A stretch of 64,000 nucleotides of DNA from contig NZ_AGAV01000007.1 of NCBI RefSeq assembly GCF_000224785.1, positions 62,001-126,000 of the forward strand, written 5' to 3'. This document shows, piece by piece, positions 1 to 64,000 of this stretch. This DNA is from Lentibacillus jeotgali (lineage in GTDB: Bacteria; Bacillota; Bacilli; Bacillales; Amphibacillaceae). The notes under the pieces are model-generated. The model ran no database searches. It was given only the letters and a program-made list of their open reading frames with translations, and was not told where the DNA came from. The stretch's first letter is position 1, and the number at the start of each line of letters is the position of its first letter. The position numbers and the translations under genes are program-made.

Positions 1-23
1 AGAATAATTTCTCCCGGCTTCAT
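1..23 (-). CDS. ureB: Urease subunit beta, N-terminal fragment at window edge
   Basis: Only the first seven codons are present. They read M-K-P-G-E-I-I from an ATG at 23, preceded by a GGAGGGA ribosome binding site. Urease beta subunits open with a very similar M-x-P-G-E sequence, and the gene follows the urease gamma gene by 32 bp on the same strand, the usual ureA-ureB order. The rest of the operon (ureC and accessory genes) would lie left of the window. The identification depends mainly on context. Confidence 0.72.
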
Positions 24-55
24 GTTATCCCTCCTTGCTGTATTTTCGTATCCGG

Positions 56-409
56 TTAATCGCCAATTGGATCATAATACTCTCCTAAATCAGGTTTTTT
101 CGGTGGTTCTGTTGGATTATAAATAACAATTAATTTCGTTCCATCCGGGAAGGTAGCATGTGCATTAATCCTGCTTATCATGGTTGGAACCCCTTCCATC
201 AAATCTTCCTCTGTTAAAATCGTTTTACCGTATACCTGTAAATCGGAAACTGTCATTGTCCCCGTTCTCGCTTTCTCCATAACTTCAAACGTAATCAGTG
301 CCACAGCCTCGGGATAACTTAGCTTAAATCCCTTAGCCAGCCTTTCCTTAGCAAGCCACGCTGCAACCACGATGAGCAATTGCTCCTGCTCCCGCTGGGT
401 TAAATGCAT
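56..409 (-). CDS. ureA: Urease subunit gamma
   Basis: This is the small gamma subunit of nickel urease, which hydrolyses urea to ammonia and carbon dioxide in the cytoplasm as part of the alpha-beta-gamma complex. The 117-residue product begins MHLTQREQEQLL and contains LSYPEAVALIT, YGKTILTEEDLMEGVP and ATFPDGTKLI, all hallmarks of the family. It is about 17 residues longer than the usual 100, because of a Pro/Asp-rich C-terminal tail (PPKKPDLGEYYDP). It is the first gene of a minus-strand operon continuing as ureB. Allantoate hydrolysis by AllC releases ammonia rather than urea, so a link with the allantoin island 36 kb away is not required. Confidence 0.95.
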   Translation of the reverse strand: MHLTQREQEQLLIVVAAWLAKERLAKGFKLSYPEAVALITFEVMEKARTGTMTVSDLQVYGKTILTEEDLMEGVPTMISRINAHATFPDGTKLIVIYNPTEPPKKPDLGEYYDPIGD

Positions 410-594
410 TTATCCTCCTCCTAACGGTATAGGCTATGTTAATATTATGCCAATTTCCTTCTATCAAAATATGATTTTTGTGTTATCAATATTCTTGAAC
501 CAAGTGGAATACTTTTCTCGAAACCTTCTCTGGGTCATATAACCAGATGCTTGCATAGTATGGATGAAGCAGTTATTAGAAAGGATGGAAATTA

Positions 595-951
595 ATGAGG
601 TATCCTGTACAAGGTTATATGACGCAGCCAATTCATCTGCATTCACAGTATGATAATGACTGGAATCACCAGACACATGTACATCCATTTATCGGGGTTA
701 CCGATACTGTGGAAGGTCATCAGCATAAATATGTAGGTCTAACCGAACCGGCACCATCTGGCATACAACATTTTCATGACTATCTAACCTGGACTTTCTT
801 TGTTGATGGTCATCGGCACGTGCTTTACGGGAAAACCGGTCCGGCAATCCCGGTGGAAGGTGGTCACATTCATCATTTTGAAGGTTACACAATCGGCTAT
901 ACGTACCATCAGCATTGGTATAATGGCAGCACGCAAATTGTTGCGGTTTAG
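595..951 (+). CDS. YmaF family protein
   Basis: The 118-residue protein is made of repeated short units with H-x-H pairs (HLHSQ, THVHPF, GHQHKYVG, QHFHDY, GHRHVLYG, GGHIHHFEG, YHQHW). This is the signature of the YmaF family known from Bacillus subtilis, whose biochemical role is not established. The regular His pairs and Gly/Thr-rich strands suggest a beta-rich metal-binding protein, but that is inference. There is no signal peptide or membrane segment. The ATG at 595 follows an AAAGGATGG ribosome binding site, and the gene stands alone. Confidence 0.85.
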   Translation: MRYPVQGYMTQPIHLHSQYDNDWNHQTHVHPFIGVTDTVEGHQHKYVGLTEPAPSGIQHFHDYLTWTFFVDGHRHVLYGKTGPAIPVEGGHIHHFEGYTIGYTYHQHWYNGSTQIVAV

Positions 952-1089
952 CTTTTGTTTTTATATTTGATCATCCTTTATAATAAGTTCAATTATTTCT
1001 GATTGGGCTTTTCTAAGTATGTAATGGATTCACAGAAACACAAACTAAAATAATCTGATTTATGGGAAATTTGTACCATTTGCCAAAAA

Positions 1090-1122
1090 TTAACACATGA
1101 AACATATGTTTTGTAGTATACT
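1090..1122 (+). promoter_or_regulatory. Putative promoter of the holin-like toxin transcript
   Basis: TTAACA at 1090-1095 and TAGTAT at 1114-1119 are 18 bp apart. An overlapping TATACT (1117-1122) is the alternative -10. Both lie about 110 bp upstream of the toxin GTG, leaving a long 5' leader that contains a hairpin. Confidence 0.4.
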
Positions 1123-1158
1123 AAAGTAGGCATGTTATACAGGGTGACGCTTCTCGCG

Positions 1159-1200
1159 GGAAGCAGTAAAAAGTATTACGCTTTTTACTTGGCGGCTTCG
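1159..1200 (+). promoter_or_regulatory. Stem-loop in toxin mRNA leader
   Basis: GTAAAAAG (1166-1173) pairs with CTTTTTAC (1181-1188), and GAAGC (1160-1164) with GCTTC (1195-1199), giving a two-part stem just before the GAAAGGGGGG ribosome binding site of the small toxin ORF. Leader structures of this kind limit translation in type I toxin mRNAs; that role is inferred here. Confidence 0.45.
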
Positions 1201-1225
1201 AATCCCCTCAGAAAGGGGGGAGCGA

Positions 1226-1312
1226 GTGATTGAAATTGACAAGACTCTCGAGTTGATGTTGATGTTTGGAACACTCGTTATATTACTTGTTGACAGCGAT
1301 AAAAAGAAGTAA
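1226..1312 (+). CDS. Putative holin-like toxin of a type I toxin-antitoxin system
   Basis: A 28-residue peptide starts at GTG 1226 after the strong ribosome binding site GAAAGGGGGG. It has an acidic start (MIEIDK), a single hydrophobic segment (LELMLMFGTLVILLV) and a charged DSDKKK end. This is the layout of the putative holin-like toxin peptides (Hol_Tox family) of Firmicutes, which act at the membrane and are normally silenced by an antisense RNA. A hairpin at 1308-1348 overlaps the stop codon and ends in a T-rich run on the minus strand, as expected for an antisense RNA terminating in the toxin 3' end. No antitoxin protein is present. The peptide call is fairly good; toxicity is not shown by sequence. 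Confidence 0.7.
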   Translation: MIEIDKTLELMLMFGTLVILLVDSDKKK

Positions 1313-1355
1313 TCACCCTGTCGTCTCCGTAAACGTGGGGTAATTACTCTTTTGT
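1295..1355. terminator. Hairpin overlapping toxin 3' end, possible antisense RNA terminator
   Basis: AGTAATCACCC (1308-1318) pairs with GGGTAATTACT (1338-1348) with one mismatch. Reading the minus strand, the stem is followed by TTCTTTTTATC, a better U-tract than on the plus strand. This fits a minus-strand antisense RNA ending inside the toxin coding region. Confidence 0.5.
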
Positions 1356-1400
1356 GAAAATCCCGATTCGGAGTCACCGTGCCCTTACGGATAACTGCCC

Positions 1401-1430
1401 GGGTCGCAAGCATAAACTTGCGATCCTTTT
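1401..1430 (+). terminator. Rho-independent terminator of the toxin transcript
   Basis: A 10-bp stem (1401-1410 with 1417-1426, one G-U pair) with loop CATAAA is followed by TTTT. It lies about 90 bp after the toxin stop codon. Confidence 0.65.
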
Positions 1431-1584
1431 ATCGACTTCGGAAAATAACAACCAATGTCATATTATTTGTTTCCATACAAAACTATTCATCATTTCTTAA
1501 TTTTAATCAGCGGCTACAAATCCATAAATGCTTGCACAATTTGTACCTTGAAATTACAATACTCTGCCCCTAATAATGTTTTAT

Positions 1585-1616
1585 GAATCCTAGGATTAAT
1601 GTTAGGGTTCTTTTTC
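1585..1616 (+). terminator. Putative rho-independent terminator
   Basis: GAATCCTA (1585-1592) pairs with TAGGGTTC (1603-1610), followed by TTTTTCTTTA. No gene ends just before it, so it may back up the toxin terminator or end an unrecognised RNA. Confidence 0.5.
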
Positions 1617-1643
1617 TTTATTAAAAAAGAAATATGGAGAGCT

Positions 1644-1754
1644 ATGATTCCAAACGCCACATTAATCCGGCATAAGGGAACGTTTATTATTGCTTCACCG
1701 GAATTGAAAGAAGAAAGTATCGTTAAAAGGGAAGACCTTGAGGGTATAAAGTAA
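1644..1754 (+). CDS. Small hypothetical protein, 36 residues
   Basis: An ORF from ATG 1644 follows the weak ribosome binding site GGAGAGCT. The peptide begins MIPNATLIRHKGTF and ends REDLEGIK. It is soluble-looking and has no motif I recognise. It could be a real small gene or the remnant of a longer one. It is followed immediately by a 15-bp hairpin separating it from the convergent catalase gene. Confidence 0.35.
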   Translation: MIPNATLIRHKGTFIIASPELKEESIVKREDLEGIK

Positions 1755-1788
1755 TTTCAGGAAAATAACAAACGTTACTTCCCTGAAA
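1755..1788. terminator. Bidirectional hairpin between small ORF and catalase
   Basis: 1755-1769 pairs with 1774-1788 (13 of 15 positions) around an AAAC loop. It lies 10 bp beyond the stop codon of the minus-strand catalase gene. The flanking T-runs are weak. Confidence 0.45.
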
Positions 1789-1798
1789 TTGATATAAG

Positions 1799-3838
1799 CT
1801 ATGTTCTATCCCAAAAGCGTTGCTGCGTAATGGCGGAGACAAATTCCTGTCCGAAATTTGGATTATTTGCGGCTGAAACGATGCCAAGTAAATTATTGTC
1901 TTCTGATGCCTGAATAAAAGACTGGCCAGATGAGGCAACACCTATTGGCTTATAGTGCTTATATGCTGTGTGCATGAAATACGTAATATCAGCATTAAAT
2001 TTTGCCTGGTTGTTGGCGTTTCCACCAACAATGTAGATCGAGTCAAGCAGATATGGACTTGTTGTCATAAATGTATAATCAGCTTTGAGTTTTGTGCCAC
2101 CTGAACCAGTGACCGTACCAAGCTTTTCGCTTATAATGTCAACAAAAACCCCGTTTTGACTTAATGTGTTACGTACATTTGTTACTTCTTCATCCTGAAA
2201 ACCATCACCAATCAGTATCCCTACTTTTTGCGTTGCTGCGGAATAGGGGCTATTGACCATGCTAAGAGACGGGTAACTTGTTGTAACAGGTACATGAGAT
2301 CCACTTGGCTGTTCGACACCAATATTATCAGCGACGGTAGAGGCCATTTCCTTATCAACATTGACCAGTAAATTAACGTTTTGCTGGCGGACAGATTCGT
2401 TTTTGACTCTGCCAAGTTGATAACTCAGCGCTTCGATCGTATGCTGCTTTTCGATTGGTGCCATACTGTTCCAAAAAATCCTAGGCTGTGTGAAGTAGTC
2501 TTTGAACGACTCGCTCCGGGCACGTACAGCCTGTCCTTCCACTTTTTTTGGATAATGCTCATATCCGCCTTCTTCCGGGGGTGTTGTGTTTGGCGTATTA
2601 TTTGCCAACGAATTTTTATGATAGTCGACCTGGTCAACATCGATCCGGTATCTCATAGTGCCTCGTCGCGTATTATTATGATACGGGCAAATTGGTTGAT
2701 TGATCGGCAAATCCTGAAAATTAGCTCCGAGACGATGGTATTGTGTACTTTGATAAGCAATTAACCTTGCCTGCAGGACAGGATCATTGGAAAAATCAAT
2801 GCCAGGAACGACATTTGCCGGGTTAAATGCGACTTGTTCCAACTCCGCAAACTCGTTATCGACATTTCGATTTAATGTCATCTTACCGACAGGATGAAAT
2901 GGAACAATTTCTTCCGGCCAGAATTTTGAAGGATCGAGAACATCAAAGTCGTATTTGAATTCATCCTCCATTGGGATCAGTTGAACGCCTAGTTCATACT
3001 CCGGGTATGCACCTCGGTCAATTGCTTCCCGCAGATCGCGCCGGTGGTAGTCCGGGTCGATTCCACCAATTTTTTGTGCCTCATCCATAAGCAGCGAATG
3101 GACACCAAGGAGGGGCTTCCAAGTAAATCGCACAAAGGTTGCTTTCCCTTGTTCGTTGACAAACAGATACGTATTAATCGACCATGATTCTAACATTCGA
3201 TAACTTCTTGGCAGACCCCTATCAGACATAATCCACATCACCTGATGGAGTGATTCCGGATTATTGGCGACATAATCCCAAAAATTGTCGTGTGCAGCAC
3301 TAGCTTGCGGCATTCCTGTGCGCGGATTAGGGAAGTATGCATGCATCATATCCGGAAACTTCATTGCATCCTGATTAATTTTTACAGGCATATCGATAGT
3401 TGTCAGATCGTAATTTCCTTCTTCTGTATAAAACTTCGTGCCCCAGCAGCGCATATCCCTTGCCGTATCCTTGGATCCTCTACTTCCTTGTACGGTAGAA
3501 AACCGGTTAAATACAGGGGTTTTTTTTCCGGCTTCTTGCAAAAACCCAGCTTTTGTATATTCTTTCATTGACTCATAGCATTCAAATTCCCCATGGGCCC
3601 CATAACCTCTTGCATGAACCACTCTTTCCGGTATCTCTTCTTTGCCAAAACGCGTCATTTTCTCGAAATATTCATAGTCCTGACGTAATGAAGGGCCCCG
3701 TTCACCGGCTTTTAATTGATCCTCATCGTTTGATATTTTTTTCCCTTGATTTGTCGTCATTGGCTTGCCTGTGTTTTGGACGCGGTACTGATTCAATTGC
3801 TCATTTTTGAGGTTTTCGTTGTTTCTCGAATTATCCAT
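1799..3838 (-). CDS. Divergent large-subunit catalase with altered distal heme pocket
   Basis: A 679-residue relative of the KatX/KatE catalases, with a catalase core (about residues 25-540) and a C-terminal DJ-1/PfpI-like domain (about 560-679, from KVGILIGDGFQDEE). The distal His is kept (VVHARG, H75), as is the region carrying the heme Tyr (ARLIAYQSTQYHRLG). The distal Asn motif is not: where the neighbour catalase at 25867 has V-A-N-N-M-P-V-F-F, this protein has T-T-I-D-M-P-V-K-I, putting Asp149 at the catalytic Asn position. R-G-F-A is R-C-W-G, and F-V-R-F-S is F-N-R-F-S. Activity may therefore be reduced or changed. The start at 3838 is chosen because AAAGGAAAGGTGG precedes it; an upstream in-frame ATG at 3928 lacks a site. 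Confidence 0.88.
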   Translation of the reverse strand: MDNSRNNENLKNEQLNQYRVQNTGKPMTTNQGKKISNDEDQLKAGERGPSLRQDYEYFEKMTRFGKEEIPERVVHARGYGAHGEFECYESMKEYTKAGFLQEAGKKTPVFNRFSTVQGSRGSKDTARDMRCWGTKFYTEEGNYDLTTIDMPVKINQDAMKFPDMMHAYFPNPRTGMPQASAAHDNFWDYVANNPESLHQVMWIMSDRGLPRSYRMLESWSINTYLFVNEQGKATFVRFTWKPLLGVHSLLMDEAQKIGGIDPDYHRRDLREAIDRGAYPEYELGVQLIPMEDEFKYDFDVLDPSKFWPEEIVPFHPVGKMTLNRNVDNEFAELEQVAFNPANVVPGIDFSNDPVLQARLIAYQSTQYHRLGANFQDLPINQPICPYHNNTRRGTMRYRIDVDQVDYHKNSLANNTPNTTPPEEGGYEHYPKKVEGQAVRARSESFKDYFTQPRIFWNSMAPIEKQHTIEALSYQLGRVKNESVRQQNVNLLVNVDKEMASTVADNIGVEQPSGSHVPVTTSYPSLSMVNSPYSAATQKVGILIGDGFQDEEVTNVRNTLSQNGVFVDIISEKLGTVTGSGGTKLKADYTFMTTSPYLLDSIYIVGGNANNQAKFNADITYFMHTAYKHYKPIGVASSGQSFIQASEDNNLLGIVSAANNPNFGQEFVSAITQQRFWDRT

Positions 3839-4213
3839 TTGGCCACCTTTCCTTTCATTAGGTCTATCTGTAATATGTGAAAAGGTTTCGAGAATATTCA
3901 CCTTCACAAAATCGGAATAAGTTGACAATTATGTTTCTTTAGGGACAAAAGAAGAAAAATGGGCCGTTTTCCAACATGTACGAGATGAAATCTGAGACAG
4001 AATCAAACGTTTTGCTGAATCCGATGAATAAAATAGAGAAGCCATGAGATCGTCTCATGGCTTCTCTGTCATTCTTATGTTTAATCAGACCGCCCATTGG
4101 TACATGGAGCGGTCGCAGTTGAAAAAGATAACAGTTAGTGTGTTTTTTCTTATATTAGCAATTTACTCTCCCGGATTTGAACCCTATTTCCAGAACGTTT
4201 TTAAAATATAACA
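3839..4213. other. Intergenic region upstream of the divergent catalase
   Basis: This 375-bp stretch holds the leader of the minus-strand catalase and a strong hairpin at 4035-4067 ending the patatin-like gene. I found no further gene. No convincing sigma-B or sigma-A promoter could be assigned by eye. Confidence 0.5.
4035..4067 (-). terminator. Terminator of the patatin-like gene
   Basis: A perfect 15-bp stem (4035-4049 with 4053-4067) has a 3-nt loop. On the minus strand it is followed by ATTTTATTC. It lies about 150 bp beyond the patatin-like stop codon. Confidence 0.7.
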
Positions 4214-5110
4214 CTATGAAGACAAATTCTCTTCCACATATGATGAGGGTTTTTCTGAACTTTCGAGAAAGTCCAGTAACGCTTGATGTTTCTCTTGGGC
4301 TACCTGATAACCCTGATAATATAAGGCCTCGAGCTTGTGATGGCTTTTTTCAATCCGGCTGGCTTCCAGCGGCTCCTCGGGCTGGATGATAAAAACTTCG
4401 TTGCGCGCTTCCATGGCACGTATTTTATCCATGATTTCATTGTAGCGCAGATGCCTGTTACGCAATAACTTAATAAGTTCAGGTTTTTCTTTAAACAAAC
4501 GCTTATAAAACCAGTTTAATTTTGTTGGTTTTTTGACATAGTTTTTATTCCGGGTAAGTACGACGACATGCTTGCTTAATCCTTGTTCAATCAGGGGGGT
4601 GATTGGTATCGGATCAGACACTCCGCCGTCAATTAATTGTTTTCCTTTATAGGCAATGCTGGGAGCCAAAACAGGCAGTGAGCAGGAGGCTCTGATTATA
4701 GCTGACAGATCTTTCTGTTTATCAAATTGATCGTAGAAAACAGGTCTGCCGGTATTAATATCGGTTGTGCCGACAATAAATCTGGTGCTCGCCTGTGAAA
4801 AAGATTGAAATTCGAGCGGGAACGTCTGGTTAGCCAGTTTGTCAAAAATCAAATCCATGCTGAACAGTTCCTTCTTCTTCAGCAGCCGTATGATTGATAT
4901 GGCGTCGCGGTTTTTACCTATGGCAGCAAGCAGGTTCGTGTTCCGGTGACGCTGTTTAGCGATATAGGAACTCCCGATCAGCGCCCCTGCTGATGCTGTG
5001 GCGACAGAAGGGAATTCAATCTGCTTATCAAGAAAATAATCCAGTACACCTACTGTAAATGCACACCGCATACCTCCGCCTTCTAACATAAGACCTGCCT
5101 CGTATTCCAA
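4214..5110 (-). CDS. Patatin-like phospholipase family protein
   Basis: Patatin-fold serine hydrolases cleave acyl groups from lipids using a Ser-Asp dyad. The oxyanion loop is LEGGGMR near the N-terminus and the Asp motif is LIDGGVSDP. The nucleophile elbow reads T-A-S-A-G (Ser40) rather than G-x-S-x-G, so the first Gly is missing. The protein is about 298 residues, close to YjjU-type patatins. I place the start at TTG 5110, because AAAGGAAG lies 10 bp upstream and the protein then opens just before GLMLEGGG as relatives do; an ATG at 5134 is possible but has no clear site. The C-terminal third is Lys/Glu-rich. Substrate unknown. Confidence 0.85.
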   Translation of the reverse strand: MEYEAGLMLEGGGMRCAFTVGVLDYFLDKQIEFPSVATASAGALIGSSYIAKQRHRNTNLLAAIGKNRDAISIIRLLKKKELFSMDLIFDKLANQTFPLEFQSFSQASTRFIVGTTDINTGRPVFYDQFDKQKDLSAIIRASCSLPVLAPSIAYKGKQLIDGGVSDPIPITPLIEQGLSKHVVVLTRNKNYVKKPTKLNWFYKRLFKEKPELIKLLRNRHLRYNEIMDKIRAMEARNEVFIIQPEEPLEASRIEKSHHKLEALYYQGYQVAQEKHQALLDFLESSEKPSSYVEENLSS

Positions 5111-5257
5111 AATTCGACACTTCCTTTTTTCCATATACGAGAAATTATATCAGTCATCTGACCATCTAACAATTTATCAGTTTTGGAATCATTTACAAGC
5201 GGAAAAGATAATGAGAAAACCTGATAATTATATAGATATGAAGGAGGGCGAAAAGAA

Positions 5258-5994
5258 ATGTATCAGTACATCTTAAACAGTACGGCACATCGTAACAGCC
5301 AGCTGCCGTGTGGTCCATGGGTCATGATGCAGCAATGGGAACAATTATTGTTTATGCACCAGCGCTTTCCGCGGCGGGTGCTTGAACATTATCTTCCTCC
5401 GGGACTTAAACTGGATACATATGACGGGGATGCTTGGATAAGTGTTATTACGTTTAGAGTAAGTCATGTACGCATTCGTGGATTTCCACCTATTCCGTTT
5501 TTGAACCGTTTTTTAGAAGTGAACGTCCGGACCTATGTGAAACGAAACGGTATGAAGGGGGTCTATTTTTTCAGTCTTGATGCAGATAAGCTGCCAGTCG
5601 TGATGGGAGCAAGGATGGCAACACTTCCATACAGCTATGCAGCTATGTCAATGAACATGCGGGATGGCATTATTTCTTTTCGCAGTGAACGTAAAGGTAA
5701 GAAGCTAGGGTCCCTAAGGGCTGCATATCAGCCGGCAGGTGAACGTTTTTATCCGGAAGGGAGGGCCTTGAAGACTGGCTGGTGGAGCGCTATTTTCTTT
5801 GGACTTATAGGAATGGCAACCTGTATAGATGTGGCATTCATCATAAAAAGTGGGAACTAAGACCAGCTGAAGCGGAGGTGGAGCAGCAGCTGCTGACCCC
5901 ATTTTTGCCCGCCGGGACGATAGGTTCAAATGCCCTCGCGCATTATGCAACATCCCAGACTGCTTTGATTTGGATGATCCGGAAAGAGGGATAA
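5258..5994 (+). pseudogene. DUF2071 (YqjF-like) protein gene, frameshifted
   Basis: The first reading frame (from ATG 5258 after GAAGGAGGG) gives a DUF2071 start: GPWVMMQQWEQLLFMH, then PPGLKLDTYDGDAWIS. Near 5770 the homology passes to another frame: after FYPEG the expected continuation L-E-D-W-L-V-E-R-Y-F-L-W is read one base earlier and runs to RPAEAEVEQQLLTPF and a stop at 5994. The shift falls in a G-rich run (GGAAGGGAGGGCC), consistent with loss of one base. Read without the shift, the protein ends at 5860 (200 residues) with an unrelated tail. This could be a true pseudogene, a phase-variable tract or a sequencing error. Function of intact relatives is unknown. Confidence 0.82.
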
Positions 5995-6120
5995 GGGTTT
6001 TTTAGTAAATCTTCCCTTATCGATTGCAAGTGTATAATATTAATTATTTGAGTGGTCATTTGAATCTCATGGGTGAATAAGGTGGAAAACCGGTGATTCC
6101 TACCGCACAGATTGCTGATT

Positions 6121-6327
6121 TCATGCTACCCTCGCGCGAAATTCAGGGAGTGTCGCGTGATCTCATGCTACCCTCGCGCGAAATTCAGGGAGTGTCGCGC
6201 GATCTCATGCTACTCTCGCGCGAAATTCAGGGAGTGTCGCGCGATCTCATGCTACTCTCGCGCGAAATTCAGGGAGTGTCGCGCGATCTCATGCTACCCT
6301 CGCGCGAAATTCAGAACACCCGCACGA
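6121..6327. repeat. 21-bp phased array A (42-bp higher-order unit)
   Basis: A 42-bp unit is repeated almost perfectly about 4.6 times. Each unit holds two half-units sharing TCGCGCGA. The G-C-G-C-G-like core begins at 6134, 6155, 6176, 6197, 6218, 6239, 6260, 6281, 6302 and, degenerate, 6323: every step is exactly 21 bp. The array fills the gap between the convergent DUF2071 and sdhB genes and ends 14 bp from the sdhB stop codon. All frames are open by chance of the period, giving spurious 14-residue repeat ORFs. Confidence 0.9.
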
Positions 6328-6340
6328 CCCTATCCCGATC

Positions 6341-7111
6341 TTAATAGTTGTCGCTTCCAAAAAAGCTTTTAAAGGATTCGAGGGTGGCTTCCCGATTGAC
6401 TGCCGCAATTGATGTGGTGATCGGGATACCTTTAGGACAAACCTGCACACAGTTTTGTGAATTGCTGCAGCCTTGCAGACCTCCTTCTTCCATAAAGCCA
6501 TCAATACGCTCTTCACTATTCATTTCTCCGGTCGGGTGGGCATTTTTAAGCCGTACCTGAGGGAAGACGAACGGCCCCATGAATTCACTCTTATCATTAA
6601 CATTCGGACATGCTTCCAGGCAGACACCGCATGTGAAACATTTCGAAAGTTCATAGGCCATGAGACGCTTCTTTTCATTCATCCGTGGACCGGGCCCAAT
6701 GTCATATGTACCGTCAATCGGTATCCAGGCTTTTACCTGTTTCAGAGAATCAAACATGCTCTCGCGGTCAATGATCAGATCCCTTACCACTGGAAATGTG
6801 CGCATTGGCTCTATTCGAATGGGCTGTTCCAGGTCATCAATCAGCGTTGAACAAGCCTGACGGGGAACGTCGTTAATTAGCATGGAACATATGCCGCACA
6901 CTTCTTCAAGGCAACTCATTTCCCACTGAATCGGAATGGTTTCTTCACCATCTTTGTTAACAGGGTTTTCCCGAATATACATGAGTGCAGAAATAATATT
7001 CATGTTAGGACTGTACGGGATTGAGAATTCTTCCTTATATGGTTCGGAGCTAGGATCTTTTTGTCGTTCTATGATTAAATGAATTGTTTTTTCTTCCGTT
7101 GTTGCAGCCAA
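6341..7111 (-). CDS. sdhB: Succinate dehydrogenase/fumarate reductase iron-sulfur subunit, stand-alone copy
   Basis: SdhB carries electrons from the flavoprotein SdhA to quinone through three Fe-S clusters. All ligands are visible: 2Fe-2S Cys67, 72, 75 and 87; 4Fe-4S motif C158FTCGVCLEAC; 3Fe-4S/4Fe-4S motif C215-x5-C-x3-CP. The 256-residue protein matches Bacillus SdhB along its whole length. The start is TTG 7111, eight bases after AAAGGAG; upstream in-frame codons are not SdhB-like. Unusually, sdhC and sdhA are not next to it: a racemase gene runs divergently on one side and a repeat array follows on the other. It is either a relocated single copy or an extra paralogue. Confidence 0.92.
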   Translation of the reverse strand: MAATTEEKTIHLIIERQKDPSSEPYKEEFSIPYSPNMNIISALMYIRENPVNKDGEETIPIQWEMSCLEEVCGICSMLINDVPRQACSTLIDDLEQPIRIEPMRTFPVVRDLIIDRESMFDSLKQVKAWIPIDGTYDIGPGPRMNEKKRLMAYELSKCFTCGVCLEACPNVNDKSEFMGPFVFPQVRLKNAHPTGEMNSEERIDGFMEEGGLQGCSNSQNCVQVCPKGIPITTSIAAVNREATLESFKSFFGSDNY

Positions 7112-7203
7112 TTTGATTTCTCCTTTCTGGATCGATTTAAACTTCGGATACCAGCAGTGAATGACGAGTTGATAGTAATAGTATTGGAACACAGTGTTAA
7201 ATT

Positions 7204-7232
7204 TATACAACGGGAATAATGTGTGATATAAT
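7204..7232 (+). promoter_or_regulatory. Extended -10 promoter of the racemase gene
   Basis: TATACA (7204-7209) and TGATATAAT (7224-7232) form a promoter with a 17-bp spacer and an extended TG -10 element, about 45 bp upstream of the racemase start codon. Confidence 0.6.
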
Positions 7233-7282
7233 AATAATAGATAAGTTTTCCGATTAAAATACTCAGCTAAAGGGTGGATACG

Positions 7283-7981
7283 ATGAAACGTGCAGGAATA
7301 GTCGGCGGGCTTGGACCTGAATCAACAGTTGATTACTATCAATCATTCATTCAAAAGTATCAGGACCGGATGAACAGCAAACAGACATTGCCGGAATTGT
7401 ATATTAACAGCATCAATATGTATCATATTTTTAAATTTATCAGCGAAGACCGGCTTAATGACCTTAGCGATTATGTGGGCGAAGCAGCGAAAAAGCTGGA
7501 AGAAACCGGAGCTGCCTTTGCTGTCGTATCGGCGAACACCCCGCATATCGTGTTTGAACAGATCCGGGAACACGTAACGATTCCAATGATCAGCATCGTG
7601 GAAGCAACGTATGATAAAGCAGACGAGCTGGGTCTGCAAAACGTTGGTCTGCTGGGGACAAAATTTACGATGGAACATGACTTTTTCAAGAAGCCATTTC
7701 AGTCAGGCGGCAAAAAAATTGTGGCGCCTTCTGAAGAAGACCAGCAATTCATTCATCAGCGGATCGTGGATGAATTGGAAAATGGTATTGTAAAAGAGGA
7801 GACGAAGCAGGCGTTTCTGCAAATCATCAACAAAATGATGAAGCAAGAACAACTGGACGGCCTGATTCTTGGCTGTACGGAACTGCCGATGATCCTGAAA
7901 GACGGGGATGTCGATATTCCGCTTTTGAACACGACAGAAATTCATGTTGATAAAATGGTGGAGCTAACGTTTTCGGATTAG
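7283..7981 (+). CDS. Aspartate/glutamate racemase family protein (L-Asp/Glu type)
   Basis: The 232-residue protein belongs to the PLP-independent Asp/Glu racemase superfamily. The N-terminus is GIVGGLGPEST. The first catalytic site reads S-A-N-T-P-H, so Thr86 occupies the usual Cys position, while the second is kept as L-G-C198-T-E-L-P. A Thr/Cys pair has been described for the E. coli L-aspartate/glutamate-specific racemase YgeA, so one-sided specificity for L-substrates is a reasonable inference. The start is ATG 7283, five bases after AAAGGGTGG; a GTG at 7274 lies inside that site. It is monocistronic, followed by repeat array B. Confidence 0.88.
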   Translation: MKRAGIVGGLGPESTVDYYQSFIQKYQDRMNSKQTLPELYINSINMYHIFKFISEDRLNDLSDYVGEAAKKLEETGAAFAVVSANTPHIVFEQIREHVTIPMISIVEATYDKADELGLQNVGLLGTKFTMEHDFFKKPFQSGGKKIVAPSEEDQQFIHQRIVDELENGIVKEETKQAFLQIINKMMKQEQLDGLILGCTELPMILKDGDVDIPLLNTTEIHVDKMVELTFSD

Positions 7982-8045
7982 TATTTGAGAAGATTGATTT
8001 TGGCAGTAGCCAAACATTTTCCGTTAGGGAAGTAGGATGAATCCA

Positions 8046-8145
8046 AACTCGTGCGAGCCCGTCTACAACTTGTGCGGGAAACATCCAAACTCGTGCGGGA
8101 TCCGCCTCAACCCGTGCAGAAACCACACAAATTCATGCGACGGCG
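8046..8145. repeat. 21-bp phased array B (GTGCG type)
   Basis: Five units carry cores GTGCG, GTGCG, GTGCG, GTGCA and ATGCG at 8051, 8072, 8093, 8114 and 8135, each exactly 21 bp apart, with consensus AAC-T-GTGCGGGA. It lies between the convergent racemase and ABC permease genes, just before an interspersed repeat. Confidence 0.85.
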
Positions 8146-8184
8146 CCCCAGCTCCAACGAGGCAACTCCAAGCAAGGCAATACA

Positions 8185-8450
8185 AAAACAGAGGCTGAGA
8201 CAAAAGTATTTAAGGTAAAGAAAAATGGGCTCCTAAACTAGCGGAGGAAAAATACGGAGACTCCTGGGGGAGCATAGGCCTAGATGAGACCCCGCAGTGC
8301 GAAGCACGAGGAGGCTCATCAGCCGCCCCCGGAAAGCGTAGTATTTTTCCGAAGCGGTCGTTATAAGATATACCAACATTGTATTAGAATTTTCCGACTT
8401 TCATTGGTCTTTAGTATTGCGTATTTCAGTTATGTCCCAGCCTCTGTTTT
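8185..8450. repeat. Bacillaceae interspersed GC-rich repeat with terminal inverted repeats
   Basis: The element begins AAACAGAGGCTGAGACA and ends with TGTCCCAGCCTCTGTTTT, an inverted copy. The core contains CGGAGACTCCTGGGGGAG, GAGACCCCGCAGTGCGAAG and CGAGGAGGCTCATC, which recur as a structured repeat in many Bacillaceae genomes. The right end touches the stop codon of the minus-strand ABC permease (8450), so the terminal stem can serve as its terminator. No transposase is encoded. A short version of the same ends occurs at 23428-23475. Confidence 0.75.
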
Positions 8451-10093
8451 CAACCTTGCTTCAACTGTGCATCATTATTTCGAAATATAATCAGCCAGCT
8501 AACGACCGTCACAATCAGTAAGGCGCCGATGTAAAAATAAATGCCATAGCTGAACGATAGCACGATATAATGAACGAGAGCGAACAATCCTGCCATAAGA
8601 CTAAGTAAGATGTTAAAAGCTGTATTCGTGTCCTGTGCTAGTTCAAATGACTGGCTAAAGGGATAGGTGCGATTATTAAGCAGCTTATACGAGATAATTG
8701 TGTGCAGCCACCCACCCAGCAGGACCGCGACCAGATCTGGTGCAATCCGTGGAGAAAAAATAAATAGAAACACCACACTCAGCACCGCGAAAACCGGCAG
8801 ATAAAGTTTAACGAAAAAGGCTTTAATAGCACCGCGATGCAGTGATAAGGAGTCTGCGAGCGATACCGTGCGCAATATCCAGCTACCATTGTAGTTTTCC
8901 GAGTATTTGAGCATGTGAATGGCGGCTGGAATCATAATACTGCCTATATAGATGGTTAAATACATTTTGCTGTCACCGATATTCCCGGTCAACTCATTAT
9001 TGAACGAGTTAAACAAAAAGACAAACGGAAAAAATAGTGCAAAGCCTAATGACGGATACACCTTTAATTTGAAATCCCGTTCTTTTTTCATCATGGCAGA
9101 GGCAAATTGGAAAAATACGCGTTCTTCCCGGTTGAAACAGACAAGGCGTGACCAAAGATGATCCAATTTGAATAATTTTTGCCTGCTTGTTCCGGATTCG
9201 TTCAAAAGCTTCTCCAAATTCCGCTCAAATGAAGGCATTAGCCGTGCGTATATGATAATCGAAATGATGGGAACAAATAATGCCAGCAAAGACAGAAAGA
9301 TAATGCCACTGGACATATTTTGCCTCAACAGAAGCTCAAACGGCGCCCCAAACCAAATCGGCGGTATAAAAACATGCCACCAGCTGAACGTATACGATAC
9401 GGTTAAATCAATCACTTCAAAGGAACGTGCAAGCAGCTGGTAACCCACAACAATACCAACTGATAACAAAATTTGGACGTAATTGATGATGTCTTTTAAT
9501 AGCTCCCCGCTGAAGATTTGCAACGTGAATATGTATATAAGAGCTGTCAGTGCAATGATAAAGATCAGGTTCAGGAGAATAACGCCTATAAACAACAATG
9601 AAAAAAGAATCCCTTTTGTAAAAATCATCACGATAAATGGGGCTGCTAAAAAAGCGCCTGCCAACAAGGCGATGTACATACCGACATGCACCATTTTGGC
9701 TGCACTGATGGCTTTTTTGCTGACGGGTTTTGTGCCAATGATATTTTTGTCCCGGACATCCAGCAGAACAGAAGTGAAGTCGGAAATCATCGATGTCATC
9801 AGAAAAAACATGGTGATGCCAAACAGGAGACTCATCTGCAGCATGTAATGGTCGCCGAAAAATAAAAACGGAACACTGATGAGTCCATAAAGCGCATACA
9901 GCCATAATGATTTCAGAAATTGATTGCCTTGTTTCTTTTTCGATGAATCCATGTTGAAAATGGTAGGCACCCGACGTTGATCCATCGTCAATTTCAGCTG
10001 TAGGATCTTGCGCATATCGTCATAATCTATTCCGAGCCGCCTGAACAAAAATTGAAAACGATCGAGAAATCTTAATGAACTGAAATCATTCAT
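8450..10093 (-). CDS. ABC transporter permease, large membrane subunit
   Basis: A 547-residue membrane protein with about 10-12 hydrophobic segments grouped in two halves (roughly residues 60-285 and 340-545), separated by a charged loop rich in Arg/Lys/Glu. There are no nucleotide-binding motifs. It is encoded directly after, and overlapping by 8 bp, an ABC ATPase gene, so the two form an exporter-type system. Large permeases of this form are usually annotated only as putative ABC exporters, and the substrate cannot be read from sequence. Its 3' end abuts an interspersed repeat. Confidence 0.85.
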   Translation of the reverse strand: MNDFSSLRFLDRFQFLFRRLGIDYDDMRKILQLKLTMDQRRVPTIFNMDSSKKKQGNQFLKSLWLYALYGLISVPFLFFGDHYMLQMSLLFGITMFFLMTSMISDFTSVLLDVRDKNIIGTKPVSKKAISAAKMVHVGMYIALLAGAFLAAPFIVMIFTKGILFSLLFIGVILLNLIFIIALTALIYIFTLQIFSGELLKDIINYVQILLSVGIVVGYQLLARSFEVIDLTVSYTFSWWHVFIPPIWFGAPFELLLRQNMSSGIIFLSLLALFVPIISIIIYARLMPSFERNLEKLLNESGTSRQKLFKLDHLWSRLVCFNREERVFFQFASAMMKKERDFKLKVYPSLGFALFFPFVFLFNSFNNELTGNIGDSKMYLTIYIGSIMIPAAIHMLKYSENYNGSWILRTVSLADSLSLHRGAIKAFFVKLYLPVFAVLSVVFLFIFSPRIAPDLVAVLLGGWLHTIISYKLLNNRTYPFSQSFELAQDTNTAFNILLSLMAGLFALVHYIVLSFSYGIYFYIGALLIVTVVSWLIIFRNNDAQLKQG

Positions 10094-10877
10094 GGCGCGA
10101 TTCCCCGCTTACAATGCTGACGAAGTTTCCGGCGACATCATGATGTTCATCAAATCCGGTCAACTGATTGAATATTTGCTCTAGTGATCCTTCTTTACTT
10201 TGTTCCTTTAACTCGGCAAAACTGCCATCAGCCGCGACTGCCCCGTCAACCAATAAAACAATCCGGTTGCTGATTTTCTCGACAACATCCATGATATGCG
10301 AGGAGTAAAAGATCGTTTTTCCCTGTGCTGCCAGCTGAGCGAGAATTTCTTTTATAATCATCACGCTATTGGCATCAAGCCCGTTTAACGGCTCATCGAG
10401 GAAAAGCAGATCCGGGTCGTGCAGAAGGCTCGAGATGATTAAAACTTTCTGTCGCATCCCTTTGGAGAATGCGGAAAGGCGTGTGTGGAATACATGGTCC
10501 AGTTCGAATTCCTGCATTAATTGGCGTGCTTTGGTTTCTGCCACATCTTTATCAAGACCATAAAGCTCGCCAATAAAGGTGAGATATTCGCTTGCCGTAA
10601 GATTGTCGTAGATTTCCGCATTTTCCGGAACATAACCGATTCGCCGTTTATATGTATGGTCACCGGTTGCAATGTCCCGGCCGAATATTTCAACAGTGCC
10701 CTGATAATCTTCTATTAAACCGAGCATGATTTTGACTGTTGTGCTTTTGCCGGCACCATTCGGGCCGATGTAACCGATGATTTGTCCCTGATACACATCC
10801 AAATTGATGCCATTTAAGACATATTTTCCGCCCAGGCTGATAGTCAGGTCATTGAGCGACAATACTTTCTCAGTCAT
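10086..10877 (-). CDS. ABC transporter ATP-binding protein
   Basis: The 263-residue nucleotide-binding subunit has Walker A GPNGAGKST (residues 38-46), the degenerate signature FSKGMRQK in place of LSGGQ, Walker B LLFLDEPLNGLD, and the switch His in SSHIMD. It resembles CcmA/EcsA-type exporter ATPases. It is the first gene of a two-gene operon with the downstream permease. The start is ATG 10877, preceded by GGGGGG at good spacing; the upstream ATG at 10922 reads through that site. Confidence 0.92.
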   Translation of the reverse strand: MTEKVLSLNDLTISLGGKYVLNGINLDVYQGQIIGYIGPNGAGKSTTVKIMLGLIEDYQGTVEIFGRDIATGDHTYKRRIGYVPENAEIYDNLTASEYLTFIGELYGLDKDVAETKARQLMQEFELDHVFHTRLSAFSKGMRQKVLIISSLLHDPDLLFLDEPLNGLDANSVMIIKEILAQLAAQGKTIFYSSHIMDVVEKISNRIVLLVDGAVAADGSFAELKEQSKEGSLEQIFNQLTGFDEHHDVAGNFVSIVSGESRHE

Positions 10878-10965
10878 TTTAATTCCCCCCAATTGAACAA
10901 AACAGTATACCAATTTTAACATATAATGGTATTTTTGAGGGGGTCAGATTTAAGGAACAATCGTC

Positions 10966-12015
10966 CTATTGCAACGCCATATTCACAAATGGCTTAGGAT
11001 AATCAAGCTCGCCTTTAATCTGTTTGATGTGAATGTTTCCTCCATGGAGCCATTTGCCAAAATCAAAAATAACCGGTCTTCGGTCAGGGCCGATTGCGAA
11101 CCAGGCTTTCATTTGTTTTGGAAAATAAGCTGCCGTATGAAGCGTTCCGGCTGCTGCATCATATTTGAATGAGTAGATATCCTTATCTGAATCATTCATC
11201 AGCCTGAATGACGCGTATGGGTCAGCGGCATACTGCTGCTGCTCCTGAATCGCATTTTCCCGCCTGCGCGACTCATCCTGCCGGTAGCGGTTCTCCTCAT
11301 CAAGCAGATGAAAATGGTTGGTGCAAACATTGGACTTCCGCACGGCAACCTCTCTTGGCGATGCCTCTACGACATAAGATTCACCGCTTTTATCCAACAG
11401 TACATAACTGAATGAGTGCCGATGCGGTATTTCTTTTAGCAGTGAAATGGCCTCATCCACGTCCGCGCAGGTTTCAAGGATTATCCGTCCGATCATGTTA
11501 CAGATGAAACCGTCGCTTGATTGTTTGCGATGGGTGAAGTTGTATCCCATGACGAGCCCTTTCTCATTTAGACCATCAACCCGCCCGGTTATCTGCATGG
11601 TTGGTCCGATGACGGCGTACCCTTGGTCAGTTGGCTGATAAATCATATAACGCCCTTCATAGCCAATCGGATGACTGTCATAATTGCGAATCATGTAGTC
11701 AGAATCTGTGAAAATCGAACAGCCGCTCCGGTTATATTCCAGATAATAGCCGCCGAACATGCGAATGGCCTCTTCCATATTCAGCTGCAATGCATCAGTG
11801 AGTCCGCGGATTTCGCCCCAGACACCGGGGGCAAACCTAAGGATGACCTGTTTGACCTCATCGGGATTTATCAGGAAATGCCGGTCTTTTTTCGGTTCCC
11901 ATTGTTTCCTGCGATTAATCAGAACAGGGGAGTCCCTGAGCTGTTCCCCTTGTATATAGCCAAAATCATAATGCGTTCCCCGATATTGTATAACGTCGCT
12001 CCAGAATTGTTTCAA
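10966..12015 (-). CDS. C45-family autoproteolytic acyltransferase/hydrolase
   Basis: The 349-residue protein resembles the acyl-CoA:6-aminopenicillanic acid acyltransferase-like Ntn hydrolases (peptidase family C45). The presumed catalytic Cys is in N-R-S-G-C99-S-I-F, the position where family precursors cleave themselves to expose an N-terminal nucleophile. Other family-like stretches are TGRVDGLNEKGLVMGYNF and SYVLLDKSGESYVVEAS. Members hydrolyse or exchange acyl groups on amides, and the natural substrate is unknown here. The gene is convergent to nothing and transcribed alone, about 90 bp upstream of the ABC operon. ATG 12015 is preceded by AAAGAGGG. Confidence 0.8.
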   Translation of the reverse strand: MKQFWSDVIQYRGTHYDFGYIQGEQLRDSPVLINRRKQWEPKKDRHFLINPDEVKQVILRFAPGVWGEIRGLTDALQLNMEEAIRMFGGYYLEYNRSGCSIFTDSDYMIRNYDSHPIGYEGRYMIYQPTDQGYAVIGPTMQITGRVDGLNEKGLVMGYNFTHRKQSSDGFICNMIGRIILETCADVDEAISLLKEIPHRHSFSYVLLDKSGESYVVEASPREVAVRKSNVCTNHFHLLDEENRYRQDESRRRENAIQEQQQYAADPYASFRLMNDSDKDIYSFKYDAAAGTLHTAAYFPKQMKAWFAIGPDRRPVIFDFGKWLHGGNIHIKQIKGELDYPKPFVNMALQ

Positions 12016-12166
12016 AGCAGTCAGCCCTCTTTCTTTTAAACTAATGTCAGTTTAAGGGATGTGTCTGTGAAAGCAAATGAATCTGTTTCTGATCCGCATT
12101 TCTGTATAGAAAGAATTCAGTTCAGAAAAACTAAAATAACCATGCGGATAGGAAGGTTTTGAGGAT

Positions 12167-13660
12167 ATGAAAAAGGTAACAATGGTATTTTGGATCACCC
12201 TGGCACTTACACTTGCATTATCACTATTTGGGGTCATTACCCCGGACAGATTTGAAAGTATCTCGGGGTTGATTATGAGTTATATTTCTGCCCACTTCGG
12301 CTGGTTCTATTTATTAATTGTCACGTTGTTCGTGTTATTTTGTATATATTTGGTTTTTAGTCCCTATGGCAAAATCAAACTCGGAAGACCCGGCGAAGAA
12401 CCGGAATTCAGCTATACATCATGGCTCGCCATGCTTTTTAGTGCTGGTATGGGGATCGGTCTTGTGTTTTACGGGGTCGCATCACCGGTTTCTCATTATA
12501 TTAAAACACCCCCCACAGCTGAAGCCGGGACCAGAGAAGCACTTGAAGATGCACTGCGCGTGACGTTTTTCCACTATGGCATTCATGCATGGGCAATCTA
12601 TGCAGTCATTGCGCTTGTCCTGGCGTACTTTATGTTCCGTCATGAAAAACCCGGTCTGGTAAGTGCTTCATTGGAAACGTTATTTGGCGACAAAATGAAG
12701 GGAGCATGGGGGAAGGCTGTCGATGTCATTGCTGTGTTCGCAACGATAGTCGGTGTGGCAACGACACTTGGTTTTGGAGCCACGCAAATTAATGGCGGCA
12801 TCGCTTTCCTGTTTGATATTCCCATTTCGTTCTGGGTCCAGCTCATTATTATTCTGATCGTAACTGTTTTATTTATGATTTCCACCTACACCGGGCTCAG
12901 CAGAGGCATTAAGTACTTGAGCAATGCCAATATGGGTCTGGGTGCGATATTATTTTTAGCTACATTAATTCTCGGCCCCAGTTTATATATCATTAATTCA
13001 TTTACGGACTCAATCGGTTCTTATCTGCAGCAGCTCCCTTCCGAAAGTTTTCGATTGGCTCCGAATGATGATGATGAACGGCAATGGGTATTGGACTGGA
13101 CGGTCTTTTTCTGGGCGTGGTGGATTGCCTGGTCCCCGTTTGTCGGGATATTCATTGCCCGTGTATCAAAAGGACGTACGATCAGGGAATTTGTGGCTGG
13201 TGTTTTGATTGTGCCGTCAGTCGTCAGTTTTTTGTGGTTTTCAGCATTTGGCATATCAGGCATTGACGCACAGAATAGTGGCGCCGATATCGCCGAACTC
13301 CCAGATGAGCAGGCATTGTTCGGGATGTTTGATCAGCTGCCGTTCGGGATGATTTTATCGATTATAGGGATTCTCTTGATCAGTACTTTTTTCATTACAT
13401 CAGCCGATTCGGCAACATTTGTCCTAGGTATGCAGACGACCAATGGATCCATGTCACCCCCGACAACGGTAAAATTCACGTGGGGATTTGCACAGTCGGC
13501 AATTGCAGCCGTATTACTTTACACGGGCGGTTTGCAAGCCTTGCAAAATGCGCTGATTTCTGCAGCGCTTCCATTCTCAGTTATTATGCTGCTGATGGTT
13601 GCTTCGTTTTATAAAGCGCTTAAAATTGATAAAGAGAAGAACTGGACAAAGAAAAAATGA
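12167..13660 (+). CDS. BCCT family transporter, probably glycine betaine uptake (OpuD/BetL-like)
   Basis: A 497-residue carrier with 12 predicted membrane helices from the betaine/carnitine/choline family. It has the Gly-rich segment SAGMGIGLVFYGVASP and the conserved Trp-rich block FFWAWWIAWSPFVGIF followed by ARVSKGRTIREF. These proteins import compatible solutes with sodium at high osmolarity. The neighbouring ectoine hydroxylase supports an osmoprotection role. The protein is shorter at both ends than BetP, lacking long sensory tails. A rho-independent terminator follows directly, so it is monocistronic. Confidence 0.93.
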   Translation: MKKVTMVFWITLALTLALSLFGVITPDRFESISGLIMSYISAHFGWFYLLIVTLFVLFCIYLVFSPYGKIKLGRPGEEPEFSYTSWLAMLFSAGMGIGLVFYGVASPVSHYIKTPPTAEAGTREALEDALRVTFFHYGIHAWAIYAVIALVLAYFMFRHEKPGLVSASLETLFGDKMKGAWGKAVDVIAVFATIVGVATTLGFGATQINGGIAFLFDIPISFWVQLIIILIVTVLFMISTYTGLSRGIKYLSNANMGLGAILFLATLILGPSLYIINSFTDSIGSYLQQLPSESFRLAPNDDDERQWVLDWTVFFWAWWIAWSPFVGIFIARVSKGRTIREFVAGVLIVPSVVSFLWFSAFGISGIDAQNSGADIAELPDEQALFGMFDQLPFGMILSIIGILLISTFFITSADSATFVLGMQTTNGSMSPPTTVKFTWGFAQSAIAAVLLYTGGLQALQNALISAALPFSVIMLLMVASFYKALKIDKEKNWTKKK

Positions 13661-13667
13661 AACGCTG

Positions 13668-13709
13668 AAACTGCCCTTACTGACTGGAGTCGGTGGGGCA
13701 GTTTATTTT
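13668..13709 (+). terminator. Terminator of the BCCT carrier gene
   Basis: AAACTGCCC (13668-13676) pairs with GGGCAGTTT (13696-13704), followed by ATTTTT. It starts 8 bp after the stop codon. Confidence 0.75.
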
Positions 13710-13861
13710 TAGAATAACGGAAAGCGGATCGTAACTGTTTTTATCAATGTCTATTCACTTGCATTCATTAGGGTTTATTTGTACAATAATTTTAAAAGAT
13801 TTTTATATTAGGTAATTTAGGAGTTAATTAAGAAGGTTGAGGTGTCGTTAAAACAACCATG

Positions 13862-13878
13862 CAGGAAAGTTTCCCGGC
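13862..13878 (+). repeat. Left copy of 17-bp inverted repeat flanking ectD
   Basis: CAGGAAAGTTTCCCGGC here is the exact reverse complement of 14856-14872, beyond the ectD stop codon. It also forms a local hairpin in the ectD leader: AAGTTTCC with GGAAACTT (13883-13892 region), a possible regulatory structure. Confidence 0.8.
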
Positions 13879-13943
13879 TAACCAGGAAACTTAATAGCAT
13901 ATATAACTTAAAGTGAAAAATTTTAATAGGGAGTGTTGTTATA

Positions 13944-14840
13944 ATGGAAGATCTTTATCCATCACGAAAAAAGGACCAGCCGGAGATATTGGAACGGAAG
14001 GACCCTGTGATACACACGGATCGATCCAAAGATAATCAGGCCCCTATTTCAAAAGAACAGCTTGATTCCTATGAGAAAAATGGGTTTTTGCAGATCGAGA
14101 GTTTCTTCTCTGATGACGAAGTGACAGACATGCAGAAAGCCATTTTTGAATTACAGGATTCGAACAAAGATGTCACTTCCGACAAAGTGATCCGTGAGCC
14201 GGAAAGTGATGACATCCGTTCAATTTTTCACGTCCATAAAGACGACAACTATTTCAAAAATGTTGCAAATGATCAGCGGATACTCGATATCGTGAACCAT
14301 CTGCTTGGAAGCGATGTCTATATACACCAGTCGCGTATTAATTATAAGCCTGGTTTCAAAGGGAAAGAATTTGAATGGCATTCAGACTTTGAAACCTGGC
14401 ACGTTGAGGATGGCATGCCGCGGATGCGTGCGGTCAGTTTATCGATTGCCTTATCCGACAACTATACATTTAACGGGCCTTTGATGCTTATACCGGGGTC
14501 CCAAAACTACTATGTCAGCTGTGTAGGGGAAACACCTGATAATAATTATAAGGAATCGCTGAAAAAACAGAAATTTGGTGTACCTGATGAAGACAGCCTG
14601 CGCTGGCTTACTAAAAATGGCAGCGGGATTTCCGTGCCAACAGGAAAAGCAGGCTCGATTACACTGTTTGAATGCAATACGATGCATGGTTCAACGAGCA
14701 ACATCACGCCATATCCGCGCAACAATTTGTTTATGGTGTACAACAGCGTGGAAAACCGCTTAGTTGAGCCGTACTCGGGCGGCAGAAAACGTCCGGAATA
14801 TATAGCTGTACGGGAAAGCGGTATTCCAGCTATGAGCTGA
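13944..14840 (+). CDS. ectD: Ectoine hydroxylase
   Basis: EctD is a non-heme iron, 2-oxoglutarate-dependent dioxygenase that converts the compatible solute ectoine to 5-hydroxyectoine. The 298-residue protein has the family's signature [20 protein letters not shown], with the iron ligands His and Asp in H-S-D, and the second His in the [15 protein letters not shown] block. It ends with the usual [10 protein letters not shown]. The length is normal. The ectABC synthesis genes are not adjacent; in many Bacillaceae ectD lies apart from them. The 5' leader contains a hairpin, and the gene is bracketed by a 17-bp inverted repeat. Confidence 0.96.
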
Positions 14841-14855
14841 TTTAATTAGTCTATC

Positions 14856-14872
14856 GCCGGGAAACTTTCCTG
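14856..14872 (-). repeat. Right copy of 17-bp inverted repeat flanking ectD
   Basis: GCCGGGAAACTTTCCTG is the exact reverse complement of 13862-13878. It starts 15 bp after the ectD stop codon. Confidence 0.8.
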
Positions 14873-14890
14873 ATTTAATCTTGGCGTTAA

Positions 14891-14934
14891 AACGACCGTC
14901 TCAAAAGGGGGAACTTTTGGGGCGGTTGTTTTTT
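14891..14934 (+). terminator. Terminator of ectD
   Basis: A 17-position stem with several G-U pairs (14891-14907 with 14914-14930) is followed by TTTTTG, about 50 bp after the ectD stop codon. Confidence 0.75.
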
Positions 14935-14958
14935 GTTTGGTGTATAGGTCGGCGAATA

Positions 14959-15160
14959 TCGGCAGAAACGGTTCAGATATCAGCAGAAGAGGGGGAGGTA
15001 TCGACAGAAAAGGATGGAAATCATCAGAAGAGGGGAGATATCGACAGAAGAGAGTGGAAATCAGCAGAGGAGGGGGAGGTATCGACAGAAGAGGATGGAA
15101 ATCAGCAGAGGAGGGGAGATATCGACAGAAGAGAGTGGAAATCAGCAGAAGAGCAAGAAA
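14959..15160. repeat. 20/21-bp tandem array C (ATCGACAGAAGAG type)
   Basis: About ten units alternate ATCGACAGAAGAG and ATCAGCAGAAGAG, starting at 14959, 14980, 15001, 15021, 15041, 15061, 15082, 15102, 15122 and 15142, so spacing is 20 or 21 bp. The purine-rich unit differs from the other arrays, but the period and the position between two convergent genes (ectD and prfC) are the same. The open frames through it are low-complexity and not credible genes. Confidence 0.82.
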
Positions 15161-15197
15161 AGAAGACCATCAGATTAAAACCACAGTCAATAGCCCA

Positions 15198-15233
15198 TAA
15201 AAAACAGCCCGCAGAATGAGAATTCCGCAGGCT
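15198..15233 (-). terminator. Terminator of prfC
   Basis: On the minus strand, AGCCTGCGGAA pairs with TTCTGCGGGCT, followed by GTTTTTTAT. It begins 7 bp after the prfC stop codon. Confidence 0.8.
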
Positions 15234-15239
15234 ATACGG

Positions 15240-16826
15240 TTATGTTGTCTGATCATACTGGTTCACATCAAACAGATCGATCAATTCGATATCCGGGTGA
15301 TTATCTTTGAACCAGTTCAGCGAAAAGTCATTTTTGAACAGGACAACGTAATTGTCGGAGCGGTCCCGGACAAGCATATTCCGCTCATCGTACATCGATG
15401 GATCCACCTGGTCAGACTTCAGCCACCGTGGTACCCGTTCGCCAATTGGCTCGAGCATGACTTCTACATTATACTCATTCCGCATGCGGTATTGGAAGAC
15501 CTCATATTGCAGCTCACCGACCGCACCCAGAATGTATGATTCGGAACGGTAATGTTTATACAATTGAATGGCGCCTTCCTGGACGAGCTGTTCGATGCCT
15601 TTTTTAAACTGCTTGGCCTTCATGACGTTTTTGGCTGTGACGCGCTTAAATTGCTCCGGCGGGAATTGCGGAAGCTCCTGATATTCGAATAGGTCTTTTC
15701 CTTCCAACAATGTGTCACCGATTTGATAAGCGTTCGGGTCGTAAACACCGATGATATCACCGGCATACGCTTCCTGAACCGTGTCACGGTCAGAAGCGAC
15801 AAACTGCTGCGATTGTGCTAGTTTGATTGGCTTTCCGGTACGTGCCAGTTTCACACTCATGCCGCGTTTGAATTTCCCGGAACAAACTCTCAGGAAAGCG
15901 ACTCTGTCTCGATGATTAGGGTTCATGTTAGCCTGGATTTTGAAAATAAAACCGGAAAAATCCGGGTTATCCGGTGAAATGACACCTTCCGTTGATTTGC
16001 GCGGTGCGGGTTCCGGAGCCATCGAAATAAACGTGTCAAAAAAGGTTTGTACGCCAAACGGAGCCAGTGCACTTCCGAAAAAGACCGGTGTCTGCTCGCC
16101 GGAAAGGATTGCCTCGAGTGAGAATTCATCACCAGCTTCCTCAACCAGTGAGAGTTCATCCTTGGCCGCCTCGTAAGTTGCGTTGGACACGAGTTCGTCA
16201 TGCTCCGGTTTATCGAGATCTTCGTAGGGAATATAAGTTTCTTCTTCATTCCCGTTATACTGAATAAACTGATTCCCGTGCCGGTCAAATGTGCCGAGAA
16301 ATCGTTTGCCCATGCCGGCCGGCCAGGTCATCGGATATGTTTCAATATCAAGTACTTCTTCGATTTCTTCCAGCAATTCGAGCGGCTCGCGTCCTTCACG
16401 GTCAAGTTTATTGATAAATGTAAAAATAGGGATGCCGCGCATTTTACATACTTTAAACAATTTGATTGTCTGTGCTTCAATCCCTTTTGTTGCATCAATG
16501 ATCATGACAACACTGTCCACCGCCGTTAATGTCCGGTACGTATCCTCACTGAAATCCTCGTGTCCGGGGGTATCCAGAATATTGACCTGATAGCCGTTAT
16601 ATGGAAAATTCATCACACTGGACGTCACCGAAATGCCGCGCTGTTTTTCAATTTCCATCCAGTCTGATGTGGCGAATTTGCCCGACTTTTTCCCTTTCAC
16701 GGTACCGGCTGAGCGAATCAAATTGCCGAACAACAGCAGTTTCTCGGTCATTGTAGTCTTCCCGGCGTCCGGGTGCGAAATGATTGCAAATGTTCGCCGC
16801 TTTTTCACTTCATCATGTACTTCCAT
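15240..16826 (-). CDS. prfC: Peptide chain release factor 3
   Basis: RF3 is the GTPase that removes RF1/RF2 from the ribosome after termination. The 528-residue protein shows G1 SHPDAGKTT, the switch region with [11 protein letters not shown]3 [16 protein letters not shown] and G4 [14 protein letters not shown]. Domain II and the RF3-specific C-terminal domain follow ([14 protein letters not shown] near the end). The start at 16826 follows GGAAGGGA; an in-frame ATG at 16841 overlaps that site. It is monocistronic, with its own terminator. Confidence 0.96.
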
Positions 16827-17104
16827 AAAAATCCCTTCCATTTTAGATTTTATTTTTGTATTCTGACTTCGATGGGGGATTTTAATTTACATCGGAAAGA
16901 TTCTCCTTTATTTTGTTTAAAAAGTCGTCGTTTGATACGTACAAACGATAGCATGTCGGAGGTGTTTAGTCAATCTGTTCCAGGATATGCATGCGGAATA
17001 AAATGAGGAATTAAAGAGGCGTTAAGTGCTCAAATACTTGCCTTTTTAAAAAACATTCATATATCCTTGCCCTTATAGGTATTAAAATTTGAGGAGGTAA
17101 TCTT

Positions 17105-17404
17105 ATGAAACAAATAACAACCAAACAATTGGCGGAAAAAATTAAAGATAATGAGAACGTGAACGTGATTGATGTCCGGGAAGATGAGGAAGTGGCACAA
17201 GGAAAAATTCCAGGTGCAAAGCATATTCCATTAGGAGAAGTTCCTGAGCGTCTTGATGAAATAGACAAAAACAAACACTACTATATGGTATGCCGTTCCG
17301 GTGGCAGAAGCGGCAGGGCGAGTGAATTTCTGGATGCTCAAGGCTATGATATCACCAATGTGGATGGCGGCATGCTTCAATGGGATGAGGATGTTGAAAA
17401 ATAA
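17105..17404 (+). CDS. Rhodanese-like domain protein
   Basis: A 99-residue single-domain rhodanese with the active-site loop C-R-S-G-G-R-S, where the Cys carries the persulfide. The opening VNVIDVREDEEVAQGKIPGA and closing NVDGGMLQW motifs are also typical. Such small rhodaneses move sulfane sulfur between proteins in the cytoplasm. ATG 17105 follows GAGGAGG at good spacing. No sulfur-metabolism gene is adjacent; the copper locus begins 730 bp downstream. Confidence 0.93.
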   Translation: MKQITTKQLAEKIKDNENVNVIDVREDEEVAQGKIPGAKHIPLGEVPERLDEIDKNKHYYMVCRSGGRSGRASEFLDAQGYDITNVDGGMLQWDEDVEK

Positions 17405-17624
17405 CGCCTGCTGATAGAAAAGCTTCCTTATCACAGGTGGTAAGTGATGACACTATGCGATTAGAGCGAAAAAGTATAAGAAACTTCAATCAGTGGGAGC
17501 GTTTTGGCCCCGCTGATTGTTAGTTGAACAGAATCGGGCATTAATTGGCAGTTGGCCTTTTTGGTTTACCGCATCGTCTTTGAGTAGGAATACTACTGCC
17601 AGTTATGCGGGATAGATTTATTTA

Positions 17625-17656
17625 AAAACACCGGCGCTATTGTACGCCGGTGTTTT
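17625..17656. terminator. Perfect 12-bp hairpin, probable terminator
   Basis: AAAACACCGGCG (17625-17636) pairs perfectly with CGCCGGTGTTTT (17645-17656). The stem carries T/A runs at its base in both directions. It is about 220 bp downstream of the rhodanese stop codon. Confidence 0.6.
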
Positions 17657-17704
17657 ACTTATAGAGTAGAAAAAGATCACGATAAAGCACAATGACAATC
17701 TTCC

Positions 17705-17931
17705 GGCTCGTGCGAGAACCAGGTTGACTTGTGCAAGAGGTACTCGAACCTATGCGGGAACAGTACCAACCTGTGCGAGGTGCTGTTGAACTTGTGTCGG
17801 AACAGCGTGAATTTGTGCGAAAGGCGCCCGAACTTGTGCGGCAGCATCCCCAACTTGTGTGAGAGACGCTTGAACTTGTGCAGGAACAGCCCCAACTCGT
17901 GCGAGAGACACTTGAAACTCGTGCAGGAACA
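17705..17931. repeat. 21-bp phased array D (AACTTGTGCGGGA type)
   Basis: Eleven units with a GTGCG-like core lie at 17710, 17731, 17752, 17773, 17794, 17815, 17836, 17857, 17878, 17899 and 17921. The first ten are spaced by exactly 21 bp although the spacer bases vary strongly, so phase is conserved better than sequence. The consensus is roughly AACTTGTGCGGGAACAG. It lies in the 734-bp gap between the rhodanese and copB genes. The rest of that gap holds two hairpins (about 17491-17520 and 17625-17656) and the copB promoter. Confidence 0.9.
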
Positions 17932-18020
17932 GTGAAATTGTACCCATCAAAGTAGACATCTTGAAAATCATGCAAGAAGAATCGAACTCTCACAAAATAT
18001 TATCAGTAGACTTTAATAAT

Positions 18021-18060
18021 TTGCAGGATTATAATGTTTACATATTACCCTAAGGGGGTA
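18021..18060 (+). promoter_or_regulatory. copB promoter with CsoR-type operator
   Basis: TTGCAG (18021-18026) and TATTAC (18043-18048) with a 16-bp spacer form a plausible promoter. The near-palindrome TACCCTAAGGGGGTA (18046-18060) overlaps the -10 and matches the GC-rich core of known CsoR operators. Copper-dependent release of CsoR would then induce copB. Confidence 0.65.
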
Positions 18061-18138
18061 TATGTATAAATGAATCATAAAAATTCCGCCATGTAGAAAA
18101 CTATTAAAGTAAGTGGCTTGAGAAAGGAGGACCATATA

Positions 18139-20277
18139 ATGAGTAACAATCATAAGAAACATAATAGTAGTCATGCTGAACATCAGCATGATCACCAGCA
18201 TAGGGAAGAGGAACATCAACATGACCAAAACCATAAGAGCACTCACGAGCATCATCACCATCATGATGGCGCACACCATGATCATAGCAGCCATGACGAC
18301 CACCAGGGGCACGATCATCATGGGCACGGCCATCATGATCATGGCGATATGGTCAGTGATTTCAAAAAACGATTTTATATTTCTTTAGCTACTACCATAC
18401 CAATATTAATTCTGTCACCGATGATTCAGAATTTTATTGGTGTCGATTGGCGTTTTCCATTTGATCAGTATATCCTGTTCGCGCTTGCGACATTTGTATT
18501 CTTTTACGGCGGGTGGCCGTTCATTACTGGCGGTGTAAGTGAGCTTAAAGATAAAAACCCAGGTATGATGACACTGATCGGACTGGCCATTCTTGTCGCA
18601 TATGGATACAGCTCACTGACTGTTTTCGGCTGGGAAGGCAAAGATTTCTTCTGGGAACTGGCCACATTGATTGATATCATGCTGCTTGGTCACTGGATTG
18701 AGATGCGGTCGGTCATGGGTGCATCCAATGCCCTGGAAGAACTGGTCAAACTTATGCCGAATGAAGCACATAAGCTCGATGAGAATGACAATGTGACAGA
18801 TGTGCCTACCTCTGAGTTGAAACATGATGATAAGGTGCTTATAAAACCTGGCGAAAAAATACCAGTCGACGGGACGATTTTTGAAGGCAATTCAGCGATT
18901 GATGAGTCGATGCTGACTGGTGAGTCGGTTCCAATCGAGAAAGAAAAGGGCGATGAAGTGATTGGCGGATCGGTTAACAAGGAAGGCTCAATTAAAGTTA
19001 CCGTTGAAAAAACCGGCGAAGATTCGTACCTTTCCCAGGTCATTACCTTAGTCCGGGAAGCACAGGAATCAAAGTCAAAGACACAGGATTTGACAAACCG
19101 TGCGGCCAAATGGCTGTTTTACATCGCCCTTGCATCAGGGTTTATCACATTATTCATTTGGCTGTTATTAGGCTATCAGTTCGATGCTGCTTTGGAGCGG
19201 ATGGTCACGGTTATGGTTATCACCTGTCCGCACGCACTTGGGCTAGCAGCGCCGCTCGTTATTGCCGTTTCAACATCGATTTCGGCTAAACAGGGACTTC
19301 TGATCCGCAATCGTGCCAATTTTGAAGGCGCACGCAATTTAAATGCGGTTGTGTTTGATAAGACCGGTACGCTGACAAAAGGCGAATTCGGCGTCACCAA
19401 TATCGTGCCTCAGGAAGGATACGAAGAAAATGATATTCTGACATGGGCGGCAAGTCTTGAGCAGAATTCGGAACATCCGATTGCGGCCGGCATTGTCAAT
19501 TCTGCTAAGGACAAAGATCTTCAACTGAAAAAAATAGAGGAATTTGAATCGATTACAGGAAAAGGCATTGAAGGCAAAATCGAGGGCAGGAAAGTCAATG
19601 TTGTTAGTCCCGGTTATGTCGCTGATAACACTATGGATTATGACCAGGATCAGTTTGAACATTTATCTGAAGAGGGCAAAACCGTCGTCTTTTTGCTGCT
19701 GGATGATGAACTGGCTGGCATGATCGCTTTGGCGGATATGGTTCGCGAAACGGCCAAAGAGGCTGTCGCATCATTAAAAGAAGAAGGAATACACACTATT
19801 ATGTTGACCGGCGATAATCAAAAGGTCGCTGACTGGGTAGCAAAACAAATCGGGATTGATGAGGTCTACGCAGAAGTGCTTCCTGATGATAAAGCGAACC
19901 AGGTGAAGAAGATTAAACAAAAAGGCTGGGAAGTCGCTATGACGGGTGATGGCGTTAACGACGCACCGGCACTGGCTACAGCCGACTTGGGCATTGCCAT
20001 CGGGGCTGGTACAGATGTTGCGATGGAATCAGCCGATGTTGTTCTCGTTAAAAGCAACCCAAAAGATGTGGTATCACTGATGAATCTTTCCGGCAAAACA
20101 TACCGAAAAATGGTCCAGAACCTGTGGTGTGCAGCAGGCTATAATATTGTCGCCATACCGCTGGCGGCAGGGGTGCTGGCACCGATTGGCCTTATTCTCA
20201 GTCCGGCAGTCGGTGCAGTACTGATGAGCCTGAGTACGATTATTGTGGCGATCAACGCCAAGCTGTTAAAGGCGTAA
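18139..20277 (+). CDS. copB: Copper-exporting P1B-type ATPase, CopB type
   Basis: A 712-residue membrane pump. The first ~70 residues are extremely His-rich (for example HEHHHHHDGAHHDH) and probably bind metal; there is no CxxC domain. Membrane helix 6 carries the CopB signature T-C-P-H-A-L-G-L-A. Phosphorylation site DKTGTLTKG, actuator loop MLTGESVPIE and hinge MTGDGVNDAPAL are intact. CopB pumps export Cu and sometimes Ag from the cytoplasm. The start at ATG 18139 follows AGAAAGGAGG; the ATG at 18118 precedes that site. It has its own CsoR-like operator and terminator, and csoR-copA-copZ follow. Confidence 0.95.
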   Translation: MSNNHKKHNSSHAEHQHDHQHREEEHQHDQNHKSTHEHHHHHDGAHHDHSSHDDHQGHDHHGHGHHDHGDMVSDFKKRFYISLATTIPILILSPMIQNFIGVDWRFPFDQYILFALATFVFFYGGWPFITGGVSELKDKNPGMMTLIGLAILVAYGYSSLTVFGWEGKDFFWELATLIDIMLLGHWIEMRSVMGASNALEELVKLMPNEAHKLDENDNVTDVPTSELKHDDKVLIKPGEKIPVDGTIFEGNSAIDESMLTGESVPIEKEKGDEVIGGSVNKEGSIKVTVEKTGEDSYLSQVITLVREAQESKSKTQDLTNRAAKWLFYIALASGFITLFIWLLLGYQFDAALERMVTVMVITCPHALGLAAPLVIAVSTSISAKQGLLIRNRANFEGARNLNAVVFDKTGTLTKGEFGVTNIVPQEGYEENDILTWAASLEQNSEHPIAAGIVNSAKDKDLQLKKIEEFESITGKGIEGKIEGRKVNVVSPGYVADNTMDYDQDQFEHLSEEGKTVVFLLLDDELAGMIALADMVRETAKEAVASLKEEGIHTIMLTGDNQKVADWVAKQIGIDEVYAEVLPDDKANQVKKIKQKGWEVAMTGDGVNDAPALATADLGIAIGAGTDVAMESADVVLVKSNPKDVVSLMNLSGKTYRKMVQNLWCAAGYNIVAIPLAAGVLAPIGLILSPAVGAVLMSLSTIIVAINAKLLKA

Positions 20278-20284
20278 TATTTTA

Positions 20285-20322
20285 AAAAGGAAATCGGTCT
20301 TGCTGCCGGTTTCCTTTTTATT
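20285..20322 (+). terminator. Terminator of copB
   Basis: AAAAGGAAATCGG (20285-20297) pairs with CCGGTTTCCTTTT (20306-20318), followed by TATT, 8 bp after the stop codon. Confidence 0.75.
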
Positions 20323-20348
20323 ATCCGACATTATTTTGTGTTTTTACG

Positions 20349-20382
20349 TTGACAAATATACGAAAGGGGGGTATCCTATAAT
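20349..20382 (+). promoter_or_regulatory. csoR-copA promoter with CsoR-type operator
   Basis: Perfect -35 TTGACA (20349-20354) and TATCCT (20372-20377) have a 17-bp spacer; TATAAT at 20377-20382 is an alternative -10. The spacer holds TACGAAAGGGGGGTA (20359-20373), matching 11 of 15 positions of the copB operator. This places a CsoR site between -35 and -10, fitting autorepression. Confidence 0.65.
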
Positions 20383-20406
20383 TAGAAAATGAAAGGAGTG
20401 AGGCAG

Positions 20407-20709
20407 ATGGGCGAACATTTGCGTGATCACCCGGTAACGCCCCGGTCCGACTCTGAAAAACAGGCGGTTGTGAACCGCCTGAAGCGGATTGAGGGACAGG
20501 TACGGGGTATCCAGAAAATGGTTGAAGAAGATCGTTATTGCGTTGATATATTAGTGCAGATCAGTGCGATCAACGCTGCGTTGAAAAAAACAGGCTTCTC
20601 CATCGCGGAACGGCATACGAAGCATTGTGTCAGCGATGCAGTGCAATCCGGTGAAGGGGATGAAGCAATTGAGGAATTAATGGAGGTTATGAAGCAGTTT
20701 TCCAAGTAG
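20407..20709 (+). CDS. csoR: Copper-sensing repressor CsoR
   Basis: A 100-residue all-helical repressor. The Cu(I) ligands of the family are present: Cys45 (YCVDILVQ), His70 and Cys74 (RHTKHCV). The DNA-contact helix has RLKRIEGQVRGIQKM. In the copper-free state CsoR blocks copper-export promoters; Cu(I) releases it. The start at ATG 20407 is eight bases after AAAGGAG, while an in-frame ATG at 20389 has no site. It is followed 12 bp later by copA, so the two are co-transcribed. Confidence 0.94.
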   Translation: MGEHLRDHPVTPRSDSEKQAVVNRLKRIEGQVRGIQKMVEEDRYCVDILVQISAINAALKKTGFSIAERHTKHCVSDAVQSGEGDEAIEELMEVMKQFSK

Positions 20710-20721
20710 GGGGGATAAAAA

Positions 20722-23106
20722 ATGAGCGAATCAGAACATACAACGCTTGGTGTAACAGGGATGACCTGTGCTGCCTGCTCCAACCGTATTGAAAAAGTAC
20801 TCAATAAAATGGATGGTGTCGAAGCGAAAGTCAATTTAACAACAGAAAAAGCCTCTGTAGACTACAATCCTTCTTCGGCATCTATTGATGATATAAGTGC
20901 TAAAATCGAAAAACTGGGTTATGGCGTTCAAACCGAAAAAGCAGAATTTGACGTTTATGGGATGACGTGTGCTGCTTGTTCCAACCGTATTGAGAAGGTG
21001 CTTAATAAACAAAGCGGTGTCAAGCTTGCCAATGTTAATTTGGCAACGGAAAGTGCAGCTGTTGAATACAACCCGGGTCTGATGGAAGCAGACGATATTA
21101 TTGGACGGATCCGGAAACTTGGCTATGATGCCGATGTAAAAGCCGATCAGGAAGATAAGCAGTCACAGAAGGAAAAGCAGATTCAGCGGATGAAAATGAA
21201 GCTAATCACGTCCGCTGTACTGTCGGTACCGCTTCTGATGACAATGCTTGTACACCTGTTTGGCATGAGTGTACCGGATATCCTGATGAATCCGTGGTTC
21301 CAATTTGCCCTGGCAACCCCGGTGCAATTCATTATTGGCTGGCAGTTTTACGTAGGCGCTTATAAAAACCTCCGCAATGGCGGGGCCAACATGGATGTGC
21401 TTGTCGCATTAGGTACGAGTGCCGCGTATTTTTACAGCCTGTACGAAGCCGCGAAAACAATCGGGAACCCGGCGTATATGCCGCATCTCTATTTTGAAAC
21501 AAGTGCCATTTTAATCACGCTCATTCTTTTCGGTAAATATCTGGAGACGAACGCGAAAAGTAAAACAACCGTTGCCCTGTCGAAGCTTTTGGATCTGCAG
21601 GCCAAACAGGCGCGTGTCATTCGCAATGATGCGGAAGTGATGATTCCGGTTGAGGATGTGGCAGTCGGTGACAGACTTATGGTCAAACCAGGCGAAAAAT
21701 TCCCGGTTGACGGGATCGTTATGAAAGGCAAAACGTCAGTTGACGAATCGATGATCACCGGTGAATCGATCCCGGTTGAAAAAGAACTTCAATCAAATGT
21801 CATCGGGTCGACCATCAATAAAAACGGAACAGTCGAAATGGAAGCAACGAAAGTCGGCAAGGATACAGCACTCGCATCGATTGTAAAAGTGGTGGAGGAT
21901 GCGCAGGGGTCCAAAGCACCGATCCAGCGGCTGGCAGACGTTATTTCCGGCTATTTCGTTCCGATCGTCGTGGGGATTGCTCTTTTGACATTTGTTATCT
22001 GGATTGTATTTATACAGCCGGGCGCATTTGAACCGGCGCTGGTTGCCTCAATCGCCGTGCTCGTCATTGCCTGTCCGTGTGCCTTGGGGCTGGCAACCCC
22101 GACATCGATTATGGTCGGTACTGGCAAATCTGCTGAAACCGGTATTTTGTTTAAAGGCGGCGAACACCTAGAACGGACTCATCAGCTGGATGCGGTGATC
22201 TTGGATAAAACTGGTACCATTACAAAAGGTAAACCTGAAGTCACGGATTTCACCGGCGATCAAGAAACGTTGAAGTTGCTGGCCAGTGCAGAAAAAGGCT
22301 CTGAACACCCGCTGGCGGAAGCGATTGTCGCATATGCAACTGAGCGTCATGTCGATTTGGCTGATGCCGATGCGTTTGAAGCTGTGCCAGGCCGGGGCAT
22401 CAAAGGAGTTGTTTCCGGTAAGGACGTACGCGTAGGAACGCGCGAATTGATGGCTGAAAAAAACGTCACAATCGAAGGTGCGGACCATGACATGGCCGGC
22501 TATGAAACGGATGGTAAAACCGCGATGCTGATTGCTGTAAATGGTGAGTACCGCGGGATTGTTTCGGTAGCTGATACGATTAAGGATACAGCTGTTGAGG
22601 CAATCAATCAGCTGCACGAACAGGGGCTTGAAACCATCATGCTAACCGGTGATAACGAACGCACTGCACAGGCGATTGCCAGGCAGGTTGGCATCGATCA
22701 GGTTATTGCACAAGTTTTACCAGAGGTAAAAGCGGATAAAGTAAAAGAGATACAGCTTCAAGGAAAAAAGGTCGCTATGGTCGGTGACGGCATCAATGAT
22801 GCGCCGGCACTAGCCGTTGCAGACATCGGGATTGCCATCGGTACGGGCACTGAAGTTGCTATTGAAGCAGCAGATGTGACGATCCTCGGCGGTGAATTGC
22901 TGCTGATACCAAAAGCGATTGGCATCAGTAAAGCCACAATCAGAAATATCCGGCAGAATTTGTTCTGGGCGTTCGCCTATAACAGTGCCGGTGTCCCAAT
23001 CGCAGCTGCCGGATTGCTGGCGCCATGGATTGCCGGCGGAGCCATGGCACTAAGTTCCGTAAGCGTTGTATCCAACTCACTTCGCTTAAAGCGAGCTAAG
23101 ATATAG
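20722..23106 (+). CDS. copA: Copper-exporting P1B-type ATPase CopA
   Basis: A 794-residue Cu(I) pump with two N-terminal heavy-metal-associated domains, each with M-T-C-A-A-C (Cys16/19 and Cys83/86). The translocation motif is [11 protein letters not shown], and [19 protein letters not shown] and [11 protein letters not shown] are intact. It receives Cu(I) from CopZ and exports it. The gene lies between csoR and copZ, and a hairpin after the stop codon (23111-23139) may raise the relative yield or stability of the copZ message. ATG 20722 follows AGGGGGGAT. Confidence 0.97.
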
Positions 23107-23110
23107 AGCG

Positions 23111-23139
23111 CTACTGTGGAGCGGTTTCCTCCACAGTAG
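23111..23139 (+). promoter_or_regulatory. Hairpin between copA and copZ
   Basis: CTACTGTGGAG (23111-23121) pairs perfectly with CTCCACAGTAG (23129-23139). No U-tract follows, so it looks more like a processing or attenuation structure than a full terminator. Confidence 0.5.
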
Positions 23140-23185
23140 GTTGAGAAACCTTTAACAAATATTTTTTAAAAGGAGAGATGTCATT

Positions 23186-23392
23186 ATGCAAACGACACTG
23201 GATGTAAAAGGAATGACATGCGGTCATTGCGAGAGTGCTGTTAAAGGCGCACTAGAAGGAATAGAAGGGGTACAAGGCGTTGAAGTAAGCCTTGACACTG
23301 GCAAAGTTAATGTCATATATGATGAAGCAATCGCAAACATTGAATCAATGCGTGCGGCAGTGGAAGAGCAAGGCTACGATGTTGTTGTTTAA
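23186..23392 (+). CDS. copZ: Copper chaperone CopZ
   Basis: A 68-residue single heavy-metal-associated domain with G-M-T-C-G-H-C (Cys12 and Cys15) that carries Cu(I) to the CopA N-terminal domains. It shows the usual beta-alpha-beta-beta-alpha-beta pattern and length. ATG 23186 follows AAAAGGAGAG. It is the last gene of the csoR-copA-copZ unit and is followed by a terminator-like repeat end. Confidence 0.96.
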   Translation: MQTTLDVKGMTCGHCESAVKGALEGIEGVQGVEVSLDTGKVNVIYDEAIANIESMRAAVEEQGYDVVV

Positions 23393-23427
23393 GACAACTC
23401 TCTAATAGTAGTTGTTCAAAAATAAAT

Positions 23428-23475
23428 AAGAGGTTGGGACATAACTAATGATACTTTTGTCTCGACCTCTTTTTT
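23428..23475 (+). terminator. Terminator of copZ, miniature form of the interspersed repeat
   Basis: AAGAGGTTGGGACA (23428-23441) pairs with TGTCTCGACCTCTT (23459-23472), followed by a T-run. The arms resemble the terminal inverted repeats of the 266-bp element at 8185-8450, with the core missing. Confidence 0.7.
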
Positions 23476-23584
23476 GAAAAATAGGTAAAAAATCTTGGCC
23501 CTGCCACAGTGTGTTCACTGTGGTATCTTTATAGGATGAGAAACCATCATGGAATGCATTTATGTAAGACAAGAAGGTAAATGA

Positions 23585-23887
23585 TTACCTTCTCATGCCT
23601 CTCTCTTTTAGTCTTACCGGTGCAGAATCGTTTTTTTCTTTAATATAATGTTCATTATCCTTCGTTAAATCGTCTAATTTCCGGACAGCTTTTTCAAACT
23701 CTTGTCTCGTAAGTTGATTTGTAGCCATTAACGAACATAGCATAGCATATGCCATGGGTGTCGTATCAATGAGGATACTTACATCAACATCCGAATTACC
23801 ACTGTCCCGGACGATCGATTCAACTGATTTCTTAACTTCAGCCTGTTTCCTGTCTTCTAATGGGAACACATTGTCTAGGTTTTCCAT
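23585..23887 (-). CDS. Conserved-looking hypothetical protein
   Basis: A 100-residue charged, helical, soluble protein (MENLDNVFPLEDRK...) with no membrane segment and no motif I recognise. It has a good ribosome binding site (AAAGGAGC, five bases before ATG 23887) and normal codon use, so it is likely a real gene. A perfect 36-bp palindrome lies upstream, separating it from the next minus-strand gene. Confidence 0.65.
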   Translation of the reverse strand: MENLDNVFPLEDRKQAEVKKSVESIVRDSGNSDVDVSILIDTTPMAYAMLCSLMATNQLTRQEFEKAVRKLDDLTKDNEHYIKEKNDSAPVRLKERGMRR

Positions 23888-23914
23888 GGTTGCTCCTTTC
23901 TTGTTTGAAATATC

Positions 23915-23950
23915 TTATCAAAGTGGGATAGTTCTATCCCACTTTGATAA
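23915..23950. terminator. Perfect 17-bp palindrome
   Basis: 23915-23931 (TTATCAAAGTGGGATAG) and 23934-23950 are perfectly complementary around a 2-nt TT loop. It lies just after the stop codon of the 24308-23961 gene and before the start of the 23887 gene. It is probably a terminator for the former; an operator is possible, since U-tracts are weak. Confidence 0.55.
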
Positions 23951-23960
23951 TTAAACTATA

Positions 23961-24308
23961 CTAATAGCACTTCTTTTTTCTGCGCTTTTTCTGCCTGTCT
24001 TGGTTGTCTCTATCATCCTGTACGCCACCCACTTCGTTATTATCATCTTCAACGTCTTCACTGAAGTCGGCTTCGGAATCGGCGTCAACCCTAATATCTG
24101 TATAAGAGTTCCCGCTGTTTTCGACTCTTGCGATATTGATATTACGGTGTTTGTTTTTTAGATCGTTTTCGTTATCATTGTCATTTTCATTGTCTAGTTT
24201 TATATCGCCGTCGAAATCAACTTTTGACTTCGAATTGGCATCAGTCTTTGCTTTGGCCTTTGAGAAACTAACCTCTTGATTTCCGTTTTTATCAAACTTT
24301 TTCCACAT
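23961..24308 (-). CDS. Low-complexity acidic hypothetical protein
   Basis: About 115 residues with an Asp/Asn/Glu-rich middle (DNENDNDNENDLKNKHR, later DADSEADFSEDVEDDNNE) and a strongly basic end (KKRRKKKCY). No domain is recognised. The composition suggests an unfolded, possibly spore- or surface-associated polypeptide, but this is a guess. The start is ATG 24308, nine bases after GGAGG; an ATG two codons earlier sits too close to the site. Confidence 0.6.
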   Translation of the reverse strand: MWKKFDKNGNQEVSFSKAKAKTDANSKSKVDFDGDIKLDNENDNDNENDLKNKHRNINIARVENSGNSYTDIRVDADSEADFSEDVEDDNNEVGGVQDDRDNQDRQKKRRKKKCY

Positions 24309-24634
24309 GTTCATTTCCTCCTTTTTTGGATTTAATAACACTGTATGTCGAGGGTGTTTTAAGAGGAAAGGCTGTTCACGTAGTCAATTGATTGTTTCTA
24401 TGAGGATGGTATTAACCATAATGGCGTCAGTCATTTATGTAAATGAACAGGTAAACACTGCTTACTTACTAAAAACTACCGGCGTTTCACTGTATACATA
24501 ATTTACATGGCGGTTGGGAAGATATAAAAGGTACATGACCGCTATAACGCAATAAGCTAGAGCCATCGTGGAAACCCTGAAGACCGATTGGGGACAGCCA
24601 TCATCAAAATAGACAGTCGAAGGAGGCGAACTAA
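24309..24634. other. Intergenic region between divergent genes
   Basis: 326 bp between the acidic hypothetical (minus) and the DUF3231 gene (plus). It must hold both promoters, but I could not assign convincing -35/-10 pairs. No gene, hairpin or repeat stands out. Confidence 0.5.
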
Positions 24635-25702
24635 ATGGATGATTCAAAAAATCAAAGTTCAGAAAAAGACAAGAAAATCGAGTCACAAATCTATGAGCAC
24701 CAGAAGCACTTAAAACTGAACGCCGCTGAAATGGATGATTTGTGGAGTAACTATATGGGCGATTCGATGTTTTCCTGTGTATTCGAGCATTTATTGGAAG
24801 TGGTTAAAGATGAGGAGATAAAAGATCTTCTGTTGTTTAATCAAAGTTTATCGAAGCGGCATATAAATACGATCTCCGAATTGTTTGTTAAAGAAGGTAT
24901 TCCCGTACCGGCCGCGTTTGGTTCATCAGATGTTTTTAAGGGAGCACCACGTCTATTTGAAGATGTTCTTATGGTATTTTATGTCCAGCAAATGGCGATT
25001 GGCGCGTTTGGTCAATATACAAGAGCGTTATCAACCGCTATTCGGCAGGATGTGATCAACTTTTACCAGCAAGGCATTCGGGAGTTAAATGAAGTTTATG
25101 AACGGTCGACACACCTGCTTATCGAAAAGGGTGTGATTATGAAAACACCTAATATTCCTTATCCGAAACGAGTAGAGTTCGTTGACAGTAGGTATTTCAA
25201 CAGTTTCTTTACCGTTAAAACACGCCCATTAGCAGGACTCGAAATTAAATATTTAAACTTAAATATTGCTACAAATACTTTGGGGAAAGCCTTAATGATG
25301 GGTTTTGCTCAAACCGCATCCTCTCAGAAATTAAGAAATTACTTCAAAAACGGCTGGCAGCTTTCAGATAAACAGATTAAACAGTATGGTGGAATTTTGG
25401 CAAACGATAATATTTCATCGCCAGCACTTATGGATCCGCACGTCACTGACTCGAAAGTTCCTGCGTTCAGTGACAAACTGATGCTATATCACGTTGCAAT
25501 AGCCAATCAGCTTGGAATGGAGAATATCGGTATATCGATGTCCAGAACGTTCAGGCACGATATCTTTGCTAAATATGCCAAGTTTTTTGGTGAAATCGGT
25601 TTATATTCCAACCAGGGGCAGAAAATGATGATCAGTAATGGTTGGCTTGAGCAACCCCTATTGGCTCCAGACCGCAAAAAAGCTGTCAGGAATCCCCTTT
25701 AG
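24635..25702 (+). CDS. DUF3231 family protein
   Basis: A 355-residue helical protein with two similar halves of about 165 residues, the usual layout of DUF3231 proteins in Bacillaceae, which resemble CotF-like and ferritin-like four-helix proteins. Typical stretches are MDDLWSNYMGDSMFSCVFEH and ADKLMLYH-like repeats in the second half. The role is unknown; related proteins have been linked to spores. ATG 24635 follows GAAGGAGGCG. The catalase downstream is 160 bp away, so a stress or sporulation link is possible but unproven. Confidence 0.82.
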   Translation: MDDSKNQSSEKDKKIESQIYEHQKHLKLNAAEMDDLWSNYMGDSMFSCVFEHLLEVVKDEEIKDLLLFNQSLSKRHINTISELFVKEGIPVPAAFGSSDVFKGAPRLFEDVLMVFYVQQMAIGAFGQYTRALSTAIRQDVINFYQQGIRELNEVYERSTHLLIEKGVIMKTPNIPYPKRVEFVDSRYFNSFFTVKTRPLAGLEIKYLNLNIATNTLGKALMMGFAQTASSQKLRNYFKNGWQLSDKQIKQYGGILANDNISSPALMDPHVTDSKVPAFSDKLMLYHVAIANQLGMENIGISMSRTFRHDIFAKYAKFFGEIGLYSNQGQKMMISNGWLEQPLLAPDRKKAVRNPL

Positions 25703-25866
25703 TAGTCCCGCATTTTATTTCCGTTCACGTTCAAGTGGCCACATTCCTTGGTTTATCACTATTCAGCGCATAAATCGTAAACAATACAGCAAAACTATAC
25801 TGGATAAATTAACTTGGCGGTTGCCTGAAGTTTTTTCAGGTTTCACCGATAATGGGAGGATCACAT

Positions 25867-28008
25867 ATGGCTAAAAATCGACAGAACGAACCAGCCAATC
25901 AGCCTAACCAGCAAAACAAGAAAAGCAAACAGCTGGATCAGTACCGTAAAGACCACAAAGATTCCACACTTACAACGAATCAGGGGATGCCCGTTTCAAA
26001 CACAGCTGATTCATTGAAAGCCGGCGAACGCGGTCCCACCTTGATGGAAGATTTCCATTTCAGGGAAAAGATGATGCATTTTGACAATGAACGGATTCCT
26101 GAACGGGTTGTGCATGCGCGCGGGTTCGGTGTGCATGGTTATTTTCAGGTATATGAACCGCTGACTGAATTGACAAGTGCCAAATTTCTGCAGGATCCAT
26201 CCGTGAAAACACCCGTATTTGTCCGCTTTTCGACGGTCGTTGGTCAAAAAGGTTCTGATGATACTGTTCGTGACGTTCGCGGGTTTGCGACCAAGTTTTA
26301 TACCGACGATGGCAACTATGATCTGGTAGCGAACAATATGCCGGTTTTCTTTTTTCATGATGCGATGAAATTTCCGGATTTTGTGCACTCGATCAAACCA
26401 GAACCGCATAATGAAATGCCACAAGCAACTGCAGCACATGATACATTATGGGATTTTGTCGTGAATAATACGGAATCAGCCCATATGATGCTGTGGCTCA
26501 TGTCAGACAGGGCTATTCCACGAAGCTTCCGGATGATGGAAGGCTTCGGCGTTAATACGTTCCGGTTTGTGAATGCTGAGGGCAAGGGACGTTTTGTCAA
26601 ATTTCACTGGAAGCCTCTGCTTGGCGCACATTCGCTGGTCTGGGATGAGGCCGAAAAATTGAGAGGGGCAGATCCGGATTTTCTGCGCCGGGATTTGTGG
26701 GAGGCGATTAACCAGGGAGAATATCCAGAATTTGAACTGGGTGTGCAGATCCTTGAGGAAGAAGATGAATTTGCTTTTGACTTTGATATTCTCGATCCAA
26801 CCAAGTTTTGGCCGGAAGAACAGGTTCCAGTGAAGATAATCGGCAAGATGACGCTGGATCAGAATCAGGATAACTTTTTTGCAGAGACAGAACAGGCAGC
26901 ATTTCATCCGGGGCATGTCGTTCCGGGTATTGATTTTAGCAATGACCCAATGCTGCAGGGCCGACTGTTCTCTTATTTGGATACACAGCTGCTCCGTTTG
27001 GGTGGACCGAATTTTGCTGAGATTCCAATCAACCGTCCTATTGTTCCAGTTAAAAATAACCAGCGTGAAGGTTTTCATCGGATGTCGATTGATAAAGGCG
27101 CTGTCAGCTATTCAGCCAATTCGATGCGGGGAAATTCACCTGCTCCAGATCCCGAAAATGGTTATAAGCATCATGCTGAAAAAGTTGAAGGACGAAAAAC
27201 CCGTAAGCGCAGTGACAGCTTTAACGATCATTATCGTCAGGCAACCCTTTTTTGGAACAGTATGTCACAGCCGGAAAAACAGCACATTATCAAAGCTTTT
27301 CACTTTGAAGTTGGAAAAGTGAAGGATAAGACTATCAGACAGCGTGTTGTTGATATGTTCAATCATGTGGACGGGCAGTTGGCAGCACAAATCGCTACGG
27401 GAGTCGGGGTTAACCCGCCTGAAAGTCCCGGCGGCAGTGGTGAAACAGCTGCTTCACCGGCCGTCAGTCAGGAGAACACCGTGAAAGCTGCTACTACTCG
27501 CAAGCTCGCTATACTGATCGAAAATGGATTTAATATGGATGACGTCGTCCAGGTTACGACACAACTTGGCAGTGCCGGGTTGCATGCGGATATTATCAGT
27601 AAAAATCAGGGCATGATTACGTCTGCTGACGGACAACAGATTGAAGCAAATAAAAGTTATGCTATCAGCAGTTCCGTTATGTATGATGCGCTCTACATCC
27701 CGGGCGGTAAACAGTCAACCGACCAGCTCATGAAGCACTTCGATGCGAAAAGTTTCGTGAACGATGCTTTCGTTCATGCGAAGACGATTGGTGCGGCGGG
27801 TTCAGGTATTGATCTGCTTATGGCGGCTGATATTAGGCAAATCATGCTGGCGGATACAAATACAACGAATCAGGTTGTGACGGACTTGGGAGTCGTTACG
27901 ATACATGATACGAATGAACTGACCGCATTCACACAGGAGATGATCGATAACATTGCCCAGCACCGTCATTGGGCCAGGGAAAATAAAGATGGGAAGATGA
28001 GTGGTTAA
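25867..28008 (+). CDS. katE: Large-subunit catalase (KatE/HPII type)
   Basis: A 713-residue heme catalase that dismutates hydrogen peroxide. It has the catalytic residues expected of an active enzyme: His83 in VVHARG, Asn157 in VANNMPVFF, and the heme Tyr in RLFSYLDTQLLRLGG. The HPGHVVPG segment, which in E. coli HPII holds the His that cross-links to the heme Tyr, is present. After about residue 540 a linker (PPESPGGSGETAASPA) leads to a DJ-1/PfpI-like domain (KLAILIENGFNMDD onward), as in HPII. The start at ATG 25867 follows GGGAGGATC. It contrasts with the divergent paralogue at 1799-3838. Confidence 0.95.
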   Translation: MAKNRQNEPANQPNQQNKKSKQLDQYRKDHKDSTLTTNQGMPVSNTADSLKAGERGPTLMEDFHFREKMMHFDNERIPERVVHARGFGVHGYFQVYEPLTELTSAKFLQDPSVKTPVFVRFSTVVGQKGSDDTVRDVRGFATKFYTDDGNYDLVANNMPVFFFHDAMKFPDFVHSIKPEPHNEMPQATAAHDTLWDFVVNNTESAHMMLWLMSDRAIPRSFRMMEGFGVNTFRFVNAEGKGRFVKFHWKPLLGAHSLVWDEAEKLRGADPDFLRRDLWEAINQGEYPEFELGVQILEEEDEFAFDFDILDPTKFWPEEQVPVKIIGKMTLDQNQDNFFAETEQAAFHPGHVVPGIDFSNDPMLQGRLFSYLDTQLLRLGGPNFAEIPINRPIVPVKNNQREGFHRMSIDKGAVSYSANSMRGNSPAPDPENGYKHHAEKVEGRKTRKRSDSFNDHYRQATLFWNSMSQPEKQHIIKAFHFEVGKVKDKTIRQRVVDMFNHVDGQLAAQIATGVGVNPPESPGGSGETAASPAVSQENTVKAATTRKLAILIENGFNMDDVVQVTTQLGSAGLHADIISKNQGMITSADGQQIEANKSYAISSSVMYDALYIPGGKQSTDQLMKHFDAKSFVNDAFVHAKTIGAAGSGIDLLMAADIRQIMLADTNTTNQVVTDLGVVTIHDTNELTAFTQEMIDNIAQHRHWARENKDGKMSG

Positions 28009-28072
28009 TAAATTTCGTGTAACTGGCAGTAAGACCCCTGCTTCGGGCTTGAGAGGATTGAGTTTTACGTTA

Positions 28073-28110
28073 TGCGTCCTTTGATATGAGATTAAAGGGC
28101 GCATTGTGTT
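28073..28110 (+). terminator. Probable terminator of katE
   Basis: TGCGTCCTTT (28073-28082) pairs with AAAGGGCGCA (28094-28103) with one G-U pair, followed by TTGTGTTTAA. Confidence 0.55.
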
Positions 28111-28166
28111 TAATCTATTGGGCATTCTATATTCAGGGCACTATTTTATCATTCAGGTGAATTGAC

Positions 28167-28667
28167 ATGCACATATTAATTATCTTTTTGGTCGTTATAG
28201 CCGCGTGGCGCTGTGGAGACTGGTCCCGCTTTTATCAATTTCATGCAACAATGCTCTACATTACAGCTATGAATTTATTGTATTTCTTTTTTACGACTGA
28301 TTATCCCATTTGGAGCTTTCATTCAGATTTTGGTGTACCGGAGCACGTTTTGGATCTCTTACATGCATTTATTGTTCTTCCATTGACCGTTATGATTTTC
28401 CTGTCAAAATTTCCAGATGGACGCATTCATAAAGTATTGTATATCGGAAAATGGGTATTATTGTATATCATATTTGAATGGGCCGGGCAGCATCTGGGGG
28501 CAATTGAATACGCAAATGGCTGGTCGATTGGCTGGTCATTCTTGTTTGTCCTTGTCATGTTTCCGATTCTAAGATTGCATTACGCCCGCCCGTTAGCTGC
28601 ATATGGCCTGTCCATTATCATCATTGCCGCCCTGCTAAGTCTTTTTGACGTGCCATGGATTCATTGA
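28167..28667 (+). CDS. CBO0543 family membrane protein
   Basis: A 166-residue protein with five predicted membrane helices and the family features W-R-x-G-D-W near the N-terminus and LHYARPLAAY near the C-terminus. These proteins occur in spore-forming Firmicutes and have no assigned function. A second family member follows directly, so the pair may form a hetero-oligomer. ATG 28167 has only a weak ribosome binding site (AGGTGA). Confidence 0.75.
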   Translation: MHILIIFLVVIAAWRCGDWSRFYQFHATMLYITAMNLLYFFFTTDYPIWSFHSDFGVPEHVLDLLHAFIVLPLTVMIFLSKFPDGRIHKVLYIGKWVLLYIIFEWAGQHLGAIEYANGWSIGWSFLFVLVMFPILRLHYARPLAAYGLSIIIIAALLSLFDVPWIH

Positions 28668-28696
28668 AGTTATCGACTATTACGGGAGCTGTTAGC

Positions 28697-29179
28697 ATGG
28701 AAATCATCTTACTGTGGCTCTTTCTTATTTTAGGCATAATCCTTTTAACCGTATCACTAAAAAAACAACCGCTTAAAGACTGGCTGTTATGTCTATTAGC
28801 TGCAGCATATTTTGCCAGCCCTCTTGGTGACCTGGTGGTAAAATATGAATTTCTGTCTTATCCTGTTCAATTGTTTCCTCAATTCCAGTCGAGTATCCTT
28901 TATGAATATTTGCTGCTTCCACTCATGTGTCTATTCTACTTCCAATCCACTTATCATAAAGGTATATTCAGCTGTATATGGCAGGCTTTCCTTTATAGTG
29001 CCGTCCTGACAACATTTGAAGTACTGCTTGAAATCAAAACAGCCCTTATTGATTACATTCACTGGGGCTGGTTTAGTTCATTCATTACTCAATTTTTATT
29101 TTTATTATTTATACGCTGGCTGATGTGGCTCGTAAATGTTGTTGTGAAAAAGAGAGAAAAAACCGTAGACCGCCGATAG
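28697..29179 (+). CDS. CBO0543-like membrane protein
   Basis: A 160-residue protein with about five membrane helices. It includes SPLGDLVVKYEFLSYP and ends in a basic tail (KKREKTVDRR). It resembles the preceding gene product in size and topology. I choose ATG 28697, which follows GGGAGCTG, over the in-frame ATG at 28655 that would overlap the upstream gene. Function unknown. Confidence 0.7.
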   Translation: MEIILLWLFLILGIILLTVSLKKQPLKDWLLCLLAAAYFASPLGDLVVKYEFLSYPVQLFPQFQSSILYEYLLLPLMCLFYFQSTYHKGIFSCIWQAFLYSAVLTTFEVLLEIKTALIDYIHWGWFSSFITQFLFLLFIRWLMWLVNVVVKKREKTVDRR

Positions 29180-29251
29180 ATCACGACTTACATTAGTATA
29201 AACGTTTACATCATCAAAAACTGTCAACCCTATTAACAATGGGGTGGTTGT

Positions 29252-29512
29252 TTGAAGTCGATGTATTTATATTTAGGTCTCTTTGCAGCTATTTTTGCAG
29301 TGGGCATTGTGTTGGGCTTGATATTATTTATAGCTGCTGATGAAAATAAAACAGCCGAAGAAAATATTGAGACAAGGGGTCTGCATCAGCAGGAGGCGGG
29401 ACAAGTGCTGGAGGAGACTGTCGAAGTTGTATCATCGGATGATGGCAGTGCGCAGATTTATCGGAACGCTGAAGCAGGACTTCCGGGTTCTGTACATATC
29501 ATGAAAAATTGA
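29252..29512 (+). CDS. Small membrane-anchored hypothetical protein
   Basis: 86 residues: one N-terminal hydrophobic helix (YLGLFAAIFAVGIVLGLIL) followed by an acidic, Glu/Gln-rich soluble tail. The start is probably TTG 29252, four bases after GGGGTGG; ATG 29261 is the alternative. No motif is recognised. Most likely a single-pass membrane protein with its tail inside or on the surface. Confidence 0.6.
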   Translation: MKSMYLYLGLFAAIFAVGIVLGLILFIAADENKTAEENIETRGLHQQEAGQVLEETVEVVSSDDGSAQIYRNAEAGLPGSVHIMKN

Positions 29513-29566
29513 GGGTAGACTAAATGTGCAGATATATTCATAATTCATGCGACGGAGGCGACTCAC

Positions 29567-29839
29567 ATGACACAACAAAACTTACACCAGCAGCTGCAGC
29601 AGGCAAGCCGGCAAATCCATGAGGCACAGGAATCAGCAAGGCAGGCGCAGGGTTCAGACGAACGTCTCCTTGACCAGGCAGAACAGCAGTTGCAGCAAGC
29701 CGAGCAGCAATTAGAAGCGGCTAAACAAGCTGGAACTGAAGCGACAGAGAACCCGCAATTTCAGCAGGCATATGAACAACTGCATGATACCCGCCAGCAA
29801 CTGCAGGAAGCACAGCAAAATAATCATGATGTACTATGA
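29567..29839 (+). CDS. Gln-rich coiled-coil hypothetical protein
   Basis: 90 residues, nearly all helical, with heptad-like runs (LLDQAEQQLQQAEQQLEAA) and 30 percent Gln or more. It has a good ribosome binding site (GGAGGCGAC) and a strong terminator right after the stop codon. No family is recognised with certainty; small Gln-rich coiled-coil proteins of Bacillaceae are mostly uncharacterised. Confidence 0.65.
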   Translation: MTQQNLHQQLQQASRQIHEAQESARQAQGSDERLLDQAEQQLQQAEQQLEAAKQAGTEATENPQFQQAYEQLHDTRQQLQEAQQNNHDVL

Positions 29840-29890
29840 AATCGAGTAGGAGATTAATCAAACAATGGTTAGTCTCCTACTCGATTTTTA
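29840..29890 (+). terminator. Strong rho-independent terminator
   Basis: A 14-bp perfect stem (AATCGAGTAGGAGA with TCTCCTACTCGATT, 29840-29853 and 29873-29886) is followed by TTTAT. Confidence 0.85.
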
Positions 29891-30029
29891 TGAACAAAAA
29901 TGTATGAGTTCACGAAAAACACGATGGGGGTTCAAACATTAAATAATGAAGGTATATTTGGTTACACTGCTTTCTCAGTTTAAGAGTTTCCAGTCATCAG
30001 CACATACAATTTATCTGTTATATAAGTAA

Positions 30030-30380
30030 GATACAACAACGACGGATGTCGTCCCAACAGATTCGAGGTTTTTTTATGTGACTAATCAGAGAATAGCACC
30101 GGGAACTACTCTGACGATTGACGCAGCCAGCTTTTTTGCTGATGATGGAACAGCTGTAACAGCACTCCCTGAGCTTGAGGCAAATAATAGTTATTATAAT
30201 GTATATGTAAATGGTGTTCTCCAGATGCAAGGACTTACCACTTATACTCCTGGGGCATCTGGAACGGGAGCATTAGTGATAAATGTTCCAGCTGATAGCG
30301 GTGCACTTCCCAGAAATTCACCGGTAGTGTTGGAAATAATAAATTATTATCCGGAAACGGCAGTAACAGTAACGTCTTAG
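30030..30380 (+). pseudogene. DUF4183 family protein, probably 5'-truncated or nonsense-mutated
   Basis: From GTG 30078 an ORF of 100 residues encodes a DUF4183-like domain (NSYYNVYVNGVLQMQGLTTY, VVLEIINYYPETAV), a family common in spore-formers and often tied to exosporium-type proteins. The same frame continues coding-like upstream of the GTG (T-T-T-T-D-V-V-P-T-D-S-R-F-F-Y-V-T), matching the Thr-rich, RFFY-containing start of family members. It runs into an in-frame TAA at 30027 with no start codon after it. Either the GTG (weak site GAGG nine bases before) yields a shortened protein, or the gene has lost its start. Confidence 0.6.
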
Positions 30381-30425
30381 TAGTTCATTCACGGAATGTT
30401 ATCTAGGCTTACAGGCGAGCATGAC

Positions 30426-30465
30426 ACCCACTTCAATATTTCCAGGACCGGGAATATAAGTGGGT
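30426..30465. terminator. Hairpin between DUF4183 gene and MATE gene
   Basis: ACCCACTT (30426-30433) pairs with AAGTGGGT (30458-30465), with further pairing inside (ATATT with AATAT). It separates convergent genes; no U-tract is visible. Confidence 0.45.
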
Positions 30466-30500
30466 AATCAGCTAACCGTATGTGCGTCAAGCTGGTTTCA

Positions 30501-31850
30501 TCAGTACCCCTGTGACCGCCACTGACGATTCATCACACCTCGTCTTGCAAACAGAACAAGGAAGGTTGCGGTAAGTCCTTCTGCAGCAGGCAACGCCAAC
30601 CAGACACCAGTCGTGTCGAATAAGAGCGGCAGAATAATCAACGCAGCAACCAGCAAAATGAAACCGCGAAACAGTGTGATACCGATTGATGGTACAACAT
30701 AAGCAATCGATTGATAATATGTCATGTAGATAAAGTTGATCCCCATGAACAAATAGCCTGTGAAGAATAGTGTAATCCCTTTTATGGCTAGCTGGCGTAT
30801 GGCTTCTGTTTCCACTCCGAAAATTGAAACAAGACCGCCGGCACCGAACCAACCGATTGCAAGAAAACTGATACCGAGAACAAGCCCAGTGATTTCAGCA
30901 ACTTTTACCGTATTTTTGATTGATTCATACTTCTTTGCACCATAATAAAAACTGATCATTGGCTGAATGGACGTTCCTATCCCGATAAAGGCCAGAAATA
31001 CGAAGGTATGCAGATAGTTGATGACCGAGAATGCTGCAAGTCCGGTTGTGCCTGCATAATAAGACAATGCAATATTATATCCAATCACAAAAAGTCCTGT
31101 TCCAGCTTCAGAAAGGAAGTTAGGGAAGCCCAATTTGCTGACCATAAGCATATCGTCTTTTTTCCATTTTGTGAGGATGAATTTTAACCCGGCATCCTTT
31201 TTGAAAAAATGAATGGTATAAATCAGCAAACCGGCTGCTGTTGCGATAACTGACGCGAGTGCAGCCCCCGCCACTTCCATTCCCAATATAAAGATCATCC
31301 AGTAGTTCAAGATAATATTGAGTAAAGCAGATACAATAAGACCTGCCATCGCCAGCTGCGGCCCGCCATCATTGCGAACAAAAATACTGAGCGTGTTTTC
31401 CCAAGCTATGACGGGAGCCCATAGAAAGATGATTTGCATATAGTCCATTGCATAGCTTAATGTGTCCGCGTTCGCCCCAAATAGTCGGGCGAGCGGCTCG
31501 GAAGCAATATAACCGGTCAGGCCGATAATCATTATCACAATCGTCACAAGCAGCATGGAAAGCGTAAAAACCCGCTGCGCGCGGTCAGTATCCCGTTCAC
31601 CGGTTGCGATTGAATAAAGTGTTCCGCCACCGATACCGATCAGGAGTGAAATGGAGATGATGATCGACCAGACTGGTACGGCAATATTGACACTTGCCAG
31701 CGCCACCGAACCAATGCCATTACCGACAAAGATGCCGTCAATCACAATATTCGCTGACATCAGCATCATGCCGACAAGGGTTGGAAGCAAATAGTGGAAG
31801 AAGCTTTTTGTCACACTTTGGGTTAAGAGTTTTTGCTCTGCTAGGCTCAT
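30501..31850 (-). CDS. MATE family efflux transporter
   Basis: A 449-residue protein with 12 predicted membrane helices in two halves, typical of sodium- or proton-driven multidrug exporters. It opens with SFFHYLLPTLVGMMLMSANIVIDGIFVG, close to MepA-type members of Firmicutes. No regulator (such as MepR) is next to it. ATG 31850 follows GGAGAA. Substrate unknown. Confidence 0.9.
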   Translation of the reverse strand: MSLAEQKLLTQSVTKSFFHYLLPTLVGMMLMSANIVIDGIFVGNGIGSVALASVNIAVPVWSIIISISLLIGIGGGTLYSIATGERDTDRAQRVFTLSMLLVTIVIMIIGLTGYIASEPLARLFGANADTLSYAMDYMQIIFLWAPVIAWENTLSIFVRNDGGPQLAMAGLIVSALLNIILNYWMIFILGMEVAGAALASVIATAAGLLIYTIHFFKKDAGLKFILTKWKKDDMLMVSKLGFPNFLSEAGTGLFVIGYNIALSYYAGTTGLAAFSVINYLHTFVFLAFIGIGTSIQPMISFYYGAKKYESIKNTVKVAEITGLVLGISFLAIGWFGAGGLVSIFGVETEAIRQLAIKGITLFFTGYLFMGINFIYMTYYQSIAYVVPSIGITLFRGFILLVAALIILPLLFDTTGVWLALPAAEGLTATFLVLFARRGVMNRQWRSQGY

Positions 31851-32009
31851 TATGTTTCTCCTGACTTTTGCACTTTCCCTTTATTTTATAGCGTTGTTAA
31901 TCGGAAATCCATTATAGAGGTATGCGACATTCTAAATGTGTTAAACAACAGATTTATATGTTTGTATTATTTTGTGCAAAATGGGAAAATACGAAGGGGA
32001 GATGATAAC

Positions 32010-32345
32010 ATGCAAAAGAATAAACAAAACTGGCCCGAAAAATATGCTATTGATAAATTAGTCACCATCCAGAAGGATATACAAAAAATCATTAGCGGTG
32101 AAAAAACGTCTGTACGGCGTAATGACCGGTATGCAGATCCAGGCGACAAATTTGAGCTTAACGGACACACGGTTATAGTTGAGGATGTATACCCTCAAAA
32201 ACTTGGAGAAGTAACAAATGACGATGCGCAGCAGGAAGGATACGGGAGCCTGAAAGAATATATAAACAGTATTACAAAAATCCATGGCGAAAAAGTCTGG
32301 GATCCCCACTTGATCGTTTGGGCACACATATTGAAACCAGTTTAA
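32010..32345 (+). CDS. ASCH-domain-like protein
   Basis: 111 residues with the pattern of small ASCH-fold proteins: I-I-S-G-E-K-T-S-V-R-R, P-G-D-K-F, DDAQQEGYGSLKEY and a final DPHLIVWAHIL. ASCH domains are RNA- or nucleotide-binding beta-barrels related to PUA domains; some are amidohydrolases acting on acetylcytidine. The specific role here is unknown. The start at ATG 32010 follows GGGGAGATG; the ORF could be read from 31938, but no site precedes it. Confidence 0.68.
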   Translation: MQKNKQNWPEKYAIDKLVTIQKDIQKIISGEKTSVRRNDRYADPGDKFELNGHTVIVEDVYPQKLGEVTNDDAQQEGYGSLKEYINSITKIHGEKVWDPHLIVWAHILKPV

Positions 32346-32401
32346 GACAAAGAATGGGGCAAGGTCAGACGCTTTGTCCCATTGGGAGGTTGTGATTACA
32401 T

Positions 32402-33457
32402 ATGCAAAAATATCGCATTGATCCAAGTAAAGGGCTTGAATTTGGTCTTTATACATTAGGTGATCATTTGCCGGATCCTGAAACGGGTGAACGGATCCCG
32501 GCAAAGCAGCGTATAAATGAAATGATTGAACTGGCAAAGCTAGCTGAACAGGCGGGCCTTGACTTTTTCAGTGTTGGGGAAAGTCATCAGGACTATTTCG
32601 CGACACAGGCACATTCGGTTGTGCTGTCAGCGATTGCACAGGCGACAGAAACTATAAAAATTTCCAGTTCTTCAACGATCATCAGCACGCTTGACCCCGT
32701 ACGTGTGTTTGAAGATTTTGCCACCATTGACCTTATATCAGGTGGCCGTGCTGAAATTGTTGCCGGACGTGCTTCCAGGGTAGGGGTTTATGATTTATTA
32801 GGTTATGATCTTCGTGATTATGAAGAACTTTACGAAGAAAAATTTGATCTGCTGAATAGAATTAATGAAGAAGAAGTTGTCAATTGGAGTGGGCAATTCC
32901 GGCCATCGCTCAGGAATGCCAGAGTATTGCCGCGTCCACTGAATGGCTCGCTGCCGATTTGGCGTGCTGTCGGCGGAACACCAGCCAGTGCGATTAAAGC
33001 AGGATTTGCCGGAGTCCCGATGTATATGGCGCACTTAGGCGGCCCGGTGTCTGCGTTCAAGCGGACGGTTGATGCTTACCGTGACGCATTAAAGCAAAGC
33101 GGGTATGATCCGGCTGAACTGCCTGTTTCAACAGCAGGATTTTTCTATGCCGCTGAAACCACCCAGGACGCCTTGAGAGAGTATTACCCGCATATTAATG
33201 AAGGTATGAAGAAGACAAACGGTCAAGGCTTTCCGAAACAGGGCTTTGCTCAGGCGCAGGATACACGCAGCGTCATCAATGTCGGCAGCCCGCAGCAAAT
33301 CATTGAAAAAATCCTTTATCAGCATGAGCAATACGGGCATCAGCGCTACATCGCCCAAATGGATTTCGGCGGTGTGCCGTTTGACAAGCTGAAGAAAAAT
33401 ATAGATTTAATCGGTACGGAAATTTTACCAGCTGTCAAAAAGTATACGGCAAAGTAG
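32402..33457 (+). CDS. LLM-class flavin-dependent oxidoreductase
   Basis: A 351-residue bacterial-luciferase-like TIM-barrel protein. Typical motifs are LEFGLYTLGD, AEQAGLDFFSVGESHQ, ISSSSTIISTLDPVRVFEDFATIDLISGGRAE (in short pieces) and GTPASA. These enzymes use FMNH2 or F420 to oxidise varied small molecules, and the substrate cannot be deduced. It is followed after 13 bp by repeat array E. Confidence 0.9.
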   Translation: MQKYRIDPSKGLEFGLYTLGDHLPDPETGERIPAKQRINEMIELAKLAEQAGLDFFSVGESHQDYFATQAHSVVLSAIAQATETIKISSSSTIISTLDPVRVFEDFATIDLISGGRAEIVAGRASRVGVYDLLGYDLRDYEELYEEKFDLLNRINEEEVVNWSGQFRPSLRNARVLPRPLNGSLPIWRAVGGTPASAIKAGFAGVPMYMAHLGGPVSAFKRTVDAYRDALKQSGYDPAELPVSTAGFFYAAETTQDALREYYPHINEGMKKTNGQGFPKQGFAQAQDTRSVINVGSPQQIIEKILYQHEQYGHQRYIAQMDFGGVPFDKLKKNIDLIGTEILPAVKKYTAK

Positions 33458-33469
33458 GGGATCTCGAAC

Positions 33470-33650
33470 TAGAGCGAGAGCAGCATCAACTTGAGCGAGA
33501 TTCGCTTGAACATGTGCGTCAGCAGCGCCAACATGAGCGAGATTCGCTTGAACATGAGCGAGAACCGCCCGAACTTGAGCGTTAGCAGCAGCAACATGAG
33601 CGAGAACCGCTCGAACATAAGCAGTAGCGGCATCAACTCGTGCGAGAAGA
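33470..33650. repeat. 21-bp phased array E (AACATGAGCGAGAAC type)
   Basis: Nine units with a GAGCG-like core start at 33472, 33493, 33514, 33535, 33556, 33577, 33598, 33619 and 33640, all exactly 21 bp apart. The consensus AACATGAGCGAGAACCGC resembles, but is not the same as, arrays B and D. It lies between two co-directional genes and begins 13 bp after the upstream stop codon. Confidence 0.9.
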
Positions 33651-33703
33651 ACGATGGTAGCGTTGACAATAAGGGATGATTATACTTTCAAGGAGCTGAT
33701 GGC

Positions 33704-34006
33704 ATGCCAACGTGTCAAAACTGTCATGAACAATGGAGCTGGGCCCAAACGGTCAAAGTGATGTTCACATTGGATGTAAGGCTCACGTGTCCGTACTGTG
33801 GACAAAAGCAGCACCTGACAACGAAAGCACGTAAACAGAGCTCTATCCTTAATTTCGTTGTACCGGTAGCGCTTTTTCTTGCCTTAATGCTCGAAGTGCC
33901 CCCATTGGCCAGCTTTGCCATATTAGTAGGCGGTGCTCTAGTAGCTGCTGGCATTTATCCATTTTTGATCGAATTGACCAATCAGGCAGAACCGGGCTGG
34001 GAGTAG
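33704..34006 (+). CDS. TIGR04104 family putative zinc-finger membrane protein
   Basis: 100 residues with two CxxC knuckles (Cys4/Cys7 and Cys29/Cys32) separated by about 20 residues, followed by two hydrophobic helices. This matches the small cxxc_20_cxxc family of Bacillaceae. The N-terminus MPTCQNCHEQWSW is characteristic. Function unknown. ATG 33704 follows AAGGAGCTG. Confidence 0.8.
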   Translation: MPTCQNCHEQWSWAQTVKVMFTLDVRLTCPYCGQKQHLTTKARKQSSILNFVVPVALFLALMLEVPPLASFAILVGGALVAAGIYPFLIELTNQAEPGWE

Positions 34007-34163
34007 GACGGCCGCCATTATAATGCTGATGGAGCGCAGTATCCCGGATTACGGCTTATACGCTGTTGTGGGGGGATGCGTGAATGAAGATCTTGATAAC
34101 CTCAATTATACATATTCGTCGTTAAGATGGTGGCATCGAGATACGAATAGAAGATGGAGTTGC

Positions 34164-34772
34164 ATGCTGGTGAATAATAAAAATGCAGCAAAAGAAAAAC
34201 AGAATAACGGAAAACAGCACCTTCATCTGTTCCTGGCTTTTTTCCGGGTCGGCATACTCGGCTACGGTGGTGGTCCTGGTTCGATCCCGCTGATTCATAA
34301 AGAAGTAGTGGATAAGTATCAATGGACAAACGACGAGGAATTTGGCGATATTCTGGCGCTGGCTAATACCCTTCCCGGCCCGATTGCGACGAAACTCGCC
34401 GGCTATATTGGGCATCGTGTGTCCGGTGTAATGGGGATGTTCAATGCGATTGTGGCGGTTATATTGCCGACTATCCTTTTAATGATTATCCTGTTAATGT
34501 CGCTATCCTCGATCAGGGAGTTTGATTGGGTGAGTGGCATGACGGCAGCAGTCATCCCGGTGGTTGGTGTTATGCTGGCTGTTTTGACATGGCAATTTTT
34601 CGAAAAAGCAGGCAAGGGCATGGGCTGGCTGCAAACGATCATTATGAGCGCCATTATTTTGGTTTTGCTGGAATTAATGGGTATACATCCGGGCATTATC
34701 ATCGCCGGTCTGATCATCGCGGCTTTATTCAAGCCCGATAAAGGCCGAGCAAGAGAAGGTGATACCCCTTGA
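34164..34772 (+). CDS. Chromate transporter, first half-size subunit
   Basis: A 202-residue CHR-family membrane protein with the motif FFRVGILGYGGGPGSIP and LANTLPGPIATKLAGYIG. Short-chain CHR proteins work as pairs of homologous halves, as with YwrA/YwrB of B. subtilis, and export chromate or transport related anions. I start at ATG 34164 (GGAG five bases upstream); the long upstream extension from 34023 is not CHR-like. Its stop codon overlaps the next gene's start (TGATG), showing translational coupling. Confidence 0.88.
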   Translation: MLVNNKNAAKEKQNNGKQHLHLFLAFFRVGILGYGGGPGSIPLIHKEVVDKYQWTNDEEFGDILALANTLPGPIATKLAGYIGHRVSGVMGMFNAIVAVILPTILLMIILLMSLSSIREFDWVSGMTAAVIPVVGVMLAVLTWQFFEKAGKGMGWLQTIIMSAIILVLLELMGIHPGIIIAGLIIAALFKPDKGRAREGDTP

Positions 34773-35299
34773 TGCTTTACTGGAACATTTTCATCGCATT
34801 TTTTATTCCGGGAATCCTTGGCTATGGTGGTGGACCTGCATCGATACCGCTGGTGGAAAATGAAGTGGTACAGCGTTTTGAATGGATGTCCGTACAGGAG
34901 TTCAGTGAGGTGCTGGCACTGGCCAATTCGCTGCCTGGCCCAATTGCCACGAAACTTGCCGGCTATATCGGGTATGAGGTAGCCGGGATCCCGGGTGCAG
35001 CTGTGGCAGTTGTTGCCACGGTGGCACCATCACTGATTCTGATGATCTTATTACTGGGTGTTTTATATAAATATAAAGATTCCCCTAAGGTCAAACGACT
35101 GACACTATATGTGCGCCCTGTTATTGCCATTTTGCTCGGTCTGATGGCATGGCGGTTTTTCGCTGATTCATATGAAGGGATTGGCATTTGGCAAACAGGC
35201 GTTCTCATTGTCGTCAGTTATTTATTGTTGGAACGTTTCAAAATTCATCCCGCTTTTGTGATCTTAGGGACGCTGGTGTACGGCGGGTTTGTTTTGTGA
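34772..35299 (+). CDS. Chromate transporter, second half-size subunit
   Basis: A 175-residue CHR-family protein with the same motifs as its neighbour (GILGYGGGPASIPLVENEVV, LANSLPGPIATKLAGYIG), probably inserted with opposite topology to form the complete transporter. ATG 34772 overlaps the upstream stop codon. A strong terminator follows 18 bp after the stop. Confidence 0.88.
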   Translation: MLYWNIFIAFFIPGILGYGGGPASIPLVENEVVQRFEWMSVQEFSEVLALANSLPGPIATKLAGYIGYEVAGIPGAAVAVVATVAPSLILMILLLGVLYKYKDSPKVKRLTLYVRPVIAILLGLMAWRFFADSYEGIGIWQTGVLIVVSYLLLERFKIHPAFVILGTLVYGGFVL

Positions 35300-35316
35300 A
35301 ATATGTAATCATGACG

Positions 35317-35349
35317 AACCCAGCATCGTCTAATCGATGCTGGGTTTTG
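35317..35349 (+). terminator. Terminator of the chromate transporter operon
   Basis: AACCCAGCATCG (35317-35328) pairs perfectly with CGATGCTGGGTT (35335-35346), followed by TTGG. Confidence 0.75.
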
Positions 35350-35511
35350 GGTGTGCCCAACTGTTGCACAGTCTAGGTAGTTCAATCCGCACAATAACCT
35401 TTTCCATTATAAATACCGCAGGAGAAGCAAAGCCATCACCCCTGCGCTTCGATCGTATCGGTGCATAGGGATGATTTATAATCCTATGGCTCTGTCTCCA
35501 ATATTTCCTCC

Positions 35512-36378
35512 CTACAGATTTGATTTTAGAAATGAAATAACTTGTTCAAATGATTCGATGACGGTCGAATTAGTCATATCCTCATCAAATGAGTGCTCTC
35601 CATTTGGGATCGTAATAAGCTGCGTGGTTATATCAGCATTTGAAAGTGCTTGATACATGTTCACGGATTCCTGATACGGGACGTCTTTGTCTGCATCTCC
35701 GTGCAGCAAAAGGGTTGGCGGAAAATTAGCATCAATGTTTTCCAAAGGGCAATACTTCCTTATTGTTGCAGCTTCTATCCTGGGGTTTAGCGCCGTTATG
35801 TAATCAATCCATTTACCTTGCTGACGGCAATATAAGTAAATGGCATAACGTCTTTCAATTGGTGCCTCTGCAATCGTTTTATGTTGAATTAATTGTTTGG
35901 CCAATTTTTCCGGCACTTTGGTCATTTTCAAAAAATGTGGTGAGGGATCAGTATACCAATCACCTCGTATATTTCCATAGCCGTAAAACGATACGATAGC
36001 TTTAGGCCTCACAGGCAGGGTGCCGGATAAGAGTGCCAGATAACCTCCTGCAGAACTGCCGGTTACGGCAATTTTATCAGAGTTAAAGTCATATTCCTCG
36101 GGACCCTCATCTTGCAGCCATTGAAGAACATCGGCAATATCTGTGGTGATTTCCGGTAATTTGGTTTCGGGGGCAAGACGATAATCAATCGAACAGACGT
36201 TAAAGCCGGCCTGACGGTACCGTTTGATTTGCTCCGTGTGCATACCTTTCCGTGATCCCCAGATCAAACCACCGCCATGAATATAAACGATCAGTGGTGC
36301 ATTGTTTTCTTCGACCGGGTAAAAATCCCCTTTAATAGTGCAATCTTTTACGTGTTTGTATGTAAATGTTGTTTTCAT
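35512..36378 (-). CDS. Alpha/beta hydrolase (HSL-like esterase)
   Basis: A 288-residue esterase/lipase-like protein with the oxyanion motif H34-G-G-G, the nucleophile elbow G-S-S109-A-G-G, the Asp in HGDADKDVP and the His in NGEHSF, so the triad looks complete. It belongs to the hormone-sensitive-lipase-like group acting on short acyl esters. It is transcribed divergently from the allantoin island. ATG 36378 has only a weak upstream site (AGCGAG). Confidence 0.88.
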   Translation of the reverse strand: MKTTFTYKHVKDCTIKGDFYPVEENNAPLIVYIHGGGLIWGSRKGMHTEQIKRYRQAGFNVCSIDYRLAPETKLPEITTDIADVLQWLQDEGPEEYDFNSDKIAVTGSSAGGYLALLSGTLPVRPKAIVSFYGYGNIRGDWYTDPSPHFLKMTKVPEKLAKQLIQHKTIAEAPIERRYAIYLYCRQQGKWIDYITALNPRIEAATIRKYCPLENIDANFPPTLLLHGDADKDVPYQESVNMYQALSNADITTQLITIPNGEHSFDEDMTNSTVIESFEQVISFLKSNL

Positions 36379-36753
36379 TTTGATTCAACTCGCTTTAATT
36401 TCGGTTTTTTCACATACTAAGGTATGAGGAATGATATGGCTTTCATTGGTTTAATTTCATGCCAAGTAACGAGGGTAAGTATACCTATTTTAAAGTAAAT
36501 CGTCCAGTCTCGTATCATACTGGTGTCCATCAAGCGATTTCAACGTAAAACGATTGTCCAATATACTTAAAAAAACATTAAAAATTTGTCTAAAACAAAC
36601 AATTACTTTTATGACACTATTGGTTATAATGAATGATGGTTTAAGAGAATTGATCCAGGTGTTTCACAAGTGTTTGCTACCTTAAGCCTGGGTTAACAAG
36701 ACACGTTACACGAGTTATGACATCCATTTATAAAAGTAAATGGGGGAAAACTT
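36379..36753. other. Control region upstream of the allantoin island
   Basis: 375 bp hold a TATAAT (36625-36630) without a good -35, immediately overlapped upstream by TTGGTTA, and AAACAATTA near 36597-36605, related to the motif recurring before other units of the island. A missing -35 suggests activator-dependent transcription. A ~190-nt leader follows, including CCATTTATAAAAGTAAATGG (36723-36742), a small hairpin. Confidence 0.45.
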
Positions 36754-36813
36754 ATGTCTGCAGGAAAATTGAAGCTGACAAGGAGTTCTCACGTCAGCGA
36801 GTATTATATATAG
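36754..36813 (+). CDS. Putative 19-residue leader peptide before allC
   Basis: ATG 36754 is preceded by ATGGGGGAAAAC, a better ribosome binding site than most in this window. The ORF ends at 36813, 14 bp before allC. The peptide is M-S-A-G-K-L-K-L-T-R-S-S-H-V-S-E-Y-Y-I. It could couple translation to allC or mark an attenuation mechanism. Chance occurrence is possible. Confidence 0.35.
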   Translation: MSAGKLKLTRSSHVSEYYI

Positions 36814-36827
36814 AAAGGACGATTGGT

Positions 36828-38075
36828 ATGAGCTCTCGAAATGATGTGATCTCCGGAGAGGCCGTTAAAGAACTGCTTGATTGGTTAGGCCAATTCGGAA
36901 GTGATTCTGAAGGCGGCATTTCAAGGCTGCTTTACAGCAAGGAATGGGTTGACGCCCAGCAATCATTGAAAAAGCTGTTTGAAGACGGAGGGTTGAATAC
37001 TCAATTTGATGAAGTTGGTAATCTGTTCGGAAGACTTGAGGGGACAGCTTATCCGGATGAAACTATTTTAACAGGCTCCCATGTGGATAGTGTGACAAAT
37101 GGTGGGTTGTATGATGGACAATATGGCATTATTGCCGGTTTTCTTGCCCTTCGTTATTTGAAAGAAAAATATGGCGCCCCACTAAGGAATCTGGAAGTGG
37201 TGTCGATGGCTGAAGAAGAAGGGAGCCGTTTCCCTTATTCATTCTGGGGCTCAAAAAATATTGCCGGTCAGGCTAAAACGGAGGATATTCAAGGCATCAA
37301 GGATTTTGAAGGGACGTCATTTGACGATGCAATGCATCAGGCTGGCTTTGATTATAGAAAGAGCCCTGAACAAATTCGTGAAGATTTGAAATCCTTTGTT
37401 GAAGTTCATGTTGAGCAGGGTAATGTGCTGGAAAAAGAAAATATACCAGTCGGAATTGTCCGGCATATTGTCGGACAGCGCCGTTACACCATTACCGTGA
37501 ACGGTGAGGCGAACCATGCAGGTACCACTCCGATGGGGTACCGCGCGGATGCCATGAATGCAGCTTCCCGCATGACTTGTGCCATTAATGATATGGCCGT
37601 GGCTGAAGGCGATCCGTTAGTGGCCACAGTTGGTTCAATGTTCCTTGAACCTAACACGGTTAACGTTGTGCCGGGTAAGGCCACATTTACAATCGATATC
37701 AGGCATACTGAAAAAGATGCATTAACGAATTTCACAGCGGATGTGGAAGCTAAATTGCAGGAAATCGCAGAACAAATCGGTGTTGAAGTGGACATTGACT
37801 TGTGGATGGATGCCGATCCTGTACCGATGGATCAACAGATTGTCAAGGTTATGCAGGAACAATGTGATAAAAATGATGTTCACTATAAGTTGATGCATAG
37901 CGGTGCAGGGCATGATTCCCAAGTGATTGCACCTATTATCCCGACAGCCATGCTTTTTGTTCCGAGTCATCAAGGAATAAGCCATAATCCGAAAGAGTAC
38001 ACAAGCCCTGAACATTTGGCGGAAGGCGTAAAAGCTTTAATTGGTACCCTGTATGAATTAGGGTATGCCGAATAA
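36828..38075 (+). CDS. allC: Allantoate amidohydrolase
   Basis: AllC (PucF in B. subtilis) hydrolyses allantoate to ureidoglycine, ammonia and carbon dioxide. The 415-residue M20-family metallopeptidase-like protein has the metal-site motifs TGSHVDSVTNGGLYDGQYG (His and Asp), the catalytic AEEEGSRFP and, in the dimerisation domain, GEANHAGTTPMGYRAD. The final ligand is in SHQGISHNP. The start at ATG 36828 follows GAAAGGACG; codons upstream of it are not family-like. It is the first enzyme gene of the island. Confidence 0.94.
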   Translation: MSSRNDVISGEAVKELLDWLGQFGSDSEGGISRLLYSKEWVDAQQSLKKLFEDGGLNTQFDEVGNLFGRLEGTAYPDETILTGSHVDSVTNGGLYDGQYGIIAGFLALRYLKEKYGAPLRNLEVVSMAEEEGSRFPYSFWGSKNIAGQAKTEDIQGIKDFEGTSFDDAMHQAGFDYRKSPEQIREDLKSFVEVHVEQGNVLEKENIPVGIVRHIVGQRRYTITVNGEANHAGTTPMGYRADAMNAASRMTCAINDMAVAEGDPLVATVGSMFLEPNTVNVVPGKATFTIDIRHTEKDALTNFTADVEAKLQEIAEQIGVEVDIDLWMDADPVPMDQQIVKVMQEQCDKNDVHYKLMHSGAGHDSQVIAPIIPTAMLFVPSHQGISHNPKEYTSPEHLAEGVKALIGTLYELGYAE

Positions 38076-38120
38076 ACGCGGCAAGAAGTATTCAAAAACT
38101 ATTCGTTTGGAGTGAAAATA

Positions 38121-39851
38121 GTGCTATATACTGTGATTAAGAAAAACTTGTATCAGGATTCTGTCAGCCTGATGCTGTTGACCAATCACTTGTCTGCGGT
38201 AGAAGGTGTGACACAAGTGCAAGTTATGATGGGCACACCAGCTAACAAAGACATTTTCAAAAGTTCTGGTTTATATACAGAAGAACTGGAAGAAGCAAAT
38301 CCGAGTGACCTTTGTATTGTGGTTGATACAGATGACGAAAGTGTTGTAGAGAATGTTGTAGAAGAAACTGATTCATACTTGAACAGTCAAACGGAAGCAT
38401 CCCAGCAAAGCACCATTCCAACCGTCCGCACATGGGAAATGGCGGAGAACAAACTGCCGACTGCAGATGTGGCATTGATTTCGATCGCTGGTGAGCATGC
38501 TACAGCTGAAGCCAATAAAGCATTGGATCGTGGTTTGAATGTCTTCATGTTTAGTGACAACGTTCCGGTTGAAGATGAATTGCAGCTGAAAACACGCGCA
38601 CAAGAGGAAGGCCTTATTGTTATGGGACCTGATTGCGGTACTGGCATTTTAGATGGTGTGCCAATGGCGTTTGCGAATGTTGTGGAAAAAGGAAACATTG
38701 GCATTGTTGGTGCATCTGGTACTGGCATTCAGGAGGTCTCATCGATCATTGGCAGAAATGGCAGCGGTGTATCGCAGGCTATCGGTACTGGCGGGCGCGA
38801 CCTGTCATCGGAAATTGGGGCGATCACAACGATTCGCGGTTTACAGGTGCTTGATCAGGATCCGGAAACAGATGTCATTACGTATATTTCAAAGCCGCCT
38901 GCTCCGGCAGTACGTGAAAAAGTGGTTGAAGTCTTTAAAACACTGTCGAAACCAGTTGTCGCGATATTTATGGGAGATAAGCCAAGAGAAGCACATGATA
39001 ATGTTCACTATACATGGACGCTGGAAGATACGGCTCGGAAAGCATTGGAGCTGGCTAATGGCAGCAATCATTACAGCTGCAATTTCATTGAAGATAAAGA
39101 TCTGCAAAAAATCAAAGAAAACAATCAGCAGCGTTATATCAAAGGCTATTTCTGCGGCGGTACATTAGCCAATGAAGCAGCTATGGTGATAGAAGACGCA
39201 CTTAAGCTTGATGCGTCCCATGAACACCCGGAAGGTATGATGCTGCAGTATGAAGGTCATGAAGTTGTTGATCTTGGCGATGATGCCTATACACAGGGGC
39301 GTGCACACCCTATGATTGATCCGACCTTGCGTGTGGAAAAAGTGGAAGAAGCTGCAGCAGACGATGAAACGGCTGTTATTTTACTGGATAATGTCATCGG
39401 GTATGGTGCACACGATGATATGGCCGGTGTATTTGCCCCGGTTATTGAAAAGGCAAAGCAACAAGCGGCCAGTGAAGGCAAAGCATTCGTTGCCATTGCT
39501 TCGGTTACGGGTACGGAAGAGGACCCGCAAGTGTTCCAGGATCAGGTCGATAAACTTAAAGCAGCTGGTGTCATTGTAACGGAAAGCAACGCACAGGCCA
39601 CCAAGCTTGCAGTGGAGATGGTTAACTATCTCAACGGTGAAAATTCCGAAGTAGAAAATATTGATAATGCGGAAGTTGAAAACGATAAAGTCCAAGCATT
39701 AATTTCCAATAAACCTCGAGTGATCAACATTGGATTGAGGAATTTTGCGGACGCTATAATGGAACATGGCGGAGACGTTGTTCAATATCAATGGGCGCCG
39801 ATTGCAGGCGGAAATAAACGGTTGGCAAAAATTTTGGAAAAGCTTAAATAA
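38121..39851 (+). CDS. fdrA: FdrA-like subunit of oxamate carbamoyltransferase (AllF)
   Basis: A 576-residue protein of the FdrA family, built like a succinyl-CoA synthetase (ATP-grasp-free, two CoA-ligase-like domains; IGIVGASGTGIQEVSS). In E. coli, FdrA, YlbE and YlbF together have been shown to act as oxamate carbamoyltransferase, taking oxalurate and phosphate to oxamate and carbamoyl phosphate. The ylbE-like gene follows by 24 bp, but the ylbF-like gene is 16 kb away. I start at GTG 38121 (GGAG eight bases upstream), giving MLYTVIKKNLYQDSV, which fits the family better than GTG 38112. Confidence 0.9.
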   Translation: MLYTVIKKNLYQDSVSLMLLTNHLSAVEGVTQVQVMMGTPANKDIFKSSGLYTEELEEANPSDLCIVVDTDDESVVENVVEETDSYLNSQTEASQQSTIPTVRTWEMAENKLPTADVALISIAGEHATAEANKALDRGLNVFMFSDNVPVEDELQLKTRAQEEGLIVMGPDCGTGILDGVPMAFANVVEKGNIGIVGASGTGIQEVSSIIGRNGSGVSQAIGTGGRDLSSEIGAITTIRGLQVLDQDPETDVITYISKPPAPAVREKVVEVFKTLSKPVVAIFMGDKPREAHDNVHYTWTLEDTARKALELANGSNHYSCNFIEDKDLQKIKENNQQRYIKGYFCGGTLANEAAMVIEDALKLDASHEHPEGMMLQYEGHEVVDLGDDAYTQGRAHPMIDPTLRVEKVEEAAADDETAVILLDNVIGYGAHDDMAGVFAPVIEKAKQQAASEGKAFVAIASVTGTEEDPQVFQDQVDKLKAAGVIVTESNAQATKLAVEMVNYLNGENSEVENIDNAEVENDKVQALISNKPRVINIGLRNFADAIMEHGGDVVQYQWAPIAGGNKRLAKILEKLK

Positions 39852-39875
39852 GCGATAACGAATAGGAGGATAATG

Positions 39876-41141
39876 ATGGAATATCAATCAATTCAAGAAG
39901 CTAATGAGGCTGTGACACAGCAAATATTAGAATCACAACCATTTTTATTGGATGTTGTTCCGGCTAAAGATGTCATCTCCGAACTGGACGGTAAAGTGTT
40001 ATTGCATGCCGGTCCCCCTATCAAATGGGAAAATATGACACACCCAATGCAAGGTTCTTGCATCGGCGCAACATTGTTCGAAGGCTGGGCAGATAATGAA
40101 GATGACGCCAAAAAAATGCTCGAATCAGGCGAAATCAAATTCGTCCCATGCCATTCGGTAGATGCGGTAGGACCGATGGGCGGCATTACATCTGCCAATA
40201 TGCCGGTTGTTATCGTTGAGAATAAAGTAAATGGAAAGCGTGCTTATTGCAACCTGAACGAAGGCATTGGTGCGGTGCTGCGTTTTGGAGCGTATAACGA
40301 TGAGGTCATCAATCGCTTGAAGTGGATGAAGGATATACTTGGACCTGCCCTTTCAAAAGCATTGAAACAAATCGACGGTGGAATGAATGTCAATGTCACT
40401 GTTGCAAAAGCTATTACTATGGGGGATGAATTTCACCAGCGTAATATTGCAGCGTCAGCATTGTTCCTGAAAGATATTGTTCCATATCTATTAACTGCCG
40501 ATTTACCGGAAAAAGAATTGCAGGAAGTCACGCAATTCCTGGCTGATACGGATCAATTCTTCTTGAACATTATGATGGCAACAGGCAAAGTTGTAATGGA
40601 TTCTGCAGCTGAGATTGAAGAAGGCAGTGTTATCACGGCGCTTTCACGAAATGGCGATGAATTTGGAATTAAAGTCAGCGGTCTGGGAGACCAGTGGTTT
40701 ACAGCACCGGTTAACACACCGGATGGTCTTTATTTCAGCGGCTATAGCACAGATGATGCAAACCCTGACATGGGAGACAGTGCCATTACAGAAGCTTATG
40801 GTGTCGGTGGAATGGCAATGATTGCTGCGCCAGGGGTTACACGTTTTGTTGGTACAGGTGGCTTCAATGATGCCGTAGAGACAAGTGATGAAATGCGCGA
40901 AATTTGTGTTGGCAATAACCCGAACTTATCTATTCCGACGTGGGACTTCCAAGGTGCATGCCTGGGCATTGATATTCGTAAGGTAGTCGAAACAGGCATT
41001 ACACCGGTTATCAATACAGGCATTGCCCATAAAACAGCAGGCATTGGACAAATTGGTGCTGGTACGGTTCGCGTTCCATTAGAATGTTTTGAAAAAGCGT
41101 TGGAAGCTCTTGCGGAAAAATATGGTGTAGAAGTGGAATGA
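39876..41141 (+). CDS. YlbE-like DUF1116 protein, oxamate carbamoyltransferase subunit (AllG)
   Basis: A 421-residue DUF1116 protein related to E. coli YlbE. Typical stretches are LLHAGPPIKWENMTHPMQGS and GNNPNLSIPTWDFQGACLG. It is encoded between fdrA and carbamate kinase, as in E. coli, supporting the oxalurate-splitting role. ATG 39876 is six bases after AGGAGG; ATG 39873 is the alternative. There are no membrane segments. Confidence 0.88.
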   Translation: MEYQSIQEANEAVTQQILESQPFLLDVVPAKDVISELDGKVLLHAGPPIKWENMTHPMQGSCIGATLFEGWADNEDDAKKMLESGEIKFVPCHSVDAVGPMGGITSANMPVVIVENKVNGKRAYCNLNEGIGAVLRFGAYNDEVINRLKWMKDILGPALSKALKQIDGGMNVNVTVAKAITMGDEFHQRNIAASALFLKDIVPYLLTADLPEKELQEVTQFLADTDQFFLNIMMATGKVVMDSAAEIEEGSVITALSRNGDEFGIKVSGLGDQWFTAPVNTPDGLYFSGYSTDDANPDMGDSAITEAYGVGGMAMIAAPGVTRFVGTGGFNDAVETSDEMREICVGNNPNLSIPTWDFQGACLGIDIRKVVETGITPVINTGIAHKTAGIGQIGAGTVRVPLECFEKALEALAEKYGVEVE

Positions 41142-41230
41142 ACAGCTATGAAGAGCATACGGCTTCTATGTCGAATGCTTTTCATTGGCAGTTTGTAAAG
41201 ATTATGCAGGACACAGAAAGAGGTTGAGGG

Positions 41231-42178
41231 ATGAGCAAAACAATTGTAGTTGCTTTAGGCGGTAATGCTATATTACAGCCGAAGCAGGAAGGCACGTACG
41301 AGAATCAATTAAACAATGTGCGGACAAGCAGCAAGTTTCTGGCTAAATTAATTCAGGAAGGCTATAAACTTGTAGTAACACATGGCAACGGCCCCCAGGT
41401 AGGCAACATTCTTCGGCAAAATGAAGAAGCAGAAAATGTTGTTCCGCCAATGCCAATGGATGTATTGAACGGTGAATCACAAGGATTCATCGGATACATG
41501 ATGGTGCAATGTCTGCAGAGTGAATTGAATGCACTTGGCATAGATGTTCCGGTTGTAAATACATTAACACGTACACAAGTTTCAAAAAATGATGAAGATT
41601 TCAATGATCCATCGAAACCAATTGGTACCTTTTATACAGAAGATGAAGCAAAAAAGTTATCTGCTGAAAGGAACTGGAACATGAAAGAGGATTCCAATCG
41701 CGGATGGCGTCGTGTGGTACCATCTCCGCAACCGATCAATATTTTGGAAGCAGGTACTATCAAGCAGCTTGCAGAAGCAGGTAATGTCGTTGTTGCATGC
41801 GGCGGCGGGGGAATTCCGGTTATTCAAAAAGAAGACGGGGAATACGAAGGTATTGAAGCGGTTATAGACAAAGACCGCAGTGGCTATAAACTAGCAGAAG
41901 AAGTAAATGCTGACGTATTCATGATTCTGACTGATGTTGACCATGTGTTTGTCAACTTTGGAAAACCTGAAGAAAAGGCATTGAAAGAAATTTCGGTATC
42001 TGAACTGGAATCATATGTTGCGGAAGGTCAGTTCAGTAAAGGCAGCATGGGGCCGAAAGTTGAATCAGCGTTGAATTTTGCCAAAAACGCCGAGAATGGC
42101 AGATCTATCATTTGTTCTCTTGAGAAAGTGGATGAAGCCGTTCGGGGTAACAGTGGAACGATTATTTCCAAGCAATGA
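41231..42178 (+). CDS. arcC: Carbamate kinase
   Basis: A 315-residue kinase that transfers the phosphate of carbamoyl phosphate to ADP, releasing ammonia and carbon dioxide. Motifs: VALGGNAIL, VTHGNGPQVGN, CGGGGIPVI and the C-terminal GNSGTII. No arginine deiminase or ornithine transcarbamylase gene is near, so its substrate here is most likely the carbamoyl phosphate made by FdrA/YlbE/YlbF (the AllK role of E. coli YbcF). It is where the pathway gains ATP. Confidence 0.95.
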   Translation: MSKTIVVALGGNAILQPKQEGTYENQLNNVRTSSKFLAKLIQEGYKLVVTHGNGPQVGNILRQNEEAENVVPPMPMDVLNGESQGFIGYMMVQCLQSELNALGIDVPVVNTLTRTQVSKNDEDFNDPSKPIGTFYTEDEAKKLSAERNWNMKEDSNRGWRRVVPSPQPINILEAGTIKQLAEAGNVVVACGGGGIPVIQKEDGEYEGIEAVIDKDRSGYKLAEEVNADVFMILTDVDHVFVNFGKPEEKALKEISVSELESYVAEGQFSKGSMGPKVESALNFAKNAENGRSIICSLEKVDEAVRGNSGTIISKQ

Positions 42179-42225
42179 TATCCAAAGTTTAAACATTATA
42201 ATTTAAAAGAAGGAGCGATTCATAA

Positions 42226-42990
42226 ATGGGGTATCCGAACGATATTTTGACTAGCAGAGCTGTTGTGAAGCCCGGTAAATATATGCTCTTACCTCCTGAA
42301 GGATTAGTCAATAATGTGGTGCCAGGATTCGAAAATGTATCGATGAGTATCTTGTCAACGCCTAAGACAGGTGCCAAATTTGTCGACTACATCGTCACAA
42401 TGCATAAAGGTGGAAAGAATGAACAGGGCTTTGGCAGTGGTAAAGATGTCGAATCGTTTGTCTATGTATTAGATGGAAAAATAAAAGCATCTGCGGACAA
42501 GGAAGAATTCGTTCTCGAACAAGGCGGCTATTTATATTGCCCGCCATCTGCAACCATGTATTTGGAAAATTTGCAGGATGCAGATTCAAAACTTTTTCTT
42601 TACAAACAAAAGCATATTGCGTTAGAAGGGCATAAACCATGGATTCATGCCGGAAACTCAAATGAGAATGAAGAAGTTATTTATGATGACATGGAAAATG
42701 TTCATATTCAGGATTTGCTTCCAACCGATATTGCATTCGATATGAATTTCCATATTCTAACTTTTGATCCGGCGGCAAGCCACCCGTTTGTCGAAACACA
42801 TTATCAGCAGCATGGTGCTTATCTGTTGTCTGGTGAAGGGATGTACAACCTTGATAATGAATGGATTCCGGTGAAAAAAGATGATTATATTTTCATGGAT
42901 ACCTATTGCCTTCAAGCGGCTTATGCAGTAGGACGCGAGAAGTTATCATACGTTTATTCCAAAGACTGCAATCGGGATGCATTTCTATAA
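42226..42990 (+). CDS. allE: (S)-ureidoglycine aminohydrolase
   Basis: A 254-residue bicupin that converts (S)-ureidoglycine to (S)-ureidoglycolate and ammonia with manganese. The C-terminal cupin holds the metal and substrate residues (ASHPFVETHYQQHGAYLL, DTYCLQAAYAVG). Length and start (MGYPNDILTSRAVVKPGKY) match E. coli AllE. Ribosome binding site GAAGGAGCG. A terminator follows, ending the allC-to-allE transcription unit. Confidence 0.95.
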   Translation: MGYPNDILTSRAVVKPGKYMLLPPEGLVNNVVPGFENVSMSILSTPKTGAKFVDYIVTMHKGGKNEQGFGSGKDVESFVYVLDGKIKASADKEEFVLEQGGYLYCPPSATMYLENLQDADSKLFLYKQKHIALEGHKPWIHAGNSNENEEVIYDDMENVHIQDLLPTDIAFDMNFHILTFDPAASHPFVETHYQQHGAYLLSGEGMYNLDNEWIPVKKDDYIFMDTYCLQAAYAVGREKLSYVYSKDCNRDAFL

Positions 42991-43000
42991 ACAATGATGG

Positions 43001-43036
43001 ATGGTAAAAGGCATTTTTTGCTTTTTACCATTTCAT
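43001..43036 (+). terminator. Terminator after allE
   Basis: ATGGTAAAAGGC (43001-43012) pairs with GCTTTTTACCAT (43020-43031), followed by TTCATTT. Confidence 0.75.
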
Positions 43037-43145
43037 TTATGCGGAACTATCCAGAATGTAATGGGGATCCTTTCATCAGCGGGATGCACGCCCTGTTGAA
43101 TGAAGTTTCATTTTACCCATAAGAAAGAAATAAGAGGTGTTCTCA

Positions 43146-44195
43146 GTGAGAGTGTCAAAACAAGAGTTAACCGATCTAATCCAGACAAAATTAACGAAAG
43201 CCGGTTTACACGAGGAGCATGCGGAGGTTGTGGCTGATGTGTTGGTGTTTGCTGATGCAAAAGGCATTCATTCCCATGGTGCCATGCGTGTTGAGTACTA
43301 TGCTGAACGCATTGCAAAGCATGGCATTAATAATCAGCCGCAATTTAACTTCGAAGAGACAGGTCCAAGTTCAGGTATTTTGCATGGCGACAATGGCGCT
43401 GGTCATGTTGCTGCAAATCTTGCCATGGATGAAGCGATCCAGATGGCTAAGAAAACTGGTGTAGCAGTTGTTGGTGTAAAAAACATGAGTCATAGCGGGG
43501 CAATTTCTTATTTCACTGAACGTGCTGCGGCGCAGGATCTAGTTGGGTTTTCCGTTTGTCAGTCAGACCCGATGGTCGTGCCATTCGGTGGTGCAGAAGC
43601 TTATTACGGAACCAATCCGATTGCGTTTGCTGCACCGGGGAAAAATGGCAAGTGTATCAGCTTTGACATGGCTACAACCGTTCAGGCCTGGGGCAAAATT
43701 TTACATGCACGCTCCAAAAATGAATCGATTCCTGAGACTTGGGCGGTTGACAAAAATGGCGAGGCGACCACAGATCCGTTTAAGGTTCAAGCACTTCTGC
43801 CAATTGCTGGTCCTAAAGGCTATGGCCTGGGAATGATGGTGGATGTGCTGGCTGGTGTGTTGCTTGGTCTTCCGTTTGGCAACAAGGTGTCCAGCATGTA
43901 CCACGATTTGACTGAAGGCAGAAACCTCGGGCAGCTTCATCTTGTGATTAATCCGGAACAGTTTACAGCGATCAATCAGTTTAAGGATAATATAACAACT
44001 GTCATGAACGATCTAAATAATATCAAACCAGCCCCAGGCTTTGATCAGGTCTATTATCCGGGGCAAAACCTGGAGGTCATTCAAGCGGATTATGAAGCGA
44101 ATGGTATCGAAATTGTTGATGACATTTACAATTATTTAACGTCGGATGCCATTCATTATAACGCATATGATTCGAAAGACCCGTTTGCTGAATAA
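43146..44195 (+). CDS. allD: Ureidoglycolate dehydrogenase, first copy
   Basis: A 349-residue NAD-dependent oxidoreductase of the malate/L-lactate dehydrogenase (LDH2) family that oxidises (S)-ureidoglycolate to oxalurate. It has GIHSHGAMRVEYYAERIAK, ISYF and DPMVVPFGGAEAYYGTNPIAF, almost identical to E. coli AllD. Start GTG 43146 is six bases after AAGAGGTG and gives MRVSKQELTD, aligned with E. coli MKISRETL. A second copy follows after 63 bp. Confidence 0.94.
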   Translation: MRVSKQELTDLIQTKLTKAGLHEEHAEVVADVLVFADAKGIHSHGAMRVEYYAERIAKHGINNQPQFNFEETGPSSGILHGDNGAGHVAANLAMDEAIQMAKKTGVAVVGVKNMSHSGAISYFTERAAAQDLVGFSVCQSDPMVVPFGGAEAYYGTNPIAFAAPGKNGKCISFDMATTVQAWGKILHARSKNESIPETWAVDKNGEATTDPFKVQALLPIAGPKGYGLGMMVDVLAGVLLGLPFGNKVSSMYHDLTEGRNLGQLHLVINPEQFTAINQFKDNITTVMNDLNNIKPAPGFDQVYYPGQNLEVIQADYEANGIEIVDDIYNYLTSDAIHYNAYDSKDPFAE

Positions 44196-44258
44196 TCATA
44201 CAGAGACGATTGGAAGTTAATCTATGTTTATATAAGAATTGACTGAGAGGTGATAGTG

Positions 44259-45308
44259 TTGAAAGTATCCGAGCAAAAATTAAAGGAATTAATGAAAAAT
44301 AAACTTCATCAGGCAGGTCTGACAGAAGACCATGCAAACGGTGTAGCAGATGTATTGGTGCATGCTGATCTACGGGGCGTTCATTCCCACGGAGCGATGC
44401 GAGTGGAATATTATGCAGAGCGTATCGCAAAAGGTGGTATTAATACCAATCCCCAGTTTGTCTTTGAAAAGACAGGCCCAAGTACTGCGATGTTTGATGG
44501 TGATAATGGTGCCGGTCATGTCGCTGCTAAAGAAGCAATGGATGAAGCGATTGATATGGCAAAAGAGAATGGTATTGGGGTTGTCGGTGTTAAAAGAATT
44601 AGTCACAGCGGATCGTTATCCTACTTTGTCCAGCAAGCTTCTAAAGAAAACTTAATCGGCTTATCCGTTTGCCAGTCAGATCCAATGGTTGTTCCATTTG
44701 GCGGAGCTGAAGCATATTATGGTACGAATCCAATTGCCTTTTCAGCTCCTGGTGAAGAAGAAGATTTCATCACCTTTGATATGGCAACGACTGTACAAGC
44801 ATGGGGAAAAATTTTGCATGCACGTTCAAAAAATGAAGCGATCCCTGAGACTTGGGCGGTAGATGAAAATGGTGAAGCAACGACCAATCCGTTTGATGTA
44901 AAAGCTTTACTGCCAATCGCAGGTCCAAAGGGATATGGCTTAATGATGATGGTCGATGTATTATCCGGTGTTCTTCTTGGTGTACCATTTGGAAGCAATG
45001 TATCCTCCATGTATCAAGATTTAAGTGAAGGACGGAACTTGGGACAGCTCCATATCGTGATTAACCCAGCCTACTTTACTGATATAGCGACGTTTAAACA
45101 AAATATTTCGCAGACAATGAAAGACTTAAATGCGGTAAAACCAGCACCAGGCTTTGAACATGTATCGTATCCCGGTCAGCGAAGTATTGAAAGAGCACAA
45201 CGTTATCAAAAAAATGGCATTGAAATTGTGGATGAAATATACGACTATTTAGTTGGCGATGCCATCCATTTTGACAATTATAATCATAAAGATCCGTTTG
45301 CAAAATAG
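44259..45308 (+). CDS. allD: Ureidoglycolate dehydrogenase, second copy
   Basis: A 349-residue paralogue of the preceding gene, sharing long identical blocks (DPMVVPFGGAEAYYGTNPI, FDMATTVQAWGKILHARSKN). Start TTG 44259 follows GAGAGGTG and gives MKVSEQKLKEL. Differences cluster in the region after APG (EEEDF versus KNGKC) and in surface positions, so the substrate pocket seems kept. Probably a tandem duplication. It may differ in regulation, cofactor or stereochemical preference; nothing in the sequence settles this. Confidence 0.93.
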   Translation: MKVSEQKLKELMKNKLHQAGLTEDHANGVADVLVHADLRGVHSHGAMRVEYYAERIAKGGINTNPQFVFEKTGPSTAMFDGDNGAGHVAAKEAMDEAIDMAKENGIGVVGVKRISHSGSLSYFVQQASKENLIGLSVCQSDPMVVPFGGAEAYYGTNPIAFSAPGEEEDFITFDMATTVQAWGKILHARSKNEAIPETWAVDENGEATTNPFDVKALLPIAGPKGYGLMMMVDVLSGVLLGVPFGSNVSSMYQDLSEGRNLGQLHIVINPAYFTDIATFKQNISQTMKDLNAVKPAPGFEHVSYPGQRSIERAQRYQKNGIEIVDEIYDYLVGDAIHFDNYNHKDPFAK

Positions 45309-45323
45309 AAGGGAAAAAAATAG

Positions 45324-45359
45324 TGGAGCTGCTCGTGTTTTGGCGAGTGGCTCCATTTT
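45324..45359 (+). terminator. Terminator after the allD pair
   Basis: TGGAGCTGCTCG (45324-45335) pairs with CGAGTGGCTCCA (45344-45355) with two G-U pairs, followed by TTTTG. Confidence 0.7.
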
Positions 45360-45627
45360 GCATGTTCAGAAAGAATATTGTTCAACTTTAACATTATGAT
45401 ATGCATCTTGATCAAAATTCAAAGAAGGCTTGTTCAAGCTATACAACGAATGATTGTTATTTTGTCCATTCGACATGAAGACTAGTACAGGAAAATGCGA
45501 TATAATGCGTACTAGCGTTGGAAGCGGTTCATATACGTCATGCCAACATTTGCCCATGAGAATTATATGAAATGATGAACATGTTGCGCTTTATAAAATA
45601 CAGAAAGCACAAAAGGAGTTAGAAGAC
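45356..45627. other. Intergenic region before the first NCS1 permease
   Basis: A TATAAT at 45501-45506 lacks a clear -35, again suggesting an activated promoter. A 63-codon minus-strand ORF here has no ribosome binding site or family-like sequence and is not called. Confidence 0.4.
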
Positions 45628-47019
45628 ATGGCAAAGGATATACACAACTCAGAAGAGGTGAATGAACAGCGTTTTCCGAATGTGGAAAAATCTTTAAGGC
45701 CGAATGGCCCAAATGACCGAAAAGTCGGCAAAATCCCTTATTTGTTTATGTGGGTTGGCGATGGTGTCAATATGGGTAATATGACACTCGGAGCCAGCAT
45801 TGTAGTTGCCGGAGCTGCAACCCTTAATATTTTCCAGACATTGTTGGCAGCTTTTATATCCATATTAATTATTTCGACAGTTTTTGCCCTTAATGACAGA
45901 ATGGGTTATAAAGATGGTGTTCCATATGTCATTCAGCTTAGAATGTCTTTTGGGGTGAAAGGAACCGTTATCTCATCACTCTTGCGTGGTGTGCCGGCTA
46001 TTATCTGGTATGGCATTCAGAGCTGGATCGGGGGTTCGGCGCTAAATGAGATCATGATAATTTTGACAGATGGTGCGTTTGATAACATTGCCATTTGTTT
46101 CGTCTTATTGACGCTTGTACAAATTGTTCTTTCATGGTATGGATTCCATTCTATTAAATGGATTGAAACAGTAGCATCCTTTGTTATCATGATTTCCATG
46201 GTTTACGTATTCACTATTTTGGTAACATCATATGGAGATGAATTAGTTACAAACTGGGTACAAATTGATGGAAGCTGGGGATTGCCATTTTTTGGTTATA
46301 TTATGGTTTTCTTAGGGAACTATGCGGCCATATTCCTTAACGCATCCGATTATTCAAGAGAGCTTGAAACGGGCATTAGTGATGGGAAGCGCGGATTCAT
46401 GTATTTCACACCGATTTTTATCTCCTATGGATTTATATTGATGGTTGGTGCGATGACGGCCAGCGTAACAGGTGTAACTAACCCTCCTACTGCTTTAGCG
46501 ATGGTGATTGATAATTCGTATGTAACACTTGGGGTATCCGCATTCATTGTAATGGCTACCATTGCAACAAATATGGTTGCAAATATTATTCCCCCTACCT
46601 ATGTGATTTCATTGATCACAAAAGCTCGGTATAGAGTGGCTGTTACTATTACTGGGCTACTGGCGATGGGAGCTTTTCCATGGATGCTTGTTCAGGAAAG
46701 TAACTCACAAGGTCTGGACTTGTTCATTAAAACATACTCTGCGTTTTTAGGACCGATCGTTGCGATATTGTTAGTCGATTATTATTTGATGCGAAAACAG
46801 AAATTGAATGTAGCTAATCTGTATAAACAGGACGGCCCATTTGCCGGGTATAATTTAAACGCTTTTTTGGCGATGATTATCGGTGCAGCTTTTGCCTTTA
46901 TTAATGTTGACTTGGCTTGGATAATCGGCTTTGTTGTTGCAAGCATTGTATATCCGCTGTTATCGAAATACGCTTTCCAAGGGTCCAGATTTAAAGAAGG
47001 TACAATATTTGAGAAATGA
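45628..47019 (+). CDS. NCS1 family permease, probable allantoin/purine uptake
   Basis: A 463-residue carrier with 12 predicted membrane helices of the nucleobase:cation symporter-1 family. It includes VGDGVNMGNMTLGASIVVAG in the first helix region and NASDYSREL in the middle, the conserved substrate-site area. It is closest in style to cytosine permease (CodB)-like members. Its place between allD and the allantoinases suggests uptake of allantoin or a related ureide. A second NCS1 gene of a different subgroup follows after its own promoter. Confidence 0.88.
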   Translation: MAKDIHNSEEVNEQRFPNVEKSLRPNGPNDRKVGKIPYLFMWVGDGVNMGNMTLGASIVVAGAATLNIFQTLLAAFISILIISTVFALNDRMGYKDGVPYVIQLRMSFGVKGTVISSLLRGVPAIIWYGIQSWIGGSALNEIMIILTDGAFDNIAICFVLLTLVQIVLSWYGFHSIKWIETVASFVIMISMVYVFTILVTSYGDELVTNWVQIDGSWGLPFFGYIMVFLGNYAAIFLNASDYSRELETGISDGKRGFMYFTPIFISYGFILMVGAMTASVTGVTNPPTALAMVIDNSYVTLGVSAFIVMATIATNMVANIIPPTYVISLITKARYRVAVTITGLLAMGAFPWMLVQESNSQGLDLFIKTYSAFLGPIVAILLVDYYLMRKQKLNVANLYKQDGPFAGYNLNAFLAMIIGAAFAFINVDLAWIIGFVVASIVYPLLSKYAFQGSRFKEGTIFEK

Positions 47020-47413
47020 TAGCTTGTACGAAACACTGTACATGCATTAATCCCCGATCTTTTGACTGAGGTCGGGGATGATTTTATTTAATTTAAACAA
47101 TAAAATGTACAAAGTGAATAAAAATAAAGGTGGGTGTTATGTAAAAGAACCAACTAATTGTGCATAATTTGTTTAATGAGTATAACGACCTGAGGCCTGA
47201 AATGTAGTATAATTGCTTAAGTATTTCGGGAAAGAATCATAAGCGTTATGAAAGTCCTTTATGACTAAGCAAAAAGCAATGAAGGCTTTTTTAATGGTCG
47301 TTTATTGAATACGGATTGTTTAAGCTTGTTAATTTGTAAAAAATTGACTCCCGCCTCATACACCAAAAGAACGAACCTAAGGAAATGTTAAATCTTGCAA
47401 GGGGGTATAATTT
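47020..47413. promoter_or_regulatory. Terminator and control region before the second permease
   Basis: This 394-bp gap holds a terminator (ATCCCCGA 47050-47057 with TCGGGGAT 47072-47079, then a T-rich tail), AATTTAAACAAT (47091-47102), an inverted variant AATTTGTTTAAT (47166-47178), and TATAAT (47208-47213) without a good -35. A later hairpin AAAAAGC/GCTTTTT (47271-47291) with a T-run lies in the leader, possibly an attenuator. Confidence 0.5.
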
Positions 47414-48877
47414 TTGGATCAAATTAAACGAGATCAGCTAAAGGAAGCAGGGTTTAGTGAAGACGTTTTACCAACGAAACCGGCTGATAGAAATTGGAAC
47501 TTCGGCAATTTTGCAACGGTGTGGATGGGTGCTGTTCATAACATTCCCAACTACATCGCCATAGGCGGGCTGTTTGCGCTCGGCATGTCTGTTGGCCAAG
47601 TATTTGCCGCGATTATGTGTGCATCTGTTATTATAGCGGCCATGATGGTGCTTAATGGACATGCAGGGTCTAAATATGGCCTGCCGTTTGCAATGCTTTT
47701 GCGTGCTTCATTTGGTCATAAGGGTGCGATGATTCCTGGTGTCATTCGCGGAGTTATCGCCGCCATTATGTGGTTTGGGTTTCAAACCTATGCGGGAAGT
47801 CAGGCATTCTCCATCTTAATAGGAAAATTATGGCCATCTTATTTAACATTGGGTGGTGAATGGGACTTTTTCGGCCTGACATTGCCGGCAATGATTTCGT
47901 TTTTGTTATTTTGGTTATTTAATGTAGGCTTAATTTTTGGTGGTATGAAAGTGCTTGGCAAATTCACCAATATTCTTTCCCCATTAGTTTATATTGTTTT
48001 TGGCGGTATGGCTATTTGGGCTATTAACCTGGCTGGTGGTATTGAACCAATTCTAAATTATTCAGCAGATGGTATTGACGGCAATAAACTCATTGTGTTC
48101 TTGGGTGCGGTCGTTGCGGTTCTGGCTGCCTGGTCTGCGCCGATGGTAAATGTGTCCGATTTTACGATGCTTGCACGTAAGCCTAAGGATCAAATGTTAG
48201 GACAGACAATCGGCTTGATTGTGACCTATGTGTTATTTGCTGTGGCTAGTATAGCGATTATTGTAGGATCTGAAATTGCATTTGGCACCCCAATTTGGAA
48301 CGTGCTGGATGTGGTTGCACGTTTTGACGGGACCTTTGCAATCGGCATTTCGGTTCTGACATTATGCCTGACCACATTATCCGTTAATGTGACAGGCAAT
48401 ATCGTACCGGCTGGCTATCAGCTGGCAGCATTATTTCCAAAAAAGCTGAATTTCAAGACTGGCGCTACTGTAGCTGCTGTCATTGGAATTCTTATTATGC
48501 CATGGAAGCTGATGGAGAACTCTACAAGTATTTTCACGTTTTTAAATATTGTCAGTGGCTTATTGGGTCCGATTACCGGTGTGATGCTGGCACAATATTT
48601 TGTCATCGATAGAACACACATTGACTTAGAGGAATTATATTCATCCGGTGGAAAGTACAGCTATCAAAATGGTTTTAACGTGAATGCGATTGTAACCATT
48701 ATTGTTGCTGGTGTTCTTGGTTTGATCGGGAATTTCGTGCCATTTTTCGAACCGCTCTATGAAATCTCATGGATTGTGGGTATCGCCTCAGCGTTCATTC
48801 TTTATACATTGCTTGAATTTCCGAAAGCATCGAGGCCGCAGCTGGACAGGGCAAAGACTGCTGCGGGACATAAATAA
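47414..48877 (+). CDS. pucI: Allantoin permease, NCS1 family (PucI-like)
   Basis: A 487-residue carrier with 12 membrane helices, of the PucI/hydantoin-permease subgroup. The N-terminus has D-R-N-W-N-F-G-N-F-A-T-V-W-M-G and HNIPNYIAIGGLFALGM, and the middle NVSDFTMLARKPKDQ, as in B. subtilis PucI. TTG 47414 follows AAGGGGG. It probably takes up allantoin with sodium or protons. The next gene is allantoinase, 35 bp downstream, so they are co-transcribed. Confidence 0.9.
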   Translation: MDQIKRDQLKEAGFSEDVLPTKPADRNWNFGNFATVWMGAVHNIPNYIAIGGLFALGMSVGQVFAAIMCASVIIAAMMVLNGHAGSKYGLPFAMLLRASFGHKGAMIPGVIRGVIAAIMWFGFQTYAGSQAFSILIGKLWPSYLTLGGEWDFFGLTLPAMISFLLFWLFNVGLIFGGMKVLGKFTNILSPLVYIVFGGMAIWAINLAGGIEPILNYSADGIDGNKLIVFLGAVVAVLAAWSAPMVNVSDFTMLARKPKDQMLGQTIGLIVTYVLFAVASIAIIVGSEIAFGTPIWNVLDVVARFDGTFAIGISVLTLCLTTLSVNVTGNIVPAGYQLAALFPKKLNFKTGATVAAVIGILIMPWKLMENSTSIFTFLNIVSGLLGPITGVMLAQYFVIDRTHIDLEELYSSGGKYSYQNGFNVNAIVTIIVAGVLGLIGNFVPFFEPLYEISWIVGIASAFILYTLLEFPKASRPQLDRAKTAAGHK

Positions 48878-48912
48878 AGATCTGATTTTTGCATGAAAGG
48901 AGAACTTCTAAC

Positions 48913-50271
48913 ATGGTTTATGATTTAGTAATTAAAGGTGGCGACGTTGTTTTTCACGATGGTGTCCGCAAAGTTGATATTGGCATTAAAGATGAAAAGA
49001 TTGCCTGCATTGCAACACATATTGAGGATGAAGCCAAAGCGGTAATCCAGGCAAGCGGCCAATACGTGATGCCGGGCATGATTGATACACACGTTCATAT
49101 CAGTGAACCGGGCCGCACCGAATGGGAAGGATTTGAAACAGGTTCCAAAGCGCTTGCTGCAGGCGGTACGACAAGTTATGTGGAAATGCCTTTAAATGCT
49201 TTGCCTGCAACAACGAATAAAGAAGCACTTGATTTGAAACTGGAGGCAGCCAAGTCACAAAACTATGTCGATTATGCGTTTTATGGCGGACTTGTTCCAG
49301 ATAATCTGGACAAGCTGAATGAATTGACAGATGCAGGTGTTCTTGCTTTTAAATGTTTTACTGCCAACTGCGGCAGTGATATACCGGGTGATTTCACAAA
49401 TGTGGATGACTATACGCTCTATAAAGGTATGCAAAAGCTGGCTGAGCGGGATCAATTATTATGTATTCATGCGGAAAATGCGGATGTAACAGACAATCTT
49501 GCTAAAGAAAAAGTGCGGCAAGGGAAGACAACCGCAATGGATTTTGTTGAGTCCCGGCCAATTTTTACAGAAGTGGAAGCTGTTCAGCGCGCCTTACTAT
49601 TTGCCAAAGAAACAGGCTGTAAATTGCACCTCGTTCATATCAGCAGTTCGGAAGCAATCCAAGCGATTCTGCAGGCACAGAGAGAAGGTGTGGACGTAAC
49701 AGTTGAATCATGTGTCCATTATTTTGCCATGACAGCAGAAGATGTTGCAGAAATTGGTCCGAAAGCAAAATGTCAGCCGCCATTGCGAAAAGCTGAAGAT
49801 CAGGCTAAATTGTGGGATGAACTGATGGATGGCAATATTGATTGGGTAACGTCTGACCATTCCCCGTGTACAGAGGATTTAAAAGAAGGCAATATATTTG
49901 ATGCCTGGGGTGGTATCAGCGGTGCACAGAACAATGTTGACCTTATGTTTGATCTGGCAGTGAAACAGCATGGCTTGTCGGTCAGCCGGTTCACGGATTT
50001 GATTGCAAAAACACCATCAGAGCGTTTCAACCTGCCGAATAAAGGCGAAATCGCTGTTTCCAAAGATGCCGATATCATTTTAGTCGATTCGAATAGCGCA
50101 TATACCCTGAAACAGGAAGATCTTTATTATAAAAATAAACACAGTGCATATGAAGGCCGAAAAATCAATGCACGCGTCACCAAAACAATCGTTCGCGGAA
50201 ATGTCGTATATGATCTGGATCAAGGAATTGCAGGCGAACCGATTGGCCGATTGATGTCAGCCAATCAGTAA
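48913..50271 (+). CDS. allB: Allantoinase, enterobacterial AllB type
   Basis: A 452-residue amidohydrolase that opens the allantoin ring to allantoate. Metal ligands are visible: DTH60VH62 and the bridging Lys in LAFKCF; H-V-S-S-like LVHISSSEA and SDHSPC complete the site. The ISEPGRTEWEGFETG and GDFTNVDDY-type stretches group it with E. coli AllB rather than with its neighbour. The start at ATG 48913 follows AAAGGAGAAC. Immediately followed by a second allantoinase. Confidence 0.93.
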   Translation: MVYDLVIKGGDVVFHDGVRKVDIGIKDEKIACIATHIEDEAKAVIQASGQYVMPGMIDTHVHISEPGRTEWEGFETGSKALAAGGTTSYVEMPLNALPATTNKEALDLKLEAAKSQNYVDYAFYGGLVPDNLDKLNELTDAGVLAFKCFTANCGSDIPGDFTNVDDYTLYKGMQKLAERDQLLCIHAENADVTDNLAKEKVRQGKTTAMDFVESRPIFTEVEAVQRALLFAKETGCKLHLVHISSSEAIQAILQAQREGVDVTVESCVHYFAMTAEDVAEIGPKAKCQPPLRKAEDQAKLWDELMDGNIDWVTSDHSPCTEDLKEGNIFDAWGGISGAQNNVDLMFDLAVKQHGLSVSRFTDLIAKTPSERFNLPNKGEIAVSKDADIILVDSNSAYTLKQEDLYYKNKHSAYEGRKINARVTKTIVRGNVVYDLDQGIAGEPIGRLMSANQ

Positions 50272-50319
50272 ATCAACCAGTAAGTTTATTTTTAATCAGA
50301 GATTTGGGAGGAAATAATT

Positions 50320-51651
50320 ATGGCTATGTACGATGTCATCATAAAAAATGGAACCATTGTAACAGCCGATTCAACATTTCAGGGAGATATCGCCATAAAA
50401 GACGGTAAAATGACAAAGGTCGTGACGAATAAGCCACTGGAAAACGATGCAGCTGAAATCATTGATGCAGAAGGCCTGCACGTACTTCCTGGCTTAATCG
50501 ATCCGCATGTGCATTTTAATGAGCCTGGAAGAACCGAATGGGAAGGACTGGAAACAGGCAGTAAAAGTCTGGCTGCCGGCGGTGCTACGACATTTTTTGA
50601 TATGCCGCTGAATAGTACGCCTCCAGTTATTGATAAAGAAAATCTGAATGCTAAAAAAGAACTGGCAGCCGAAAAATCGGTTGTAAACGCAAATTTCTGG
50701 GGCGGACTTGTTCCAGGAAATGTGGATCAATTAAAAGACATGCATGATCGCGGTGTCATTGGATTCAAAGCCTTTATGCCTCCAAGTGGCATTGAGGACT
50801 TTGACAATGCTGATGATGAAACCATTTTTACAGGAATGCAGGAAATAGCTTCGCTGGGTTCCCGTTTAGCCGTCCATGCAGAAAGTCCGGTTATCTGTGA
50901 ACAACTGGCAAAGGAAAAACAGCGTCAAGGAAAAACATCTGCAAGAGATTTTGCAGAATCAAGACCCATTATTTCAGAAATCGACGCTGTCAAACACCTC
51001 ATCTCTTATGCAGAAGCTACCGGGTGCAAACTTCATATTGTTCATGCCAGCAGCCGCAAAGTCGTTAAGATTGTAAAAGATGCACAAGAGCGCGGTGTTG
51101 ATGTAACCGTTGAAACATGCCCGCATTATCTGGCATTAACGGTAAAAGATCTGGAAGAACAGGGCGGCATTGCCAAATGCATGCCACCATTGCGCGATAG
51201 CGATGAAGTAGAAGATTTATGGAATGCCGTACTGCAAGGGGAAATTAATGTCATCGGTTCCGATCATTCCCCTGCACCTGCAGATATGAAGCAGGTTACG
51301 GATAATTATTTCGAAGGCTGGGGCGGTATTTCCGGCGCTCAATCTACATTGAATATTCTGTTGACGGAAGGGTATTTTAAACGTGGACTCACGCTTCAGC
51401 ATTTAGTTCAGTTAGCTTCAGCAAATCCGGCAAAACTGTTCGGGTTGACGTCAAAGGGAACGATCGCTGCAGGCTTTGATGCCGATATAACACTGGTTGA
51501 CTTAAATGAAAACTTTGAATTGAAGAAAGAAGATCTGTTCTATCGTCACCAGCATTCGCCATACGTCGGTAAAACGTATCAGGGAGCTGTTAAAACAACG
51601 ATCGTGAATGGAGCGATTGTTTTTGACAATGGTGATATAACGGCCGGCTAA
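50320..51651 (+). CDS. allB: Allantoinase, Bacillus PucH type
   Basis: A 443-residue allantoinase that differs clearly from the preceding gene: LIDPHVHFNEPGRTEWEGLETG, FKAFMPPSGIEDFDNADD and SDHSPAPADMK are typical of the Bacillus PucH group. The metal ligands (H-V-H, Lys in GFKAF, later His and Asp) are intact. Having both types side by side suggests acquisition of one rather than simple duplication. Ribosome binding site TGGGAGGAA. A terminator follows. Confidence 0.93.
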   Translation: MAMYDVIIKNGTIVTADSTFQGDIAIKDGKMTKVVTNKPLENDAAEIIDAEGLHVLPGLIDPHVHFNEPGRTEWEGLETGSKSLAAGGATTFFDMPLNSTPPVIDKENLNAKKELAAEKSVVNANFWGGLVPGNVDQLKDMHDRGVIGFKAFMPPSGIEDFDNADDETIFTGMQEIASLGSRLAVHAESPVICEQLAKEKQRQGKTSARDFAESRPIISEIDAVKHLISYAEATGCKLHIVHASSRKVVKIVKDAQERGVDVTVETCPHYLALTVKDLEEQGGIAKCMPPLRDSDEVEDLWNAVLQGEINVIGSDHSPAPADMKQVTDNYFEGWGGISGAQSTLNILLTEGYFKRGLTLQHLVQLASANPAKLFGLTSKGTIAAGFDADITLVDLNENFELKKEDLFYRHQHSPYVGKTYQGAVKTTIVNGAIVFDNGDITAG

Positions 51652-51990
51652 CGTTTTTCATGTGGTTAACGGACGATTCCGTTAACATCCCAAATCCTTA
51701 TGACAAGGGTTTGGGATTTTTTATAGGTATCTTCTGATAAATGATTATCGTCTAACTTGTATAATCAATTGTTTAATGATAACAAAATAAAAAAAACGGT
51801 TGTACAACTTATACAATTGAAAGCGGTTAATTTGGTTCTATACCAACATTTACTTATGTCAGGTATTCGTTTATGGTAAGGTGAAACGATTTCAATATAT
51901 AATCCGTTCAGATGGGAAGCTCCATAACAAATCACATATAACATTCAAGAATTATCAGCAACCATAAAATGGAAAAGGAGAAAATTCATG
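51652..51990. promoter_or_regulatory. Terminator and control region before ridA
   Basis: Terminator: ATCCCAAATCC (51687-51697) with GGGTTTGGGAT (51707-51717), followed by TTTTTT; a small GTTAAC hairpin precedes it. Further on, CAATTGTTTAATGATAAC (51766-51783) contains an inverted TTAAACAATTG, a variant of the motif seen upstream of the other units of the island. Confidence 0.6.
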
Positions 51991-52371
51991 ATGACAAGAA
52001 AAACCTATGAAGCAAAAAATGCAATTGTATCAGGTCCTTATTCGCACGCGGTTGATGCTGGTGAATTTGTATATTTTTCGGGGCAGACAGCAAAGAACGC
52101 TCCAACTGCAGCGGATATGAGCGGCGATATTCAAGCCCAAACGAGGCAATGCTTTGCAAATTTATTTGACGTATTGGAAACGTCCGGCCTTACGAGTGAC
52201 GATGTCGTCAAAGTAAATGTCTATCTGACAAGCATGAAGCATTTTGCTACCATGAATGAGGTATACGAAACACAATTCAGGGAACCTTACCCGGCCCGAA
52301 CATGTGTGGCAGTGCTGGAATTACCGCTCGAAGCAGAAGTTGAAATTGAAATGATCGCCAGGAGAACCTAA
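51991..52371 (+). CDS. ridA: RidA family enamine/imine deaminase
   Basis: A 126-residue YjgF/RidA protein; the active-site Arg is in Y-P-A-R-T and the hydrophobic core AVLELPLEAEVEIEMIARR is typical. RidA proteins hydrolyse reactive enamine/imine intermediates to ketoacids and ammonia. In this setting it may remove imines formed from unstable ureidoglycine; that link is inferred from position. ATG 51988 is the alternative start. AAAAGGAG precedes. Confidence 0.93.
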   Translation: MTRKTYEAKNAIVSGPYSHAVDAGEFVYFSGQTAKNAPTAADMSGDIQAQTRQCFANLFDVLETSGLTSDDVVKVNVYLTSMKHFATMNEVYETQFREPYPARTCVAVLELPLEAEVEIEMIARRT

Positions 52372-52418
52372 GTTAAACACGACATACACGGACTGATGAT
52401 GGCAAAGGGGAGATTGGA

Positions 52419-53828
52419 ATGCAAGGGAACAAAGCGAAAAAAAGAACGTTTCAAATGCCGCATATTTATGTCATATTATTTGTATTGAGTGCGGTTGCCG
52501 CCATTTTGACGTACATTATTCCGGCCGGGGAGTATGAGCGTGTTCCTGGACCGGAAGGCAGGACAACCATTGATCCAAATTCGTTTTCGGCCGTGGAGCA
52601 GACACCTATTGGTATAGTTGACTTTCTGACGGTTATCCCTCGTGGACTCATTGATGCAGGAGAAGTGGTCTTCTTTACGTTTATCATTGGCGGCATGTTT
52701 ATGGTGCTGCGTCACACAGGCATCATCGAGATCGCTGTTGATAAGCTAACCCGTAAGTTTTCAAATAAAAGTATTATGCTTATTCCTGTTTTGACAGCAG
52801 TTTTTGCAGTTGTTGCCACGGTTATCGGAACTCCGGAATTATCACTGGTTTATATACCGGTGATTATGCCGCTTATGATCGCATTAGGGTATGATTCACT
52901 GGTCGCTGCAGCTATTGCACTTTGTGGCACGGTTATTGGATTTGCAGCGGGTGTGTTGAATCCAATTAATACAGGACTGGCACAAAAAATAGCCGGAATC
53001 CCGGTTTTTTCAGGAATCGGATTTCGTTTGACGATCTTTATTATTGCTATCGTGACGGCGGTATTGTATATTATGCGCTATGCCAAAAAGGTTCAGCAGG
53101 ATCCGATGAATAGTTTGGTATATGCGGATGACCAGGAAAAGCGAAACCTTTACCAGCATCAGGATCAAGTAGACGAAAAGCATATGAGCACCAGGCAACA
53201 ATATGCTGCCGTCACTGCCCTGATCTTCTTCGGGATATTAGTGTATGGGGTGATTGGGCAAGGCTGGTTCATGATTGAAATGGCAGGTTTGTTTATTATC
53301 ATGGGGACGGTTGTCGGGCTTATTGCCGGATTAACCTTAACGGAAGTTTGTGAAGGCTTTAACCAAGGTTTTCGTGACGTGTTAATGGGTGCTATGATTG
53401 TTGGTATTGCCCGGGCAGTTGCTGTAGTGATGGAAGATGGCCAAATTATGGATACGATTGTACATACGCTGGGGGCAGCTGTAAATGAATTGCCGCCAGT
53501 TCTGGGCGCTGTGGGGATGTATTTTGTACAGCTCATTATCAATTTCTTTATCCCATCCGGAAGCGGACAAGCCCTCGTAACGATGCCAATTATGGCGCCA
53601 TTATCTGATATTATCGGTGTAACAAGGCAGACAGCCATACTGGCATTTCAATTAGGGGATGGGTTTGCGCATATTCTCTATCCAACATCCGGTTACTTTA
53701 TGGCGGCTTTATCAATTGCGGGAGTTGCGTATCAGAAGTGGCTTCGGTTTTTCTTTCCATTATTTGTTATATTGGCATCCATATCCGTGATGTCACTTAT
53801 TATTGCACAGGTCATTCAATGGAGTTAA
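52419..53828 (+). CDS. YfcC family carrier (DcuC-like)
   Basis: A 469-residue membrane protein with about 12 helices of the YfcC/C4-dicarboxylate anaerobic carrier group. Family stretches: YIIPAGEYER, IGTPELSLVYIPVIMPLM, INFFIPSGSGQALVTMPIMAPLSD and FQLGDGFAHILYPTSGY. Homologues move amino acids or dicarboxylates. Its position inside the island, 48 bp after ridA, suggests transport of a pathway compound. Export of oxamate, the end product of the oxalurate branch, is one possibility. Confidence 0.85.
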   Translation: MQGNKAKKRTFQMPHIYVILFVLSAVAAILTYIIPAGEYERVPGPEGRTTIDPNSFSAVEQTPIGIVDFLTVIPRGLIDAGEVVFFTFIIGGMFMVLRHTGIIEIAVDKLTRKFSNKSIMLIPVLTAVFAVVATVIGTPELSLVYIPVIMPLMIALGYDSLVAAAIALCGTVIGFAAGVLNPINTGLAQKIAGIPVFSGIGFRLTIFIIAIVTAVLYIMRYAKKVQQDPMNSLVYADDQEKRNLYQHQDQVDEKHMSTRQQYAAVTALIFFGILVYGVIGQGWFMIEMAGLFIIMGTVVGLIAGLTLTEVCEGFNQGFRDVLMGAMIVGIARAVAVVMEDGQIMDTIVHTLGAAVNELPPVLGAVGMYFVQLIINFFIPSGSGQALVTMPIMAPLSDIIGVTRQTAILAFQLGDGFAHILYPTSGYFMAALSIAGVAYQKWLRFFFPLFVILASISVMSLIIAQVIQWS

Positions 53829-53910
53829 CGAGAAGGCAATTTGGCAAGGTGTGCGGTTCCTCGAGCTTGTTATACACACAACTGCTGGAATCATTCACAA
53901 TGGACTTAAA

Positions 53911-53951
53911 CAAACACCCTCATCCCAGTGTTACTGGGGTGAAGGTGTTTG
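53911..53951. terminator. Bidirectional terminator between yfcC-like gene and pucR
   Basis: CAAACACC..TCATCCCAGT and ACTGGGGTGAAGGTGTTTG form a long stem (53911-53929 with 53933-53951). It overlaps the end of pucR. Confidence 0.65.
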
Positions 53952-55592
53952 AGCCTCTTCTTCCAGAATAGACCCAATTGTCAGGGCGACGCGTACCCGC
54001 AAAGAATCTGCCGGATTGCGGAATGAACAATCCAACAATTCTTCCGCTTTACTTATCCGGTATTTAACGGTATTGCGGTGGATATATAACTTGCGGGCTG
54101 TATCTGATATTTCACATTGACAGTCTAAATAGATTTCAATTGTTTTGACTAGTTCCTGATCTTCTTTTGTTTTTGGATAAGCAAGTGATTTTAAGGCATT
54201 TTCGTAAAGTGCTTTGATATCTTTACGAGGAAGTGTGTTTAGTAATTCTTTGATTTCTCTCGTTTTATAAAAATTGATGAACCCTGTCATATTATCATCG
54301 TATCCATTGTCAATCGCTTCTGCGGCTTCCTGGTATGCGTTTGGAATTTCGGTAACAGACTCTACGGGGTTACTGATACCAAATGAAACGGAATATTCTC
54401 CTTGCACATGATTCTGAGCTTGTTTCGTAAATTCCGTAACCATCCTGATTTCTGCTTCGGTGTACTGGTTAAATTGCAAAATCATCACAAAAAATTTTTC
54501 CTTAGTGAACAGGGTGGCTTGCATATTGCCATTAATAATTTCATCTTCCAGTTGATCATAGATGCTGTTATGCAACTCGCCAATCTTTTTCTCGTAGAGC
54601 TGCAATGTTTCATAGTTGTCCCCTTCTGAATCGACGCTGCATAAGACACAAATGCTTTCCTTGTCCGGAAGCAGCCCATAAAATGCCGTCCGGCTCATGA
54701 TCTCTTCTTCAGCTTGTACTCGTTTTTCAATTAAATCCGCAAAAAAGTTGTTTTTTAAGAGTCTTGAATTTTCTTCAATCGCCTGTTCCTTAATTAGCGT
54801 AGAAGAGATAACGTTTCCTGCTTGTTCAACAGCCATTTGTGATGATGGATATGGCAATGTCTGAAAATTGATGATAACCAGCATGCTGGGCTGTTGTCGT
54901 TTCGTTTTGACAGGGAAAGTGGTGACGGTCTGCTGTTTTAAAGACGGTATGTTAAATGTTGTTCCATCCTGGTATGGTGCTGTTTCTTCTCTAATGGCAG
55001 CAACGATTTCTGTTTCAGCTAGTTTCATAGAATCCATACGAAAATCATGGCTTCGGGCAATCATTTCTCCCCGATGATTTAATAATAGGACAGGGCGGAC
55101 AAGAAAGTGGCCCAAGTGCTCCACTAATGAATTAAGATTGTAGCCTTTTACCATCATATCTGAGAATTCTTGTTGTACATGCAGTGCATAATATAATTGT
55201 TCTGCTTCATGATCATTAAGATAATTCAGGATGTGACGGGATAAGTCCCCAAGTGTGCGGTTCGTTGGCAAATCAATAATCGGAAATGCCAGATCGTCTG
55301 CAAGCAGCTTTGCTTCTTCCGGGATTTTATAGAAAAAACGATTGACTTTAATGATGATCCCTGAGCAGTTTAAATCATGCATCTCCCGAATCAGTTCACA
55401 GAATTGATTCGTATCATTGTAAAAACCATAACCGGTTGTCAGCAGCAGATGGTTTTTGTATAGAAATTGTATGACATCGGGCGTGTCGGAAATATTAACA
55501 GATTCAACGTTCCTTGTCAGGCCACGGTGTCCTGCTAATACAACGCACTCCTTCATGCCATCAAGTATGAATAGATCGTTAAGTGTTTTCAT
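53931..55592 (-). CDS. pucR: Purine catabolism regulator PucR
   Basis: A 553-residue regulator with an N-terminal PucR domain (about residues 5-125; LFILDGMKECVVLAGHRG), a middle sensor-like region and a C-terminal PucR helix-turn-helix (YIHRNTVKYRISKAEELLD). In B. subtilis PucR activates allantoin genes when ureides are present. Here it is the only regulator in the island and is read opposite to all structural genes. It shares a 268-bp upstream region with pucG that contains AATTTAAACAAT. No ribosome binding site is strong; ATG 55592 follows AGAGTGG. Confidence 0.93.
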   Translation of the reverse strand: MKTLNDLFILDGMKECVVLAGHRGLTRNVESVNISDTPDVIQFLYKNHLLLTTGYGFYNDTNQFCELIREMHDLNCSGIIIKVNRFFYKIPEEAKLLADDLAFPIIDLPTNRTLGDLSRHILNYLNDHEAEQLYYALHVQQEFSDMMVKGYNLNSLVEHLGHFLVRPVLLLNHRGEMIARSHDFRMDSMKLAETEIVAAIREETAPYQDGTTFNIPSLKQQTVTTFPVKTKRQQPSMLVIINFQTLPYPSSQMAVEQAGNVISSTLIKEQAIEENSRLLKNNFFADLIEKRVQAEEEIMSRTAFYGLLPDKESICVLCSVDSEGDNYETLQLYEKKIGELHNSIYDQLEDEIINGNMQATLFTKEKFFVMILQFNQYTEAEIRMVTEFTKQAQNHVQGEYSVSFGISNPVESVTEIPNAYQEAAEAIDNGYDDNMTGFINFYKTREIKELLNTLPRKDIKALYENALKSLAYPKTKEDQELVKTIEIYLDCQCEISDTARKLYIHRNTVKYRISKAEELLDCSFRNPADSLRVRVALTIGSILEEEAQTPSPQ

Positions 55593-55680
55593 GCAACACC
55601 ACTCTCTTATAAAGAATTAATAAGAAACCTTTCAAGTGTATTATACGTCAAAAATAGACAAAAATCAAAATGTTATTTAG

Positions 55681-55700
55681 CTAATTTAAACAATGACTTT
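55681..55700. promoter_or_regulatory. Candidate PucR site between pucR and pucG
   Basis: CTAATTTAAACAATGACTTT shares the 12-mer AATTTAAACAAT with 47091-47102. It lies between the divergent pucR and pucG genes, where an autoregulatory and activating site would be expected. The assignment to PucR is inferred; it does not match the published B. subtilis PucR box. Confidence 0.4.
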
Positions 55701-55860
55701 TGATGTTATTTTTTTTAAAATAAAATGGTTAAAATAATACTGAATTTGAGATAAAGTCTATACGCATCTTTCTGTTAGAGGCAGTAATGGCTATTGATCA
55801 TAGTTGTTCCAACTGTTCATAGATGGATGATTTGAATCGTTTCAAGGAGGTAATTGGCAT

Positions 55861-57078
55861 ATGTCTTATACTGATTTATCGACACCAATACGTACGATTA
55901 TGACACCGGGGCCGGTTGAGGCTGATCCAAGGGTGCTTCGAGCGCTGTCAACGCCGATCATTGGGCAATTTGACACGGAATTTTTAAGAATTATGAATGA
56001 AACAATGGCGTTATTGCGGTATAGTTTTCAAACGAATAACCGCTGGGCTTTTCCGGTGGACGGAACCTCCCGGGCTGGAATTGAAGCTGTTTTGTGCAGT
56101 ATCATTGAACCTGGGGATAAAATATTAATCCCGATTTTCGGTCGGTTCGGATACCTGCTTACAGAAATCGCCAGCCGCTGTGGTGCTGACATCTATACGA
56201 TGGGAAAAGAATGGGGCGAGGTATTCGATCCGGAAGAAGTAAAAGCCGAGATGAAGAAAGTGAATCCTAAGGTTGTAGCAATGGTACACGGGGAAACATC
56301 AACAGGCAAAATGCAGCCATTAAAAGAGATTGGCCAATTCTGCCGTGAACAGGATGCACTGTTTGTAGTGGATGCTGTGGCAACCCTTGGGGGCGTTGAA
56401 TTTAAAACCGATGAATGGTGCATTGACGCTGCGATTGCCGGCACGCAAAAATGTCTTGCTGTTCCATCAGGCATGGCACCACTCACATACAATGATCGTG
56501 TTGAGAAACTTATTATGGAACGAAAAGATATTGAGCGGGGCTTAGCTGATGATTCGGACAATGAACGAAGAATTCAAAGTAACTATTTTGATTTGAGTCA
56601 AATTCAGGATTATTGGTCACCGGATCGTCTAAATCATCATACAGAAGCTACTTCGATGCTCTATGCGCTGCGTGAAGGTTTACGGCTCATTCAAGAAGAA
56701 GGGATTGAACAGCGGTTAGAGCGCCATCAATTACATGGCGAGGCCCTGGTAGCAGGCCTTGAAGCTATGGGACTTGAGCTGTTTGGTGATGGTGAGAACA
56801 AAATGCCGGTTGTAACCGTGATTAAAGTTCCAGAAGGTATCGATGAGGCACAGGTTCGCCAAACATTGATCAATGAATTTGGCATTGAAATAGCCGGTGC
56901 GTTTGGGCCGCTGAAAGGCAATGTGTGGCGTATCGGTTCGATGGGATACAGCTGCCGCAAAAATAATATTTTACAGGTGCTGGGGGCACTGGAAGCCACA
57001 TTACTTTATCATGGTGCTGATATAAACTGTGGAGCTGCAGTACAGGCAGCCTTAGCATTTTACGCTGAAAACAAGTAA
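55861..57078 (+). CDS. pucG: Ureidoglycine-glyoxylate aminotransferase
   Basis: A 405-residue PLP enzyme of the alanine-glyoxylate aminotransferase fold. The Schiff-base Lys197 is in A-G-T-Q-K-C-L-A and Asp171 in VVDAVATLGG contacts the PLP ring. TPGPVEADPRVLRAL at the start is typical. In B. subtilis the enzyme transfers the amino group of (S)-ureidoglycine to glyoxylate, giving oxalurate and glycine. It therefore competes with AllE for ureidoglycine, and both routes arrive at oxalurate. AAGGAGG precedes ATG 55861. Confidence 0.94.
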   Translation: MSYTDLSTPIRTIMTPGPVEADPRVLRALSTPIIGQFDTEFLRIMNETMALLRYSFQTNNRWAFPVDGTSRAGIEAVLCSIIEPGDKILIPIFGRFGYLLTEIASRCGADIYTMGKEWGEVFDPEEVKAEMKKVNPKVVAMVHGETSTGKMQPLKEIGQFCREQDALFVVDAVATLGGVEFKTDEWCIDAAIAGTQKCLAVPSGMAPLTYNDRVEKLIMERKDIERGLADDSDNERRIQSNYFDLSQIQDYWSPDRLNHHTEATSMLYALREGLRLIQEEGIEQRLERHQLHGEALVAGLEAMGLELFGDGENKMPVVTVIKVPEGIDEAQVRQTLINEFGIEIAGAFGPLKGNVWRIGSMGYSCRKNNILQVLGALEATLLYHGADINCGAAVQAALAFYAENK

Positions 57079-57127
57079 ACTGCAGTATTTGAATCCAAGC
57101 GAAGACGAATTTATGTTGCGATGACAA

Positions 57128-57163
57128 TGAAAGCACCACTGCATATGTAAGTGGTGCTTTCAT
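57128..57163 (+). terminator. Terminator after pucG
   Basis: TGAAAGCACCACT (57128-57140) pairs perfectly with AGTGGTGCTTTCA (57150-57162). Confidence 0.7.
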
Positions 57164-57211
57164 TCGGATTCCATGTCAGCAGAAATTATTTGCTGGCCAG
57201 GAGTGAGCTAA

Positions 57212-58156
57212 TTGGGGTATACACCTAACCAAAATTTTCATACAAGACAGGTCAATGCCGCTTCTGTGAGTGATTGTGTTGATCAAATTCTGCAGCGGCA
57301 GCGGAGCGGAATGGTTCATAGTGTTTTTGATTCGAGCTTTAATTTAGTGTTTGGTAAACGTCTGATTCATATTGGTGTCTACACGAATGGGGTGGCGCCG
57401 TTTGGAATTGGATTGGATCGCCAGGCGTCCCGGCACCTGAGGCGCTCGATTCAACAAGCGGAGAGGGTTGTCTGGAATACTGAGGCACAAGCTTTTATGT
57501 TTGCCAGTGGTGCATCCTTAACGTTGGGGCATGCAACCAGGACAAACCATTTACTGCAGCCAAAGCCTTTTGATGAACAGGTTTTGACGGACAATTTGCG
57601 TTTTGCAGTGGGCAAAATGCTGGAAGAGAACTGGCAAACCGGGTTGACACAGACAGAAGAAGAGCATCAGTTGTTCATGCGTTATATCCAGACCTCACTT
57701 TCTTCCAGACAGCTTTCGTTTATTGGCAAACTAAATGATCTGAGAAGGTTAGCGAACGGGTCAAAAACAATCGTGCCTGATGATGTTCTGGATTATTGGA
57801 TTGGCCGTGGACTTGGATTAACACCAAGTGGTGACGATATTGTGACGGGCATGTGCGCCATGTTATCCGTTTTAGGTCTGTCCTCAACACTTCAGGAACG
57901 ATTACATGACTATGTGTTTCAAAAGGGAATGGAGCGGACAACCCCTGTAGGATATGAATATTTATGGTATGCCGCGCTTCAGCAATACCACACCCATGTG
58001 CTAGATATGTGCAATGCTATGCTGGAATCTGATGATGAGCGCTTAGTGGCTGCATTACAGACGATGAAAACGATTGGTCACACATCCGGTGCAGATACGG
58101 TGTCAGGTATTTTACTGGGGATAAAGAGCCGGCAACTGATGGAGAGTTATGATTGA
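57212..58156 (+). CDS. YlbF-like DUF2877 protein, oxamate carbamoyltransferase subunit (AllH)
   Basis: A 314-residue DUF2877 protein with the family motifs GRGLGLTPSGDDIVTGM and T-I-G-H-T-S-G-A-D-T-V-S-G. Its E. coli relative YlbF is the third subunit of oxamate carbamoyltransferase together with FdrA and YlbE. Here it is separated from those genes and lies between pucG and an NCS2 permease. The start is TTG 57212 after CCAGGAGTG. The protein is probably needed for the FdrA/YlbE pair encoded at 38-41 kb. Confidence 0.88.
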   Translation: MGYTPNQNFHTRQVNAASVSDCVDQILQRQRSGMVHSVFDSSFNLVFGKRLIHIGVYTNGVAPFGIGLDRQASRHLRRSIQQAERVVWNTEAQAFMFASGASLTLGHATRTNHLLQPKPFDEQVLTDNLRFAVGKMLEENWQTGLTQTEEEHQLFMRYIQTSLSSRQLSFIGKLNDLRRLANGSKTIVPDDVLDYWIGRGLGLTPSGDDIVTGMCAMLSVLGLSSTLQERLHDYVFQKGMERTTPVGYEYLWYAALQQYHTHVLDMCNAMLESDDERLVAALQTMKTIGHTSGADTVSGILLGIKSRQLMESYD

Positions 58157-58189
58157 ACAGTTTTATAGATGGAGAAGGAGAAGAGTAAA

Positions 58190-59521
58190 ATGAACGAATT
58201 CTGGAAGTCAAGCAGTTGGTTATCCGGCTTGCAATGGCTTTTTTTCATTTTCACGAACACAGTTGTTATTCCGATCACAGTCGGAGCGGCATTTGGATTG
58301 TCGCAGGGGAGTATAGCAAGCATCCTGCAGCTGTCATTTATTGTGACGGGGATTGCATGTATGGTGCAGGCACTTATTGGACATCAGCGAGCGATTATGG
58401 AAGGCCAATCCGGTTTGTGGTGGGGCGTCATATTGACACTTTCCAGCATTGCCGTCGCCCAGGATATGCCTTTAGCGGTACTGGGTGGCAGCCTTGCCAT
58501 TGGGGTCATACTGTCCGGCTTATTGACCATTACCATTGGATTAACTGGTTTGGGGCCGATTCTTGCCAAGCTGTTTAATCCGGCTGTGATGGGCGTATTT
58601 ATGTTTTTATTTGGTGTTAAACTGATCGGCATATTTTTAAAGGGAATGCTTGGGATACCTTTTGGAAATGATGCGGATTCCGCAACGATTGATTTATCCG
58701 TATCGCTGTTGTCGATTATTATAGCAATTATTGTCATTGTCATCAGCATTAAAGCTCCACCCAATATTCGCCGTTATGCACTATTGATTGGTATTGTGAT
58801 TGGCTGGATTGCCTATAATTTAACGTTTGGAGGACAAGCAACCGTTGAACAGACAGCGTCGTCCGGATTCGCATTCTTCCCGCTGGGTGAACCAGTATGG
58901 AATACCGGGGTTATCATAACGGCAATACTTGCTGGTCTGCTTAATACAGCGAATACATTTGGAGCATTAAAAGGAACAGATAATATGTATCAAAAGGAAA
59001 CGACAAATGGTCAGTATCGTGCATCGTTTACGATCACGGGAATCTTTACAAGCCTTGCCGGTGTGCTTGGTCTTGTTCCATATGCGCCATATGTCTCTTC
59101 CATTGGCTTTTTGAATCAGACAGGCATTATTAAACGTGTTCCATTCATTATAGGTGGATTGATGTTTTTTGTAATGGGTATAATTCCGCCAATTGGACAC
59201 TTTTTCTCCTTATTGCCATTAAGTATCGGCAGTGCTGTTTTATTCGTATCTTATTTGCAATTACTTAACTCATCCTGGAACTTTTTTCAGGAAGTGGAAT
59301 TTACTTCCCTTAATGTATATCGGTCGGCAATTCCGTTGTTTGTCGGCATTATTATCATGACACTGCCGCCATCTTATTTTGAAACAATTCCCGGTACTGT
59401 CCGCCCGCTTCTCAGCAGCGGATTGTTAGTAGGCATTATACTTGCCCTCCTGCTGGAAAACATATTTAAGTGGGACCGGGACAGTAGACAGATCAGCGAT
59501 TCTGAAGACATACAACATTAG
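58190..59521 (+). CDS. NCS2 family purine/uracil permease (YbbY-like)
   Basis: A 443-residue membrane protein with about 12-14 helices of the nucleobase:cation symporter-2 family, related to YbbY of the E. coli allantoin cluster. The QSGLWWGVILTLSSIA and NTANTFGALKGTDNMY stretches correspond to the conserved central regions. The substrate is probably a purine or its breakdown product. The start at ATG 58190 follows GGAGAAGGAGAAG. It lies 33 bp after the DUF2877 gene, in the same operon. Confidence 0.85.
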   Translation: MNEFWKSSSWLSGLQWLFFIFTNTVVIPITVGAAFGLSQGSIASILQLSFIVTGIACMVQALIGHQRAIMEGQSGLWWGVILTLSSIAVAQDMPLAVLGGSLAIGVILSGLLTITIGLTGLGPILAKLFNPAVMGVFMFLFGVKLIGIFLKGMLGIPFGNDADSATIDLSVSLLSIIIAIIVIVISIKAPPNIRRYALLIGIVIGWIAYNLTFGGQATVEQTASSGFAFFPLGEPVWNTGVIITAILAGLLNTANTFGALKGTDNMYQKETTNGQYRASFTITGIFTSLAGVLGLVPYAPYVSSIGFLNQTGIIKRVPFIIGGLMFFVMGIIPPIGHFFSLLPLSIGSAVLFVSYLQLLNSSWNFFQEVEFTSLNVYRSAIPLFVGIIIMTLPPSYFETIPGTVRPLLSSGLLVGIILALLLENIFKWDRDSRQISDSEDIQH

Positions 59522-59629
59522 ATTTAACCTACTCCACAGGTTTATTTGTTGGAAATCATCCCATTTCTGTTTGAAATTGTTATGCCTGCTTTCAAACGCT
59601 TTATATCAATCATAGTTATCGCACTGAGC

Positions 59630-59662
59630 GACGCATTCCTAACATATGGAATGCGTCTTTTA
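59630..59662 (+). terminator. Terminator at the end of the allantoin island
   Basis: GACGCATTCC (59630-59639) pairs with GGAATGCGTC (59648-59657), followed by TTTTAA. Otherwise the 338-bp gap before czrA holds only the czrA promoter. Confidence 0.75.
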
Positions 59663-59742
59663 ATCAGTTTTACGGATACAAGACGGGAGGATTAACCGTT
59701 TCTAAACCTATCGTAACATTGTATATGTTTCACCTTGTGAAT

Positions 59743-59798
59743 TTGACAAATCAGATAATCATTTTTATAATATGAACATATGCTAATATAAGCACATA
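59743..59798 (+). promoter_or_regulatory. Consensus promoter and CzrA-like operator of czrA
   Basis: TTGACA (59743-59748) and TATAAT (59766-59771) with a 17-bp spacer are a perfect sigma-A promoter. TGAACATATGCTAATATAAG (59774-59793), overlapping the start region, resembles an imperfect ArsR/CzrA operator, so the promoter should be strong but repressed without zinc. Confidence 0.75.
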
Positions 59799-59859
59799 AC
59801 AGATGTGTGTTACAAATTGAAGAACACGGGAATTTAATATTAAAGGTGAGGGAATTCTA

Positions 59860-60180
59860 ATGGATGAAAACCAGGGAACCAATTCATATGAAGACCTGGA
59901 TGAAGAAACATTGTTTGTTGTATCACAGACATTTAAAGCACTGGGAGATCCAACAAGAATCCGAATTCTCCATCTGCTTTTCCAGCATGAATATTCGGTT
60001 AATCAGATTGCCGAGAATCTGCATCTCAGACAATCAACCGTATCACATCAATTACGGTTTCTGAAAAATTTGCGGCTCGTTAAAAACCGCAGGGAAGGAA
60101 CAACATTGTATTACTCACATGACGATGAACATGTGATGAACTTGTTGAAACAAACAATCGATCACGCTCATCACAGTTAG
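59860..60180 (+). CDS. czrA: Zinc-responsive ArsR/SmtB-family repressor CzrA
   Basis: A 106-residue winged-helix repressor. The alpha-5 metal site of CzrA is complete: Asp89, His91, His102 and His105, with the same spacing as in Staphylococcus aureus CzrA. The recognition helix is [15 protein letters not shown]. Zinc or cobalt binding releases it from the czrA-czcD promoter. It is followed by czcD after 176 bp filled with repeat array F. Confidence 0.94.
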
Positions 60181-60229
60181 CAATTTTATTTAGCAGGGAT
60201 ATCTAGGGGTGTTGTGCCGGTTAACGTGC

Positions 60230-60330
60230 GGGTCGCGCGAAAATCATTTGTCGTTGCGCGAAATCGAGGCCCTGTTGCGCGAATTTAGGTCCGTGCCGCG
60301 CGAAACCGGAGTACCGTCGCGCGATTTCTG
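60230..60330. repeat. 21-bp phased array F (TTGCGCGAAAT type)
   Basis: Five units have cores GCGCG at 60235, 60256, 60277, 60298 and 60319, exactly 21 bp apart; the rest of each unit is variable. It resembles array A in its core. It lies inside the czrA-czcD unit and ends about 25 bp before the czcD start codon, so it is probably transcribed. Confidence 0.88.
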
Positions 60331-60356
60331 GACCAGTTCGATGGGGAGGTATTCAC

Positions 60357-61277
60357 ATGGGACACGATCACAGTCATGATCATACACACGGTGCCAACAA
60401 AAAGGCGTTAATGATCAGTTTTATCATTATTACAATATACATGGTTATTGAAGCAGTCGGCGGCTTCTTGACCAATAGCCTAGCTTTACTGTCAGATGCG
60501 GGGCATATGTTAAGCGATTCAATATCACTTGGTGTTGGCTTTTTGGCTTTCATATTTAGTGAAAAAGTGGCCAATTATCGAAATACGTATGGCTATAAAC
60601 GATTTGAAATATTGGCGGCTGTATTTAATGGGGTCACGCTCATTTTAATCTCACTATACATTTTCTATGAAGCTTATCAGCGTTTTGCGGCGCCGCCTGA
60701 AGTTGCATCGACCGGCATGTTAACGATCGCCATCATTGGTTTAATTGTGAATATCGCCGTTACATGGATTTTAATGCGTGGTGATACAGAGGAAAATCTG
60801 AATCTGAGAGCAGCTTTTCTACATGTATTAGGTGACTTGCTGGGTTCTATTGGTGCCATTACAGCAGCCTTGCTCATTATGTTTTTCGATTGGGGCTGGG
60901 CTGATCCGCTGGCAAGTGTCATTGTTGCGATACTTGTATTGGTCAGCGGCTGGCGCGTCACCAAAGACGCCGTTCACGTACTGATGGAAGGTACTCCTAA
61001 AAATGTCGACATGGATGAGATTATCCATACAATCGAGAATATCCCGGAGATAATCAATTTACACGATCTGCATGTATGGAGTATTACAAGCGGACAAAAT
61101 GCGCTTTCCTGCCATGCGGTAGTTGACGGGGGGTTATCGATACATGAAAGCCAACAACTGCTGCGGACGATTGAGCAGGAGTTGGAGCAAAAAGGTATCG
61201 GCCATGTCACCGTTCAGATGGAAAGTGAAGAACACCCGCATGAAGACTCATTGCTGTGTAACCATGAATCTGAATGA
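60357..61277 (+). CDS. czcD: Cation diffusion facilitator CzcD
   Basis: A 306-residue zinc exporter with six membrane helices and a cytoplasmic C-terminal domain. The His-rich start (MGHDHSHDHTHG), the helix 2 and 5 metal sites (LLSDAGHMLSD and LHVLGDLLGS) and the C-terminal LHDLHVWSITSG are all typical. It exchanges Zn, Co or Cd for protons or potassium. The gene pairs with czrA. ATG 60357 follows GGGGAGG. Confidence 0.95.
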   Translation: MGHDHSHDHTHGANKKALMISFIIITIYMVIEAVGGFLTNSLALLSDAGHMLSDSISLGVGFLAFIFSEKVANYRNTYGYKRFEILAAVFNGVTLILISLYIFYEAYQRFAAPPEVASTGMLTIAIIGLIVNIAVTWILMRGDTEENLNLRAAFLHVLGDLLGSIGAITAALLIMFFDWGWADPLASVIVAILVLVSGWRVTKDAVHVLMEGTPKNVDMDEIIHTIENIPEIINLHDLHVWSITSGQNALSCHAVVDGGLSIHESQQLLRTIEQELEQKGIGHVTVQMESEEHPHEDSLLCNHESE

Positions 61278-61283
61278 CAAGGC

Positions 61284-61329
61284 AATACAAAAACGTGCAT
61301 TGATATCAGTCGATGCACGTTTTTGTATT
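61284..61329. terminator. Bidirectional terminator between czcD and the DUF421 gene
   Basis: A 17-bp perfect stem (AATACAAAAACGTGCAT 61284-61300 with 61313-61329) carries A/T runs in both arms. It serves both convergent genes. Confidence 0.85.
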
Positions 61330-61341
61330 TGATCTGAAGTA

Positions 61342-62037
61342 CTATTGTACGATATCATCTTTTTTATCAATATAAAGCGTTCCATCCGGCTGGATCTGTG
61401 CATAAAAGACCTGTGAAAATGTTTTAATACCGGCTTGATCCATTTGCTGCTCGAGCCAGTTCATGTCCAGGTTTAATGCAGAAAGATTCCTTGTGTTAAC
61501 TTTTCCATCAGCTATTATTTCCGTTCCAATGGGATGTATATTAGGTGTTCCTGCCAGATTCATGTCACCTTTTGTAACGGATTGTTTGGTTTCTTTTTTC
61601 ATGACAGAAAGTTTTCCGCTTGTCTCAAATATGGCATAGTCAACGTCAGATATCGCAAATACATTCTTTTGTCTTAGTAATGCGTTCAAAGAATCGATAT
61701 CCAGTCGGGCACTTCGCAGAGAATCATCCATAATCTTTCCATTTTTAATGACAATTAATGGATCCCCAGTTGTCAGTTTTCGTGCTTTTTTTGATTTTAT
61801 GTCAATAAATCCCATTAACAGTGTAAATATGGCCCATCCCACGATTGCCAGAATACCATTGCGAATACTTATATCCTGACTAAGAGCAAAATTTGCTGAG
61901 AGCGAGCCAATCGCAATTGCAGAAACAAAATTAAAGAATGTCATTTGACTGATTTCTTTTCTGCCCATAATTCTTGCTAATAAAAAAAGCAGAAAAAAAG
62001 AGATGAGAATTCGGAGCAGTACTTCAGAAGTTTCCAT
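61342..62037 (-). CDS. DUF421 (YetF-like) membrane protein
   Basis: A 231-residue protein with three N-terminal membrane helices (LLRILISFFLLFLLARIMGRKEISQMTFF, in pieces) and a soluble YetF-type C-terminal domain. It has the conserved R-I-M-G-R-K and FNFVSAIAIGS motifs. B. subtilis members are tied to spores and stress and have no known enzymatic role. It is co-transcribed with a small upstream gene and lies head to head with another DUF421 gene. Confidence 0.88.
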   Translation of the reverse strand: METSEVLLRILISFFLLFLLARIMGRKEISQMTFFNFVSAIAIGSLSANFALSQDISIRNGILAIVGWAIFTLLMGFIDIKSKKARKLTTGDPLIVIKNGKIMDDSLRSARLDIDSLNALLRQKNVFAISDVDYAIFETSGKLSVMKKETKQSVTKGDMNLAGTPNIHPIGTEIIADGKVNTRNLSALNLDMNWLEQQMDQAGIKTFSQVFYAQIQPDGTLYIDKKDDIVQ

Positions 62038-62058
62038 TGATTGTACCTACTTTCTTAA

Positions 62059-62226
62059 TCATTTCTCGCTTGGATCATACTCATCATATGTCATTCTGGT
62101 CACCCTGGTGGATTCGCCGTTTTCAATGTCTTCTTCGGTTGCCGGTTCACCAAAAGAATCATCCGGATCAATGCCTGGTGCTGTTACATGGCGGTCTGTT
62201 GTTTCCTTTCGTTTCTTTTTATCCAT
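62059..62226 (-). CDS. Small charged protein upstream of DUF421
   Basis: A 55-residue ORF from ATG 62226, preceded by GGAGGGATAACCTA. The protein starts MDKKKRKETTDRH, then is acidic (DPDDSFGEPATEEDIENGE) and ends TYDEYDPSEK. The ribosome binding site is excellent, and the stop codon lies 21 bp before the DUF421 start, so the two are one operon. I do not recognise a family; it is small, soluble and strongly charged. Confidence 0.7.
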   Translation of the reverse strand: MDKKKRKETTDRHVTAPGIDPDDSFGEPATEEDIENGESTRVTRMTYDEYDPSEK

Positions 62227-62377
62227 TAGGTTATCCCTCCATTTCTAATCATTATGTTTTCTTTTATTGCAGATTTTATCCCGGGAGATTGATAATCACT
62301 CTTCCTGCAGTATCTTTCTTCCTAACTTAACCACAATAAAAAAAGATATAAATGATTCTTTTGAATGGAGGATATAT

Positions 62378-63241
62378 ATGCCGGAATATATGGTCATTGC
62401 TGTCCGGACCTTATTTTCTTTCTTTTTCATCCTGTTGATGGCGAGGATTTTGGGAAAGAAACAACTTGCCCAGCTGACTTTTTTCGATTATATTACAGGC
62501 ATTACGATTGGAAATATGGCGGCCGCAATGGCTATTGACACGACATTACAGCCAATTGATGCTGTGATAGGGGTAACAATATTTACCATCATGACAATCC
62601 TTATTGCAAAAGGGGCGATGCGTTCCCTGAAATTCAGGAAATTGGTTGAGGGAAGCCCGCTTATGTTGATGAGAAATGGCAATGTCCTGGAAAAGAATTT
62701 ATCGAAAGCGAATTTAACGTTTGATGATCTGATGATGGGATTAAGAGAAAAAAATGTTTTTAAATTATCCGATGTTGAGACGGCTGTCCTGGAGACTAGT
62801 GGCACAATAAGTGTGATGAAGAAGACAGAATATAACCCGCTGACACCGAAAGATATTAATCTGTCGGTGGAATCGGAGCATGAGCCATCACTCATTATTG
62901 TTGACGGCGTATTATTATCAAAGCGTTTAAAATACCTTGGTTATTCTGAGGAATGGCTCCTCGGTGAAGTCATGAAGCAAGGGGGTAGTGGTTTTAAAGA
63001 TGTTTTTTTGGGACAAATTGATACAAAAGGCAATGTTTATGCTGATTTGTATGATGAAACAAAGAAGACACAGCAAGTCAAACAAAAACCACAACTTGCG
63101 TCACAGCTGCGTAAGATACAGGCTGAGTTGGAGAGTTTGGCGATTCAAACGGACGATAAAACTGCAAAGCAAATGTATTACAATCAATCTATTGAACTCC
63201 AGAATCTAATTGACACCATTAATCCTTTCCTTAAAGAGTGA
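62378..63241 (+). CDS. DUF421 (YetF-like) membrane protein, longer form
   Basis: A 287-residue relative of the divergent gene at 61342-62037: ARILGKKQLAQLTFFDYITG, IGNMAAAMAID, then the soluble domain with LREKNVFKLSDVETAVLETSG. It has an extra C-terminal coiled-coil-like tail (LASQLRKIQAELESLAIQTD) absent from the shorter paralogue. The start at ATG 62378 follows ATGGAGGAT; the ORF upstream to 62267 is non-family sequence. Confidence 0.9.
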   Translation: MPEYMVIAVRTLFSFFFILLMARILGKKQLAQLTFFDYITGITIGNMAAAMAIDTTLQPIDAVIGVTIFTIMTILIAKGAMRSLKFRKLVEGSPLMLMRNGNVLEKNLSKANLTFDDLMMGLREKNVFKLSDVETAVLETSGTISVMKKTEYNPLTPKDINLSVESEHEPSLIIVDGVLLSKRLKYLGYSEEWLLGEVMKQGGSGFKDVFLGQIDTKGNVYADLYDETKKTQQVKQKPQLASQLRKIQAELESLAIQTDDKTAKQMYYNQSIELQNLIDTINPFLKE

Positions 63242-63242
63242 T

Positions 63243-63274
63243 AAAAGCACTTTTGTCCTGCAAGTGCTTTTTTC
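63243..63274 (+). terminator. Terminator after the longer DUF421 gene
   Basis: AAAAGCACTT (63243-63252) pairs with AAGTGCTTTT (63262-63271), followed by TT. It begins directly at the stop codon. Confidence 0.8.
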
Positions 63275-63379
63275 TGTTTATGACTTGTCGGTTAATTGCA
63301 AATTATTTAAATTCGATATTACTCATGATTTTTATTTAAATTTCATATAATCCAAAAATGGGTACAGGGGGGGATTTCA

Positions 63380-63592
63380 TTGACATCACGATCCAAATTC
63401 CGGGACCCGGGATTCATTTTGACGATTGTCCTGATTGTTTATGCAGCGATTGTCTTCATCTGGTGGCCGACAGACATTTATATGCTCGAGATTTCACTGG
63501 TTGCCTGGCTAATGTTTGCTGGATTGTTTTTTTGGTTTCTGCTGGCAATTATTTATAGTGTGTGGATTGAAAAGATAGAGAGCAGGCGATGA
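63380..63592 (+). CDS. Small two-helix membrane protein preceding a solute symporter
   Basis: 70 residues with two hydrophobic helices and a Trp-Pro-rich loop (FIWWPTDIYMLEI). The start is TTG 63380, six bases after AGGGGGGG. Small two-helix partner proteins often precede sodium:solute symporters, so a subunit role is likely. I do not assign a family. Confidence 0.65.
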   Translation: MTSRSKFRDPGFILTIVLIVYAAIVFIWWPTDIYMLEISLVAWLMFAGLFFWFLLAIIYSVWIEKIESRR

Positions 63593-63626
63593 ATGAATTT
63601 GTTTTAAGGGGGAGGGGATGTAAGGC

Positions 63627-64000
63627 ATGCAGGTAACTGAGTCGATTATTTTGCTGATCTATCTAATCGCTATGACACTTATGGGGATTTATTTTTATAG
63701 ACGCGCAAGGCGTTCGGAAAACGATTATTTTACAGCAGGACAGAGTATTAATACGTTTATCGGAGCGTTTGCGATTTTTGCAGCAGTGGCAAGTTCCAGT
63801 TCCCTGATGGGGGCAGTCGGGTCAGGGGTCGCGTTGGGAGTACCGTACTTTTTCACATATGCGTTTGGTGTTATCGCAATTCTTCCGTTTTCGATGTTTC
63901 TGGTGTCCGGTCAAATTCGCAGAGCTGGTGTGAAAACGCTTCCTGAATTTTTTAATCAGCGTTTCGGTAAACCTGTACAAATCGTTTCAGCTGCTGTCGT
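63627..64000 (+). CDS. Sodium:solute symporter family protein, partial at window edge
   Basis: The first ~124 residues of an SSS-family carrier: YFYRRARRSENDYFTAGQ, then F-A-A-V-A-S-S-S-S-L-M-G-A-V-G and LPEFFNQRFGK. These match the start of acetate/pantothenate/proline-type symporters. The remaining two thirds lie beyond position 64000, so the substrate cannot be judged. It follows the small membrane protein by 34 bp. Confidence 0.88.
   Translation, partial: MQVTESIILLIYLIAMTLMGIYFYRRARRSENDYFTAGQSINTFIGAFAIFAAVASSSSLMGAVGSGVALGVPYFFTYAFGVIAILPFSMFLVSGQIRRAGVKTLPEFFNQRFGKPVQIVSAAV

What the first reader, a model, noticed from the sequence alone, without database searches (positions are those of the whole stretch)
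17705..17931. A family of intergenic arrays with an exact 21-bp phase
In array D ten consecutive GTGCG-like cores start at 17710 + 21n without a single exception, although the bases between them vary. Four other arrays (A 6121, B 8046, E 33470, F 60230) show the same exact 21-bp step with related cores G-[T/A/C]-GCG-[A/G][A/G]A in the same orientation; a sixth (C 14959) has a 20/21-bp step and another core. Each locus has its own consensus, so copies evolve together within a locus. 21 bp is two turns of B-DNA, placing every core on the same face of the helix, which fits cooperative binding of a protein or nucleoid factor. All sit 3' of genes. None encodes a credible protein, and there are no CRISPR-like spacers.
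Basis: seen in the sequence. Interest (0 to 1): 0.78.

Follow-up and report, generated by a model that had tools for sequence, protein, structure and literature searches.

The report
Intergenic repeats phased every 21 bp
Between its genes this Bacillus-like bacterium carries many short DNA repeat arrays whose sequence drifts freely while the 21-base step, two turns of the double helix, hardly ever changes, which looks like rows of docking sites for an unknown DNA-binding protein.

Summary
All six window arrays beat 2000 of 2000 dinucleotide shuffles; 37 arrays were called in the genome pieces read. Directly adjacent core distances are 21 x308, 20 x6, 22 x4, never 18 or 24, so these are not decayed coding repeats. 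Spacers are near random (identity 0.34, chance 0.28). Family I arrays show no RNA folding signal on average. A core-free scan of intergenic DNA is dominated by lags 20-21 in three genera of the family, with none in E. coli or a class-level control. The related cores are variants of one dyad, TCG-NN-CGA, with a free centre: TCGNNCGA-N13-TCGNNCGA occurs 101 times in this genome against 2 for the reversed control, and 342 against 1 in a relative. Unrelated cores keep the same step. Arrays prefer gene 3' ends: 43 of 47, and all six in the window. Best reading: phased binding-site lattices for a homodimeric DNA-binding protein; the protein and its role are unknown. Nine paper searches found no description.

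The parts
6120..6315 (+). Array A: TCGCGCGA palindromic cores every 21 bp, 42-bp superunit, between convergent ORFs 5258-5860 (+) and 6341-7210 (-)
   Evidence: lag 21 match 0.53, lag 42 0.97; 0 of 2000 shuffles
8043..8147 (+). Array B: five GTGCG/GTGCA/ATGCG-type cores every 21 bp, between convergent ORFs 7274-7981 (+) and 8450-10093 (-)
   Evidence: lag 21 match 0.54; 0 of 2000
14960..15160 (+). Array C: core ATCRGCAGAAGAGG, 20/21-bp step (40-41-bp superunit), between convergent ORFs; related units with 20- or 21-bp step in G031, G073, G042
17705..17931 (+). Array D (the finding): ten GTGCG-like cores at 17710+21n, an eleventh at +22; core AACTYGTGCGRGA
   Evidence: lag 21 match 0.52; 0 of 2000
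33470..33650 (+). Array E: GAGCG/GTGCG cores every 21 bp, starting about 13 bases after the luciferase-like monooxygenase ORF 32402-33457
   Evidence: lag 21 match 0.60; 0 of 2000
60230..60338 (+). Array F: five TCGCGCGA/TTGCGCGA/CCGCGCGA cores every 21 bp between an ArsR-type regulator ORF and a cation-efflux ORF
   Evidence: lag 21 match 0.52; 0 of 2000

Best explanation
These are chromosomal lattices of DNA-binding sites. In this genus the site is an 8-bp dyad, TCG-NN-CGA (often with the left half relaxed to TTG), the form expected for a homodimeric protein that reads the two half-sites and not the two central bases. Sites repeat every 21 bp (20 in some relatives), so successive dimers sit on one face of the helix two turns apart and can touch each other. 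SHOWN by computation: the array register, one-base slips between adjacent cores, constant spacer length with near-random spacer sequence, the in-phase dyad with free centre, no average RNA-folding signal in family I, intergenic periodicity dominated by 20/21, spread through the family, preference for gene 3' ends. INFERRED: that a protein binds, that it is a dimer, and that it assembles cooperatively into a filament or wrap that marks, insulates or condenses intergenic DNA. The arrays grow and shrink by unit duplication at intergenic positions some of which outlive species. Relatives with unrelated cores would carry other proteins, or a changed specificity, on the same two-turn lattice. Within this reading I think an insulator, roadblock or nucleoid role behind gene ends more likely than promoter control, because the arrays are under-represented in divergent spacers and their neighbours share no function.
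For: Phase: directly adjacent strong family-I cores 21 x308, 20 x6, 22 x4, none at 18 or 24; 53 of 55 GTGCG-triple rows in the whole genome have a two-step sum of 41-43 though 26-66 was allowed; 39 of 39 rows in G127 sum to 42 (20-22 allowed per step); with the core GCGTG 110 of 116 rows in seven relatives sum to 39-42 though 26-66 was allowed (lengths read by eye, rows of one array overlap). Core-free lag scan: 51 of 55 intergenic calls at lag 20/21 in 971 kb (many pieces were chosen for their arrays); in 20 spread 20-kb pieces of G127, 9 at 21 and 1 at 40 against 3 at other lags; E. coli 200 kb none at 20/21, class-level control G503 200 kb none. Constraint: spacer identity 0.34 vs 0.28 chance, core 0.73 (core columns were used for detection); column heterogeneity beyond uniform decay at p<0.01 in 14 of 22 arrays. 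Dyad: among the 64 possible dyads XYZ-NN-Z'Y'X', TCGNNCGA leads in phase: own pieces 35 vs next 2, G105 54 vs 2, G124 8 vs 2, G127 11 vs 8, with centres CG/TG/AG/AT/CA and a few CT; TCGNNCGA-N13-TCGNNCGA 101 vs control 2 in the window's genome, 342 vs 1 in G105, 168 vs 0 in G073, 176 vs 0 in G069 of another genus; 39 of 120 family genomes have one, 1497 matches in all. One array passes from TCGCGCGA to TCGTGCGA cores in register (C15:5543-5888; 20 bp at the junction, in an array stepping 20 and 21). Not RNA on average: mean fold z of 26 family I arrays -0.6 forward, +0.8 reverse. Placement.
Against: No binding protein was identified and no binding data exist. Several arrays with the same step have non-dyad cores, so one protein cannot explain all. 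Eight of 22 arrays do not pass the heterogeneity test at p<0.01, D among them (p=0.026). Of six array loci with orthologous intervals in G124, three have no array there, so no single array is strictly maintained. The 10.5-bp A/T-G/C harmonic expected of a wrapping signal is weak (7 of 51 arrays p<0.05; Fisher p=0.003 over 23 representatives). Three single arrays do fold better than shuffles: C15:51540 z -5.7, C17:343139 z -3.4, C29:246992 z -6.1 (the last is left out of the family I mean), and palindromic family II gives mean z -2.2 and -1.6. In 81 of 120 family genomes the dyad pair is absent, so it is dispensable. G008, with six lag-21 arrays, has only one dyad pair. Among longer core distances one is 87 (= 4 x 21 + 3) beside 41, 43, 64 and 85.
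Confidence: 0.55

Rival explanations
1. Neutral minisatellites: a replication-slippage or template-switch process in these genomes duplicates units of about two helical turns whatever the sequence, and nothing reads them. They are tolerated behind genes and not in promoters.
For: Core sequences differ widely between loci and genomes while the step is shared; arrays come and go between sister species; 42-bp superunits show recent duplication; some relatives have perfect tandem copies (G112, G021, G025); local clustering, 20 of 37 called arrays on the 86-kb contig C15; deficit in divergent spacers also fits mere tolerance.
Against: Old arrays keep cores and lose spacers, and indels are nearly absent although spacers are close to saturated; the same dyad with a changing centre recurs across genera.
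Confidence: 0.22
2. Selfish or mobile repeat that copies itself into intergenic DNA, perhaps through replication intermediates on one strand.
For: 27 of 28 family I arrays in the pieces read have the core strand on the positive-GC-skew strand, as do 9 of 9 in G127 by the nearest sampled pieces; 36 of 55 GTGCG-triple rows lie on one 86-kb contig.
Against: No match to the one array tried in 72,556 plasmid or 50,697 phage records (BLAST's low-complexity filter was on), no consistent termini noticed, no transposase among 30 flanking proteins. Strand is mixed in Evansella, Planomicrobium and P. halotolerans and all reverse in P. salinus (skew not measured there). Genes are also mostly on the leading strand.
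Confidence: 0.1
3. RNA element in 3' untranslated regions, for example a repeated binding site for a regulatory protein or a decoy for small RNA.
For: 43 of 47 arrays face at least one gene 3' end; array E starts just after a stop codon; three single arrays have fold z below -3.
Against: Four of 47 arrays lie between divergent genes, and the family I array C15:1961 between two opposite-strand genes keeps its orientation; a terminator-like hairpin precedes the array at 29 of 67 facing gene ends (111 of 408 for array-free ends with a fixed 120-base search, so not strictly comparable); no mean fold signal in family I; no Rfam match in the window.
Confidence: 0.09
4. Decayed coding repeats of a seven-residue peptide.
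For: 21 is seven codons and open frames run through several arrays; one longer core distance, 87, is off by three.
Against: All ten departures from 21 between directly adjacent cores are of one base, none of three; other genomes use a 20-bp step.
Confidence: 0.02

Closest known systems
Iteron arrays of plasmid replication origins (recalled, not looked up)
   Same: Direct repeats of about two helical turns, each replicon with its own core, bound in phase by an initiator
   Different: Here dozens of chromosomal intergenic arrays of up to about 30 units, no replication gene among 30 flanking proteins, no plasmid match for the one array tried
REP/BIME and other palindromic intergenic repeats of enterobacteria (recalled)
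   Same: Intergenic, numerous, palindromic core
   Different: Defined here by exact spacing, not by a stem-loop; no mean fold signal in family I
TAACTGA direct repeats of Beggiatoaceae (MacGregor 2015, PMC4679880; abstract and section list read)
   Same: Abundant intergenic direct repeats of unknown role, some arrays long
   Different: One fixed heptamer, in the main genome mostly just upstream of start codons according to the abstract; here the step is fixed, the core varies and arrays prefer gene 3' ends
CRISPR arrays (recalled)
   Same: Conserved segment alternating with variable segment of constant length
   Different: Whole unit is only 20-21 bp and spacers are 7-13 bp
Bacterial minisatellites / VNTR loci used for typing (recalled; titles seen in the listing)
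   Same: Tandem units that change in number
   Different: Ordinary minisatellites have many unit lengths and uniform divergence (recalled); here one step and conserved cores

Membership tests
Iteron arrays | Direct repeats phased at about two turns with a replicon-specific core | tested here: met
   phase; lineage-specific cores:
Iteron arrays | Next to a replication initiator gene / on a plasmid origin | tested here: not met
   no initiator among 30 flanking proteins (Pfam; 29 of 30 have a match); no plasmid match for one array
CRISPR arrays | Repeats of about 21-48 bp separated by longer unique spacers (recalled) | tested here: not met
   unit 20-21 bp in total
CRISPR arrays | cas genes nearby | not tested
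   not searched for
REP/BIME | Palindromic stem-loop unit | tested here: inconclusive
   family I mean fold z -0.6/+0.8, three arrays below -3; family II has palindromic cores with a 2-bp centre and mean z -2.2/-1.6
REP/BIME | Associated REP transposase | not tested
   not searched for
Decayed coding repeat | Length changes in multiples of three | tested here: not met
   adjacent distances 20 x6, 22 x4, 18 and 24 x0; one longer distance of 87
Described RNA family | Match to an Rfam model at gathering score | tested here: not met
   0 matches in the window
Phased operator array for a homodimeric protein | Dyad half-sites with unread centre, recurring on one helical face | tested here: met
Phased operator array for a homodimeric protein | A protein that binds it | not testable with these tools
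   no binding data

The most novel reading that the evidence does not exclude
Bacillaceae carry a class of chromosomal satellite-like DNA whose conserved property is the geometry (two helical turns) and not the sequence: many unrelated cores, each internally conserved, on the same 20-21-bp lattice, with dyad cores whose centre changes from species to species, as if lattice-building DNA-binding proteins and their sites co-evolve quickly, as centromere satellites and their proteins do in eukaryotes.
Probability: 0.3. Interest if true: 0.9.

Novelty: new variant of a known kind. Interest (0 to 1): 0.76.

Why it matters
If a protein builds two-turn lattices on dozens of intergenic arrays, it would be an unrecognised chromosome-organising or insulating system in a large group of Bacillus relatives. 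Fixed geometry with changing sequence gives a clean natural test of helical phasing in a bacterial chromosome. Open frames through such arrays may also be a source of spurious protein annotations (inference).

Tried and rejected
Coding repeats: rejected by one-base slips and 20-bp steps elsewhere. RNA structure: no mean signal in family I, though three arrays fall below z -3; no Rfam family; no tRNA. Intrinsic curvature / 10.5-bp alternation: weak and not universal. Terminator-linked placement: 29 of 67 gene ends facing arrays against 111 of 408 control ends, with different search lengths, so not used as evidence. Strand-specific C-to-T mutation as the cause of orientation: the C-to-T side prevails (178 of 225 cores on that side differ from TCGCGCGA, against 14 of 61 on the other), but the third C is kept in 213 of 225, so mutation alone does not explain it (the arrays were found with a profile that favours that C). 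Functional theme of neighbours: none seen in 30 flanking proteins (three are DNA-binding regulators of the LysR, LacI and ArsR types). Plasmid or phage spread: none found with one array as query; four viral contigs held a two-core match, and the lag scan found one weak lag-21 call (z 5.4) elsewhere in one of them. Phylum-wide search: 34 of 398 genomes matched, the window's own included, most others with one to three matches and some high-G+C or simple repeats; the exception is G482 with perfect 21-bp copies (only 6 same-order and 9 same-class genomes were in that sample). One search used too loose a pattern, and I used little of it. One search counted gene context with too strict a gene cut-off (it placed A and D between divergent genes); one search replaces it.

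Papers: nine searches of the held open-access library found no description in their listings; I opened only PMC4679880 (abstract and section list).

Biases and rows dropped: own-genome pieces outside the window were chosen because they hold arrays, and the G105 contig and part of the G124, G008 and G031 pieces likewise. The samples not chosen for arrays are the spread pieces of G127 (one of 20, at 2.61 Mb, was chosen as the C15 counterpart), E. coli, G503 and G522. In one search seven further arrays fell inside called genes and five lacked a flank and were left out. Array calls touching runs of N were dropped in the lag scans. Lag-21 calls also occur inside genes, in E. coli (1) and G503 (2) too, so at least one of the ten G124 calls may be an uncalled gene. 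My gene caller is a simple codon-usage one; it calls spurious ORFs over some arrays, D among them, which is therefore missing from that tally. In one search a set of 87 core pairs at residue 12 modulo 21 comes from a G105 array interrupted by a run of N.

Full report
WHAT WAS CHECKED. The best lag is 21 for A, B, D, E and F and 40 (2 x 20) for C; none of 2000 dinucleotide shuffles of any of the six arrays reached the observed match. In D ten cores stand in perfect register, but only five of ten are exactly GTGCG, and an eleventh follows at +22.

GENOME-WIDE. GTGCG three times with any spacing of 13-33 gives 53 forward and 2 reverse rows against 4 and 0 for the reversed pattern. 53 of the 55 rows have a two-step sum of 41-43 and 48 sum to exactly 42; rows from one array overlap, and contigs C13 and C14 share a duplicated stretch. 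In the pieces read, 37 arrays were called, 20 of them on the 86-kb contig C15; the longest run to about 30 units. Between directly adjacent strong cores the distances are 21 x308, 20 x6, 22 x4; 18 and 24 do not occur. Longer distances, across weak cores, are 41 x3, 42 x30, 43 x2, 63 x4, 64, 84 x2, 85 and one 87. Length change is therefore rare and nearly always by single bases, while spacer columns are near chance identity (0.34 against 0.28; cores 0.73; the cores were used to find the units, so only the spacer figure is free of selection). In 14 of 22 arrays columns differ in conservation more than uniform decay from a founder would give (p<0.01); D gives p=0.026.

STEP WITHOUT CORE. A scan for self-match at lags 10-32, ignoring sequence, called 55 intergenic arrays in 971 kb: 48 at lag 21, 3 at lag 20 and 4 elsewhere. 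Many of these pieces had been chosen for their arrays. With lags 10-40 the spread sample of complete relative G127 gives 21 x9, 40 x1 and three others; G124 21 x10, 20 x1 and six others; G105 21 x2, 40 x1 and two others. In two other genera G008 gives 21 x6 and one other, and G031 20 x4, 40 x1 and four others. Same-class G503 gives no 20/21 (one at 10), E. coli K-12 (200 kb) none (one each at 18 and 19), same-order G522 one at 20 with two others. In these genomes unrelated cores share the step: CTTYGGCGTTTT, GCCCATAATT (20 bp), CGGCTGAAGTT, CGCTGTAGAT, CGCCAAAGTTGA in G127; GTTGATAA, ATCAACCAAGACCGG and others in G008, GCTGAATAAT (20) in G031, TCGCCAATAAA (20) in G522. With the core GCGTG and free spacing, 110 of 116 rows in seven relatives sum to 39-42.

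A COMMON DYAD. Of all 64 dyads XYZ-NN-Z'Y'X' recurring at 20-22 bp, TCGNNCGA leads by far in the pieces of this genome (35; next 2) and in G105 (54; next 2), and leads in G124 (8; next 2) and G127 (11; next 8), with centres CG, TG, AG, AT and CA and a few CT; G008 and E. coli show none. The fixed pattern TCGNNCGA-N13-TCGNNCGA occurs 101 times in this genome (reversed control 2), 342 in G105 (1), 168 in G073 (0) and 121 in G089 (0); these last two have no GTGCG-triple match, so their centres are presumably other than TG. It occurs 176 times in G069 of another genus (0). In total 39 of 120 family genomes and 20 of 46 genera have at least one, 1497 matches in all; 81 have none. The bare GTGCG triple is in 33 of 120 and 21 of 46. 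At C15:5543-5888 the array passes from TCGCGCGA to TCGTGCGA cores with a 20-bp step at the junction, in an array stepping 20 and 21. A dyad with an unread centre is what a homodimeric protein binds; this last step is inference from general knowledge.

EVOLUTION. Sister genome G124 has an array at the same intergenic position in 3 of 6 loci where this genome has one, with fewer and different units, and in 0 of 7 where it has none (Fisher p=0.07). At D it keeps one core, at E none. Some positions persist while the units turn over quickly.

PLACEMENT AND STRAND. Of 47 lag-called intergenic arrays in this genome, G105 and G127, 17 are convergent, 26 tandem and 4 divergent, against 18%, 62% and 19% of intergenic length: convergent excess p=0.003-0.005, divergent deficit p=0.02-0.04, taking arrays as independent. 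All six window arrays have a gene 3' end beside them. Family I orientation follows the positive-GC-skew strand in 27 of 28 arrays (skew of the piece, weak for C29) and in 9 of 9 arrays of G127, on both sides of the skew switch, judged by the nearest sampled pieces; in G124 one array runs the other way. Most genes share that strand, so the cause is open. In named relatives arrays occur with steps mostly of 19-22 bp, on both strands in Evansella clarkii, Planomicrobium sp. and Planococcus halotolerans and on one strand in P. salinus.

NOT RNA ON AVERAGE, NOT PROTEIN. Mean fold z is -0.6 and +0.8 for the two strands of 26 family I arrays; three single arrays fall below -3 (C15:51540, C17:343139, and C29:246992, which is outside that mean), and the palindromic family II gives -2.2 and -1.6 over 9. 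No Rfam family matches the window. One-base slips and 20-bp steps exclude a seven-residue coding repeat.

VERDICT. Best reading: phased lattices of binding sites, homodimeric in this genus, on one face of the helix (confidence 0.55). The main rival is a slippage process with a preferred two-turn unit (0.22). It does not explain conserved cores with near-random spacers of fixed length, but it would explain the core diversity. I found no printed description in nine searches of the held library; most subscription papers are not held, so this is weak evidence of novelty.

Noticed in passing
window 8190-8345: A G+C-rich element (GAGACCCCGC...GAGGAGGCTCA type) follows array B; sequence that looks similar lies at the G124 counterpart of C15:10293 and in L217.
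   Followed up: partly
window about 17449-17480, upstream of D: Only the tail of an ORF that seems intact in sister G124 (L211; it reads like a methyltransferase, by eye) seems to remain here.
   Followed up: no
L221 (G125) upstream of the D-neighbour gene; L283 (G127): Longer tandem arrays with a unit of about 52 bp sit in comparable positions.
   Followed up: no
G031, G039, G021, G025 versus G008 and the window's genus: The step is 20 bp in some genera and 21 in others, largely per genome and whatever the core; G042 has both.
   Followed up: partly
G000 contigs C13 and C14: The two contigs share matches at constant offset 216,676, probably redundant assembly; hits there count twice.
   Followed up: partly
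G482:C6:172439-172653 and C14:127565-127727: A distant relative in the phylum has perfect 21-bp tandem copies with GTGCG cores.
   Followed up: no
G000:C15 (86 kb): 20 of 37 called arrays lie on this one contig; its counterpart in G127 (about 2.6 Mb) lies in the 2.17-2.88 Mb stretch that holds 8 of 9 GTGCG arrays there.
   Followed up: partly
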